Assembly: GCA_027066325.1 (NCBI GenBank)
Contig: JAMONY010000011.1
Span: 1-55,383, forward strand
Reading direction: 5' to 3'
Length of the DNA: 55,383 nucleotides
Source of the DNA: Helicobacteraceae bacterium
Lineage (GTDB): Bacteria; Campylobacterota; Campylobacteria; Campylobacterales; Sulfurimonadaceae
The position numbers and the translations under genes were made by a program. The notes below the pieces were generated by a model. It saw nothing but the letters and a program-made list of their open reading frames with translations, was not told where the DNA came from and ran no database searches. The number at the start of each line of letters is the position of its first letter. Position 1 is the first letter of the stretch. This document shows, piece by piece, positions 1 through 55,383 of this stretch.

Positions 1-2
1 AA

Positions 3-2423
3 GAAAATGGAGATAAAACAGTAGCCGTTGATAGTTTTGAAGATAACAACCTTGTCTTTATAGATGAGGGACACCGTGGAGCTAAGGGCGATATATGGAA
101 AACAAACAGAGATAAACTATCAGCAAATGGTTTTGCTTTTGAATACTCAGCAACTTTTGCTCAAGCAATTAACAGTAGCACAGGGAAAAAGAAAACAGAG
201 CTTGAAAATGAGTATGCTAAGGCTATCATATTTGATTATAGTTATAAGTATTTTTATAGTGATGGCTATGGTAAAGACTACTCTATACTAAACCTTAGTG
301 AAGATAGTGAGGATATAAAACAGACTTACTTAACAGCTTCACTTTTAAGTTTTTATCAACAGATGAAAATCTATGAGAGTTCAAAGAGTTTGTTGAAACC
401 TTATCTTATAGAAAAACCTCTTATGGTGTTTGTTGGCGGAAGTGTAAATGCTGTTAGAACAGAAAGCAAAAAGCAAGTATCTGATGTTGTAGATGTATTA
501 CTGTTTATTGATGAGTTTATCAAGAGTAAAGCTGAAAGTATCGCAAACATAGAAAAGATTTTGAGTTTTGATAGTGGTCTTCGTAATGCTAAAGGTGTAG
601 ATATATTTGAAAATAAGTTTACTTTTTTAGAAAACAGACACCTAAATGCTTCACAACTTTTTGATGATATATTAAATATAATATTTAATGCTTCTAATGG
701 AATGCTTCATTTAGAAAATCTCAAAGGAGTTGAAGGAGAGATAGCACTTAAAATTGGCGAGAATAAACACTTTGGTGTTATCAATGTTGGAGATAGCGAT
801 AAGCTGACAAAGATGTGTGAAGCTAATGGTATCACAGTAAGCAGTAGAGAAATTTCTGGCTCACTTTTCAAGACCATAAATGAAACTAATTCAAACCTAA
901 ATATGCTTATAGGTTCAAAGAAGTTTAGTGAGGGTTGGAGTTCTTGGAGAGTATCTACCATGGGTCTTATGAATATAGGTAAAAAAGAGGGGTCTACTAT
1001 TATCCAACTTTTTGGTCGTGGAGTAAGACTTAAGGGTTATGATTTTACTCTTAAAAGAAGTAGAGACATAAGAGGTAAAGAGTTAGAGAGACAATATCAA
1101 GCCGTTGAAACACTAAATATATTTGGACTAAAAGCTGATTATATGAAAGCCTTTAAGGACTACCTAAAAGATGAGGGTGTTCCTGTCTCTGAAAGAGTAG
1201 AGTTTATTTTACCTTTGATTTATGATGAGAGTTATAAAACTAAAAAACTAAAAGTATTAGACTTACAAGAGGGTAAAGACTTCAAGCGTGAAGTGAAGCT
1301 TGATTTAAAGTATAGCGATATTGGAGGTATCAGTAAAAAGGTAGTATTGAGCTTATATAAACAAGTGGATATATTGGAAAGTGAAAGTAGAACTGGAAAT
1401 AAATATGACTTAAACTGTGAAATACTTCAAAAAGAACATTTAAGCTTTATAAATATTGATAACTTGTTTTTTGCGCTTCAACAGTTCAAAAATGAAAAAA
1501 ATTGGAGTAATCTAAATATCTCTAAAGTTGATATAAAAGATTTGGTAAATAAAAGTGATTGGTATAAACTATATATACCTGAAAATGATATGAAAGTAAG
1601 TAGCTTCAAAAACCTTGCTAACTTTGAAACTATTATGATTGCACTACTTAAAAAATATATGAAGTCATTTTATGAGTATAAAAAAAGTGAGTGGGAGAGC
1701 CAATTTTTAGAATATAGAGAATTGGATGAGACAAGAGACCGTGCCAACTTAATAGACAACTATACCATTACAGTGGAAGATAAAGAGATAGAGCTTATAG
1801 AGATATTGCATCGTCTTGAAAAAGACTTGATAAATAAGAAACTTCCTACATTTGATAGAGCTGATTTAAAAGTTTTTAACTTCAATAAACATCTATATAA
1901 TCCTTTAATATATACAAATAAGGGGATGACAGCTTTATCAATAAAACCAATAGAACTAAATAATGGCGAAAAAGATTTTGTTGAAGATTTAGATAGCTAC
2001 TTAAAGCGAAACAGTTCTACTTATGAAGATACAGAGATATACCTACTTAGAAATCAAAGTAAAACGGGTCTTGGTTTTTTCACTGAAGGTAATTTCTATC
2101 CTGATTTTATAATGTGGATTATTGAAGATACTAAGCAATATATCAACTTTATAGACCCTAAAGGCTTGGTAAATCTAAACACTAAAGATGACCCAAAAAT
2201 CAACTTATCTACTAAGATAAAGGAGATAGAAGAAAAGCTCAACGATGAAGATATAGTACTAAACTCATTTATAGTATCAGTAACCCCATACGGTGTAATT
2301 AAAATGCTTCAAGATACATTAGAGCAATCAGAATTAGAAGACAAAAATATATTATTTCAACAAGATGACAAAAATGGTTACATTGGAAAAATATTTTCTA
2401 AGCTTAATTTAAATAGTGGGTAA
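3..2423 (+). CDS. Type III restriction enzyme Res subunit / DEAD-box helicase, 5'-truncated by window edge
   Basis: Frame 3 is open from base 3 (ENGDKTVAVDSFEDNNLVFIDEGHRGAKGD...), so the listed Met at 363 is internal. DEGH helicase motif, SKKFSEGWSSWRVSTMGLMNIGKKEGSTIIQLFGRGVRLKG helicase C-terminal motifs, and PDFIMWI...FIDPKG nuclease-like region. Confidence 0.85.
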   Translation, partial: ENGDKTVAVDSFEDNNLVFIDEGHRGAKGDIWKTNRDKLSANGFAFEYSATFAQAINSSTGKKKTELENEYAKAIIFDYSYKYFYSDGYGKDYSILNLSEDSEDIKQTYLTASLLSFYQQMKIYESSKSLLKPYLIEKPLMVFVGGSVNAVRTESKKQVSDVVDVLLFIDEFIKSKAESIANIEKILSFDSGLRNAKGVDIFENKFTFLENRHLNASQLFDDILNIIFNASNGMLHLENLKGVEGEIALKIGENKHFGVINVGDSDKLTKMCEANGITVSSREISGSLFKTINETNSNLNMLIGSKKFSEGWSSWRVSTMGLMNIGKKEGSTIIQLFGRGVRLKGYDFTLKRSRDIRGKELERQYQAVETLNIFGLKADYMKAFKDYLKDEGVPVSERVEFILPLIYDESYKTKKLKVLDLQEGKDFKREVKLDLKYSDIGGISKKVVLSLYKQVDILESESRTGNKYDLNCEILQKEHLSFINIDNLFFALQQFKNEKNWSNLNISKVDIKDLVNKSDWYKLYIPENDMKVSSFKNLANFETIMIALLKKYMKSFYEYKKSEWESQFLEYRELDETRDRANLIDNYTITVEDKEIELIEILHRLEKDLINKKLPTFDRADLKVFNFNKHLYNPLIYTNKGMTALSIKPIELNNGEKDFVEDLDSYLKRNSSTYEDTEIYLLRNQSKTGLGFFTEGNFYPDFIMWIIEDTKQYINFIDPKGLVNLNTKDDPKINLSTKIKEIEEKLNDEDIVLNSFIVSVTPYGVIKMLQDTLEQSELEDKNILFQQDDKNGYIGKIFSKLNLNSG

Positions 2424-2435
2424 CCCCACTTTTTT
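2415..2435 (+). terminator. Rho-independent terminator overlapping the res stop codon
   Basis: Stem AGTGGG (2415-2420), loop TAAC, CCCACT (2425-2430), followed by TTTTT. Confidence 0.7.
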
Positions 2436-2442
2436 ACTACTC

Positions 2443-2471
2443 TTGACATTAGTTTGATATCAAACTATAAT
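2443..2471 (+). promoter_or_regulatory. Consensus sigma70 promoter (TTGACA-N17-TATAAT) with embedded operator-like palindrome
   Basis: TTGACA at 2443-2448, 17-nt spacer, TATAAT at 2466-2471. Perfect palindrome TAGTTTGATATCAAACTA at 2450-2467. Confidence 0.8.
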
Positions 2472-2477
2472 TAGGTT

Positions 2478-2906
2478 ATGGAAAAGACAGATCACATAAT
2501 AGCACTAATTTCAAATATACGAGACAAATCAAACAAGCTGATTGTAAATGAGTTAAAAAAAGCATCAATACTAGATTTAGCACCAAGCCACGGCAGTATT
2601 TTGCAGCTACTTTTTTCCACAAAAGAGAGCCTAAGTATGCAAGATATCTCTATAAAAATCAACAGAGATAAGTCAACAGTAACTTCGCTGATAAATAAAC
2701 TTATAAAATTGAGATATGTAGAAAAAGTAAAAAATGCAGATGATAATAGAGTGAGTATTATCACTCTTACAGAAAAAGGGTGGCAGTTAAAACCAATCTT
2801 TGATGCAGTTTCACAGAAGCTGCTAGATAGCATATATAGAGGATTTGACAATGATCAAAAAAAGGAGGTAGTAGATGTTTTAGTAAAAATCAACTCTAAT
2901 CTATAA
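2478..2906 (+). CDS. MarR family transcriptional regulator
   Basis: 142 aa winged-helix protein with LSMQDISIKINRDKSTVTSLINKLIKLRYVEKVKNADDNRVSIITLTEKG, typical of MarR. Confidence 0.85.
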   Translation: MEKTDHIIALISNIRDKSNKLIVNELKKASILDLAPSHGSILQLLFSTKESLSMQDISIKINRDKSTVTSLINKLIKLRYVEKVKNADDNRVSIITLTEKGWQLKPIFDAVSQKLLDSIYRGFDNDQKKEVVDVLVKINSNL

Positions 2907-2920
2907 AAAATTTAACAAAA

Positions 2921-2938
2921 TAGTTTGATATCAAACTA
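2921..2938. promoter_or_regulatory. Second identical operator-like palindrome upstream of the NTF2-like gene
   Basis: TAGTTTGATATCAAACTA, identical to 2450-2467. Confidence 0.75.
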
Positions 2939-2951
2939 AAAAGGAGTAGTT

Positions 2952-3800
2952 ATGAAGAGATATGTTTTAGGTATGTTTGTTGTATTTAGCTTATTGGCTT
3001 ATGCAGATAGTAGCTTGGTTGCACATAAGGAGTTAGACATGAAAACAAAAAAAGAGAGAGTTGTTGAGTTGTTGAGCTCAATTGAGTCGGGAGAGAATAA
3101 GCCAGTTGGGTATATCAATCCAAATAAATACATTCAGCATAATCTCTCTATTGGTGATGGATTAGAAGGTTTTGGTGAAGTTATAAAACAACTTCCAAAA
3201 GATAGTACGAAGGTTGAAGTACTTCGTGCTTTTGAAGATGGTGATTTTGTATTTACTCATACAAAATATAACTTTTTTGGCGAGAAAATTGGTTTTGATA
3301 TCTTTCGTTTTGAAGATGGAAAAATTGTAGAACATTGGGATAACCTGCAAGAGATTGTAGAAAAAACTGCAAGTGGAAGAACGCAGTTTGATGGTACAAC
3401 TGTTGTTGTCGATGTGGATAAAACTGCATCCAATAAGCTTTTAGTAAAAAACTTTGTAGATGATGTGCTTTTGGGTAAAAATCCACAAAAGATAACCAAA
3501 TATATCTCAACTAAAACTTATATGCAACACAATCCATATGTGCAAGATGGTTTAGATGGGTTAAGTAGAGCGCTTGAAGAGTTAGAAAAAGCTGGTATGC
3601 CTTTAGTTTATGAGAAAAATCATATGGTTTTAGGTGAGGGTAATTTTGTATTGGCAGTGAGCGAGGGTATTTTTATGAAAAATCATGTCGCATTTTATGA
3701 TCTATTTAGAGTTGAGGATGGAAAAATAGTAGAACATTGGGATACGATAGAAAAAATCCCACCTAAAGAAGAGCATAAAAATAGCAATGGAAAGTTTTAG
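2952..3800 (+). CDS. Secreted tandem SnoaL/NTF2-like two-domain protein
   Basis: Signal peptide; two similar halves (YINPNKYIQHNLSIGDGLEGF.../YISTKTYMQHNPYVQDGLDGL... and FEDGKIVEHWDN/VEDGKIVEHWDT). Confidence 0.75.
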   Translation: MKRYVLGMFVVFSLLAYADSSLVAHKELDMKTKKERVVELLSSIESGENKPVGYINPNKYIQHNLSIGDGLEGFGEVIKQLPKDSTKVEVLRAFEDGDFVFTHTKYNFFGEKIGFDIFRFEDGKIVEHWDNLQEIVEKTASGRTQFDGTTVVVDVDKTASNKLLVKNFVDDVLLGKNPQKITKYISTKTYMQHNPYVQDGLDGLSRALEELEKAGMPLVYEKNHMVLGEGNFVLAVSEGIFMKNHVAFYDLFRVEDGKIVEHWDTIEKIPPKEEHKNSNGKF

Positions 3801-3872
3801 TGCTAAGTTGTTATTTTGGTAGTTAGAGTCATTGTGGGCTAGAGATAGAGCTTGGGGAATATGTGTTTATAT

Positions 3873-3898
3873 GCTTATGCTCTAGCTGGTGCGTAAGC
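3873..3898. terminator. Candidate hairpin between convergent genes
   Basis: GCTTATGC (3873-3880), 10-nt loop, GCGTAAGC (3891-3898); one G-T wobble. Only a weak T-tract follows. Confidence 0.35.
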
Positions 3899-3922
3899 TA
3901 CATTTTAATCTATCTAAAAATT

Positions 3923-4861
3923 TTATAGCCAATCATCTACTATCTTGATGTGCTCTAGTAGGTTGGAGCTTTTTATCACTTTGTGATCGCTGTAGATTAG
4001 TATGTAGGCTATGTTGTTGGACTCTAGTAGCTCTATGGCTTGTGCGTGTGGCATAACTGATATGGCAGTGGCATATGCGTCTAATGTGCTATTTTTAATC
4101 TTAGATATGAGAGTAGCAGAGGCTAGCTTTGTGCTAAAAGTTTTTGTTTTGGGGTTGATTAGATGATTTTGTGCTCTAGTTTTGATAAAACGGTTATAGT
4201 CTCCACTTGTGCTTATGGCTAGATTATCTTTGATGGTCTGAAATCTCATAATGCTCTTAGTGCCAAATGGGTTCTGTATCGAGACGGTGCACTTTTTTAG
4301 ACATCTTATATCTCCGCTTAGTGCCACAACTGCACTATCTGCCCCACATTCTTTTAGAGTCTTTATGGCTTTATCTACACCAAATCCTTTGCCAAATCCT
4401 CCAAGATCTAGTGTGGCATTTAGATCTATGGAGGCTACAGTTTGGTTTAGCTCTAGGCTATCTAAGAGTAGTTTTGCATTTTGCATTTTTACTCTATCTA
4501 CACTGCTTGATGGGTTGTTAAAATCTAAGACTTGGCGTGTTATAGAGCCTATGCTGATATCAAAATATCCACCACTTTGCTTAAAGTAGTGCAAGGCTTC
4601 TGTTAGCGCTTCATATGTATCTTGTGAGATTGATGCTTTGCCGTATAGGTTTAGATTGTAGATATCAGAACCTATCTTGTAGCTAGAGAGTGATGCCTCT
4701 ACTTCTCTTATGCGCTCAAACGCTTTTTGTATGCAGCTGGAGTTACTGGTTTGAGTTTTGATGGTAGCAAATGTCCCCATCAAGACCTGTTCGCGTACTA
4801 CTATCTCTGCTGCAGCAAGAGAGCATGATAGCAGTAGTAGAGACAGTAGGGCAGCTTTCAT
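3923..4861 (-). CDS. apbE: FAD:protein FMN transferase (ApbE family)
   Basis: MGTFATIKTQT, ATLDLGGFGKGFGVDKA, LDAYATAISVM motifs; signal peptide. Confidence 0.85.
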   Translation of the reverse strand: MKAALLSLLLLSCSLAAAEIVVREQVLMGTFATIKTQTSNSSCIQKAFERIREVEASLSSYKIGSDIYNLNLYGKASISQDTYEALTEALHYFKQSGGYFDISIGSITRQVLDFNNPSSSVDRVKMQNAKLLLDSLELNQTVASIDLNATLDLGGFGKGFGVDKAIKTLKECGADSAVVALSGDIRCLKKCTVSIQNPFGTKSIMRFQTIKDNLAISTSGDYNRFIKTRAQNHLINPKTKTFSTKLASATLISKIKNSTLDAYATAISVMPHAQAIELLESNNIAYILIYSDHKVIKSSNLLEHIKIVDDWL

Positions 4862-6229
4862 CTACTTGGTACGATCTATGATATCTCTTGCCTCTTTGAT
4901 TACATCTGTTATGTTGAGTCTAATCCACTGTTTGTCCATCCACTCTTCAGGTCTAACTTCTACACCTTGCACAAGAACACCAAAGTGGACATGATCACCC
5001 ATGGCGTAGCCTGTTACACCTGTATTGGCTATCTGCTCACCATCACCTACTAGATCTCCATCACTAACATTGACGCTTGAGCAGTGTCCATATAGCGTAT
5101 ATAGACCTAAGTCATGTGATAGAATTGGCATGTTTCCGTATATGCCATTTTCTGAAGCAAATACAACTTCAGCACTATTTTGAACTAAGATTTTTGCCAT
5201 CTTAACACTCGCAAGATCTAGCCCTAAGTGGTAAGACTCGCTAATCTTTTTTCCTTTATAGTAGTAGAGCCTGTGGTCACCAAAGCTAGCTATGACTTTG
5301 CCATTTTTTAGTGGATAGAATGGTTTTTGTGTAAATGAGTCTATCTGGCTATCTGAAACTTTGGAGGTTATGGAGCGTATGAGATCCTCATTTTGTTTGC
5401 GGATATCCTCATTGACAAATTTAAACTTTTCAATCACCCCAGAGTCGGGATCTGCTCCAAACTGCTCTGCAAGATCTGATACGGTATCATTTAAAAATGA
5501 GTCACTTAGTCTAATTTTTGAGACTTTGTAGCTTCTCTCTTTGAGGTATAGCGGTATGTATGTTTTGACACTATTGCCCGCTAGATCTGTTGCTATGACA
5601 CTTGCTCTAAAAGATGTGGCACCAACTGGCCAAGCTATAAGAGCTATGTAGTGATCTTCTCTATAGAATGGTTTTGCTTTAAAGCGTTTGTTGAAGCTGG
5701 TTTCTATATATAGATCTTTGAGATTTTCATCTTTTGCGCTAAATACAACAAGTGCAGATCCACCCTTGATGATCTTGTATGAGTTTGAGATAATGTTAAT
5801 TTTTGGACGCAAAGAGTCTATCTGTAGCACCGTTGTACTTACAGCTCTGTTGCCTGCTAGAAAGTTCCACTTGCTAGCATCGCGCGCCTCTATGGTTACG
5901 GTGATATTGCCACTTTTTGCAACACTGCGCGATGGCACTTTGAGCTCAAGGCTCTTAAGCTTGATGGGCGCCATAAGAGACTCCTCTGCTAAGACGCGCT
6001 CTTTGTTGCCACTTTGGAGTGTAACCTTATACTCCATTATGCCACTATCATCACTGATCTCTATCTTTAAGGGTACGCGCCCGTTCCAGTACTGATCATT
6101 GAGAAGGGTTATCTTTGGTACATCTCTCTCAAACATAGCGGAGTTGTATAGATAGACTCCAGCACCCATTAAGAGCGCAACAATAACTAAAAATAGCTTA
6201 CCACCTGCTCCTCTGTTTTTACGACCCAT
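4862..6229 (-). CDS. M23 family metallopeptidase (LytM-like), membrane anchored
   Basis: N-terminal TM; SYHLGLDLAS...LYTLYGHCSSVNVSDGDLV...GDHVHFGVLVQG (HxH) M23 signature. Confidence 0.85.
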   Translation of the reverse strand: MGRKNRGAGGKLFLVIVALLMGAGVYLYNSAMFERDVPKITLLNDQYWNGRVPLKIEISDDSGIMEYKVTLQSGNKERVLAEESLMAPIKLKSLELKVPSRSVAKSGNITVTIEARDASKWNFLAGNRAVSTTVLQIDSLRPKINIISNSYKIIKGGSALVVFSAKDENLKDLYIETSFNKRFKAKPFYREDHYIALIAWPVGATSFRASVIATDLAGNSVKTYIPLYLKERSYKVSKIRLSDSFLNDTVSDLAEQFGADPDSGVIEKFKFVNEDIRKQNEDLIRSITSKVSDSQIDSFTQKPFYPLKNGKVIASFGDHRLYYYKGKKISESYHLGLDLASVKMAKILVQNSAEVVFASENGIYGNMPILSHDLGLYTLYGHCSSVNVSDGDLVGDGEQIANTGVTGYAMGDHVHFGVLVQGVEVRPEEWMDKQWIRLNITDVIKEARDIIDRTK

Positions 6230-7158
6230 TATATACTCCTTTGTATCTGTAAAATAAGTTCTCTTTTTATCTGCTCTATGGTAGAAGACTTATCGATAAA
6301 ACCGGCAGAAAAGTGGTGTCCACCTCCACCAAATTTCTTAGCTATTGAGCCAACATCAACCCCTTTGGCACTCTTGAGTGAGACTCTTACACCACCATCT
6401 TTGCGCTGGCGAATCAAAATGGCTACAAGTGCTGTTGGTAGATGTACCGCCTCATAGAGCAGATCATCACTCTCTTCAACCCTAGCTCCAGATGAGGCTA
6501 GATCATCTTGTGTCACCTTTAAAAAGGCTATCTTTGCATCATGAACAAGCTCTAAGCTTTGCGTGATGATAGATTTTAGACGCATAGCAGATAGTGATAC
6601 CTTTAAAAATAACTCTTGGTTGATTAGCTCTGTATTGGCTCCATGTTCTATGAGATAGAGGGTATCTTTAAAAGTGCTTGCATCTGTAAGGGTGCTCATA
6701 AATCCAAGCGAATCATCACTAATGGAAGCATATAGCGCGGTTGCCATTGTAGCATTTAGCTCTATGTTGTTATCTTTAAACCATCGTAAAAGTACAGTAG
6801 CGGTGCTTATGGCATCTTGATCTACTATGTTTATATCTCCAAAGCTGTTATTGCTTCTGTGGTGGTCTATGTTGATTAGAAAAGTTGTACACTCAAACCC
6901 AAGTCTATCGTATGAGCCACAATCAAAAGCTATGACTAGATCAGCACTTTTTTTAACTACAGATCTGAGCTTGTTTGCATGTGGTATGCAGTACAGTTTT
7001 GGATCTATTGGTGAGGTTGCGCAGTATAGAGTGACCTTCTTGCCTAACCTGATTAGGTGGTGATACATAGCACTAGCAGAGCCAAGGGAGTCAGCATCTG
7101 GGTTTTTGTGTACTACTAACATGATCTGTTGAGCGCTATTGATCTTATTGAGCATCAA
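6229..7158 (-). CDS. DHH family phosphoesterase (NrnA-like)
   Basis: HKNPDADSLGSA, AFDCG, INIDHHRSN and GGGGHHFSAGF motifs. Confidence 0.85.
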   Translation of the reverse strand: MMLNKINSAQQIMLVVHKNPDADSLGSASAMYHHLIRLGKKVTLYCATSPIDPKLYCIPHANKLRSVVKKSADLVIAFDCGSYDRLGFECTTFLINIDHHRSNNSFGDINIVDQDAISTATVLLRWFKDNNIELNATMATALYASISDDSLGFMSTLTDASTFKDTLYLIEHGANTELINQELFLKVSLSAMRLKSIITQSLELVHDAKIAFLKVTQDDLASSGARVEESDDLLYEAVHLPTALVAILIRQRKDGGVRVSLKSAKGVDVGSIAKKFGGGGHHFSAGFIDKSSTIEQIKRELILQIQRSI

Positions 7159-7973
7159 TCACACTTCATTGATAGATCTATCCAGTTTGCTTGGTGTATC
7201 AGCGAGCCACAGCTAATAGCATCCACACCACACTTAGCATGCTGCTCAATAGTCTTTAAGCAGATGTTGCCACTAGACTCTATGAGTACATGTGGATACT
7301 TTGAGTTTTTGATAGATACAACTTCTACTATCTTCTCTAAGTCCATGTTGTCACACATGACTATATCAGCTCCAGCCATAAAAGCTTCAAGTGCACCCTG
7401 AACGCTCTCAGCCTCTACTTCTATTTTGGTAGTAAATGGTATGGCGGATCTAGCTTTTTTGATAAAATCTGCAAGATCTTCTATGGTGCGTAGATGTGTA
7501 TCTTTAAGCATCAAAGAGTCATCTAGCCCCATTCTATGGTTTTGGGCTCCACCTACTCTAGTAGCATATTTTTCAAACTCACGCAATAGAGGTCTGGTTT
7601 TTCTAGTATCTAAGAGTTTGCAATTGTAAGGTTTTAGTATCTGTACATACTGTTTGGTTAGCGTGGCGATAGAGCTTGCATGAAGTATGATATTTAAGAT
7701 AGTGCGCTCACACTTTAAGAGTGTGTGAGAGTCTGTTTGGATGGTAGCTAGCTTATTAGACTTGCTAAACCTATCACCATCTTTAAAATGCCAATCTATC
7801 TCAAATCCCTCCAGCCTAGCTATCTCATCAGCATATAGTGCTCCCGCTAAGACTCCATCGCACTTGGCTACAATAGTGCCAGTTGCATCTATGGCAGGTG
7901 CAACTTTAGCATACAGATCACCCCTACCAACATCTTCACTTAAAGCATCCCTTACAAATGTTTCAACACTCAC
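7155..7973 (-). CDS. nadC: Nicotinate-nucleotide pyrophosphorylase (carboxylating)
   Basis: LLDTRKTRPLLREFEKYATRVGGAQNHRMGLDDSLMLKDTHL signature; adjacent to nadA. Confidence 0.93.
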   Translation of the reverse strand: MSVETFVRDALSEDVGRGDLYAKVAPAIDATGTIVAKCDGVLAGALYADEIARLEGFEIDWHFKDGDRFSKSNKLATIQTDSHTLLKCERTILNIILHASSIATLTKQYVQILKPYNCKLLDTRKTRPLLREFEKYATRVGGAQNHRMGLDDSLMLKDTHLRTIEDLADFIKKARSAIPFTTKIEVEAESVQGALEAFMAGADIVMCDNMDLEKIVEVVSIKNSKYPHVLIESSGNICLKTIEQHAKCGVDAISCGSLIHQANWIDLSMKCD

Positions 7974-8959
7974 AGCTCAAGCATCCTATCGAGCGCAACT
8001 TTTGCCCAGATTCTAGTCTGCTCATCTATCTCAATCTCATTGATAGGGTTGTTGTCCTCTATGGACTTGAGTGCATCATAGAGATCTTGTAGTGTTGTCT
8101 CATTCATGGTTGGGCACTCTGGTTTGGTTGAAGATAGTACAAATGTATTTTTATCGCGCAGCCTGTTGACAAGATTAAACTCAGTTCCAACAGCCACTTT
8201 TTGCTCCTCATCTAACTCTTTGATGTAAGATATAATCTGAGAAGTTGAGCCTACAAAGTCTGCTTTAGCACACACCGCAGGGTCACACTCTGGATGTACT
8301 ACTATCTTAATGCCATCATATTTTTGCCTATAAAATTCTATGTCGTCCACACTAAAGAGTTGATGCACTGAGCAAAAACCATCAAAGCAGATAATATCAG
8401 CAGAGGCTATGTCGCCATCTATCCCAATGACGGCAGATTTTAAGCCCATCTGTATAGCTATGTTTTGACCTAAGCATCTATCTGGAACAAAGAGTATCTT
8501 TTTGCCCTCTTTAAGTGCAGCTTCTATGATGATTTTGGCATTTGAGCTAGTACAGACCATGCCACCCATCTTACCAACCTTGGCTTTTACTTCAGCGTTG
8601 GAGTTGATGTAGGTTATTGGTAAGATATTGTCTATATCAACACCAGCTGTAACCATAGCCTCAACAGACTCTTCAAAGTAGGAGCCGTCTATCATGCGTG
8701 CCATAGAGCAGCAGGCTAGTTTTGGCATTATGACGCGTTTGTGTGGGCTTAGTATCTTAACACTTTGACCCATAAATCCAACACCACAAAAGACAACAAA
8801 TTTGCTACTATCTTCTAGTGTTCTTTTGGCAAGCTCAAGTGAGTCTCCAGTAATATCACCCATCTCAAACACCTCGTCGCGTTGATAGAAGTGTGCTACT
8901 ACTGTTACATCTAGTCTCTTTTTAAGATCATTGATCTGATTGATTAGATTTTGGCTCAT
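7970..8959 (-). CDS. nadA: Quinolinate synthase A
   Basis: VVAHFYQRDEV, GVGFMGQSVKILSP, PDRCLGQNIA, VHPECDPAVCAKADFVGSTSQI, PECPTMNETTL. Confidence 0.93.
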   Translation of the reverse strand: MSQNLINQINDLKKRLDVTVVAHFYQRDEVFEMGDITGDSLELAKRTLEDSSKFVVFCGVGFMGQSVKILSPHKRVIMPKLACCSMARMIDGSYFEESVEAMVTAGVDIDNILPITYINSNAEVKAKVGKMGGMVCTSSNAKIIIEAALKEGKKILFVPDRCLGQNIAIQMGLKSAVIGIDGDIASADIICFDGFCSVHQLFSVDDIEFYRQKYDGIKIVVHPECDPAVCAKADFVGSTSQIISYIKELDEEQKVAVGTEFNLVNRLRDKNTFVLSSTKPECPTMNETTLQDLYDALKSIEDNNPINEIEIDEQTRIWAKVALDRMLEL

Positions 8960-9002
8960 TCTCTTCTCTTTTTTATGCAATTATAACCAATCTGCGGTTA
9001 CA

Positions 9003-9626
9003 ATGCCACTTATGGACTTTTTAACAAACACAAATGCACAGTTTTATCTGGCGGCATTTTTCATAGGTGGTATTCCGTTTGGTCTAATTTTGGCGAAGTT
9101 TATCGCTGGAGTTGACCTTAAGAGTAGCGGCTCTAAGAGCATAGGTGCAACCAATGTTCTTAGAGTTGTTAAGGCTAAAGATCCATCTTTGGCAAAAAAA
9201 CTGGGCGCGTTAACTCTACTTTTAGATGCATTCAAAGGCGTAGCAGTGCTTCTAGTAGCCAAAGCTTTTGGTCTTAGCGAATCAGTGCAGTGGGCAGTAG
9301 CGGTACTAGCTGTAGCTGGACACTGCTTTAGCCCTTATCTCTGGTTTGAGGGTGGCAAAGGAGTTGCAACTGGTGTTGGTGTTATGGCGATTATGTTACC
9401 AATAGAGACAGCTATAGCACTAGTGGTGTGGGCAGTTAGTATCAAGAGCTTGCGTCTCTCATCACTCTCGTCTATGCTAGCTCTTACAACCTTGCTAATT
9501 GCAAGTTTCTTTATACATCCAGATATGGCACATGCTCCTATTATATTGATAGCTATCATACTCTACTATAAACATATACCAAACATGATCCGTCTTGTTA
9601 GAGGTGAAGAGAGCCGTGTTGTATGA
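9003..9626 (+). CDS. plsY: Glycerol-3-phosphate acyltransferase PlsY (start at 9003 or 9012)
   Basis: GGIPFGLILAKF, LKSSGSKSIGATNVLRV, AVAGHCFSPYLWFEGGKGVATGVG. Confidence 0.9.
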   Translation: MPLMDFLTNTNAQFYLAAFFIGGIPFGLILAKFIAGVDLKSSGSKSIGATNVLRVVKAKDPSLAKKLGALTLLLDAFKGVAVLLVAKAFGLSESVQWAVAVLAVAGHCFSPYLWFEGGKGVATGVGVMAIMLPIETAIALVVWAVSIKSLRLSSLSSMLALTTLLIASFFIHPDMAHAPIILIAIILYYKHIPNMIRLVRGEESRVV

Positions 9627-9949
9627 CCATACAGATCAGTGCACTTGAGTTTGAGTGTATTGTAGGCATACTTGAGTCTGAGCGTCACAGTAGACAAAGA
9701 GTAGTAGTAGATGTTGTTATGGAGTATGAGTATAAAGATAGCAGATATATTGACTATGCGAAGGTTGCGGCTCTTATCCAAGAGTGTATGATCTGCTCTA
9801 AATTTAAACTGCTTGAGGACGCATTAGAGGCTATTGAGGAGTTGCTATTTGCTAGATTTGATCAGATACAGAGCCTAAATTTAAGTATCTGTAAGCCAGA
9901 TATACTTCCAAATTGTCGTGTTAGTGTCATAAAAAATAGTGTTTCTTAA
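9623..9949 (+). CDS. folB: Dihydroneopterin aldolase-like (FolB family)
   Basis: Short protein with ISALEFECIVGILESERHSRQRVVVDVVMEY; 4-nt overlap with plsY. Confidence 0.7.
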   Translation: MTIQISALEFECIVGILESERHSRQRVVVDVVMEYEYKDSRYIDYAKVAALIQECMICSKFKLLEDALEAIEELLFARFDQIQSLNLSICKPDILPNCRVSVIKNSVS

Positions 9950-10031
9950 AGTAATTTTAAAAAAAGATTAAATTTTCCTAAAAGTGTGATATAATTTCGT
10001 ACAAAAAGATATAAACACAAAGGAAAAGTGT

Positions 10032-10703
10032 ATGCGTATTTTGATTATAGAAGATGAGATAACTCTCAACAAAACATTGGCAGAAGGGCTTAAAGAGTTT
10101 GGCTACCAGAGCGATATTGTTGAGACATTAAAAGATGGTGAATACTATCTTGATATTCGCAACTATGACTTAGTACTTATGGACTGGATGTTACCAGATG
10201 GAAATAGTATAGATATCATATCAGACATTAAGACAAAGACTCCAAAAACAGCTGTTATTATACTCTCTGCAAGAGATGATAATGAGAGTGAGATTACAGC
10301 CCTTCGTACAGGTGCAGATGACTTTATACGCAAGCCATTTGATTTTGATGTGCTTGTGGCGCGCCTAGAGGCTAGATTGCGTTTTGGTGGAAGTAACATT
10401 ATCGAGATAGATGAGCTCATTATCAATCCTGAAGAGGAGAAGATCATCTATAAAGATAAAGAGATAGAGCTTAAAGGTAAGCCGTTTGAGGTCTTGACTC
10501 ATCTAGCGCGCCATCGTGACCAGATAGTCTCTAAAGAGCAACTACTTGATGCCATATGGGAAGAGCCAGAGCTCGTCACTCCTAATGTTATAGAGGTAGC
10601 GATCAATCAGATAAGACAGAAGATGGATAAACCACTAGGTATTACAACAATTGAGACGGTGCGTCGTCGCGGATATCGATTTTGTTTTCCAAAAGAAGCA
10701 TAA
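10032..10703 (+). CDS. OmpR-family response regulator
   Basis: Receiver domain (LVLMDWMLPDG, RKPFDFDVLVARLEAR) and winged-helix domain (VIEVAINQIRQKMD...IETVRRRGYRF). Confidence 0.92.
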   Translation: MRILIIEDEITLNKTLAEGLKEFGYQSDIVETLKDGEYYLDIRNYDLVLMDWMLPDGNSIDIISDIKTKTPKTAVIILSARDDNESEITALRTGADDFIRKPFDFDVLVARLEARLRFGGSNIIEIDELIINPEEEKIIYKDKEIELKGKPFEVLTHLARHRDQIVSKEQLLDAIWEEPELVTPNVIEVAINQIRQKMDKPLGITTIETVRRRGYRFCFPKEA

Positions 10704-11974
10704 GAAGTCAGTTTTTACTACAACTCATTATCGCTTCGGCGGTACTACTACTGCTATTTTCATCTGTGCTATACATGCTTATCAAGCAGAATGTATACGA
10801 TGAGAAGCAGCGCGACATGCTCCAGATTGCAAAAAATATCTCAACTTACCAGTCACTCTCTATGGCTATTCACAGTAGCTCTGATGCTATGTTTAATGTC
10901 TCACTAGATATCGTCAATGTCAATAGCAAAAAGAGCAGGGTGGAGTCTATCTTTGAGTATAAAAAAGGCAATAGCTACTATCTAGTGGTTCTCTATCCGT
11001 TTGAACAGCTTGAAAATACATACATAGAAGTGACCAAAGAGATCACACAAACCAAAAAACTTCTTAACAAGATATTGAGCTCCATATTTATCATCAATGC
11101 TATAGGTTTTATCATTATTATTATCTATGCTATTGCATTTTCTAAGATGCTTGTCTCACCTATCAGAGCTATCAATCGACGACTCTCAAACATGAATGAG
11201 CATCTTATTCGTCCACTTGATGTTAATGAGCTACCAGATGAGTTTAAAGAGCTTGGAAAAACCATAAACCACCTCTTAGGTAGAATTCAGAATTTTGTAA
11301 AGTATCAAAAAGAGCTCTTCATAGGAGCAGCCCATGAGCTTAAAACCCCACTAGCAGTCATTAAGCTCAAAAATCAAGTAGTGATGATTAAGAGGCGTGA
11401 AGCAGGTGAATATATAGCGGCTATTAAACAGACAAATGAGTCTGTTGACGAGATGAATAAGATAGTATCAGATATATTGAACATAGGGAGAGAGGAGGGT
11501 GCACAACTAGAGCTCCCAGTCTGTAGTGATGTGATGATGCTTCTTAAGCGCAAAGCTGATGATTTTGCTCTATTGGCAAAGTCGCAAAATATTGAGTTTA
11601 TGCACAATCTGAATCCAGCTAGCTATAGCGCAACAATTCAGCCGAAACTTCTCAATCAGATACTTCAAAATTTTCTACAAAATGCACTCAAATTTACAAA
11701 TGCAAATGGAAAGATTGAGTTTAACTCTTGGCTTGATGGAGCAGATCTTGTGATAGAGGTTGTAGATGAGGGGTGTGGCATAGATGAGAGTGAAGATCTT
11801 TTTGCCCCATTTAAGAGGTTTGGTAACAAATCTGGTGTTGGACTTGGACTCTTTTTGGCAAAGAGTGCTGCTGATGCTCTTGGTGCAGATATCGCTCTTC
11901 GCAATCGAGATGATAGTATTGGTGGCACAGTAGCATCATTAAGACTACATGCTAAAATGTACTGTTCTAGATAA
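10682..11974 (+). CDS. Sensor histidine kinase (TTG start, overlaps response regulator)
   Basis: Two TMs, HAMP-like region, H-box AAHELKTPLAVIKL, N-box LQNALKF, VDEGCGIDE, GVGLGLFLAK. Confidence 0.9.
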   Translation: MFSKRSIRSQFLLQLIIASAVLLLLFSSVLYMLIKQNVYDEKQRDMLQIAKNISTYQSLSMAIHSSSDAMFNVSLDIVNVNSKKSRVESIFEYKKGNSYYLVVLYPFEQLENTYIEVTKEITQTKKLLNKILSSIFIINAIGFIIIIIYAIAFSKMLVSPIRAINRRLSNMNEHLIRPLDVNELPDEFKELGKTINHLLGRIQNFVKYQKELFIGAAHELKTPLAVIKLKNQVVMIKRREAGEYIAAIKQTNESVDEMNKIVSDILNIGREEGAQLELPVCSDVMMLLKRKADDFALLAKSQNIEFMHNLNPASYSATIQPKLLNQILQNFLQNALKFTNANGKIEFNSWLDGADLVIEVVDEGCGIDESEDLFAPFKRFGNKSGVGLGLFLAKSAADALGADIALRNRDDSIGGTVASLRLHAKMYCSR

Positions 11975-12060
11975 AGATATAGAAGTTTAATGCATGTTTA
12001 AAATTGTTACAAGGTTTGTTTTGCTATAACTCGCAATATAAATTTACAAGGTCTTAAAAT

Positions 12061-12318
12061 ATGTCTCTTATTATTGATGATGAGTGTATTGCGTGTGACG
12101 CATGTCGCGAAGAGTGTCCAACTAACGCAATTGATGAAGGTGATCCCATATATATTATAGATCCAGATCTCTGTACTGAGTGTTTTAGTATATATGATGA
12201 ACCAGCCTGTATTGCTGTCTGCCCAGTAGACTGCATAGCGCCTGACAAGGATAATGTAGAGAGTATTGCTGAGTTGAGGTTTAAACATGAGCAGATTATT
12301 GCCAATAGCGATAAATAG
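12061..12318 (+). CDS. 2[4Fe-4S] ferredoxin (YfhL-like)
   Basis: CIACDACREECPTNAI...CTECFSIYDEPACIAVCPVDCI. Confidence 0.88.
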   Translation: MSLIIDDECIACDACREECPTNAIDEGDPIYIIDPDLCTECFSIYDEPACIAVCPVDCIAPDKDNVESIAELRFKHEQIIANSDK

Positions 12319-12322
12319 CTAA

Positions 12323-13789
12323 GTGGCAAAACGCACAGCAGTCATAGACATAGGCTCTAACTCTGTTAGAATGGTGATCTATGAGAAGAGTAGTAGATTT
12401 GCTTTTTCACTTATACATGAGAGCAGAAGTCGTGTTCGTATCAGTGAGAACTCTTATCAGAACGGATCTATGCTGCAAGAGATTGCCATGAGTCGTGCAG
12501 ACTCTGCTTTGAGTGAATTTGTATCTATCGCCTCATCGTATGGGGTGCGTAAGGTGCTATGTGTAGCTACATCTGCTGTTAGAGATGCCTCTAATGCTAA
12601 TGAATTTGTATCTAGCATAAAAAAGAGACTCTCATTGAAGATCAAGGTGATTGATGGAGAGAGAGAGGCGTACTTAGGAGCTATTGCAGCTGCTAATCTT
12701 TTAGCACCAGTAGACGCCATGGCTATAGATCTAGGTGGCGGCTCTATGGAGTTTGCGCAGATTAGAGATGCTCTAGTAGATGAGCATGGCTCCATAGATC
12801 TTGGATCTGTACGCATTAAAGAGCTCTTTTTAGATAGAGGTGATCTTAGTGGAGCTAGAGCTTTTATAGAGCAGAAATTAGCAGAAATTAGCCATATAGA
12901 GTCTAAAACTATTGTTGGTATAGGCGGAACTTTTCGCTCACTAGCTCAGATAATTCAGAAAAATGAGAAATACCCATACAAAAAACTACATGGATATCGT
13001 TTTAGTTCACAATTGATGTTGGATCTTATAGATAAGATACTCTGCTCATCTAGTACTAAAGAGCTAAAAGATCTTGGTATCAAGAGTGAGCGTTTAGATA
13101 TTATCAAGTCTGGGGCAGTTATATTGGAAGCTCTTTTGAGAAAATCTGCCTGTAAAGAGCTTATATGTAGTGGTGTTGGCGTGAGAGAAGGGGTCTATCT
13201 TGCTGATCTACTACGCCACAGTCGTGATAGATTTCCTCACAACTTCAACCCATCATTAAAATACCTACTAGATAGACATGTGTTAGAGCCTAAGTTCTCT
13301 TCTATGTTGAGTAGCGTAACAGCTAAGCTATTTGATCTTTTGTATAAAAAATTATCCCTAAGCCTTGAGTATAGAGAGATACTTCTAGCAGCTTCAAAGC
13401 TCACAACTGTTGGAGTACCAATCAATTTCTACTCATACCATAAGCGTAGCCACTACCTGATCTTAAATGCCTTATCGTATGGATATACACATGAGCAGAT
13501 TATCACGATAGCTACACTAGTGCGATCACATAAACATAAAAAAGTCTCAAAAACAGCTCTATCGCGTCATAAAAACTTACTACCATCTAAGGATGTGTTG
13601 AGTGGGTTGAATATGATATTGTCACTTGCAGATGCGCTTCTCGCACATAGACCAAAAAGTCTTGATCTTAAGTTTAGCATAGATCATAAAGAGAGGTTGT
13701 GTGTGGAGTCTAAAAGTCCACTCTATCTTGCAAAGGAGCAGATAGCTTCTCTTAGGATAGATACAGAGTTAGATATAGTCTATAAGTAG
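12323..13789 (+). CDS. Ppx/GppA exopolyphosphatase family phosphatase
   Basis: AVIDIGSNSVRMVIYE, CVATSAVRDASN, AIDLGGGSMEF, VGIGGTFRSLA. Confidence 0.9.
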   Translation: MAKRTAVIDIGSNSVRMVIYEKSSRFAFSLIHESRSRVRISENSYQNGSMLQEIAMSRADSALSEFVSIASSYGVRKVLCVATSAVRDASNANEFVSSIKKRLSLKIKVIDGEREAYLGAIAAANLLAPVDAMAIDLGGGSMEFAQIRDALVDEHGSIDLGSVRIKELFLDRGDLSGARAFIEQKLAEISHIESKTIVGIGGTFRSLAQIIQKNEKYPYKKLHGYRFSSQLMLDLIDKILCSSSTKELKDLGIKSERLDIIKSGAVILEALLRKSACKELICSGVGVREGVYLADLLRHSRDRFPHNFNPSLKYLLDRHVLEPKFSSMLSSVTAKLFDLLYKKLSLSLEYREILLAASKLTTVGVPINFYSYHKRSHYLILNALSYGYTHEQIITIATLVRSHKHKKVSKTALSRHKNLLPSKDVLSGLNMILSLADALLAHRPKSLDLKFSIDHKERLCVESKSPLYLAKEQIASLRIDTELDIVYK

Positions 13790-14433
13790 CTTTTTTTAAG
13801 CTCTTCTAAGTAGTATTTTATATCTGCTAAGTGCTGTTGTAGCTTCTGTATGTTTTCATCGGCTATAGCACTGTGATCGAGTGCAGATATTGCATCTGTA
13901 ACACCACCACTTCCAAGACTTAGTGATGAGCCTTTTAGTAGATGAGAGATGCGTCTAATATCACTGTAGTCGCCGCTATCTATCGAGGCTGTTAGGGCAG
14001 GTATCTCACCATCTATTTGAGCTATAAGGTCTGAGATAAATTCATTAACCTCACTCTCTTGTAAGCCAAATTGCTCTATGGCTATTGAGTGATCAAAAGC
14101 GGGATATTGTGTTAAGGACGGCTCTGCTAGATCCGCACTCTCTGGCTCCTCTGGCACGACCTGATCATCGACCTCTGTACTCTCTTGTCTATCTTTTGTA
14201 TCCTCTTGTTTATCTATCGGGAGAGGTTCTGATCTGCTCTCCTCTTTAGGCTCATCTTTTTTAAGATCTTTTTTGAGATTGTCTATATGGTTCTTGCTCA
14301 TAAGGTGAGATGCCGCCATAAGAAGCAAAAATACAATAAGAGCAATAACAAATATAACTAAGACATTGAGGGTTACAGACATTGAGCCTACCTTTTTTAT
14401 AAAATATAACTTTATAATATTGTATAAAAACAT
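13780..14433 (-). CDS. Membrane-anchored Hpt (phosphotransfer) domain protein
   Basis: N-terminal TM, acidic linker, C-terminal ISHLLKGSSLSLG (HxxKG) four-helix Hpt-like region. Confidence 0.65.
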   Translation of the reverse strand: MFLYNIIKLYFIKKVGSMSVTLNVLVIFVIALIVFLLLMAASHLMSKNHIDNLKKDLKKDEPKEESRSEPLPIDKQEDTKDRQESTEVDDQVVPEEPESADLAEPSLTQYPAFDHSIAIEQFGLQESEVNEFISDLIAQIDGEIPALTASIDSGDYSDIRRISHLLKGSSLSLGSGGVTDAISALDHSAIADENIQKLQQHLADIKYYLEELKKSYL

Positions 14434-14492
14434 TAAATATACTTAAAAAGCACAGAAAATTTTCAAATATTTACTTATTGTAACTCTTCTAC

Positions 14493-14906
14493 CTAAAATT
14501 TGAGATTATTCTTATCTATTCCATCCAAAGTTGTCTCCTCTAGCATCTTCTGTATATCTGCTTTTGGCTTAATCCACTGGTCATGAAGAGCACATTTGTG
14601 AGCACTATCACACTCTCCAAGACCAAGTAGACAGATATCCTCTTTAATATTTGGATCAAATACGGAGATAATATCTATAAGAGCGATCTGTGAAGGTTTT
14701 TTTGCCAACTTAAATCCACCAACTCTGCCTCTAATAGAGACTATAAGATCTGCCTTGCTTAAAACAGTCATAATTTTTGTTAAAAATTTATATGAGATCT
14801 CTAGCTCTTCTGATAGTGCTTTAACATTGTAGAGAGTCTCCTCCTCTCCAGCACTCATGTAGCTTAGAACTCTAATCGCATACTGCACAGTATTGTTTAA
14901 TTGCAT
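14493..14906 (-). CDS. Rrf2 family transcriptional regulator (NsrR-like)
   Basis: MQLNNTVQYAIRVLSYMSAG..., VSIRGRVGGFKLAKKP, cysteine triad CLLGLGECDSAHKC; divergent from norCB. Start chosen at MQLNN. Confidence 0.82.
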   Translation of the reverse strand: MQLNNTVQYAIRVLSYMSAGEEETLYNVKALSEELEISYKFLTKIMTVLSKADLIVSIRGRVGGFKLAKKPSQIALIDIISVFDPNIKEDICLLGLGECDSAHKCALHDQWIKPKADIQKMLEETTLDGIDKNNLKF

Positions 14907-14963
14907 AGATACCCCTTTGCAAATGTCATTATATCTCAAAAAATTAATACCACCTTAAGATAG

Positions 14964-14979
14964 TATTAAATATTTAATA
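14964..14979. promoter_or_regulatory. Perfect AT-rich palindrome, candidate Rrf2/NsrR operator
   Basis: TATTAAATATTTAATA in the regulator/norC divergent intergenic region. Confidence 0.45.
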
Positions 14980-15068
14980 GGTATTATTGCAATTACTATA
15001 CAAGAGTAGTATTTAAACTTATGGTTTAATCTCTTCTATAACAACATACCTGTCTAAAAGGAGTTACT

Positions 15069-15515
15069 GTGACAGAACGAATAACGAAAAACATGGCACG
15101 AAACATCTACTTTGGTGGATCTTTGTTTGCTATTTTGATATTTGCAGGGTTGACGCTTGATACTGTTAAGCAGATACCGCATAGGTCGAATGATGATCAG
15201 ATTACCCACTCTGTTGCCAATGGCAAAAATTTGTGGGAGGTTAACAACTGTGTTGGATGTCACACTATAATGGGCGAGGGTGCCTATTACGCTCCAGAGC
15301 TTGCAAATGTTTTTGATAGGCGTGGCGGTGGTGATGAGGAGGCATTTAGATCTTATATGCAGGGCTGGATGGCAGCTCAGCCTCTGGGTGAGCCAGGGCG
15401 TAGAAAAATGCCTCAGTTTAACTTGAGTGAAGAGCAGGTCAATGATCTAGCAAACTTCTTAATATGGACATCTCGTATCGACGATAATGAGTGGCCACCA
15501 AACATTGAAGGTTAG
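15069..15515 (+). CDS. norC: Nitric oxide reductase cytochrome c subunit NorC
   Basis: N-terminal TM, heme c motif CVGCH (VNNCVGCHTIMGEGAYYAPELANV); followed by norB. Confidence 0.92.
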   Translation: MTERITKNMARNIYFGGSLFAILIFAGLTLDTVKQIPHRSNDDQITHSVANGKNLWEVNNCVGCHTIMGEGAYYAPELANVFDRRGGGDEEAFRSYMQGWMAAQPLGEPGRRKMPQFNLSEEQVNDLANFLIWTSRIDDNEWPPNIEG

Positions 15516-16901
<1,386 letters not shown>

Positions 16902-16910
16902 AGATAGGAG

Positions 16911-18728
16911 ATGGAAGAGCATATTGGCAAAGTCTGGAATAATTTTCTTAGAAAAAAGACAGATAGAGCCTTTAGCTCAAAAGAGATACTTTTTGATGAG
17001 AAGAGTAGAGCACTAAAGATCTTCTACCATCTTATGGGTGGTCAGAAGGCTCAAGAGCTCCATGTTACAGATAAGAGACTTGTTAGCAGATCTAGAACGC
17101 TACTTGAGAAAATATCTGGATTTGGTAGTGCATTTTATCTAAGTTGGCAAGATGAGAGAGCTCTTTATCTGCCAGCATCTATCGCCTATTTTGATGATAA
17201 AGAACTTAATCAGACTACATATTTTTGGCTTACTGCTATGGCAGCAGTTTTTCACACCACTAGAGGATCATATGTTCAGCGAAATCTCCAAGCTTCTAAA
17301 CAGTTAGTTGAGCGCTATAGCGGGTTTGCAGTATTTTATGAAAAAGCGGTTAGAAGATCAATAGAGCAGCGACAAGATATGAGAGACTTACATGACAAAG
17401 AGTTACTTTTTATAGACTCACTTAAACTAGAGACTATAGATAGCAACTGCAGATACAGCATAGATGATATATATCCATTTGGGCTATGGATATATCCTCC
17501 CATTGGCAAGACTACACTACTAGATGAAGAAGAGGATGAGGAGGAGCCACAAAGAGCTCCTGATAGTTTAGATAAAACAGAGACTCTTGAGATGAAAAAG
17601 CAGTCCAATCAGATGGATGACAAAAAAGAGAGTGATGGTCTTTTGATGTTTCTACCTGACTCTCTTATGAGCATATTGGAGCAGGTTAATGTTGATAGAA
17701 GTGAAGATGATAGTTTTGATGAAGATGCTCTTTATAATGCTCAAGATCTTGATGAGATCACACTTGGTAGAAAAAAGGCAAACTTAAGTGCTAGAATAAA
17801 GATGGATCTTGATGTTCAAAATAACCAGAGTGAACAGTATCCTGTAGGAGATGGACACTTTATTGATGAGTGGGACTATAAAAAAGAGACATATCTTAAA
17901 AATTATGTTCGCATTAGACCTATTGTAGATATCAATATAGAGGAGATAGATCTACCAAAAAGACTCAAGAAAGCAGCAAAAAGAGTCCAAAATGAGTTTG
18001 ATTTTATGCAGCTAGATCGTCTTAAAAGTAGTAATCTTGACTCTGGAGATGATATCAATCTCTATAGTTACTTAGAGTTCAAATCACACCAAAATAGATC
18101 ACTTCATCCAAATAGATTTTATGAGAGTTTTTATAAAAAAAGTAGAGATGTTGCCACGCTAATGTTGGCTGATATATCTCTATCTACTGAAGCTGGCATT
18201 ACGCAAGAGTTGAGGATTATTGATGTTATTAAAGACTCTTTGATGCTATTTTGTGAGGCACTACAGAGGCTTGATGATAAGTTTGCTATCTACGCTTTCT
18301 CATCTTTGAAAAATAGCAATGTTCGTTTTCATATTATCAAAAACTTTAAACAGCCATATAGCTCAAAGATTAGAGCTCAGATAGACAATATCAAACCAGG
18401 CTACTACACTCGCTTGGGTGCTGCTATTCGTGAGTCAAGCAAGATTTTAAAAAAGCAGCCACACAACAATAAGCTACTACTTATCATAAGTGATGGTAAG
18501 CCAAATGATGTAGATAGGTATGATGGCAGATATGGTATAGAAGATACAAAAAAGGCTATTTTGGAGGCAAAAAAACTCGGTATTACACCATTTTGCGTGA
18601 CTGTTGATACGGAGGCAAAAGAGTATCTGCCATATCTGTTTGGTAGAGGTGGATACACTCTCATAAGAGATGGTAAAAAGCTTCCAAAAGCGTTACCGCA
18701 GATATATATAAACTTAACAAAACAGTAA
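16911..18728 (+). CDS. norD: NorD-like VWA-domain protein
   Basis: DVATLMLADISLSTEAG (MIDAS-like), LLLIISDGKPNDVDRYDGRYGIEDT; between norB and norQ. Confidence 0.85.
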   Translation: MEEHIGKVWNNFLRKKTDRAFSSKEILFDEKSRALKIFYHLMGGQKAQELHVTDKRLVSRSRTLLEKISGFGSAFYLSWQDERALYLPASIAYFDDKELNQTTYFWLTAMAAVFHTTRGSYVQRNLQASKQLVERYSGFAVFYEKAVRRSIEQRQDMRDLHDKELLFIDSLKLETIDSNCRYSIDDIYPFGLWIYPPIGKTTLLDEEEDEEEPQRAPDSLDKTETLEMKKQSNQMDDKKESDGLLMFLPDSLMSILEQVNVDRSEDDSFDEDALYNAQDLDEITLGRKKANLSARIKMDLDVQNNQSEQYPVGDGHFIDEWDYKKETYLKNYVRIRPIVDINIEEIDLPKRLKKAAKRVQNEFDFMQLDRLKSSNLDSGDDINLYSYLEFKSHQNRSLHPNRFYESFYKKSRDVATLMLADISLSTEAGITQELRIIDVIKDSLMLFCEALQRLDDKFAIYAFSSLKNSNVRFHIIKNFKQPYSSKIRAQIDNIKPGYYTRLGAAIRESSKILKKQPHNNKLLLIISDGKPNDVDRYDGRYGIEDTKKAILEAKKLGITPFCVTVDTEAKEYLPYLFGRGGYTLIRDGKKLPKALPQIYINLTKQ

Positions 18729-18738
18729 AGGAGCGTTA

Positions 18739-19527
18739 GTGAATCACAACTACTATCTACAGCAATCAAATGAGATCGAACTCTTTGAGGCAGCAGCATC
18801 TATGAGGCTACCAATCCTTATTAAGGGACCAACTGGGTGTGGAAAGACGCGCTTTATAGAGTCCATGGGAGAGAGGCTTAATCTGAAAGTATATACCGTT
18901 GTATGCCATGATGATTTAAGTGCAGCAGATCTTGTAGGAAGACACCTTATTGATGAGAGTGGAACCTATTGGCAAGATGGACCCTTAAGTAAGGCGGTTA
19001 GAGAGGGTGGTATATGTTACCTAGATGAGATTATAGAAGCACGAAAAGATACTACTGTTGTGCTGCATTCATTAGCAGATTACCGTAGGGTTCTTCCTAT
19101 AGACAGAACCGGTGAGCTTATAGAGGCACATCCAGATTTTATGCTTGTTGTCTCGTATAATCCAGGATATCAAAATATCTTAAAAGGTATGAAGCCTAGC
19201 ACTAAGCAGCGGTTTATATCACTAAGTTTTACATATCCTACTCCAGAAAATGAGCAGGAGATAGTGATAAATGAGAGCGGGGTTGATGAGAGTGTAGCCA
19301 AAAAATTGATCGCTATAGCCACAGATATTCGTCAACTTCAAGATAGTGACATACAAGAGGCAGTCTCAACTAGACTACTAGTCTATGCTGCTAAGTTGAT
19401 AAGTAGAGGGTTTGATCCATATCAGGCATGTATGCACTCCATAGTAGGGTCTTTAAGTGATGATGATGAGCTACTAGAAGTGCTAGAGAGACTAATTGTT
19501 CTGCATTTTCCTAAAACAGAGTCTTGA
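18739..19527 (+). CDS. norQ: NorQ/NirQ/CbbQ-type MoxR AAA+ ATPase (GTG start)
   Basis: KGPTGCGKTRFIE Walker A, GGICYLDEI Walker B, DLVGRHLI, SYNPGYQ. Confidence 0.9.
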   Translation: MNHNYYLQQSNEIELFEAAASMRLPILIKGPTGCGKTRFIESMGERLNLKVYTVVCHDDLSAADLVGRHLIDESGTYWQDGPLSKAVREGGICYLDEIIEARKDTTVVLHSLADYRRVLPIDRTGELIEAHPDFMLVVSYNPGYQNILKGMKPSTKQRFISLSFTYPTPENEQEIVINESGVDESVAKKLIAIATDIRQLQDSDIQEAVSTRLLVYAAKLISRGFDPYQACMHSIVGSLSDDDELLEVLERLIVLHFPKTES

Positions 19528-20002
19528 TGCTATCTAGCAGATGAGCATCAGAGTCATATATCTCAATATGCTTATACCCACTTTTTGAAATCTCTAAAAA
19601 TAGCACAGGCTCTGTCATAAGAGTTGCCTGCACACTGCCTGTTGGTGGTGTTGTAAGATCTACGGTTATCTTAAGAGTCTCATCTTCAACAACAACTGAT
19701 CCATCTTTGTACTCAATAGCATAGCCAGTAGATGGTTGCTCACCCATTGTTACAAATAGTAGATTTTTTTGTGTAAAATCTATAGATGGTAGTTCTGGTT
19801 TTGGCAACATACCTTTGGCTTTGGTAGAGTAGTAGATGTTGCTCCACTCTTCTGTATTGGTGATAAGTTTGCTACTAATTTGACTCTTTGAGGTACGGAT
19901 ATCTGCTTTTTTATGTTCTTGATCTGCACTTTGAGCCATGCTACATCCTGTAAGTAGTGATATAGATACTGCTAAAAGTATCGGTCTGATTAGCTGTTTC
20001 AT
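19511..20002 (-). CDS. PrcB-like lipoprotein (protease-complex subunit PrcB C-terminal family)
   Basis: Lipobox SLLTGC; LLFVTMGEQPSTGYAIEYKDGSV...TPPTGSVQATLMTEPVLFLEISKSGYKHIEIYD. Confidence 0.7.
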   Translation of the reverse strand: MKQLIRPILLAVSISLLTGCSMAQSADQEHKKADIRTSKSQISSKLITNTEEWSNIYYSTKAKGMLPKPELPSIDFTQKNLLFVTMGEQPSTGYAIEYKDGSVVVEDETLKITVDLTTPPTGSVQATLMTEPVLFLEISKSGYKHIEIYDSDAHLLDSIKTLF

Positions 20003-22509
20003 CGTTTAATCTCTTTTGGAAAAGTTACTTGAGTGGAGCTTTGAATATGTTTGGAGTCTTTAAGACTCGGTTGTGCCCCAACTCTAAAGTTGACTCCAGA
20101 TCTACTACCATCAACCTCTATCTTGGAGACTGATGAGATAGTTGGATATCCGCCAAGGTTTTCGCCTTCATTGCTTATGTAGCCATCATTGTCTATATCT
20201 GTACCTGCAACAAGATAGTATGACCCACTATTGACATTTAGTGAGTAAGTGTATCCTTTTTGTTTGGTTGTTGTTGTAGATGTTATGGTTTTAAAGTTGC
20301 TATCCAATAAGATAACATAGACTGTACCACTATCGCCACTTTGAACCCCTGTAGTTTGAGAAGATACTTGCATAATCACTCCAACGGTAACCGTGCCACC
20401 ATTTGAGCTGATTACAATATCTGCCTCGTATGTTCCAGCACTAAGATTAGATCGATTAACTGTGACTGTGTAGTTATTTGCGCGATCTTTTTGTACACTA
20501 AGCCAGCTCTGTGTTGTGTTGATATTTTGAATGTTTAAGCTACCACTGCCACTATTGTATAGCGTTAATGACTGAGTTATGCTATCAGGAGCAAAGGTGA
20601 TCTGAGTTGGAAGAGCAGAGAGCTTAGGAGTTGTAGATGTTGGTGAGTTTTTGAGATCTTGAGCTACTCTAACAGCTTTGAGGGCATTGATAAGACCATT
20701 GCCATAATATATATCTTTACCATTAGAGCCTTTGTCTATAGCAATACTTTTGGATGTTTTAGGATGATTGCCCTCTAAGATGAGATCAACATCTAGTGGT
20801 GAGAGAGCTGGGTAGATAGACTTCATAAGTGCCAATACTCCTGCCATGTGCGGAGCTGCCATTGATGTGCCTTGATAGAACTTATAACCCATCTCGCCTG
20901 AGTCATTTGAGATTGTGCTAAGTACCCCATCAGCATAACCATCACCGTTTCTATCTACACTAGTATCACCACCTGGAGCTGCTACATCTACTACAGTTCC
21001 ATAGTTTGAGTACGGGGCTTTGAGTGCATCTTGTCCAACAGCGCTTACACATACAACACCATCTGCACCAGCTGGTGAGTAGTTGTTTGCATTTTTATTG
21101 TCATTGCCAGCTGCTACTACAATAATCACACCTTCAGCTCTAGCTTTGGTGATGGCATTTTGTATAGTTACTGATGTGCCAGGTCCGCCTAAGCTCATGT
21201 TTATGATATCTGCTCTTTTTGGTGGAACTCTATTTGAGCTATTTGGTAGTTTAGCAGCAAATAGGATGGATTGGACTAGATCATAATCTGTAGACCCTCT
21301 TACCCCAAGTACTCTTAAAGGCATGATTTTACTACCCCATGAGACGCCTGTAACGCCAGCACTATTGTTTGAGCTAGCAGCTATTGTACCAGAGACATGG
21401 GTGCCGTGAAAACTGCTAGGCTTGGCTCCTCCTCCATCTCCTGGATCATTAGGGTTAGCATCAATGCCACCACCATCAGCAGCATTTGTTCTATCGCTTA
21501 TGAAGTCATATCCACCTATAAGATTGCCCTTTAAATCTGGATGATTTAGCACAACACCAGTATCTATCACTGCTACGATAACACTACTAGAGCCAGTTGT
21601 GATATCCCAAGCCTCTGGAAGAGCTATGAGAGGTAGATGCCACTGATATGGATAGTATGTATCATTTGGTGTTTTAAATGCGGTGCGGATATAGTTTGGC
21701 TCTGCATACTCAACACTTTGGGCTCTACGAAGAGCTTTGATAGCTCTGATGGTATCTGGTATCGATACATCTAGGTCACTGCTAGATCTAGATGTAGTAG
21801 ATGGCTTAAGGGTGAGGCGACTAACTGCAGGTGAGTTATCTAAAGACTCTATCTGTAAGTTTGTGCTATTGAGATCTGTGCTAAGTTGTGAAGCTAGCGC
21901 GGCTCTACTCATAGTTTTGTAAGGTTTTATAAGTAGATCATTGTCTACAAAATCATAAAAACTACTTAAATGTAGATGGTCTGCAGGACTACTAGTAGCA
22001 CCTTTGGTTCCGATGTTGAGCGTATATAGTCCGCCATTGCCACCATACTTAGCTATACTATATCCATAAACTTTTATGTAGTACTCACCATCTGCTGGAA
22101 CACTAAGTGCATCTATGCGTCCTGTGCCGATAGAGTCAGCAACTTTTTTGCGATCCATACCATACAAGTAGAGATCAAAGTCATCATTAGCAACATCAGC
22201 AGTTGTCAATGAGATTGTTTGTGACTTTAAAAGTGTAACCCTGTATACATCTGATATATCATTTATGCCATTGATAGGACCCATAAAGCCAGTTACTGTT
22301 GCTGGATTGGAGATTCGTTGTGCATCATTGGTAACATCATTTGAGTGTGCTCTGCTATTTTGATCTTTTGTGTCACTGTCCATGATAGTAGAGTTATCAA
22401 TGATGAGTTTTCCGCTAACTTTTCCACCCGTCTTATCTTCAACCGTTCCGCAGCCACTGAACCATACTAGCGCAAATACCGTAGCAGCTATCCATCTATT
22501 GCTTCTCAT
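19999..22509 (-). CDS. S8 (subtilisin) family serine protease lipoprotein with prepeptidase, I9-like propeptide and BACON-like domain
   Basis: Lipobox WFSGC; catalytic VAVIDTGV, HGTHVSGTI, GTSMAAPHMAG; NTTQSWLSVQ...NLSAGTYEADIVISSNGGTVTVGV. Confidence 0.92.
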   Translation of the reverse strand: MRSNRWIAATVFALVWFSGCGTVEDKTGGKVSGKLIIDNSTIMDSDTKDQNSRAHSNDVTNDAQRISNPATVTGFMGPINGINDISDVYRVTLLKSQTISLTTADVANDDFDLYLYGMDRKKVADSIGTGRIDALSVPADGEYYIKVYGYSIAKYGGNGGLYTLNIGTKGATSSPADHLHLSSFYDFVDNDLLIKPYKTMSRAALASQLSTDLNSTNLQIESLDNSPAVSRLTLKPSTTSRSSSDLDVSIPDTIRAIKALRRAQSVEYAEPNYIRTAFKTPNDTYYPYQWHLPLIALPEAWDITTGSSSVIVAVIDTGVVLNHPDLKGNLIGGYDFISDRTNAADGGGIDANPNDPGDGGGAKPSSFHGTHVSGTIAASSNNSAGVTGVSWGSKIMPLRVLGVRGSTDYDLVQSILFAAKLPNSSNRVPPKRADIINMSLGGPGTSVTIQNAITKARAEGVIIVVAAGNDNKNANNYSPAGADGVVCVSAVGQDALKAPYSNYGTVVDVAAPGGDTSVDRNGDGYADGVLSTISNDSGEMGYKFYQGTSMAAPHMAGVLALMKSIYPALSPLDVDLILEGNHPKTSKSIAIDKGSNGKDIYYGNGLINALKAVRVAQDLKNSPTSTTPKLSALPTQITFAPDSITQSLTLYNSGSGSLNIQNINTTQSWLSVQKDRANNYTVTVNRSNLSAGTYEADIVISSNGGTVTVGVIMQVSSQTTGVQSGDSGTVYVILLDSNFKTITSTTTTKQKGYTYSLNVNSGSYYLVAGTDIDNDGYISNEGENLGGYPTISSVSKIEVDGSRSGVNFRVGAQPSLKDSKHIQSSTQVTFPKEIKR

Positions 22510-22532
22510 AACTCTCTCCTTTTAATAGCTCT

Positions 22533-23561
22533 TTAGTGTAGTAGTAGTGCTATGAGAGTCTTGATATCATAGTGCTTGCCTGATATTTTTAGATCTGCAA
22601 AAGCTTTAAATAGTATGTACTCATTTTCACTACTGCTATCGAGTATCTCAGTAGCTTTCTCAACCATCTCAAGATCAAATAGTGTATATAGATAGGCGTC
22701 AATAGCCTTACTGTTGTCACTACTAAGTCTCTCAAATATAGCTAGCCTCTGTTCAGGTTTAATGTCTATAGCAACTTGTGCAATTTTGAGATACTCCAGA
22801 GAGTTGAGCTCACCTAAATGCTCTACCAAATCTGCTATAGTCTCATTGGCTATAGAGAGAGGATATTTTTTTGCATCTACTCTTTTGATGATCTCTAAGA
22901 GTGCCTCAAAGCTTACAGATTCACGATAGTTCTCTATGACATGCACAGGTGCAACTTTTGCTAATGATAGGTATGCCTCTTCTCGTAACTCTTTAGTGTA
23001 GAGCTCTTTTTTTGCCAATATCTGCTCAGGTTCAAGCTCACCTGCTTTAAACTTATTGAGGTTATTTTTAACTACTAGCTCATTGTCTGTTGCTAGATTA
23101 TAACTTTTAAGTTCAACGCTATTGCCACTATCTATGCTATTTATCACCTCAACTATAGAAGCTATATTTTTATCTTCTAAGATAGCCAAAGAGTTATCTG
23201 GAACCATTTTGGTGTTGTCTACTATCTTGCCAAGAAGTTTATAGCGCTCAGTCTTAAACTTATGAGACCTTCCATTTTTAAGTAGATAAGCATCAACAAT
23301 AGATGTTTTGAGTCTTTTGTAGTCTGTCTCAAACTTTCTAAGCCTCAAAGAGGAGGTGAGTGTATGAAAGATCATATGTAGCAGTGTTGCTATAAGCAGT
23401 ATGGACATTGCTGCCCCAACCCATACAGCAATAGGTAGTGATGGTAGCATAATGCCCATCACCTCAAAACTTGTACTCTCTTTGGTGATAAATATATATA
23501 TCGCCCATCCTGTTACAAAAATCAGCATTGATGCTGCTAAAAAATAGCGTCTAATGTGCAT
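22533..23561 (-). CDS. Hypothetical membrane protein (two N-terminal TMs, helical cytoplasmic domain)
   Basis: Long ORF in a consistent operon; hydrophobic N-terminus, no recognised domain. Confidence 0.7.
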   Translation of the reverse strand: MHIRRYFLAASMLIFVTGWAIYIFITKESTSFEVMGIMLPSLPIAVWVGAAMSILLIATLLHMIFHTLTSSLRLRKFETDYKRLKTSIVDAYLLKNGRSHKFKTERYKLLGKIVDNTKMVPDNSLAILEDKNIASIVEVINSIDSGNSVELKSYNLATDNELVVKNNLNKFKAGELEPEQILAKKELYTKELREEAYLSLAKVAPVHVIENYRESVSFEALLEIIKRVDAKKYPLSIANETIADLVEHLGELNSLEYLKIAQVAIDIKPEQRLAIFERLSSDNSKAIDAYLYTLFDLEMVEKATEILDSSSENEYILFKAFADLKISGKHYDIKTLIALLLH

Positions 23562-23571
23562 GTCTTACTCC

Positions 23572-23925
23572 TTAACTACTCTGTTTTTCTGTTATCTCTC
23601 TACAGTCTATACAGTAGCGCGCATATGGCTTAGCCTTTAATCTGGCAAAACCTATGTTATCTTCACACATCTCACAAGTGCCATAGGTGCTAGATTTGAT
23701 CTTTGATATCGCAAGCTCAATCTCATCAAGCTCTTGACGCTGTTGAGTTGCAATGCTATTGTCTATGAGGCTTCCGCTACTAACGGCTGCATGGTCACCA
23801 TCATCTTTTAGATCATCACCACTCATAGCACCTATCTCTTCGTACGCTACTAGGATATTATCCTCTAATTGTGCTTTACGCTCTATTAATATCTCACTAA
23901 AATACTCTATCTCTTTTTGTTGCAT
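23572..23925 (-). CDS. DksA/TraR family zinc-finger regulator
   Basis: YGTCEMCEDNIGFARLKAKPYARYCIDC. Confidence 0.9.
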   Translation of the reverse strand: MQQKEIEYFSEILIERKAQLEDNILVAYEEIGAMSGDDLKDDGDHAAVSSGSLIDNSIATQQRQELDEIELAISKIKSSTYGTCEMCEDNIGFARLKAKPYARYCIDCREITEKQSS

Positions 23926-23939
23926 CTAAATTTCCTCTT

Positions 23940-24401
23940 TTATTTGTGATATGGGTGGTTATTTAGTATCGATAAGGCTCTATATATCTGTTCAGCTAGA
24001 ACTACTTTGGCAACTTTGTGACTCATTGTCAAAGCTGAGAGACTAATAACCTTATCGCACTGCTTTAGCATCTCATTTTCAAGACCAAAAGCACCACCTA
24101 TAAAAAACTGCACTGATATTCTATCACTAAGAAGCTTACTAAACTCATAACTATCTGCTATTTTACCATCTGGGTGTAAAGCTATGGAGTATCCTGATGA
24201 CATGTAGGGTGTAAAAAGCTTTGTGTATGAGCGTTTTGAGGCATCTGCGCCTATGGTGTGTGCTCTGGTAACATCTTTGTTAAAAAGTTCAATATCTTCT
24301 ATTTTTGCTTGGCGTGAAGAGAGTTTGTATAGCTCTTTATAGAGAGGTTCATATATGTTGCGCTCTTTTTTGGCAACAGAGTAGATCTTGATCTGCATCA
24401 T
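23940..24401 (-). CDS. rlmH: 23S rRNA (pseudouridine1915-N3)-methyltransferase RlmH
   Basis: [48 protein letters not shown]. Confidence 0.92.
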
Positions 24402-24967
24402 CTATAAAGGTCACTACCTACTACTTTGTATGCAACTGAGTCTATCATGTCATCTACTCTAACACCGCCTATAATGGCAACTAGATGAGATGAGATTTTA
24501 GCCAACTGATCAACACTCTCTTGTAGCACTTGAGCGCTATCTTTAGTACTACTTTTACGATACGCTCCAACTCCTATGTAGTTTATGTTGAGTCTGTTGG
24601 CTACTTCTATCTCCTCTTTATTGTGCGTTGAGAGCCCTATGATAGACTCTTCTCCCACTATCTCTCTCAATATTTTAATCGCTTCTTGAGCACTGCTATC
24701 AAGAGCATATAGATCCTCTTGACCTATATGTACTCCATCGCATAGATCTGCTATAGTGTAGTCGTCATTGATGATAACTACTCCACTATAGCACTCTTTT
24801 AGGCGTAAAAGTGCATCTTTGCGCTCATCAGTTCCACCCAGTTTGTCTCTATATTGGATAATAGGAGCGTTGTGTCTATTGGCGCGCTCTACAAACTGTT
24901 CGATGGTGATATCAAACCTATCTAAAAGCTCTCTATCACAGAGCCCGTAGAGCTTAGGCTGCTGCAT
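24398..24967 (-). CDS. Thiamine phosphate synthase-like protein
   Basis: [50 protein letters not shown]. Confidence 0.75.
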
Positions 24968-25808
24968 CTTCTAGCATCATCTTAAAGAGATTTGAGATAG
25001 TATCTTTAAGCTCATTACGATCTACTACCATGTCAATTGAGCCCTGTTTTAGTAGAAATTCAGATCTTTGAAACCCATCTGGTAGATCAGAGCCTATGGT
25101 CTGCTTTATCACTCGTTGTCCCGCAAAGCCTATGAGTGCACCTGGTTCTGCCATAATGATATCTCCAAGCATTGCAAAAGAGGCACTCACTCCACCCATG
25201 GTTGGATCTGTTAGAAGTGATATATATGGTAGTTTTGCATCTGATAACTTAGCTAATGCTGCTGATGTTTTGCTCATCTGCATTAGCGAAAAGGTGCTCT
25301 CTTGCATTCTAGCTCCACCAGAAGCACTTACTATCAATACACCTCGTCTAGCCTCAATAGCTCTCTCAATAGCACGCTTAATCTTCTCTCCCTCAACAGA
25401 ACCAAGTGAGCCACCCATAAATGAGAAGTCAAATACTACAATTTCAACTCCAATACCACTCATTGTACAGCTTCCACTTACCACAGATGAGCTTACTCCA
25501 CTCTTTTTCTCACTCTCTTCAATCCGTTTAGCATAACTTTTTTTATCCACAAATTTTAGTGGATCTATCGGTTTGAGAGTGCTGTCATGTTCTATAAAAC
25601 TTCCTTCATCACAGAGCAGATCTATCCTGCTTTTAGCACCTATGCGCATATGGAAGCCACACTTTGGACAGACATGTGATCGGTTCTCAACTTCCTTATA
25701 ATACATAAGTGAGCTACAAGACTTACACTTAATCCAGTGGGCTGGTGCCTCACTCTTATCTGCTTGTTTTTTTGATGTTCCAAATAGATCAAATAGATTC
25801 ATAACCAA
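24954..25808 (-). CDS. accD: Acetyl-CoA carboxylase carboxyltransferase subunit beta
   Basis: Zn ribbon (CKSCSSLMYYKEVENRSHVCPKCGFH), ASGGARMQE, DPTMGGVSASFAMLGDI, GFAGQRVI. Confidence 0.95.
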   Translation of the reverse strand: MVMNLFDLFGTSKKQADKSEAPAHWIKCKSCSSLMYYKEVENRSHVCPKCGFHMRIGAKSRIDLLCDEGSFIEHDSTLKPIDPLKFVDKKSYAKRIEESEKKSGVSSSVVSGSCTMSGIGVEIVVFDFSFMGGSLGSVEGEKIKRAIERAIEARRGVLIVSASGGARMQESTFSLMQMSKTSAALAKLSDAKLPYISLLTDPTMGGVSASFAMLGDIIMAEPGALIGFAGQRVIKQTIGSDLPDGFQRSEFLLKQGSIDMVVDRNELKDTISNLFKMMLEDAAA

Positions 25809-25812
25809 CCCC

Positions 25813-27192
25813 TTATAGTAGACTTTTAACTATAGCAGATGCAGCTTCACGCCCATCATAAGCTGCACTTACCACCAGATCAGCACCACGGTAGCAGTCA
25901 CCTCCAGCGTATATGCCAGCTGTTGTACTCTGGTGATTCTCATCTAGCACAATCTCACCCCACTCATTGGTCTCTATGCCATTTGAAGCATAAAATGGAG
26001 GCACCTCTACATCAAAACCTAGAGCAGTTATGATCACATCTGCTTCGATATTGTATTCACTAGATTTAATCTGCTCTATGCGCTCTCTGCCGCTCTCATC
26101 TTTAGAGCTAAGTCGTGTCTTGATCACTTCGATACCAGTAGCTATATTTTTGCTGTTTGTGAGAATCTGTTTTGGAGAGCTAAAGAAGCTAAACTCCACT
26201 CCCTCTTCCATGGCATTTTTATACTCTTTAGAGCTTCCAGGCATGTTGGCAGCATCTCTTCTATAAAGACATGTCACCTGTGATGCACCCTCTCTGGTAG
26301 CTGTTCTTACACAGTCCATCGCAGTATCTCCGCCACCAATCACTACTACTTTAAGACCTTTAAAGTCAAAAGCTTTATCATACTTTTTACCAAAATTCTT
26401 TTTGCCTATTGCTGTTAGATACTCCATGGCACTATAAACATTGTTGGCATCTTCACCCTTAAGTGAGGCTCTTTTAGCTTTTGTTGCACCTATGCCTATA
26501 AAGATGGCATCATGACTTCTAGTGAGGTCTTCAAATGCTACATCTCCTCCTATATTACAGTTAAGGTGTAGGTTTAGACCAGCTTCTAGTAGTAGATCTA
26601 CACGATGTTGGACTATCTTTTTGTCAAGTTTAAAGTTTGGTATGCCGTAGGTTAGTAGCCCACCAGCTCTATCTTCTCTCTCGTACATATCAACACCAAT
26701 GCCAGAGCGTAAAAGGTATGTTGCTACAGATAGACCTGCTGGACCTGAACCTATGACCGCCACCTTTTTGTCGGTTGTTACACCTGGAAAATCAGGCTTT
26801 AGACCCGCTTTAAAACCCTCTGTAGTTATAAAAGTCTCTATGGAGCCTATTGTAATAGCTCCATGACCATCATTTAGTGTGCAGTCGCCTTCACATAGTC
26901 TATCATGCGGGCAGACTCTACCCATCACTTCAGGAAATGGTGATGGCTCATTGGAGAGTTTGAAGGCAAATTCAAGATCTTTTTGTGCTATTGATTTGAG
27001 CCATTGGGGTATAAAGTTGTGAAGAGGACACTTGTTTAAGCAGAATGGATCTCCACACTGTATACATCTCTCACTCTGTGCTCTTGCGCTATGTTTGTCA
27101 AATGGCTCATAGATCTCGTTAAAATCTTTTGTTCTCTCTACAACCAATCGTTTCTTAGGATCAATTTTGCTAGTTGTTAAAAACTCTCTCAT
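25813..27192 (-). CDS. gltD: Glutamate synthase small subunit
   Basis: CIQCGDPFCLNKCPLHNFIPQW, GSGPAGLSVATYLLRSG, VVIGGGDTAMDCVRTA, AGGDCYRGADLVVSA. Confidence 0.95.
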   Translation of the reverse strand: MREFLTTSKIDPKKRLVVERTKDFNEIYEPFDKHSARAQSERCIQCGDPFCLNKCPLHNFIPQWLKSIAQKDLEFAFKLSNEPSPFPEVMGRVCPHDRLCEGDCTLNDGHGAITIGSIETFITTEGFKAGLKPDFPGVTTDKKVAVIGSGPAGLSVATYLLRSGIGVDMYEREDRAGGLLTYGIPNFKLDKKIVQHRVDLLLEAGLNLHLNCNIGGDVAFEDLTRSHDAIFIGIGATKAKRASLKGEDANNVYSAMEYLTAIGKKNFGKKYDKAFDFKGLKVVVIGGGDTAMDCVRTATREGASQVTCLYRRDAANMPGSSKEYKNAMEEGVEFSFFSSPKQILTNSKNIATGIEVIKTRLSSKDESGRERIEQIKSSEYNIEADVIITALGFDVEVPPFYASNGIETNEWGEIVLDENHQSTTAGIYAGGDCYRGADLVVSAAYDGREAASAIVKSLL

Positions 27193-27194
27193 CT

Positions 27195-30100
27195 CTAGTC
27201 TCCCTTCTCTTGGCTCAGTGGTAGTTTTGTTAGATTTTTTGGTCTAACTAGCCAGAAGTTTCTGATCTGTGTTCTAAATGAACTTAGTATCTCTTCTGCT
27301 TTATTGCTCTGTGTCTCATCGATATACTCCTTGAGTAGCCGTTTAAGATAGTGCCTAGCTTCATCACCATCATCTGTATCTATCCGCACAGCCTCAACTA
27401 ACTCACGGTTGACATTCTCTATAAAGTTGTGCTCTTCATCATAGATAAAAGCAACTCCACCAGTCATGCCAGCTCCAAAGTTAATGCCTGTGCTACCTAG
27501 TATGACAACTATGCCACCTGTCATATACTCACATGCGTTATCGCCAGTACCCTCAACTATAGCAAGCGCTCCAGAGTTACGCACTGCAAATCTCTCCCCA
27601 ACAGCAGCATTTAAGTAGAGTTTGCCACCAGTAGCGCCATATAGACATGTGTTTCCACCACCACTAAACTCTTCGCCACTATGGACGGTTTTTATGATGA
27701 TTTTACCACCATGCATACCTTTGCCTATGTAGTCATTGGCTACACCATTTAAGTAGATGTTGACACCATTGATCAAAAAAGCTCCAAGAGCTTGACCAGC
27801 TATGCCTGTTAGCTCGATATTGATAGAGCCATCTTTTAGCCCTTTATCTCCATAGTACTGCGCTATCTCTCCAGATATCAGCGCACCAAAACTACGGTTT
27901 AGATTGCAGATCTCTCTTGTGATGCGTATGCTTCCTGATGGCTTTTTAATGATAGAGCGCGCCTCATCAAGCACTCCATGCTCAAAACTATTGTTATCAA
28001 ATGGGTGGTTTGAGTCCACTTGACATGTCTCTACTCCACTCTCTTTGTGTAAAATATTGCTAAAATCAAACTTATTTGAGCGCTCATCTTTAAGCACTTT
28101 TAGTAGATCTGATCTACCAACTATCTGCTCTAAGCTCTCGTATCCAAGATCCGCCAATATCTCTCTCACATCTTCAGCTAGTAACATGAAGTAGTTTTTA
28201 AGCTGCTCTACTGTCCCTTTGTAGTGCTCATTGCGGAGTTTTTCATTTTGTGTAGCGATACCAACTGAGCATCTGTTGACATGACATATTCGTAACATTT
28301 TACAACCTATAATGGTCAATACAGAGGTGCCAAAAGCGAAACTTTCAGAGCCCATAAGTGCTGCTTTTACAACATCTATGCCACATTTAAGTCCACCATC
28401 GGCTTGTAAAGAGACTAGCTCTCTTAAGCCATTGGCTTTTAGAGCATTGTGTGCCTCACTAAGTCCAAGCTCCCAAGGATTTCCAGCAAACTTAATAGAT
28501 GTCAAAGGAGCAGCACCTGTACCTCCATCGCCACCTGAGATGATGATCTTGTCTGCATATGCTTTTGCCACACCAACAGCTATCGTTCCAACACCAGCGG
28601 TTGAGACTAGTTTCACTGCAATAGTAGCCTTTGGATTGACCTGCTTAAGATCAAATATAAGTTGTGCTAAATCCTCAATAGAGTAGATGTCATGGTGAGG
28701 TGGTGGTGATATGAGTGTAACACCAGCTACGGTATGTCTTAGTTGAGCTATAAGAGGTGTTACTTTATGTCCTGGTAATTGCCCACCCTCACCAGGCTTT
28801 GCACCTTGAGCCACTTTGATCTGGATCTCTTCAGCAGATCGCAGGTATGCAGGTGTGACACCAAATCTACCAGATGCAACCTGTTTGATCTTAGAGTTTT
28901 TGTTGGTCTTAAAACGCGCAGCATCCTCTCCACCTTCACCAGAGTTTGACTGTCCACCAAGCTCATTCATGGCTTCAGCTATGCACTCATGAGCCTCAGG
29001 GGAGATAGAGCCAAGGCTCATAGCAGCAGATGCAAATCTTTTAAGAATAGTTTTACTGCTCTCAACTCTATCTATAGGTATGCTTTTACGATCACTTTTA
29101 AACTCAAAGAAGTCACGGATAAATTTTCTATCACGACCAGCTATAAGTCCTCTTAGTTTTGCATAATCACTAGCTTTTGCTGATCGACTAAGATCATGTA
29201 TAGCATGTATGATATCTGGTCCAAAGTCATGATACTCACTACCATTGTAAAACTTATAAAAACCACCAATCTTGAGTGGAAATATGCTTCCAAAGCCACG
29301 CTTATCAAATGAGTCTTGATGTACTTTTTGGATTCGTTTGTCTATGTCGCTATATCCAAGCCCAGGTATAAGTGCATGTGAGTCACAAAAACACTCATCT
29401 ACTATCTGGCTACTTAGACCCAAGACATCAAAGAGCGATGAGTTTCTATATGAAGCAAGAGTAGATATGCCCATCTTAGACATAATCTTTAAGAGCCCTC
29501 CATTTAGCGCGCTTAGTACTGATTTGTGTGCATCACTAGTGCTTAATTGAAGATAAGATCTGCTCTCAACTAGCTGCTCTACAGTTGCAAACAGTAGTTT
29601 GGGATGTACTGCACTAGCTCCATATGCAAGCAAAGAGGCGGTACTATGAGAGTCTACAACTTCATTTGTAACAGCAACGATAGAGACGAGATGTCTAATG
29701 TTGTAGCGCAGTAGCTCTTGATTGATTCTACCTACTGCTAGTAACATAGGTATGGTTTTAAGCTCACTACTAAATCCATCATCACTTAACATTACGATGC
29801 GTATGCCATCTTTTTTAACACTCTTAATCACTTTGGTTGTAAGTGCATCAAGTGTAGCTTTTAGATCTGTTTTGTATGTAGTCTCAAATACGGCATGTTT
29901 ATAGTGCGCTTCATAACAAGGAGACTCTTCATCCCCAAAGGATTTTAACACTTTTAACTTCTCTTGAGTAAGGATTGGTGATATAGCCTTTAGTCTTGAA
30001 GCGTGTGATGGTAGCTCATCTAAGATATTGTGGATCTCACCAAAGCCTGTGTTAAGACTCATGACCACCTTTTCACGGATAGGGTCTATTGGTGGGTTGG

Positions 30101-31640
30101 TAACTTGTGCAAACTTCTGTTTAAAGAAGTCGCTAAAGCTACGCTGTTTATCACTAAAGGCTGCCAAAGGTGTATCATCACCCATTGAGCCTACTGCCTC
30201 TTTGCCCTCTTTGATCATAGGCTCAATAACTTGCTCTATGACCTCTTGAGTTATGTTATAGAAGCGTTGTTGAGCTATAAGTAGATCTTGATCTATGTTG
30301 TATTTTGCTCCATACTGATCTTCAACATGCTCTTGTAGATAGATCATGTGAGTGTTTAGCCATTTCATATATGGGTTTGAAGATTTTAAGTAGTCGTTGA
30401 TCTGAGTATCTTTTAGAACTCTTGCAAATTTTAGATCAAGCCCTATCATCTCACCAGACTGCAGTCTACCCCTCTCTTTAATCTCATCTTCTCTTAGATC
30501 AATAACTCCATATTCGCTAGTGATAAGCAGAGTGTTGTCATGGGTTATGACATATTTGGATGGTCTAAGTCCATTTCTATCAAGAACACACCCTATGTAT
30601 CTGCCATCTGTTAAAGAGAATGCAGCAGGTCCATCCCAAGCCTCAAAAACAGTAGAGTGATACTCGTAAAATGCTCTTAAATCTGGATCCATGTGTGGAG
30701 CATTTTGCCATGGAGCTGGTATAACCGCTCTTGCTGCTTTAAAAAAGTCCATGCCGTTTACTATGAGAAACTCAAAAAAGTTATCAGCACTTGCGCTATC
30801 GGACATATCTTGTTGAAGTATAGGTAGTAGCCTATCTAGCTCTTTGCGGCTAAAGACTTCACTTTTAATAGACTCTGATTTTACTTTAACATTAAATCTA
30901 TTTGCCTCAACAGAGTTGATCTCACCGTTGTGGGCTATAGAGCGGAACGGTTGTGCTAGCTTCCACTTTGGCAGGGTATTTGTTGAGAAGCGTTGGTGAA
31001 ATAGTGAAAAAGAGATCTTAAATTGCTCATCTTGAAAGTCTAAAAAGAACTCTTTGATATGCGTTGGCATAACCAGACCCTTATAGGAGATCATGCGTGA
31101 TGACATAGATGGTATATAGAAGTCATCATCATCAAAAAGAGCATGTTCAATCTCTTTACGACTCAGATAGAGCAGAGCATCAAATCTCTGTGTTGAGATG
31201 ATAGAGTTTGGAACTACAAACATATGGTAGATATGAGGAAGTGACTCTAGCGCCTGTTCGCCTAAAGCTTCTGTATCTATGGGAACTTCGCGCTTGAGCA
31301 CAACTTTTAGATCATTGGCAGCGCAGATATCACAAAATGTATCTAGTCTATTTTTTCTTTTTGTAAATAGTGTAGCTACTGCAAATAGATCTGGTAGCTC
31401 AACTCCACCCTTTATGGCTACGCTTCTCATAAATTCGCGTGGCATTGAGAGAAGAAGCCCACTACCATCTCCACTTTTGCCATCAGCAGCGATAGCTCCT
31501 CTATGCATCATGCGCTCTAGTGCGGTTATTGCACGCGTTAGTGTCTGGTATGATGGGGTGTTGTCTATATTGGCTATAAGACCAAAGCCACAGTTATCTC
31601 TTGATGAGCGTAAAAGATCAGAATATGTCAAATTTTGCAC
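27195..31640 (-). CDS. gltB: Glutamate synthase large subunit
   Basis: 1481 aa; N-terminal DNCGFGLIA amidotransferase, ASGRFGVTPAYL, KPGEGGQLPGHKV, SGGDGGTGAAPLTSIK, GxxGxxG beta-helix. Confidence 0.97.
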   Translation of the reverse strand: MQNLTYSDLLRSSRDNCGFGLIANIDNTPSYQTLTRAITALERMMHRGAIAADGKSGDGSGLLLSMPREFMRSVAIKGGVELPDLFAVATLFTKRKNRLDTFCDICAANDLKVVLKREVPIDTEALGEQALESLPHIYHMFVVPNSIISTQRFDALLYLSRKEIEHALFDDDDFYIPSMSSRMISYKGLVMPTHIKEFFLDFQDEQFKISFSLFHQRFSTNTLPKWKLAQPFRSIAHNGEINSVEANRFNVKVKSESIKSEVFSRKELDRLLPILQQDMSDSASADNFFEFLIVNGMDFFKAARAVIPAPWQNAPHMDPDLRAFYEYHSTVFEAWDGPAAFSLTDGRYIGCVLDRNGLRPSKYVITHDNTLLITSEYGVIDLREDEIKERGRLQSGEMIGLDLKFARVLKDTQINDYLKSSNPYMKWLNTHMIYLQEHVEDQYGAKYNIDQDLLIAQQRFYNITQEVIEQVIEPMIKEGKEAVGSMGDDTPLAAFSDKQRSFSDFFKQKFAQVTNPPIDPIREKVVMSLNTGFGEIHNILDELPSHASRLKAISPILTQEKLKVLKSFGDEESPCYEAHYKHAVFETTYKTDLKATLDALTTKVIKSVKKDGIRIVMLSDDGFSSELKTIPMLLAVGRINQELLRYNIRHLVSIVAVTNEVVDSHSTASLLAYGASAVHPKLLFATVEQLVESRSYLQLSTSDAHKSVLSALNGGLLKIMSKMGISTLASYRNSSLFDVLGLSSQIVDECFCDSHALIPGLGYSDIDKRIQKVHQDSFDKRGFGSIFPLKIGGFYKFYNGSEYHDFGPDIIHAIHDLSRSAKASDYAKLRGLIAGRDRKFIRDFFEFKSDRKSIPIDRVESSKTILKRFASAAMSLGSISPEAHECIAEAMNELGGQSNSGEGGEDAARFKTNKNSKIKQVASGRFGVTPAYLRSAEEIQIKVAQGAKPGEGGQLPGHKVTPLIAQLRHTVAGVTLISPPPHHDIYSIEDLAQLIFDLKQVNPKATIAVKLVSTAGVGTIAVGVAKAYADKIIISGGDGGTGAAPLTSIKFAGNPWELGLSEAHNALKANGLRELVSLQADGGLKCGIDVVKAALMGSESFAFGTSVLTIIGCKMLRICHVNRCSVGIATQNEKLRNEHYKGTVEQLKNYFMLLAEDVREILADLGYESLEQIVGRSDLLKVLKDERSNKFDFSNILHKESGVETCQVDSNHPFDNNSFEHGVLDEARSIIKKPSGSIRITREICNLNRSFGALISGEIAQYYGDKGLKDGSINIELTGIAGQALGAFLINGVNIYLNGVANDYIGKGMHGGKIIIKTVHSGEEFSGGGNTCLYGATGGKLYLNAAVGERFAVRNSGALAIVEGTGDNACEYMTGGIVVILGSTGINFGAGMTGGVAFIYDEEHNFIENVNRELVEAVRIDTDDGDEARHYLKRLLKEYIDETQSNKAEEILSSFRTQIRNFWLVRPKNLTKLPLSQEKGD

Positions 31641-31692
31641 CTTTTAGTTAGTTTTAAGCAATTTTTCCGTATTTAGAAAATCACAAAGTTCT

Positions 31693-31708
31693 TTTAGTAT
31701 ATACTAAA
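31693..31708. promoter_or_regulatory. Perfect 16-bp palindrome TTTAGTATATACTAAA in the gltB/recO divergent region
   Basis: Palindrome read directly; candidate operator. Confidence 0.4.
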
Positions 31709-31780
31709 GTTGATTAAGCTTTTATGAAAGTTATGTTATCTTTACATAAAATAAATATTAGTGAGTAGAAAAGAAGCAGT

Positions 31781-32398
31781 ATGCAGGGGTATATAGTACG
31801 AATTGTGCGCGTTAAAGATGAAGATCTTATAGTCAATATTTTGACCAAAAATGCTCTAAAAACAACTTATAGGTTCTATGGAGCACGACATAGTAGTGTC
31901 AACTTGGGTTATAAGATAGATTTTGAGATAGAGCAGGGTGTTAAGAGTAGTATAGGTAGGTTGTATGATCTGTTGCATCTAGGTTTTACTTGGATTCATG
32001 ATAGCTATAGACTCCGCATATGGCATCAGTTTATATCGCTTTTTTATCCGCATTTGAGTGATATTGAACAGCTTGATGAGTTCTATTTTGAACTACTTGA
32101 GGAGGCTAGCTTAAAGTGGGATTTACAGAATCCAAAAAGAGTAGCCATAGAGTCTTATGTGAAACTTTTGGAGTATGAAGGTAGGCTACATAAAGAGCAG
32201 ATCTGCTTTTTTTGCAATCTTCCAATAGTTGGCAGTGTAACGGTTATACGCTCATTTATACCAGCACATACACACTGCACACCAAAAAAATGTATCGCCA
32301 TAGAGGCTCTAGATGAGCTATATAGTCGCCAAAGTACCTTTTTTTTAAACGATAGTGAAGTAGATGAGTTATATAGCGTAATGTTAGAGGGGCTATAG
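31781..32398 (+). CDS. recO: Recombination protein RecO-like
   Basis: MQGYIVRIVRVKDEDLIVNILTKNALKTTYRFYGARHS; Cys-rich CFFCNLPIVG. Confidence 0.75.
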   Translation: MQGYIVRIVRVKDEDLIVNILTKNALKTTYRFYGARHSSVNLGYKIDFEIEQGVKSSIGRLYDLLHLGFTWIHDSYRLRIWHQFISLFYPHLSDIEQLDEFYFELLEEASLKWDLQNPKRVAIESYVKLLEYEGRLHKEQICFFCNLPIVGSVTVIRSFIPAHTHCTPKKCIAIEALDELYSRQSTFFLNDSEVDELYSVMLEGL

Positions 32399-32464
32399 AC
32401 TGTTTTATTTAGAAATAGACCCACTAGTTTCATAATGCAACAATCAACAATAGAGGTGAAGAGT

Positions 32465-32842
32465 ATGAAGATACGAGTATATTATGAAGATACTGATGCG
32501 GGCGGAGTGGTTTATCACTCAAATTATCTCAATTTTTGTGAGCGTGCACGCAGTGAGATCTTTTTTAAAGAGCAGTTGCTACCTGAGTTTGGTGGCGGAT
32601 TTTTTGTTGTTAAAAGTTTAAGTGCAGATTTTAAAGCACCTGCTAAGCTAGGTGATGAGTTGGTGGTTAAAAGTGAATTGGAGCGAATTAAAAGAGCATC
32701 TTTCTCTATGAGACACTCTATCTATCGTGGTGATGAGGTACTGTTTACTATGAGCGTTAAACTTGGATATATAAAGGCAGATGGTTCTATTGGTATCTTA
32801 AGTGAGTCAGAGCGGCAGCTCTTGGCAGAACTGTTTCAGTAG
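32465..32842 (+). CDS. YbgC-like acyl-CoA thioesterase (hotdog fold)
   Basis: MKIRVYYEDTDAGGVVYHSNYLNFCERARSE. Confidence 0.92.
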   Translation: MKIRVYYEDTDAGGVVYHSNYLNFCERARSEIFFKEQLLPEFGGGFFVVKSLSADFKAPAKLGDELVVKSELERIKRASFSMRHSIYRGDEVLFTMSVKLGYIKADGSIGILSESERQLLAELFQ

Positions 32843-34068
32843 GCCTGCTCAAAGCTTGAGGAGAGTACTTTTAGTAGAGTAGGCTGATACTGTACCTGCT
32901 GATTTGAGATTGGTATGTTGTATTCGCGTGGCTTTGCTGATAGAAGTGAGTAGAAGTAGTCTGTCCCCACAACTGTAGCGTAGTTGATACGGTCATACAT
33001 GGTTTCAGAATCTAACAGCAAGAGCCTCTGAGCCAATTTTTCTGGCTGGTAGCTTAAAGATGAGGCTATAAGCATCTCTCGTCGATCTCTAGGTTGTGTC
33101 ATCTCAAATATCATGGGACTATAGTTGATCTGAGTTGAGAGTATGTTGGTAGCGTTACGCTCATAGAGTGTTAGTTGTGACATGATCATAGAGCTTTTTA
33201 TCAGTGGTGTATGTAAGATAAAGCTCCCCTCAACTATCTTTTTATTGTCTTTTAAGAATAGCTTTAGATTGCTTCTGTCTTGATCTATTTTGTAGCTATA
33301 TATCTTCCGTGCTTTGTCTGCAGCTTCAAATGGATTCTCTTGCTCTAGCCTCTGTATGTAGCTCTGTTTTGTCTGCTCCATAAGGCGCTTGCCAAACTCT
33401 GAATTATCATAAAAGATTACAAGTGGACTCTGGACATGTTCAACTAGAAGAGCGATCTGGTCTTGGTAGTTTATGCCACCAAAATAGAGTAGAGGTGAGC
33501 TCTGGTTTATGTCATCTTTGTGTATGGTTGGAAAAAATATCCTCAAAGAGCTATTTTGTTGTACTACACTATTTGCTCCCTCTAGCGTCATAGGTGCTAT
33601 CACATACCCGATACCAAGACTCTCTATCTGCTCAAGAGCAGTACCAACACTCTCTAAACTCTCATCATCAATTGTAAAAATACGCAGATTAAAATCACTA
33701 TTGCGACTTAGAAGATACGCTTTTGTACTATTGACAGTGCTGTAGGCATATCGACCTATCTTCTTTTTTGGAATAAGCATCGCTAGCTCTATTTGCATAC
33801 CTACTCTTAGTGGCTGGTCAATATTTAACATCAGTGAATAGATAGCTCTTTGTTCATTAAGAGCCATATCTGGAAGCTGTTTTGGCGATAGAGCTAAAAA
33901 TGAGAAAGGTTGCTCTTGAGCTGCTAGATCTTCTAAGCACCAATCATCACACAGATCTTCACTAAGGTTTAAGATGTAGCTCTTGGGGAGCGGGATTGGT
34001 GATGGTGTAGAGCTTTTTGCCAAGATCGGCATGCTACAACATAGCAGTAGAAGTAGTAATCTTATCAT
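32836..34068 (-). CDS. Hypothetical periplasmic protein, possibly type 1 periplasmic-binding-protein fold
   Basis: Signal peptide; IGYVIAPMTLEGANSVVQQNSSLRIFFPTI, PLVIFYDNSEFGKRLMEQTKQ resemble PBP-fold proteins. Confidence 0.55.
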   Translation of the reverse strand: MIRLLLLLLCCSMPILAKSSTPSPIPLPKSYILNLSEDLCDDWCLEDLAAQEQPFSFLALSPKQLPDMALNEQRAIYSLMLNIDQPLRVGMQIELAMLIPKKKIGRYAYSTVNSTKAYLLSRNSDFNLRIFTIDDESLESVGTALEQIESLGIGYVIAPMTLEGANSVVQQNSSLRIFFPTIHKDDINQSSPLLYFGGINYQDQIALLVEHVQSPLVIFYDNSEFGKRLMEQTKQSYIQRLEQENPFEAADKARKIYSYKIDQDRSNLKLFLKDNKKIVEGSFILHTPLIKSSMIMSQLTLYERNATNILSTQINYSPMIFEMTQPRDRREMLIASSLSYQPEKLAQRLLLLDSETMYDRINYATVVGTDYFYSLLSAKPREYNIPISNQQVQYQPTLLKVLSSSFEQAY

Positions 34069-34724
34069 AACTGAGCCTTAATGTTTTTTAGATCTTCAAA
34101 AGCTTTTGGTCTGAGTGATCTGTTTTGTAGGAGGTGTTGTGGGTGATATATGGTAAAAAGTGTACGCTTACCAAAAGAGATGGCTTTTGCGCGTACCTCT
34201 TCAAAATCTGAATCATCGCCAGAGATCTGATAGTACGCTTCACTACCAATAGCTATGATAATATCTGGATCAATCAGTTCTATCTGTTTAAGATAGTAGG
34301 CTTTGCAGCTACCGTACTCTGAGTCTGATGGTGAGTGATTTTGCGCACTTTGGCACTTAAGTAGATGTGTGATATAGATCTCATCTACCCTAAGGTCTAG
34401 CACTTTTTCTATCATATTTTCAAGCATCTTACCACTTTGAGCTACAAAATACTCACCCTTCTCATCAGATGCTATGGAGACTGTAGAGTCTATGAACATC
34501 ACTCTAGCAGAAGCAGAGCCACTACCAACTAGAGGCTGTTTGCGAGACTTACTAAGATCACATAGGTGACAGTTGAGTATGGTGCTGTGTAGCTCATCTA
34601 GTGAGTCTGGTAGTTGTGCTGAGTCGTTGCGCTGATTGATAATGATTGGGTCACAGTAGTTGTAGCCCAGCGCTTTAAGCCGATATAGATTTTGCAAAAG
34701 AGCAAGGTTCTGATATGATTTCAT
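34065..34724 (-). CDS. Uracil-DNA glycosylase superfamily (family 4-like) protein with divergent motif A
   Basis: LNCHLCDLSKSR, EIYITHLLKCQSAQNHSPSDSEYGSCKAYYLKQIELIDPDIIIAIG, FTIYHPQHLLQN; motif A reads VMFIDSTVSIASDEKGEYF. Confidence 0.75.
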   Translation of the reverse strand: MKSYQNLALLQNLYRLKALGYNYCDPIIINQRNDSAQLPDSLDELHSTILNCHLCDLSKSRKQPLVGSGSASARVMFIDSTVSIASDEKGEYFVAQSGKMLENMIEKVLDLRVDEIYITHLLKCQSAQNHSPSDSEYGSCKAYYLKQIELIDPDIIIAIGSEAYYQISGDDSDFEEVRAKAISFGKRTLFTIYHPQHLLQNRSLRPKAFEDLKNIKAQL

Positions 34725-34823
34725 GGACTCTAAGTATAGTAAAAGTTTCGTTAAAAACCCCTTTATTTAGAGCTGTTTTAACTAAAAAGTGCTATACTTA
34801 TACATTGATTATAAAGGATTGGC

Positions 34824-35126
34824 ATGAAAAAATTTGTACTTATTGGACTCTCTTTGGTAGTGAGTTCACTCTATGCGGCAGATGGAGCAGCCATATTTGA
34901 AAAGACCTGCTCTGTCTGTCATGGAAGTGCGGCTGAGAAGAGCTCACTAGGAGTTAGCAAAGTGATAGCTGGTCAGAGTGCTAAGACTACACTAGAGAAG
35001 CTAGAGGCGTACAAAAGTGGTGGCTTAAATCAGTATGGTTTTGGAAACATGATGCGAAATCGTGCTACAAAGCTTGATAAAGATGAGATGATGGCAGTTG
35101 CAAAGTTTATAGAGGGTTTGAAGTAG
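34824..35126 (+). CDS. Class I c-type cytochrome, periplasmic
   Basis: Signal peptide; CSVCHG heme motif; distal Met in GFGNMMRNRA. Confidence 0.88.
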   Translation: MKKFVLIGLSLVVSSLYAADGAAIFEKTCSVCHGSAAEKSSLGVSKVIAGQSAKTTLEKLEAYKSGGLNQYGFGNMMRNRATKLDKDEMMAVAKFIEGLK

Positions 35127-35128
35127 GA

Positions 35129-35157
35129 CTGTAAGCCAAGAGATGGCTTACGGTTTT
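35129..35157. terminator. Rho-independent terminator after the cytochrome c gene
   Basis: CTGTAAGCCA (35129-35138), loop AGAGA, TGGCTTACGG (35144-35153), then TTTT. Confidence 0.7.
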
Positions 35158-35162
35158 GGTGT

Positions 35163-35618
35163 TTATGATTTAAACATCTTACCAAGCATTCCCATAGCGC
35201 CACCTACGCCACCAACTTGAGCTAGCAGTCCTTCTACCATAGAGCTCTCTGAGCCATCTGTAGCTTGATCTACTATATTTGGAAGAGCGTCTGCAAGAGC
35301 AGTTTTTGCACTATCTTCACTAAGACCTAGCTGTGATGCAAATGCTGCTATTTTGTCTGAGCCTAAAAGGTCACTGATTGCATCTGCAGATATAGGTAGA
35401 TTTTCACCATTACCAACCCATGACTGGATAGTTGATCCTAAGTCGCCACTAGATAGATTTGAGAGTAGTGATCCTATGTCTAAACCACCTCCGCTACCTC
35501 CGCCAAGTAGACCGCCTAGCGCAGATGTTATAGAGCTACTGTCTAGGTTTGTAGTAGCGTCGTCACTATTGTTTTTTATAAGTTCAGCTCCTGCTGAAAG
35601 TATAGATGAGAGATCCAT
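35163..35618 (-). CDS. YidB/DUF937-like protein
   Basis: GGLLGGGSGGGLDIGSLLSNL..., NLPISADAISDLLGSDKIAAFASQLGLSEDSAKTALADALPNIVDQAT. Confidence 0.75.
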   Translation of the reverse strand: MDLSSILSAGAELIKNNSDDATTNLDSSSITSALGGLLGGGSGGGLDIGSLLSNLSSGDLGSTIQSWVGNGENLPISADAISDLLGSDKIAAFASQLGLSEDSAKTALADALPNIVDQATDGSESSMVEGLLAQVGGVGGAMGMLGKMFKS

Positions 35619-35660
35619 TTTTGACTCCTAAGTTTTGATTTAAATTGTAGTATATCATAC

Positions 35661-36770
35661 TTATCTTTTTGTAAGCTTAACACCCATCTCAATGTGAGGT
35701 GTGTATGCAAACTGATCAAATAGAGCCATTTTTTCCACTCTATGCGTGCTGTGTAGTACCTCTAGGTCTCTCAATAAGGTAGTAGGGTTGCATGATATAT
35801 ATAGTATAGTCTCAAACCTTGATGCAAAAGATCTGCTGTTGGTATCGAGTCCAGCGCGCGGTGGATCTACAAATAGGGCTTTAAAGTTATAGCTAGCTAG
35901 ATCGATATCTTTTAGTCTTCTAAACTCTCTTTTTTTATCTAACGCCTCCACTAGCTCTTCCGCACTTAGTCGTACAAACTCTATATTGTCTACACTGTTT
36001 AAGAGCATATTCTCTTTGGCAGTTGCGATGGATGATTTTGAGATCTCAGTAGCTAAGATTTGTCTAAAAGAGCTTGCAAATGGTATGGTGAAGTTGCCAG
36101 CTCCACAGTAGAGCTCAAGAAGATCTCCATCAATTTCTTTAAATGCATCTAGTGACCACTCTATCATTTTTGCGTTGAGTGATGCATTTGGTTGCGTAAA
36201 GCTACCCTCTAACTGTTTGTATCTGTACTCTTTTGAGTTGATGCTTAGAGTCTCCATGATATGGTCACGACCTAGTACTAGTTTAAGTTTCCTAGCTCTT
36301 CCTATGATGTTTACACCAAGCTCTAAGGCTAGCTTAGTAGCCTCTTGTTGCCACTGTTCATCTAACTGTCGATGATATAGTAGTGTGACTAGCATGTCAT
36401 TGCCACTACTATTGCTAAGAAACTCTATACCAAATAGTTTATGTTTCAATGTTTTACAATCTAGCATACCGATAATCTTAAATGCAAGTTTCTCCATGGG
36501 TTCTAATAGCATTGGACACTCATCTAAGAGTACAATTTTGTCACGATTTTTGGAGTTCATAGCAAGATGAATTTTATCTTTTATGTGCCATATCCTAAAC
36601 TCTGCACGATTTCGATAGTTGGCATCAGCAGACTTGATGACATCTATGGTTGAGTCATAAAGAGTGTTAAAAGCTTTAGTTTGAGTCTCTATCTTGCGTT
36701 TTAACTGAGACTCATAGCCACCTTCAAATTCACTACAGCTACCACATCTACCAAAGTGACTACATCTCAT
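35661..36770 (-). CDS. trmA: tRNA (uracil-5-)-methyltransferase
   Basis: SFTQPNASLNAKMIEW, LLELYCGAGNFTIPFA, FVDPPRAGLD, ILYISCNPTTL. Confidence 0.92.
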   Translation of the reverse strand: MRCSHFGRCGSCSEFEGGYESQLKRKIETQTKAFNTLYDSTIDVIKSADANYRNRAEFRIWHIKDKIHLAMNSKNRDKIVLLDECPMLLEPMEKLAFKIIGMLDCKTLKHKLFGIEFLSNSSGNDMLVTLLYHRQLDEQWQQEATKLALELGVNIIGRARKLKLVLGRDHIMETLSINSKEYRYKQLEGSFTQPNASLNAKMIEWSLDAFKEIDGDLLELYCGAGNFTIPFASSFRQILATEISKSSIATAKENMLLNSVDNIEFVRLSAEELVEALDKKREFRRLKDIDLASYNFKALFVDPPRAGLDTNSRSFASRFETILYISCNPTTLLRDLEVLHSTHRVEKMALFDQFAYTPHIEMGVKLTKR

Positions 36771-37419
36771 CTTTGAGCACCTTGTTGTATAGTATGGTTG
36801 TGACTATGTAGACTATGAAAAATGAGACAACAACATCACTAAAAAAGTGACCACCAGCACTTATGCGTGCCACTCCAACAGCACTGCCATAGCTAATGAC
36901 AAGAGAAATCCAAAAAGCTCTATGTCGTCTAGCTAGATAGGCAAAAGCTAGTAACGAAAAAGCAGCCGCTGCATGTCCACTTGTGAATGAGTATCCATCA
37001 TGTTGGGTTGGAATAAAAGCTGGAGTAAATGGTAGTGTGCCCTCAAAGATTGTTGTCTGGGCAGGTCGTGCGCGCCCTAGATTTTCTTTTAATATTGCGT
37101 TAACTATAAGCCCAGCACCTATGAGTAGACTAAGCAGTACAAAGATCAGTTTTCTTCCAGTAAAGCCCAATAGATTCTCTTTGGCTATGTATCTATTGTA
37201 GAGCCATAGTACTATAGCACCTACAAATGAGAGTATAAGTAGAGGCTTAACAGAGTCGTAGAGTAGTGTCTCTATAAGGGTGCCATTGCCTATAAATCTA
37301 TCTCTAAAAAAGAGTGAGCTTATATATATGTCTATCTGAGGCATAGATACAAAGAGTAGGCAAAGAGATAGCATTGCAAGCCACTGCCAGAGTGGTATTG
37401 ATAATACTTTTTTACTCAT
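36760..37419 (-). CDS. PAP2-family membrane phosphatase
   Basis: KENLGRARP, YSFTSGHAAAAFS, RISAGGHFFSDV motifs; multiple TMs. Confidence 0.88.
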   Translation of the reverse strand: MSKKVLSIPLWQWLAMLSLCLLFVSMPQIDIYISSLFFRDRFIGNGTLIETLLYDSVKPLLILSFVGAIVLWLYNRYIAKENLLGFTGRKLIFVLLSLLIGAGLIVNAILKENLGRARPAQTTIFEGTLPFTPAFIPTQHDGYSFTSGHAAAAFSLLAFAYLARRHRAFWISLVISYGSAVGVARISAGGHFFSDVVVSFFIVYIVTTILYNKVLKDEM

Positions 37420-38047
37420 TGTGTGATCTTTGTAGTGATTTTAGTGTGCTGTTTGTATCGTTCCGTTTGTGGTAGTTTATGAGAAAGTCACCCTTGCTTC
37501 TACCTTGCGCAAAGCTACTTTTATATAGAGGTGACTCTACGAGTATAGGCAGAGCTCTTGTTAGCATTCTAGCCTCATCATTTTTAAACCCTTCATACTC
37601 TATGCGGTATAGTGCGCTATATATAGCAGCTCTACCTGTACCGTGGTAGCAGTGTATGAGGATAGGATATGAGTCGTTGTTATCGAGTATGGCAAAAAAC
37701 TTCTCAAGTGTCTGTGCGGTTGGAACTTGACCTGATGGTATGTTGATATGTCTGATAGTTGTGTTATGCTCATTATTAATTTTTTCTATGGCATACTCTT
37801 CGCTACTGATATGCTCCATCTGTCCTGGATTGAGATCATCTTTAGTACCAGGGTCTAGCAGGTTGATCACTGTTTTAATGTGGTTTGGTATGAGAAACTC
37901 CTCCAATCTATCTGGATCTATGAGGGCAGATTTGTATACTTTTTGTTCACTAATCTGCTCAAACCTAAAGTTGTAATTTACCTGATAGTAGTATGCAGCC
38001 GCTAGTATCAAGATCGAAGCTAGGACAAACTTAAAGAAGTTACTCAT
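37412..38047 (-). CDS. Dual-specificity/tyrosine phosphatase-like protein, membrane anchored
   Basis: N-terminal TM; ILIHCYHGTGRAAIYSALYR (HCxxGxxR P-loop). Confidence 0.85.
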   Translation of the reverse strand: MSNFFKFVLASILILAAAYYYQVNYNFRFEQISEQKVYKSALIDPDRLEEFLIPNHIKTVINLLDPGTKDDLNPGQMEHISSEEYAIEKINNEHNTTIRHINIPSGQVPTAQTLEKFFAILDNNDSYPILIHCYHGTGRAAIYSALYRIEYEGFKNDEARMLTRALPILVESPLYKSSFAQGRSKGDFLINYHKRNDTNSTLKSLQRSHNE

Positions 38048-40058
38048 CTCTTAAGCCTTTGTTAAAATATGGTATATATTGTGATGTTTTATAGTAGCCG
38101 TATGTGAGCTCTTTGAGCTTTGAGGCTATATCTGGATATTGAGCTGAGACATCATCTATAAGCTCCTTGCTATGTAAGTCATATAGTTTAGCATCGCTGT
38201 TGTCACCACTCATCTTTAGATAAAATCTATCACTCACCATACCGATAGTTGGCGGGTTGTTGTGTGAGATTGTAAATGCGTATCTACTCTGATCGTACCT
38301 CTCATCTAACAGATCTCTACCCATAGCGGTTGAGCTATAGTTTTGATCACAAAGGGCTGCTAGAGTTGGTAGCACATCTGTCTCTGATGCAACCTTATCA
38401 AATACTTTTGCTCTTTTAATAAGAGATGGCGCATAGATGATAAATGGCACCCTAAGCTCACCCAAGCCTAGTGCGCTAGAGCTATCGTGCTGATCTGCAT
38501 GCTCACCAACATCGCCACTTATACCGTGATCGCCCCATAGAGCTAGTATGGTATTGTTCATATAGCCACTCTTTAATGCTAGATTGCTAAAGTGCTCTAT
38601 GGAGTAGTCCATAAATCTATAAGCATTTAACTCTTTTAGGCTCTCAAAGCCATATCGCTTAACCTCTGCTTCATCTATGTCGATACTTTTAAAGCCATAT
38701 GCTCTCTCTTTGGGCGGTATAGTGTACGGGCGGTGGTTACCTGAGGTCTGTATGATCGCTACAAATGGCTCTTTTGCATCCTTTAAGACCCTGTTTGCCT
38801 CTCTAAATAGATCTATATCGCTAATCCCCCAGACATCATTTCGCTTAGAGTTGTAATCCTCCTCTTCGTATAGATGAAGATTGTCTATATTTTTACTCAA
38901 TATGCCGCGTATATTACCCCAAGATGCTGAGCCGCCAATGAAGTAGTATCTCTCATAACCATCAAAATCATTTATAATGGTATGTTGATCTACTATGAGT
39001 GGATTACGGCTAGATGTTCCGTGTAGCTCAACATCGGGCGTAGAGGTTATGGTTGTATAGATCGATCTAGCAGTGCCTGTGGATGGTGTAAAGAAGTTTT
39101 TAAAGTAGTAGCCATTTTGTGCTAAAGATGCTATGTGTGGCGTTGGGTTTAATGGGTTTGAGCTTAGTGAAGTTTTGTACGAAGCTAAAGACTCTACTAT
39201 GATAATGATAAGATTTGGTTTAGTATTACCAGAACTTACACGCTCTCTTAGGTAGTTCAAGTTCTCTGTATCTGGACTATCTACACCTAAAAATTCTGCT
39301 ATGAGTGGGTAGTATTTGTGAGCCTCATCTACATCGTAGCTAACACGCCCATTTTTCCAAGTATCAAAAAGATAGTGTACGGGGTTGTAGGTTAGTGTTG
39401 CTGCAAAAGGGTGTTTGCTAAAAGCAGCATCAGACCATCTAAGTGGGTATTGTGAGAGTTTGCTGTAGGCTAAGATAACTAGTAGTAGAAAACTAACAAG
39501 TATTACTATAGCCATTTTGATTTTACCTATCTTGATTGAGACGGCTTTAGTGTAGTGCTCTATCACTGCTCTGATAGCCAACACCACAGTACCAACGCTT
39601 AGTATCCAAGCTATGCAGATCCAGACAACAGGATAGCTCTCCCAGACCATGATAGCTGATATGTAGGCATCTTCAAGAAATCTCATAGCGGTAAAATCAA
39701 CTCTTTTGCCAAGATACGCATAGTGTCCAGCGTCAACTATGTAGATTAACGCGATAGCACTAAATATCAGAGTAAAGTAGGATATCCAGAGCCATTTTGC
39801 TACTCTGTTTTTAAGAGGATTTAGAAATTTTATCCAACCTAAAAAATATAGCGGTAAGATCATCGCAACAGCTACTCTAATGTCAAATCTTAACCCAAGC
39901 CATAGCGAATAGAGAAGATCACTTCTCTCTAGTGGATAGCTAGATGGCTCATAGGCTAGCCAAAATATAATTCTTGAGAGAAAAAATATGGCTACAAATA
40001 GCACTAAAAAGGTAAAAATTAGATGCAAAAGGGTAGGTATGTAGAGTTTTAGTTTCAT
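38040..40058 (-). CDS. LTA synthase family sulfatase-fold phosphotransferase
   Basis: Five-TM N-terminus; LIIIIVESLASYKTS, FFTPSTGTARSIYTTITS, LALWGDHGISG. Confidence 0.88.
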   Translation of the reverse strand: MKLKLYIPTLLHLIFTFLVLFVAIFFLSRIIFWLAYEPSSYPLERSDLLYSLWLGLRFDIRVAVAMILPLYFLGWIKFLNPLKNRVAKWLWISYFTLIFSAIALIYIVDAGHYAYLGKRVDFTAMRFLEDAYISAIMVWESYPVVWICIAWILSVGTVVLAIRAVIEHYTKAVSIKIGKIKMAIVILVSFLLLVILAYSKLSQYPLRWSDAAFSKHPFAATLTYNPVHYLFDTWKNGRVSYDVDEAHKYYPLIAEFLGVDSPDTENLNYLRERVSSGNTKPNLIIIIVESLASYKTSLSSNPLNPTPHIASLAQNGYYFKNFFTPSTGTARSIYTTITSTPDVELHGTSSRNPLIVDQHTIINDFDGYERYYFIGGSASWGNIRGILSKNIDNLHLYEEEDYNSKRNDVWGISDIDLFREANRVLKDAKEPFVAIIQTSGNHRPYTIPPKERAYGFKSIDIDEAEVKRYGFESLKELNAYRFMDYSIEHFSNLALKSGYMNNTILALWGDHGISGDVGEHADQHDSSSALGLGELRVPFIIYAPSLIKRAKVFDKVASETDVLPTLAALCDQNYSSTAMGRDLLDERYDQSRYAFTISHNNPPTIGMVSDRFYLKMSGDNSDAKLYDLHSKELIDDVSAQYPDIASKLKELTYGYYKTSQYIPYFNKGLRDE

Positions 40059-40132
40059 AAAGTTTTATATTTCCAGATATTTTTTTGATATTTTAGCACA
40101 CTTTTAGCAATCAAAGAGGCTATAATACACTT

Positions 40133-41530
40133 ATGAGCAACATAACATTACGGTTACCAAGTTTGATCTACGATATAGCCAAAGAGCTAGATAAGAGGGG
40201 CGCTAATGCGGTACTGGTTGGCGGCTCTGTAAGAGACTATTTTTTAGGCATAAATAGCAAAGATTATGATATCGAAGTGTATGCAATAGATAGTTTTAGT
40301 GAGCTAAAAACACTGCTAGAGCCTTTTGGTAAAGTTAGTTTAGTGGGTAGACATTTTGGTGTAGCAAAACTAGCATGTAATGGAGTAGAGTATGATTTTT
40401 CTCTACCAAGAAAAGAGAGTAAATGCTCTGCTGGTCATAGCGGTTTTGATATAGAGATTGAGAGCTCAATGAGCTTCTATGAAGCTTCATTAAGGCGTGA
40501 TTTTACAATCAACGCCATAGGATACAGCATCTTAAATGCAGAGTTTTTAGACCCACATGGCGGCATAAAAGATATTGAAAATAGAGAGCTAAAAGAGGTA
40601 AGAGCTAAGAGTTTTATAGAGGATCCGTTAAGGGTTTATAGGTGTATGCACTTTAGTGCAAGATTTCAAATGAGCATCTCTGAGAGTTTAAAAAAATTGT
40701 GTACAGATATGGTGCGTAATGGTTGCTTAGGTGAGCTACCAAAGGAGCGTGTTTTTGATGAGTTTAAAAAACTACTACTACTATCACAAAAACCATCTAT
40801 AGGCTTTGAATTTTTACGATCGATTGGAGCATTGTGTTATTTTGAGGAGCTAAGTGCACTTATAGATGTGCCGCAAGATCCAAAGTGGCACCCTGAAGGA
40901 GATGTCTGGATACACACTATGATGAGCATAGATGCTATGGCAACTCTAAGGTGTAGTGAACCTAGTAGGGATCTTATTTTGATGCTTGCAGTTCTCTGTC
41001 ACGACTTTGGTAAACCAGCAACTACTACCATAGGTGATGGATGGATTAGCGCAAAAAGACATGAGAGTGTAGGTGTACCTATAGCTCAGAATTTTTTAGA
41101 AAAATTGAGCACCCAAAGAGGTATCTTAGATCAGGTGTTACCACTTGTAAGGCACCATTTGGCTCCGACACAACTATATAACCAGAGCTCTAAAAATAGT
41201 GCCATCAGAAGACTAGCAACAAAAGTTAACATAGAAGATCTAGTTACTGTAGCGCGTGCAGACTCTTTTGGAAGAACTACCTCAACTGCCAAAGCGCGCA
41301 TATATGAAGCTGGTGATTGGCTTTTAGAGCGTGCACAAAACTTAAAAGTAGCCACTAAGCCCCCCACAAATCTGCTAAGAGGTTCTGATCTTATAGAGCT
41401 AGGATTAGCCCCATCACCCATTTTCACTAAGATACTGCAGCAAGTGTATGAAGCGCAGTTAGATGGAGTCATCAAAACTACTGATGAGGCACTAGAGTTT
41501 ATTAGAAAAAGAGTAGATCTTAATCTTTAA
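40133..41530 (+). CDS. CCA tRNA nucleotidyltransferase / poly(A) polymerase family with HD domain
   Basis: VLVGGSVRDYFLGINSKDYDIEVY, LRRDFTINAIGYS, EDPLRVYRCMHFSARF, LCHDFGKP. Confidence 0.9.
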   Translation: MSNITLRLPSLIYDIAKELDKRGANAVLVGGSVRDYFLGINSKDYDIEVYAIDSFSELKTLLEPFGKVSLVGRHFGVAKLACNGVEYDFSLPRKESKCSAGHSGFDIEIESSMSFYEASLRRDFTINAIGYSILNAEFLDPHGGIKDIENRELKEVRAKSFIEDPLRVYRCMHFSARFQMSISESLKKLCTDMVRNGCLGELPKERVFDEFKKLLLLSQKPSIGFEFLRSIGALCYFEELSALIDVPQDPKWHPEGDVWIHTMMSIDAMATLRCSEPSRDLILMLAVLCHDFGKPATTTIGDGWISAKRHESVGVPIAQNFLEKLSTQRGILDQVLPLVRHHLAPTQLYNQSSKNSAIRRLATKVNIEDLVTVARADSFGRTTSTAKARIYEAGDWLLERAQNLKVATKPPTNLLRGSDLIELGLAPSPIFTKILQQVYEAQLDGVIKTTDEALEFIRKRVDLNL

Positions 41531-41672
41531 AATTACTATAACTAGGTAGTATTTTATAATGTTACACAAATAAGATAAAGTTGACAAATAGCACTATTTT
41601 CAATAGGTATTTTAAGTTTTTATGTTAAGATTATCTTGTTAGGCAAATTTAAACTAGAGGGGTATTGGAGTC

Positions 41673-42599
41673 ATGAAGAGAGTTGTAGGTAGTGTGATCA
41701 TATTAATAGTGAGCAGCATGCTTTTTACGGTAGATCTAAGTGCAGCAGTTGGTGATTGCATTAAGGGTCAGTACAATGTGTACAATGAAGAGTGCAAACA
41801 ATCAGAGTTAGATTCAGATCAATGTACAACAAGAACTGAGCAGACGCCAGAGGCTAGGTGGTGCTGTTGTGATTGTGAGTATGAGTTGTCAAAATGTGGA
41901 AAACTGTTCGATAGTATTTTTACAGGTAGTAAAAAATCTAATGTTTCTAAAATGATGGACACTACTCGTAAGTTTAGAGACAACTCTTTAAAACAGAGCA
42001 AGCTCTGGAGTAGGTATATAGATCTTTACTACAAAAAAACTGAAACTCTCACAAATATTATGTTAAAAAATCCAAAGCTGGCTAAACATACAGCTATTGT
42101 CCTAAAAGATAATCTTAAACTTATGAGGACTCTATCTAGCGGCAAGAGGGCAAAGGTTAAAGCAGAACATATGTTTGAAGTTTTGCGTCTACTAAAAGAG
42201 TACGCTAGTGTAGATATGAAAGATAAAGAGATGGCAAAGTTTGCTCATCAGTTATCTGCTCATCTTATGGATTCAAAATGGCTAGATAGTCTTGGTATAA
42301 CTGTTGTTGGAGATTATGTAAGTGAGGGGCGTAATACAGATAGCGGAGGAAAAGGTGATGATGGTAAAGATAAAGATCCAGATGGCGATCCTGCTACTTG
42401 TGATAAACCAGTTTCGCCAGGTATGTGTCCACGCCAACCACTAGATCCAAATAAGTCAGACAATAAAGGTTGTCCAGAAGGGTGCAATAAGGTAAATGCT
42501 ACTCAGTGCAGTTGTCCTCGCACAGGTCCAGACAAGGATCCTTCAAGGATAGGTAGTGCTTTTGATCAACTATGTAATTTGGCTGGTGTATGTTGGTAG
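41673..42599 (+). CDS. Hypothetical secreted cysteine-rich protein
   Basis: Signal peptide; cysteine clusters at both ends (ARWCCCDCEYELSKCG; CPEGCNKVNATQCSCP...CNLAGVCW) around a helical middle. Confidence 0.65.
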   Translation: MKRVVGSVIILIVSSMLFTVDLSAAVGDCIKGQYNVYNEECKQSELDSDQCTTRTEQTPEARWCCCDCEYELSKCGKLFDSIFTGSKKSNVSKMMDTTRKFRDNSLKQSKLWSRYIDLYYKKTETLTNIMLKNPKLAKHTAIVLKDNLKLMRTLSSGKRAKVKAEHMFEVLRLLKEYASVDMKDKEMAKFAHQLSAHLMDSKWLDSLGITVVGDYVSEGRNTDSGGKGDDGKDKDPDGDPATCDKPVSPGMCPRQPLDPNKSDNKGCPEGCNKVNATQCSCPRTGPDKDPSRIGSAFDQLCNLAGVCW

Positions 42600-42747
42600 G
42601 CTAGGTTGAATCTACTATTGTCCAAGTGGTAACTAATTGGATAGTTTTCTTAGTTTATCTTAAAAGAAAATATAAACTAAGGTTGGCTAATCATAACTTA
42701 TACTCATATCGTGTATAGTATAGAGAATTTATTAGAGAGTTGAAGTT

Positions 42748-43152
42748 ATGGATTATGCAGAGTTACTAAAACAACACGGTCTCAAAGTTACGCCTCAGCG
42801 TCTTGAGATCATCGGAGCATTGAGTAGTGGTGGTCATGTGAGTATAGAGGAGCTCTATGCACTTATGAGGGTTAAGTTTACCTCTATCTCACTAGCAACT
42901 ATCTACAAAAATATAAACAATATGCTCAATATCTCACTAGTAAGCGAAGTGAAGGTGGCAGATCAGAAAAGTCTGTATGAGCTTACTAAAAGTGAGCACT
43001 CTCATGTGGTATGTAGTAGATGCTCTAAGATAGAAGATATAGAGCTTGATACTGATATGTTATCTACTCAAGCTAAAGCGAGAAGTGGATTTAGTGTATC
43101 TAGATACTCAATCATTTTATCTGGTATCTGTAGTAGCTGCAATAATTATTAG
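42748..43152 (+). CDS. Fur/PerR-family metalloregulator
   Basis: LKVTPQRLEIIGAL, ISLATIYKNINNM, SHVVCSRCSKIEDIE, GICSSCNNY. Confidence 0.88.
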   Translation: MDYAELLKQHGLKVTPQRLEIIGALSSGGHVSIEELYALMRVKFTSISLATIYKNINNMLNISLVSEVKVADQKSLYELTKSEHSHVVCSRCSKIEDIELDTDMLSTQAKARSGFSVSRYSIILSGICSSCNNY

Positions 43153-43154
43153 AA

Positions 43155-43167
43155 GATAATTATTATC
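43155..43167. promoter_or_regulatory. Fur/PerR-box-like sequence GATAATTATTATC upstream of the peroxidase gene
   Basis: Odd palindrome GATAAT-T-ATTATC just after the Fur-family stop codon. Confidence 0.6.
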
Positions 43168-43217
43168 ATTTAAGGATATCTTCTGTACAATTTCTCCACA
43201 ATAACTAAGGAGAAGAG

Positions 43218-44231
43218 ATGAAGATAGTTACACTTTCAGTCATAGCATCAGTTGCACTTAGTGCATCAGGATTAGTACAAGTAGCAGATAAGGCAGGTTT
43301 AAAAAGCATACCAGAGTCTACCTTGGAGTTACTAAAGCTTACAGATAATCCAAAAAATCCGATTACAGAGTCTAAAGTTGAGCTTGGCAAAAAGCTATAT
43401 TTTGATCCACGACTCTCAAAAAGTGGACTTATATCATGTAATACATGTCACAATCTAGCAGAGGGTGGTGATGATGGGGTGAGCGCTGCCATAGGTCATG
43501 CTTGGAGAGCAAATCCACACCATCTAAACTCACCAACTGTATATAATGCAGTATTTTTTGACTCACAGTTTTGGGATGGTAGAGATCCAGATCTAGAAAA
43601 GCAGGCACAAGGACCAATCTTGGCAGCTCCAGAGATGGCAGCTAGCAAAGAACATGTAGTCTCCACTGTGCTCTCTATGCCAGCTTATGTTGATGAGTTT
43701 AAAGAGGCATATGGCGATAGTGTTCAGATAGATTATGAGACTATAACTGCTACTATTGCAACTTTTGAGCGTACTCTTGTAACTCCATCAAGATTTGATG
43801 ACTTTTTAAATGGTAAACATAATGCTATAGATAAAGAGGAGAAGAGAGGTCTTGAGATCTTTATAGATAGAGGTTGTGCAAGCTGCCACAATGGTATAGC
43901 ACTTGGCGGATCTATGAGTGCATTTGAGGTTGCCAATAAGTATAAGTATGCTTCTTTAGGAGACTTTAGCGGAGATAAGAACTCTCAAGTTAAGGTACCA
44001 ACCCTTAGAAATCTAAGCGCAACAGCTCCATATTTTCATAACGGAGCTATCTGGAGTCTTGATGAGGCTATCGTTGAGATGGGAAGAGTTCAGCTTGGTT
44101 TAGATCTAAATAGAACAGATGTGGATTCAATCAAGAAATTTTTAGGTACATTAGATGGCAGGGTGCCTCAAGTGATCTATCCAATACTGCCAGCATCTAC
44201 AGAGTCTACTCCAAGACCAGATGCAAATTAA
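43218..44231 (+). CDS. Di-heme cytochrome c peroxidase
   Basis: CNTCHNLAEGGDDG and CASCHNGIALGG heme motifs; KVPTLRNLSATAPYFHNGAI. Confidence 0.93.
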   Translation: MKIVTLSVIASVALSASGLVQVADKAGLKSIPESTLELLKLTDNPKNPITESKVELGKKLYFDPRLSKSGLISCNTCHNLAEGGDDGVSAAIGHAWRANPHHLNSPTVYNAVFFDSQFWDGRDPDLEKQAQGPILAAPEMAASKEHVVSTVLSMPAYVDEFKEAYGDSVQIDYETITATIATFERTLVTPSRFDDFLNGKHNAIDKEEKRGLEIFIDRGCASCHNGIALGGSMSAFEVANKYKYASLGDFSGDKNSQVKVPTLRNLSATAPYFHNGAIWSLDEAIVEMGRVQLGLDLNRTDVDSIKKFLGTLDGRVPQVIYPILPASTESTPRPDAN

Positions 44232-44351
44232 ACTTTTTAGCTATATTTTAACCTAAAGAAGATGAACTCTTATAGTCTTTAAGCTTATTTAGAGTACAAT
44301 CACAGTTAAGCGAACATAAGTTGTACGCTAACTATAACATAAGGTGAAGAT

Positions 44352-45914
44352 ATGAAAACAAGATACAGAGTCGGTCTATCGCTTATCGCGATAGCACTGT
44401 TAACTGGAGGGTGTTCGCAACAACAAGCAGCAACGCCAGTAGTATCAGAGAGTAGTAGTGTAAAAAGTAGTGTTGTTGATGATGGCTCTGCTGATAAGAT
44501 CAAAGCACTAGAAGCTGAGTTAGCAAAAAGCAAAAAAGCTTTGGCTGAAGCTAAAACGGCATCTTCTTCTACACCTGTAGAGACCAAGAGAGATGTTAGT
44601 AGTGATATAGATCTACCACCTGCAAAACCTGGTCAATGTTTCACAAAAGCATTTTTTCCACCAAAGTATAAGACTACAACTGAGAAAGTTTTAGCAACTG
44701 AAGCTAGTGAGAAAATTGAGGTTATTCCTGCAACTTACAAAACAGTGAAAGAGAAAGTTCTTGTAGGTGAAGCTAGTGAGCGCGTTGAGATTCTGCCTGC
44801 TGTTTATGGTACACAGACAGAGACTATTGAGGTTAGCCCTGAAGAGTTGATCTGGAGAGTTGCTAAAGATAGCAAATCTGCAAGAGCTTCTCAGGTAGTT
44901 CTAGATGCTGCAAAAAAAGGTGGTATTGATCTAGCATCTGCAAAAGTTGGTAGCTGTTACCATGAGCATTATCTAGCTCCTAAATACAAAACTGTAACAG
45001 AGAAGATGCTTGCATCTGAAGCTAGCGAAAAGCTAGAAGTTATACCTGCTAAGTATGAGTTAGTAAATGAGAAGGTGTTAGTATCTGAAGCTAGTACACG
45101 ACTTGAGACTATCCCAGCTAAGTATAAAACTGTAAGTGAAAAAGTTCAAATTGAGCCTGCAAAACAGATCTGGAAAAAGACTCCTTGTCTAGATGAAGGG
45201 TGTGATAATCAAGAGATTTTATGTCTAGTTGATGTACCTGCTAAGTATAGAACTGTTACAAAAACTGTACTTGTAGAGCCGGCAAAAACAAAAACTGTTC
45301 AGATTCCAGCCAAATACAAAACTGTTAAAGTTAACAAGTTGGTCTCTCCAGCTACAACAAGAGCTATACCTATTCCTGAAACATACAAAAGTGTAACACA
45401 CACTGAAAAAGTATCAGATGGTGAGTACATTTGGCATCCAGTTAATGAGAACAATCCATTAACTCCTCCAAGTACAAGAACTGGTAATGTTATCTGTCTA
45501 ACTAAAACACCTGCTAAGTATAAAAAAGTTAGCAAAACTGTTGTTAAGACACCGGCATCATCTAAGACTATTACTATCCCTGCAAAATATAAAACTGTAG
45601 AGGTTGTGAAGTTAGATAAGCCAGCACAAGAGAAGAGAATTCCTATTCCAGCAACTTATAAAACTGTTACAAAAACAGAGCTTATAGCTGATGGATATAC
45701 AAAATGGGTTCCTATAGTATGTAAGTCAAATATGACTACTACAACTATCAAGAATGTGCAAAAAGCACTAAAAGATGTAGGTTTTTACAAAGGTCCAATT
45801 GATGGCATCTGGGGATCACAATCTAGAGCTGCTGTTAAAGCGTATCAAAAATCTAAAAACCTTCCACTCTCTGGTTTGAGCGTTGAAGTTATGGAGAAAT
45901 TAGGTCTATATTAG
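44352..45914 (+). CDS. Repeat-containing lipoprotein with C-terminal peptidoglycan-binding (PG_binding_1) domain
   Basis: Lipobox LLTGGC; ~12 copies of a ~23-aa PAxYKTVxxKVL... unit; C-terminal IKNVQKALKDVGFYKGPIDGIWGSQSRAAVKAYQKSKNLP. Confidence 0.85.
   Translation: MKTRYRVGLSLIAIALLTGGCSQQQAATPVVSESSSVKSSVVDDGSADKIKALEAELAKSKKALAEAKTASSSTPVETKRDVSSDIDLPPAKPGQCFTKAFFPPKYKTTTEKVLATEASEKIEVIPATYKTVKEKVLVGEASERVEILPAVYGTQTETIEVSPEELIWRVAKDSKSARASQVVLDAAKKGGIDLASAKVGSCYHEHYLAPKYKTVTEKMLASEASEKLEVIPAKYELVNEKVLVSEASTRLETIPAKYKTVSEKVQIEPAKQIWKKTPCLDEGCDNQEILCLVDVPAKYRTVTKTVLVEPAKTKTVQIPAKYKTVKVNKLVSPATTRAIPIPETYKSVTHTEKVSDGEYIWHPVNENNPLTPPSTRTGNVICLTKTPAKYKKVSKTVVKTPASSKTITIPAKYKTVEVVKLDKPAQEKRIPIPATYKTVTKTELIADGYTKWVPIVCKSNMTTTTIKNVQKALKDVGFYKGPIDGIWGSQSRAAVKAYQKSKNLPLSGLSVEVMEKLGLY
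44658..45722 (+). repeat. Coding tandem repeat: 12 units in 4 triads
   Basis: Units such as PATYKTVKEKVLVGEASERVEIL, PAKYELVNEKVLVSEASTRLETI, PAKYKTVEVVKLDKPAQEKRIPI; each third unit ends IWR/IWK/IWH/KWV. Confidence 0.85.
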
Positions 45915-45933
45915 ACTTGAATTCTCAAGAGAT

Positions 45934-45958
45934 AACCCCCTTTCTATCTGGGGGTTTG
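45934..45958 (+). terminator. Hairpin terminator candidate after the repeat lipoprotein gene
   Basis: AACCCCC (45934-45940), 9-nt loop, GGGGGTT (45950-45956); short T tail. Confidence 0.6.
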
Positions 45959-45966
45959 ATACTATT

Positions 45967-46704
45967 ATGACTAAAACTATAATTAGCATGGTTTTTGTGA
46001 TAGTAGCTCTAAGCTCAACACTCTGTGCAACTGAAAAGATTAAGATAGCTGTTGCGAGTAACTTCTATACAACTATGAAAAAGATAGCATTAAAGTTTGA
46101 GACTATTTACCCCTATAAGATCATACTTATCTCAGGCGCAACAGGTCAGCAGTATGCTCAGATAGTACATGGTGCGCCATATGATCTCTTTTTTGCAGCA
46201 GATTCAAAGCGTCCAGAACTATTAGAAGAGAGCGGTACTGGAGTAGATGGTAGCCGTTTTACCTACGCTATTGGCGCCCTTGTGCTCTGGAGTAGTGAGT
46301 CAGATCTTATAGATGCCAACGCTACTATACTTAAGCGTTTGAACTTCTCTAGATTGGCCATAGCCAACCCTAAAGTAGCACCATATGCACAGGCTAGCTT
46401 GCAGACACTGAAGGCTCTAAATATTTTCACATCAGCTTCAAGTAAAATTGTTTATGCGCAGAGTGTTGCTCAAGCACTTATGTTTGCTCAAACGCAAAAT
46501 GCTCAACTAGCTTTTATATCATACGCGCAGCTAAAATCTCTCAATCAAGGTTCGTATTATATTGTTCCGCAAACACTTTATGACCCAATCATTCAGCAGG
46601 CAATAGTACTCAAAAAGAGTAGAGCAACAGAGCAATTTTTACGCTTTTTTAGAAGCAGAGAGGTTGGACAGATAATCAAACACTCGGGATATACACTGCC
46701 GTGA
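45967..46704 (+). CDS. modA: Molybdate ABC transporter substrate-binding protein
   Basis: KIAVASNFYTTMKKIALKFE, ISGATGQQYAQIVHGAPYDLFFAAD; followed by modBC. Confidence 0.9.
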   Translation: MTKTIISMVFVIVALSSTLCATEKIKIAVASNFYTTMKKIALKFETIYPYKIILISGATGQQYAQIVHGAPYDLFFAADSKRPELLEESGTGVDGSRFTYAIGALVLWSSESDLIDANATILKRLNFSRLAIANPKVAPYAQASLQTLKALNIFTSASSKIVYAQSVAQALMFAQTQNAQLAFISYAQLKSLNQGSYYIVPQTLYDPIIQQAIVLKKSRATEQFLRFFRSREVGQIIKHSGYTLP

Positions 46705-47384
46705 TACTAGATGCTTCAGACTTAAATGCACTATTTATAACCTTTAAGCTAGCCTTTATAACAACTACTATACTGCTTGTGCTTGGCACCCCTTTGGCTT
46801 GGTGGCTCTCAAGAACATCTTGTAGATACAAGTTTCTCATAGAGGCGGTAGTAGCTCTACCACTTGTACTGCCTCCAACAGTCATAGGTTTTTATCTACT
46901 TATAGCACTAGGTGAGGGTGGAGTCATAGGCTCATTGAGTCAATTTCTAGGTTTAGGATCTCTAGCATTTACATTTACAGGCTTGGTTATAGGTTCGGTA
47001 TTTTACTCCTTACCTTTTGTAGTGCAACCTCTGCAGTCTGCTTTTGTCTTTATAGACCAGAAGATACTTGATGCTGCATCAACACTAAGAGCATCTAAGT
47101 ATGATCAATTTTTAACCATTATATTTCCACTTGCTAAACCAGGTTTCTTAACGGCTGCCATTTTAGGTTTTGCTCATACACTTGGTGAGTTTGGCGTGGT
47201 GTTGATGATAGGTGGAAATATAGCGGGTGAAACTCAAGTTGCATCAGTAGCCATATATGAACATGTAGAGTCTTTGCAGTATGCTCAAGCTCACACACTA
47301 TCGCTCATACTACTGCTCTTCTCATTTGTCACATTGGCACTTATATATGCTTTTAATCGTCGCTTTATGGTCGGTAAGATATGA
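46701..47384 (+). CDS. modB: Molybdate ABC transporter permease (GTG start)
   Basis: LPLVLPPTVIGFYLL, FAHTLGEFGVVLMIGGNIAGETQVASVAIYEHV. Confidence 0.93.
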   Translation: MILDASDLNALFITFKLAFITTTILLVLGTPLAWWLSRTSCRYKFLIEAVVALPLVLPPTVIGFYLLIALGEGGVIGSLSQFLGLGSLAFTFTGLVIGSVFYSLPFVVQPLQSAFVFIDQKILDAASTLRASKYDQFLTIIFPLAKPGFLTAAILGFAHTLGEFGVVLMIGGNIAGETQVASVAIYEHVESLQYAQAHTLSLILLLFSFVTLALIYAFNRRFMVGKI

Positions 47385-48433
47385 GCATCTGTATCAAGCT
47401 AGCGCTTAGTAAAAAGAGTCTAAATTTAGATGTAGATATAGATATCAAAGATAGCTTAGTGAGTGCTATTTTAGGTGAGTCAGGATCAGGTAAGACAACT
47501 CTGCTTAGAGTAGTAGCTGGTATTGAGAGAGTTGATGATGCCACGCTATATGTTGATGCTCAGTGTTGGCAAGATGATAAAACATTTTTGGCACCACATA
47601 GACGCCCAGTTGGGTATGTATTTCAAGACTCAATGCTCTTTGAACATCTAAGTGTAGGGCAAAATATAGAGTATGCACTTAAGCGTGTAGGTACTGCAAA
47701 GAGATATATTGATATTGATGAGATGCTACAGATTTTAAAGATAGATCACCTCTTGCAACGCAGACCTCACACGCTCTCAGGTGGCGAAAAACAGCGTGTA
47801 GCCATAGCGCGCGCACTTGCTACAAATCCACAGATACTACTTTTAGATGAGCCCTTGTCAGCTCTTAATGTAGAGCTAAAAGATCAAACCTTAAACTATC
47901 TAAGCTATATTTGCAATACATTTGGTATTCAGATGCTCTATGTTACACACTCTTTTCGAGAGGCTGCAGCCATCGCAGAGCAGGTGTTGTATCTACAAAA
48001 TGGTAGAGTCAATTTGGCTAAAGATCTTAATGCTTTATCTATAGATCTCTCAAAAGTAAAAGCTCAAGAACACTTTAGCATCATTCCTACCAAATTAAAG
48101 AGTGAGCTTAGAGAACATGGGTTGTGTGAGCTAGAGTTTGATGGCGGTATTTTTACTGTAGACAACCATTTAGCTCACAACAGAGTTAACCTGCTTATAA
48201 GAGCGGAAGATGTCAGCATATCTCTTGAGCATCCGCTACATACAAGTGTATTAAATATCTTTAAAGTAGTGGTTATAAAGATAGAGTCAAATGGATCTAG
48301 AGCACTTATCCAGCTCCAGATTAACAAAACCATACTACTCTCATCTATTACAACGCTTTCACTGCAGAGGCTATCTCTAAGAGAAGATATGGAGGTTTTT
48401 ATAGAGATAAAAGCACTATCTATCTCAACTTAA
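47381..48433 (+). CDS. modC: Molybdate ABC transporter ATP-binding protein
   Basis: Walker A GESGSGKTTLLR, signature LSGGEKQRVAIARAL, Walker B ILLLDEPLSAL; C-terminal TOBE-like region. Confidence 0.93.
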   Translation: MSICIKLALSKKSLNLDVDIDIKDSLVSAILGESGSGKTTLLRVVAGIERVDDATLYVDAQCWQDDKTFLAPHRRPVGYVFQDSMLFEHLSVGQNIEYALKRVGTAKRYIDIDEMLQILKIDHLLQRRPHTLSGGEKQRVAIARALATNPQILLLDEPLSALNVELKDQTLNYLSYICNTFGIQMLYVTHSFREAAAIAEQVLYLQNGRVNLAKDLNALSIDLSKVKAQEHFSIIPTKLKSELREHGLCELEFDGGIFTVDNHLAHNRVNLLIRAEDVSISLEHPLHTSVLNIFKVVVIKIESNGSRALIQLQINKTILLSSITTLSLQRLSLREDMEVFIEIKALSIST

Positions 48434-48526
48434 CTACCTATATGCTTAATATTTAATCACCGTTATGCCTATTTGCTAAGCTTAAAGTGTTATAATTTTA
48501 CATATAATTTAGCTTAAGGAGTAGTT

Positions 48527-49807
48527 ATGGCATTAAAAGATCTTAAAGGGCAGGGGCACTGGCCAACCCTTCTAGCCGCATTTTTGTATTTTGATTTTAG
48601 CTTTATGGTCTGGACTATGATGGGTCCGTTATCGACTGAATTAGCAGAGTTCTTAGAAGCAACACATGGATTTATTATGAGCGCCAATCAAGAAGCTACA
48701 CTGCTTGCGATCCCTATCTTAGGAGGAGCTATACTGCGAATTTTACTTGGTTTTTTAGTCGATAAGATAGGAGCTAAAAAAACGGCAATCATGGCTCAAA
48801 GCATCGTGGTAGCTGGACTATATTTTGCATATTTTAAAAGTGATACCATCACATACAATGAACTTCTACTTGTTGCTGCCATACTTGGATTTGCTGGAGC
48901 TAGTTTTGCTGTTGCACTTCCTCAGGCTGGTCAGTGGTACCCACCAAAGCTCCAAGGTGTTGTCTTGGGTCTTGCTGGAGCTGGTAACATAGGTGTTGTT
49001 GTAGATTTTCTATTTGCACCAAAGATAGCTGAACTTTGGGGTTGGGAGAGTGTCTTTTTAGTTGGTGCAGTACTATCTACTTTTATCTTGATAGTCTACT
49101 TTTTTATGGCAAAAGATGCACCTTTAAGTGTCTATCAGCCACGACCAAAAAAGTTAAAAGATTATGCTAAACTCTTAAAAGATAGAGATACTTGGTGGTT
49201 TAGTCTCTTTTATGCTGTTAGTTTTGGTGGATTTGTAGGTTTTGCTATGTATATGAAAGTCTATCTACTTGGCACCTATCATGCAGATATGGTTGAGTTT
49301 GGTCTTAGTGTCTTAGGTGAGGGCAATGTTAAGGTTGTTGCTGGTTATTTTGGAGCACTATGTATATTTGCTGGAGCGATTTTGCGTCCTGTTGGAGGAG
49401 CTATTGCAGATAGATTTGGCGGTATAAAATCACTATATTACTTCTTTGGAGTTGTTATACTGCTTGTGATAGCTAGTGCAACTCTTGATGTTTCATTTGC
49501 TATTGCGATCTTAATGCTTTTTGTTATTATGGCACATCTTGGCATGGCAAATGGAGCTGTTTTCCAGCTTGTCCCTCAAAGATTTGGTGCAGATATCGGT
49601 ATCATGACAGGGATCATAGGGTGCGCTGGAGGTCTTGGAGGATTTATGCTTATAAAGACTCTTGGTTGGAGCAAGGGGGCATTTGATGGCTATATGATAG
49701 GGTTCTTGATCTTTGCAGTTCTTGTTGCTGTGGCGATAGCTAGTATGAGTCTTGTGAAGACTAGATGGAGAACTACTTGGGGCATACAGGCTGGTGGTCG
49801 TATATAA
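48527..49807 (+). CDS. narK: NarK-type nitrate/nitrite MFS transporter
   Basis: FSFMVWTMMGPL, RILLGFLVDKIGAKK, FAGASFAVALPQAGQWYPPKLQGVVLGLAGAGNIG, RPVGGAIADRFGG. Confidence 0.92.
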   Translation: MALKDLKGQGHWPTLLAAFLYFDFSFMVWTMMGPLSTELAEFLEATHGFIMSANQEATLLAIPILGGAILRILLGFLVDKIGAKKTAIMAQSIVVAGLYFAYFKSDTITYNELLLVAAILGFAGASFAVALPQAGQWYPPKLQGVVLGLAGAGNIGVVVDFLFAPKIAELWGWESVFLVGAVLSTFILIVYFFMAKDAPLSVYQPRPKKLKDYAKLLKDRDTWWFSLFYAVSFGGFVGFAMYMKVYLLGTYHADMVEFGLSVLGEGNVKVVAGYFGALCIFAGAILRPVGGAIADRFGGIKSLYYFFGVVILLVIASATLDVSFAIAILMLFVIMAHLGMANGAVFQLVPQRFGADIGIMTGIIGCAGGLGGFMLIKTLGWSKGAFDGYMIGFLIFAVLVAVAIASMSLVKTRWRTTWGIQAGGRI

Positions 49808-49820
49808 GAGGAGGTAAGAT

Positions 49821-51452
49821 TTGAAAAAGAGCATTAAGCTATCTGGTTTCTGCCTCGCTAAAGGTGATGAGCTAAAGGGCGATGATCGCTATGAGATAGA
49901 TATCAGTGATGATGTAGCCATAGCCATACTTTGTGATGGAGTTGGCAGTGCACATAGAGGTGCAGAAGCTGCTGATAGAGTCTGTAATTTTCTCAAAAAA
50001 AGTCTCAAAAATCGCCCACGCTCTTGGAGTATTGAGAAATCTTTTAGACATTTTATAGAGAGTATAAACAAGATACTCTATCAAGAGTCTATGGACTCAT
50101 ACGAACGCACAGAGCTTATCACAACTGTTGCGGTTGTGCTCATAGAGTCCAATAGGCTCTATGGTGCAAATGTTGGAGATAGTAGAATTTACATGCAGCG
50201 TCAAGAGAGTCTCACTCAGCTCTCAGTAGATCATGTTAGTGACGATGAGGGCTTTGAGGGTGTTTTAGAGCAAGCAGTAGGTATCGCTCCTACCCTTAAA
50301 ATACACTACTTCGAAAACATCTTAAAGCAAGATGACATAGTCTTGCTGTGTAGTGATGGGCTATATGCTGTCTTGGATGAGCAGCAGATCTATAGCGGAG
50401 TGCAGGTTGGTGCTAGACACTTGGTCAAATCAGCTAGTGCAAAGCTAAAAGACAACCTTCCAGATGATACAACAGCAGTGGTGGTTAAGATAGGTTCTGT
50501 AAGTAAAAAACAGACTCTAAAAAGTCAAAAACTAGATATACCAGAGCAGTTACATCAAGATCAGGTTGTCGATGGGTATAGACTTAAAAAGCCACTCATT
50601 CAAAACAATAGAACTTGGCTCTGTGAAAAAAAAGATAGAGAGTATGTCATAAAATTTGCACCATTTGAAGCGATTGATGATGAGCGAACACTAGATCTTT
50701 TTGTAGAGGAGGCATGGAACGCAGCGCGATTAAAGGCTGGATTTTTCCCAAAAGCAGTTATCCCTAAAAAACGCTCCTTCCGCTACTATATCATGGAGAA
50801 CCTAAAAGGAGATCAGCTCTACTCTCATATCACTCAAAGAGCACTACTGGTAGATGAAGGAGTCTCTTTGGCTAGATTTTTGCTTAAAATGGCTCAACAT
50901 CTACTAAGTTATGATCTAGTCCATGGAGATATTAAGCCAGAAAATATCATAAGAGCACAAAGAGCCGGTAAGACATACTATAAGATAGTAGACTTTGGTT
51001 CTATTGTTGAGATATTTAGCATTAGTTCACGCGCAGGTACACCATCATATCTAGCTCCTGAGAGATTTGAAAATAGCAACATTAATGAGCAGAGTGAGAT
51101 ATTTGCCATAGGTGTAACTCTGTATGAGGCGCTAACTTCTAAGTTGCCATATGGTGAGATAGAGCCGTTTCAAACACCAAATTTTAAGCCACCAAAAAGA
51201 GTGACACACTACAATAAAAATATCCCACTATGGCTAGATAGCATCATCTCAAGAGCTATAACAAGCGAACTTGATCTAAGGTATAAAAACTACAGTGAGA
51301 TGCTGTATGACCTAGAACATCCAGAAAAAGTTAAACCATTTTACGATAAAAGCAGACCACTTATCCAGAATAATCCACTTCTATTTTTCAAAATCGGTTT
51401 TTTTGTTATGCTTGCTTCAAATCTAGCTCTATTGACTATGCTTTTCAAATAA
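49821..51452 (+). CDS. Bifunctional PP2C phosphatase / Ser-Thr protein kinase with C-terminal TM (TTG start)
   Basis: PP2C motifs AILCDGVGSAHRGAEAADRV, GANVGDSRIY, LLCSDGLYAVL; kinase motifs HGDIKPENII, VDFGSI, RAGTPSYLAPERF; C-terminal hydrophobic helix. Confidence 0.92.
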   Translation: MKKSIKLSGFCLAKGDELKGDDRYEIDISDDVAIAILCDGVGSAHRGAEAADRVCNFLKKSLKNRPRSWSIEKSFRHFIESINKILYQESMDSYERTELITTVAVVLIESNRLYGANVGDSRIYMQRQESLTQLSVDHVSDDEGFEGVLEQAVGIAPTLKIHYFENILKQDDIVLLCSDGLYAVLDEQQIYSGVQVGARHLVKSASAKLKDNLPDDTTAVVVKIGSVSKKQTLKSQKLDIPEQLHQDQVVDGYRLKKPLIQNNRTWLCEKKDREYVIKFAPFEAIDDERTLDLFVEEAWNAARLKAGFFPKAVIPKKRSFRYYIMENLKGDQLYSHITQRALLVDEGVSLARFLLKMAQHLLSYDLVHGDIKPENIIRAQRAGKTYYKIVDFGSIVEIFSISSRAGTPSYLAPERFENSNINEQSEIFAIGVTLYEALTSKLPYGEIEPFQTPNFKPPKRVTHYNKNIPLWLDSIISRAITSELDLRYKNYSEMLYDLEHPEKVKPFYDKSRPLIQNNPLLFFKIGFFVMLASNLALLTMLFK

Positions 51453-51604
51453 AGAGTACTCGTAGAGATTTTTTTAAGCTGCGTGCAATCTAAATTAGAG
51501 GCTATGCTTAGCTTAACTCTACTATTAGATACCGCTTCGCAAAGAGCCTTAAACAGACTCTGTTTGTAAAAAAATATGATATCATGTTGCAAAAAGGATA
51601 GATT

Positions 51605-51793
51605 TTGAAAATAGCACTACAGTTAATAATTTTTATCATGTTAACTGGCTGTTCTAACAAAGGAGTTTATGATGGCATACAGACAAGCAACCAGCTTGAG
51701 TGCTCTAAGGTGCCATCATCACACTATGATGAGTGTATGCAAAATGTGAGTCAAACATACGATGAGTATGAGCGCGAAAGAGAGAAGATTTAA
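51605..51793 (+). CDS. Small putative lipoprotein
   Basis: MKIALQLIIFIMLTGCSNKG lipobox; 62 aa; conserved-looking YDECMQNVSQTYDEYERERE. Confidence 0.6.
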   Translation: MKIALQLIIFIMLTGCSNKGVYDGIQTSNQLECSKVPSSHYDECMQNVSQTYDEYEREREKI

Positions 51794-51830
51794 AAATCTT
51801 AAAAGAAGAAGAGGGTATTAGGTAGATACT

Positions 51831-52484
51831 CTAGTTAAATCTCTCTTCTATAGCCCGCAAGAGAGCATTGTCTTTATGGTTTATAAAGTAGCTCATACTC
51901 TTGTTGCTATCTATGGTGTCTGTTATGCTTCCATTGATATCTACTATATCGTCCATACTCTTGTTGGTATCTGTGGAGACTATCTCAATATAGCTATTGT
52001 CTGCATAAGTGACGATACTGGTGCGAGTCTTTGGGAGTGAGAGATTGTTTTCAAGCAAAAAAGAGATATCTGTGTATTCACCTACTTTAAATGTCAGCTC
52101 TTCATAACCTTTGGAGCTGTTGAAAATATCAACCATAGATTGAGTGTATAAAACTATAAAAAATTTCTTAAGTTTTGTATCCATTAGAGATATCTTGCGA
52201 CCATTGTCTAGCTCTCTCTCATCTTTTGTGCGTATTTTTAAAATAGCAAAAGATGCTAACGATACAGAACCACACTCTTTTTGCTCATCTGTGGGTGTGT
52301 ATTTTATGGAGATAGATAGTAGCTGATCTCTATTTAATGAGATAGCATTTACTATATCTGAGTCTATGCACTTGGAGATATATAGACCATCTGGTATGTT
52401 GTGGTCGTGGTTATTTTTATCATCACCACATCCAGCAGCCAGCAGCCCAAGCAGTAGTGCTGCTACTATAGATACACCCTTCAT
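51831..52484 (-). CDS. Hypothetical lipoprotein
   Basis: LLGLLAAGCGDDKNN lipobox; no recognised domain. Confidence 0.6.
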   Translation of the reverse strand: MKGVSIVAALLLGLLAAGCGDDKNNHDHNIPDGLYISKCIDSDIVNAISLNRDQLLSISIKYTPTDEQKECGSVSLASFAILKIRTKDERELDNGRKISLMDTKLKKFFIVLYTQSMVDIFNSSKGYEELTFKVGEYTDISFLLENNLSLPKTRTSIVTYADNSYIEIVSTDTNKSMDDIVDINGSITDTIDSNKSMSYFINHKDNALLRAIEERFN

Positions 52485-52713
52485 GGCTACTCCTTATGTC
52501 AACTTTTAGTAGTTTGACAAAAAGATTTTACTCTTATTTTAGTTAAGATATGTTGAACTGGATTTATGAGATTCTCATGAGGCTTTTATGTAAAATATAC
52601 TATAATTGCTCAATGAGTAGAAATGATACTTGATCAGATATTTAAAGCTTATTTTAGAGATGTTCCTATGAGTTTTACTGATTGTCACAATAAACATCCA
52701 AGGGAGAGTTTAG

Positions 52714-53124
52714 ATGTATATGCGACGCTCTAGTGAGTTTTATAACTGGTTTGTAATGGCTGCTATTGCTCTATTTGTGGCAAATAATTGGTGGCTAAAG
52801 TTTGAGTATCACAACTGGATAACAGGAAAGTTATCTGACCTACTTTTCTGCTTCTTCTTTCCTTTGTATATCTCTGCTGTATTGGGCTTCATCACAAACT
52901 GGAGTAGAGACATGCGCATCTATAGTGGCGTAGTGTTGACATCAGTGCTGTTTGTTAGCATGAAAACATCTATGACCTTTTCAACCTATGTAAGTGATAT
53001 CTTCTCAATCTTCACAGAAGCGGTAGTGGGGCAAAGTAGTATAAATATTGTTGACTCTACGGATCTGATAGTTCTGCCTGTTATGATCTGTTCAGTACTA
53101 GTAGCGTTAAAAATAAGGAGTTAG
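52714..53124 (+). CDS. Hypothetical membrane protein with WITGKLSD motif
   Basis: Several hydrophobic segments; WWLKFEYHNWITGKLSDLLFCFFFPLYISAVLGFI. Confidence 0.6.
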   Translation: MYMRRSSEFYNWFVMAAIALFVANNWWLKFEYHNWITGKLSDLLFCFFFPLYISAVLGFITNWSRDMRIYSGVVLTSVLFVSMKTSMTFSTYVSDIFSIFTEAVVGQSSINIVDSTDLIVLPVMICSVLVALKIRS

Positions 53125-53126
53125 TT

Positions 53127-54044
53127 TTGACAAAACCATACCATTTTAAACATTTTATACAAGCAGTTGGTCTGATTGCTCTTCTGCCACTACTAGTAGG
53201 ACATGGCTTTGGTGGGTCAAACTTTAAGCCATGTGTTAAGAGCGATCCAAAAGCACCATCTACTATACGCAACTATGAGACTTTTAAAGATTCAAGGGAG
53301 TGTTATGTGCGTAGTATCTATTTTCTCTCTGGGTCTAGCTACTATAAGTCAGATATCAATATCGGCAATAGTTTGGAGTTAGATATTAAAGGTGCTAGTT
53401 ATCAGAGTTTGGAAAAATCTATGGGAAAATCGATCTCGACTCTTGTAATTAAAGAGTCATCTTTATCTCAAGCTAGTTACGCCTCAGTATCTATAAATAG
53501 AGTAGCGCGCGACTCAGGACTTTCTGGTTTTGGAGAGCTTTGGATGCATGACTTTTTAGGCAATGGTGTCAAACTTGTCCACCCAACCAAATACCCATCA
53601 CTATTGGCATTAAAGTTTGATGTGCAATCTAGCGATTATGGTAGTGATCAAAACTCCACTATCTCTAACCTCTCTGGCTACATGCTAGCAGGCGATAGCT
53701 TAGGATTAGCAGATATAGAGCTTGGAGATACGGTTGAGATATCTATAAATGAGCAGATTATCTATGAGATGAGCTCTGCTTCATCGCCAGTAAAATTCTC
53801 ACCTCTTGTATTTAAGGCTATACCTGGCGATAAGCTACATATTGTAGTCAAAAATAGTGATCAAGTTGATCAAAATATCTCTTCACTCTGGCTGTTTACC
53901 CCAAGCGGAGATGGAATCAAGCTATTTCATGGTGGCGTAGAAGGTGACTCTAGTATAGATTTTCACAATACTTTTATAGATGTTTCATATGAGCTTCCAA
54001 GTTATCTATTGATGCCACCTATTCCTCAGCTTTTGCAAGATTAG
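53127..54044 (+). CDS. Hypothetical exported protein (TTG start), cotranscribed with the preceding gene
   Basis: Hydrophobic N-terminus then beta-rich sequence; starts 2 nt after the upstream stop. Confidence 0.55.
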   Translation: MTKPYHFKHFIQAVGLIALLPLLVGHGFGGSNFKPCVKSDPKAPSTIRNYETFKDSRECYVRSIYFLSGSSYYKSDINIGNSLELDIKGASYQSLEKSMGKSISTLVIKESSLSQASYASVSINRVARDSGLSGFGELWMHDFLGNGVKLVHPTKYPSLLALKFDVQSSDYGSDQNSTISNLSGYMLAGDSLGLADIELGDTVEISINEQIIYEMSSASSPVKFSPLVFKAIPGDKLHIVVKNSDQVDQNISSLWLFTPSGDGIKLFHGGVEGDSSIDFHNTFIDVSYELPSYLLMPPIPQLLQD

Positions 54045-54070
54045 ACTAGCAGAGCAGAGATAGCAGTTGG

Positions 54071-55315
54071 CTATGTTAGATTTGTGAGTATCTTGTAGAG
54101 CTCATATGTATCTTTGCTACCAGCTAGTTCGCGGATAGAGTGCATGGCATATGTTGCTATGCCTACATCTATACTCTGTATGCCTAGTCGCGTAGCTGTA
54201 ATTGGTCCTATGGTGGAGCCACAACCCAGATCAGAGCGCGATACAAAAAGTTGAGTCTGCATGTTGTTGGCTAGTGCTTGGTGTTTAAAGCGTGCGATAC
54301 TGTTTGAGTTGGATGTATATTTTTGGTTGGAGTTAATCTTAATAACTACTCCCGCGTTGATATGTGGAGCATGTAGAGGGTCATGTCGATCTGGATAGCT
54401 TGGGTGGATAGCGTGTGCATTATCACAAGAGATTAGAAGTGAGCTCTGTAGTAGCTGTGCATATGACTCATAACTACCTCTCATGCGTCTTAATGTCTGC
54501 TCTAAAAATGGTCCAGCAGCACCTGATGCACTTGCGCTACCTACCTCTTCATGGTCGCTACATACCATAAGTAGAGCTCTATCGCTAGGGCTACTACAGA
54601 GTGTTAACAGTGCAGTAAAGCAGCTTAGTAGATTGTCTAGTCTTGCTGATGAGATAAACTCAAGATCTGCACCTATCATGGACGCTTTTGCGCTATCGTA
54701 GAGGCTTAGCTCAAAACTTAGCGGTTTAGATGAGACTCCAGCTCTTTTAAGCTCATCTTGTAGTAGTTGTTCAAAACCCTTACCGTCACTTGTGGCAAAG
54801 ATAGCGCTCATATCTGTTTGAGGATTGATGGAGTGATTGCTATTTGCACTCTTGTCAAGGTGAATTGCGAGTGATGGTATAGTACAGACTGCTCTTTGTG
54901 TGTCTATTAGGACACTTTTGATTCCATTGTCAACATATGAGACTCTACCTGCTATGGCAAGTTCTCTATCAAACCAGCTATGAAGCAGCACTCCACCATA
55001 TGGCTCTATAGCCAAAGAGTTGATACCAGAGTGTTGTGTTTGAGGGTTTGCTCTTACTCTAAGATCTGGTGAATCTGTGTGTGCTCCTATCATGATATAG
55101 TTACTATCTTTAGTGTGATTAAAGGCAATGATTGATGATCCATTGCGCACAACAAAGTATCTTCTACCCACTTCAAGATGGTAGTCAGATTGCTCATCTA
55201 GCTCTATAAAACCAGCATTTTCTAACATCTTAGCCATATTGCTTGTGGCATGAAAGGGTGTTGGTGAAGCGTCTAAAAAGCCTAAAAGTGCATCATTGAA
55301 CTCTGTTAATTTCAT
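54071..55315 (-). CDS. M18 family aminopeptidase
   Basis: FLDASPTPFHATSNMAK, IGAHTDSPDLRV, CSDHEEVGSASASGAAGPFLEQTL, SCDNAHAIHPSYPDRHDP; start set at MKLTEF. Confidence 0.92.
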   Translation of the reverse strand: MKLTEFNDALLGFLDASPTPFHATSNMAKMLENAGFIELDEQSDYHLEVGRRYFVVRNGSSIIAFNHTKDSNYIMIGAHTDSPDLRVRANPQTQHSGINSLAIEPYGGVLLHSWFDRELAIAGRVSYVDNGIKSVLIDTQRAVCTIPSLAIHLDKSANSNHSINPQTDMSAIFATSDGKGFEQLLQDELKRAGVSSKPLSFELSLYDSAKASMIGADLEFISSARLDNLLSCFTALLTLCSSPSDRALLMVCSDHEEVGSASASGAAGPFLEQTLRRMRGSYESYAQLLQSSLLISCDNAHAIHPSYPDRHDPLHAPHINAGVVIKINSNQKYTSNSNSIARFKHQALANNMQTQLFVSRSDLGCGSTIGPITATRLGIQSIDVGIATYAMHSIRELAGSKDTYELYKILTNLT

Positions 55316-55383
55316 CTGTACTCCAAAAGTCATAAAAGTTAAACCACTGTAGCGGATAACGCCTAACACACCGCTCTAATGAT

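Follow-up and report, generated by a model that had tools for sequence, protein, structure and literature searches.

A putative cell-wall-binding envelope protein of Campylobacterota with two repeat arms of matched unit count and a possible paired beta rod

The repeat gene and its surroundings

The window, by which we mean the whole stretch of 55,383 nucleotides that was analysed (contig JAMONY010000011.1 of a Helicobacteraceae bacterium), carries a gene for a 520-residue repeat protein, present as one copy in its own genome. The first-pass annotation had read in it twelve repeat units, grouped into four triads that each start after a Cys and end on a Trp, followed by a closing Cys and a PG_binding_1 domain, and this repeat architecture was confirmed. 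Blocks 1 and 2 are referred to below as arm a, and blocks 3 and 4 as arm b. The features are:

44352..45914, + strand: gene of the 520-residue two-arm repeat protein (open reading frame, ATG to TAG)
44352..44414, + strand: signal peptide with lipobox-like LLTGGC and candidate lipid-acceptor Cys21, then Ser (from sequence; the N-terminus resembles those of two-arm lipoproteins)
44484..44555, + strand: predicted helix, residues 45-68, a coiled-coil-like spacer (AF2 secondary structure, pLDDT 45-64)
44637..44855, + strand: arm a, block 1, Cys96 to Trp168, three units
44856..44954, + strand: mid-arm-a junction linker, residues 169-201
44955..45173, + strand: arm a, block 2, Cys202 to Trp274, three units
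45174..45221, + strand: inter-arm linker, residues 275-290, with Cys279 and Cys284 (alignment places it at the arm linker of two-arm relatives)
45222..45434, + strand: arm b, block 3, Cys291 to Trp361, three units
45435..45494, + strand: mid-arm-b junction linker, residues 362-381
45495..45722, + strand: arm b, block 4, Cys382 to Trp452, and closing Cys457 (W-x4-C)
45744..45875, + strand: PG_binding_1 domain, residues 465-508 (Pfam PF01471)

Residues 465-508 passed the gathering score of PF01471 (42.3 bits against a cut-off of 23), and a fold search of the AF2 model against the PDB matched this domain to the SleB N-domain 6tci with a probability of 1.00. A Pfam search gave no match to the OmpA domain (PF00691) in the protein. 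The N-terminal KTRYRVGLSLIAIALLTGGC21-S matches a loose lipobox pattern, with Thr and not Leu at position -3, and is similar to the N-termini of two-arm lipoproteins by blastp (E 3e-10, indicative only, as the low-complexity and composition filters were off). The C-terminus reads ...MEKLGLY and is without a C-terminal Lys for covalent linkage to peptidoglycan.

Directly 3' of the repeat gene lie modA-modB-modC-like molybdate ABC transporter genes (45967-48433), of which modA was identified by library search and modB and modC were read from sequence alone. Between the repeat gene and modA there is a 7-bp inverted repeat, AACCCCC-N9-GGGGGTT (45934-45956), possibly a terminator. The upstream gene at 43218-44231 encodes a protein of the di-haem CCP/MauG type, which matches TIGR03981, the MauG model of the His-Xaa-Ser system, below the threshold; this and the likewise sub-threshold match of the repeat protein to HxsA through its peptidoglycan-binding domain are probably a coincidence. 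A Cys-rich exported open reading frame of 308 residues at 41673-42599 has only a sub-threshold CFI-box-CTERM match. Rfam gave no match within the window or in nine loci.

Repeat units, arm counts and relatives

Self-comparison of the protein has its maximum at a lag of 23 residues, where the mean BLOSUM62 score is 0.69 compared with -0.26 for the best of 500 shuffles, and secondary peaks at lags of 106 (triad 1 to 2), 91 (triad 3 to 4) and 193. The twelve 23-residue units start at residues 103, 126, 149, 209, 232, 255, 296, 319, 342, 387, 410 and 433. Each triad has a Trp at the end of its third unit (Trp 168, 274, 361 and 452) and a Cys before its start (Cys 96, 202, 291 and 382), Cys457 closes the last triad, and the further pair Cys279 and Cys284 sits between triads 2 and 3. 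Three-unit periodicity, which had been set beforehand as the test that could overturn the grouping, is present: identity between units of different triads is 45% when they hold the same place and 36% when they do not, and the observed unit order was the best among 216 orderings. The 23-residue periodicity is thus far above chance and the grouping in threes is real. The likeness of triads 1 and 2 and of triads 3 and 4, which the first-pass annotation had also noticed, amounts to 58% identity within each pair and 35-43% in every other pair, and duplications respect the triads. Because arm a can be told from arm b in every member, this likeness reads, from the sequences, as a three-unit block that was duplicated inside each arm, in step.

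Loss of the Cys and Trp positions in relatives, the other outcome named beforehand as a refutation, was not seen: all five block Cys and four Trp are invariant in 21 aligned four-block relatives, and the five block Cys in all 96 four-block proteins. Arm a can be written as Cys-(23 aa)n-Trp and arm b as Cys-(23 aa)n-Trp-x4-Cys; from Cys to Trp, arm a has 23n+3 residues (one residue longer in four) and arm b 23n+1, followed by x4 and Cys. The closing Cys lies at W+5 in 75/75 fully parsed four-block and 61/62 two-arm relatives. The window protein, with 3+3/3+3 units and Trp452 followed by Cys457, falls within the two-arm family as defined here.

Repeat proteins usually vary their repeat number freely. 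The survey of repeat number proposed together with the first reading found that counts do vary among relatives, and that the count of arm a equals that of arm b in 157 of the 158 non-redundant proteins, across seven states with 2 to 7 units per arm. The non-redundant two-arm proteins comprise 4/4 (43 proteins), 6/6 (9), 5/5 (6), 7/7, 3/3 and 2/2 (one each) and a single 4/6, and all 96 proteins with four blocks have 3+3/3+3 units, both of their arms being divided behind the third unit. In 21 of these 96, the parser missed or mis-sized one block owing to extra or oddly placed Cys, and their four-triad form was assigned after examples had been read and on the strength of the alignment, where none of the 96 lacks any of the five block Cys. 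Four more 4/4 proteins are missing from the final parse (three were counted as 4/4 in another count), and two divergent ones were uncountable. The 5/5 proteins encoded by tandem copies in Sulfurovum (L033, L141 and L142) have no mid-arm split in either arm. Across relatives the basic unit is therefore an arm of n units that has a counterpart of the same n, and not the triad, which had been taken for it.

The sole unequal protein (L010, 4/6) comes from a fragmented genome that is 81% complete. In its sister L009, arm a contains an exact repeat of 122 bp, and collapse of the assembly is a possible source of the 4/6 count. A tree built on the non-repeat parts (linkers and peptidoglycan-binding domain) plus the units at the arm ends needs about 11 changes of count, and only one state is unequal. 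Eight of nine representative states are matched, an outcome that shuffled pairing reached in 22 of 400,000 trials. Any one DNA event can affect just one of the two arms; that the counts have become equal again and again suggests selection.

The gene has no relative in the seven other genomes of its genus and is present in 7/151 genomes of its family. A scan of named genomes gave 14 loci labelled Sulfurovum or Campylobacteraceae, with best-segment identity of 48-56%, and a survey of the phylum gave matches in 28/397 genomes, some to the peptidoglycan-binding domain only; in family f9, matches were found in 22/22 genomes. Two f9 proteins (L234 and L235, from G571 and G572) are strongly diverged and keep the Cys pattern with the PAxYKTV consensus lost. 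The survey beyond Campylobacterota covered plasmids, phages and viral contigs. Among plasmids there was one true relative, an unannotated open reading frame of Methylobacterium bullatum (L067:3902-4432) with 2/2 arms and a Gly/Tyr/Pro-rich tail, and the wider two-arm family, otherwise found within Campylobacterota, therefore exists in Alphaproteobacteria. The phage search gave matches of the peptidoglycan-binding-domain type only, and two alignments against viral contigs gave no relatives.

By the same loose rule, a lipobox is present in 10/96 four-block relatives compared with 59/62 two-arm relatives. The lipid anchor is thus not a fixed part of the architecture, contrary to the first reading, and most four-block relatives do without a lipid. 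Two relatives (L054, a 4/4 protein of 282 residues, and L055) end directly after the closing Cys and have no peptidoglycan-binding domain, so their arms act without it. Neighbourhoods differ from family to family, and no conserved operon partner was found in them. In several relatives of family f7 an OmpA-domain gene adjoins the two-arm gene, which fits a role in the envelope and is not a conserved partnership.

In Sulfurovum, some loci have tandem gene copies (L033, L035 and L036), and the two copies in L035 are 100% identical over 1,488 bp. At nearly all Sulfurovum loci (L025-L038) the contig reaches only about 150-450 bp beyond the first gene copy on its upstream side. Tandem copies were considered as the cause of these contig ends and dropped, since at loci with a single copy the gene finds no match in the upstream sequence; the contig-end sequence is not rRNA and matched no Rfam family.

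Arrangement of the arms

Several features bear on how the two arms lie relative to each other. The linker from the last Trp of arm a to the first Cys of arm b has 18 residues at n = 3, 6 and 7, 16-18 at n = 5 and 15-28 at n = 4. Extra Cys in the mid-arm junctions (residues 169-208 in arm a, and the corresponding junction in arm b) occur in both arms in 27 of the 96 four-block proteins, in neither arm in 69, and in one arm alone in none. Two placements occur. In one, an extra Cys about 15 residues into linker 1 goes with one that precedes the block-4 Cys by 4 residues; in the other, a Cys that follows the block-2 Cys by 4 residues goes with one that follows the block-3 Trp by 7. The two arms switch together from one placement to the other. 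On the tree this pattern amounts to 2-3 evolutionary events, and the linked junction Cys, as read from the sequences, are supportive of side-by-side arms, not conclusive. Cys in the inter-arm linker are either absent or two in number, and a single one never occurs. In 134/137 proteins, arm b is the more basic of the two arms.

Structure prediction, also proposed with the first reading, gave a divided answer. AF2 placed alternating strands of 12 and 7 residues throughout the whole protein with low confidence (pLDDT 67.8, pTM 0.33), whereas one isolated block, modelled from a 78-row alignment and likewise at low confidence, had almost no strands and no fold. The block alignment mixes arm-a and arm-b blocks, which may account for this failure. 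As support for paired arms, the presence of predicted strands in the whole chain but not in the single block is weak. The coevolution signal (mean-field DCA on 96 sequences, about 43 effective) was dominated by ancestry.

From these data we infer the pairing of the arms, their orientation, the disulfide partners, the membrane and the function. It is about an even chance that the protein is an exported envelope protein whose two equal arms of beta units lie side by side, most likely antiparallel, in one rod. Units 1-6 (arm a) and units 7-12 (arm b), all of 23 residues and beta-forming, would pair lengthwise, the number of units would set the length of the rod, and in the version found in the window protein each arm would be split at its middle. 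In the antiparallel case, the rod would probably be fastened by disulfides, Cys96-Cys457 at its base, Cys202-Cys382 half-way along and Cys279/284/291 at its tip. The antiparallel orientation is favoured by the constant linker and by the second Cys placement, at the start of block 2 and the end of block 3. Against this reading, the tip Cys of two-arm relatives is without a partner within the chain if the arms are antiparallel.

The C-terminal PG_binding_1 domain would hold peptidoglycan, and a lipid on Cys21, together with the short helix, would hold the membrane. This is probably the outer membrane because Ser follows the lipid Cys; under the Lol rule, Ser at that position directs a lipoprotein to the outer membrane. 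If the arms are antiparallel, lipid and peptidoglycan-binding domain leave the rod at the same end, and the distance of the tether would then be set by the short helix and the linkers. The base would then tether membrane to wall while the rod projects away, for example to brace the periplasm or to hold a partner. Tethering cannot be the universal role, since the lipid and the peptidoglycan-binding parts are each missing in some relatives.

The first-pass annotation had proposed an extended strut between membrane and wall, with the repeats as one rod running from the lipid anchor to the peptidoglycan-binding domain and each triad as a separate module. The lipobox-like N-terminus and C-terminal peptidoglycan-binding domain of the window protein and the regular predicted strands agree with it, but it gives no reason for equal halves, for a constant inter-arm linker or for matched mid-arm Cys, a lipobox is absent from most four-block relatives, and an isolated triad is not predicted to fold. 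We regard this end-to-end arrangement as disfavoured and quite unlikely; anchors at the same end would contradict it if the arms are antiparallel, and it would survive if the arms are parallel. The remaining part of that proposal, a modular envelope protein that is probably disulfide-linked and putatively binds peptidoglycan, is supported.

In a parallel rod, for example of two beta-solenoids, the linker would run back along the rod, Cys96 would pair with Cys291 and the anchors would lie at opposite ends. Equal counts and matched mid-arm Cys are explained equally well by such an arrangement. A linker that stays at 18 residues from n = 3 to n = 7 fits it less easily unless the rise per unit is small, and in one of the Cys classes the two positions, at the beginning of block 2 and at the end of block 3, are neighbours only if the arms are antiparallel, so that a parallel rod appears rather unlikely. 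It is also conceivable that the repeats form a flexible, partly disordered spacer without pairing, the equal counts being inherited or a by-product of repeat mutation. Low AF2 confidence and the ease with which repeat arrays change in number, as in the 122-bp repeat of L009, speak for such a spacer, yet the arms remained matched through the changes of count on the tree, matched change needs selection when each DNA event alters one arm, and the Cys and Trp at the arm ends are invariant. We consider an unpaired spacer distinctly improbable.

We give slightly less than an even chance to a further proposal, an unnamed repeat fold in which the two arms of a chain need equal numbers of 23-residue units and zip up alongside each other. 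The product would be a beta rod stapled by disulfides, lengthening or shortening in matched steps during evolution (2/2 to 7/7, and 3+3/3+3) and carried by an envelope protein that binds the cell wall.

Comparison with known systems

No Pfam, NCBIfam or PDB sequence family among the libraries searched covers the 23-residue repeat arms, although members are widespread in Campylobacterota, and no paper found in the open-access literature mentions the repeat motifs. The whole-protein model had no PDB match with E < 0.001, and among the top matches only the peptidoglycan-binding domain was matched at high probability. The protein thus appears to be a peptidoglycan-binding envelope protein whose repeat domain seems undescribed in the libraries and open-access papers searched. 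Two arrays in one chain that change in step would be direct evolutionary evidence of long-range pairing that structure prediction missed, and the family may serve as a simple test system for the folding of paired beta arms and for length tuning of envelope proteins.

The window protein resembles PG_binding_1 proteins such as SleB, whose N-terminal domain (6tci, 4fet) is matched by residues 465-508 in sequence and fold, but it is without a catalytic domain and its repeat arms have no counterpart there. HxsA (TIGR03979) matches in the region of the peptidoglycan-binding domain only (36.4 bits against a cut-off of 121.65), and the window protein is without His-Xaa-Ser repeats. OmpA/Pal-type peptidoglycan-binding envelope proteins (PF00691) likely belong to the same role class, and they differ in the OmpA domain, which the window protein does not have. 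The nearest system in the way it works is Braun lipoprotein Lpp, and this comparison of mode of action implies no membership. Lpp is a small helical protein that is covalently attached, whereas the window protein has predicted beta repeats and a separate non-catalytic peptidoglycan-binding domain. The likeness lies in the task: as two papers describe it, Lpp is a lipoprotein that links membrane and wall and whose size bears on envelope spacing and the width of the periplasm (PMC8824477, PMC5736177).
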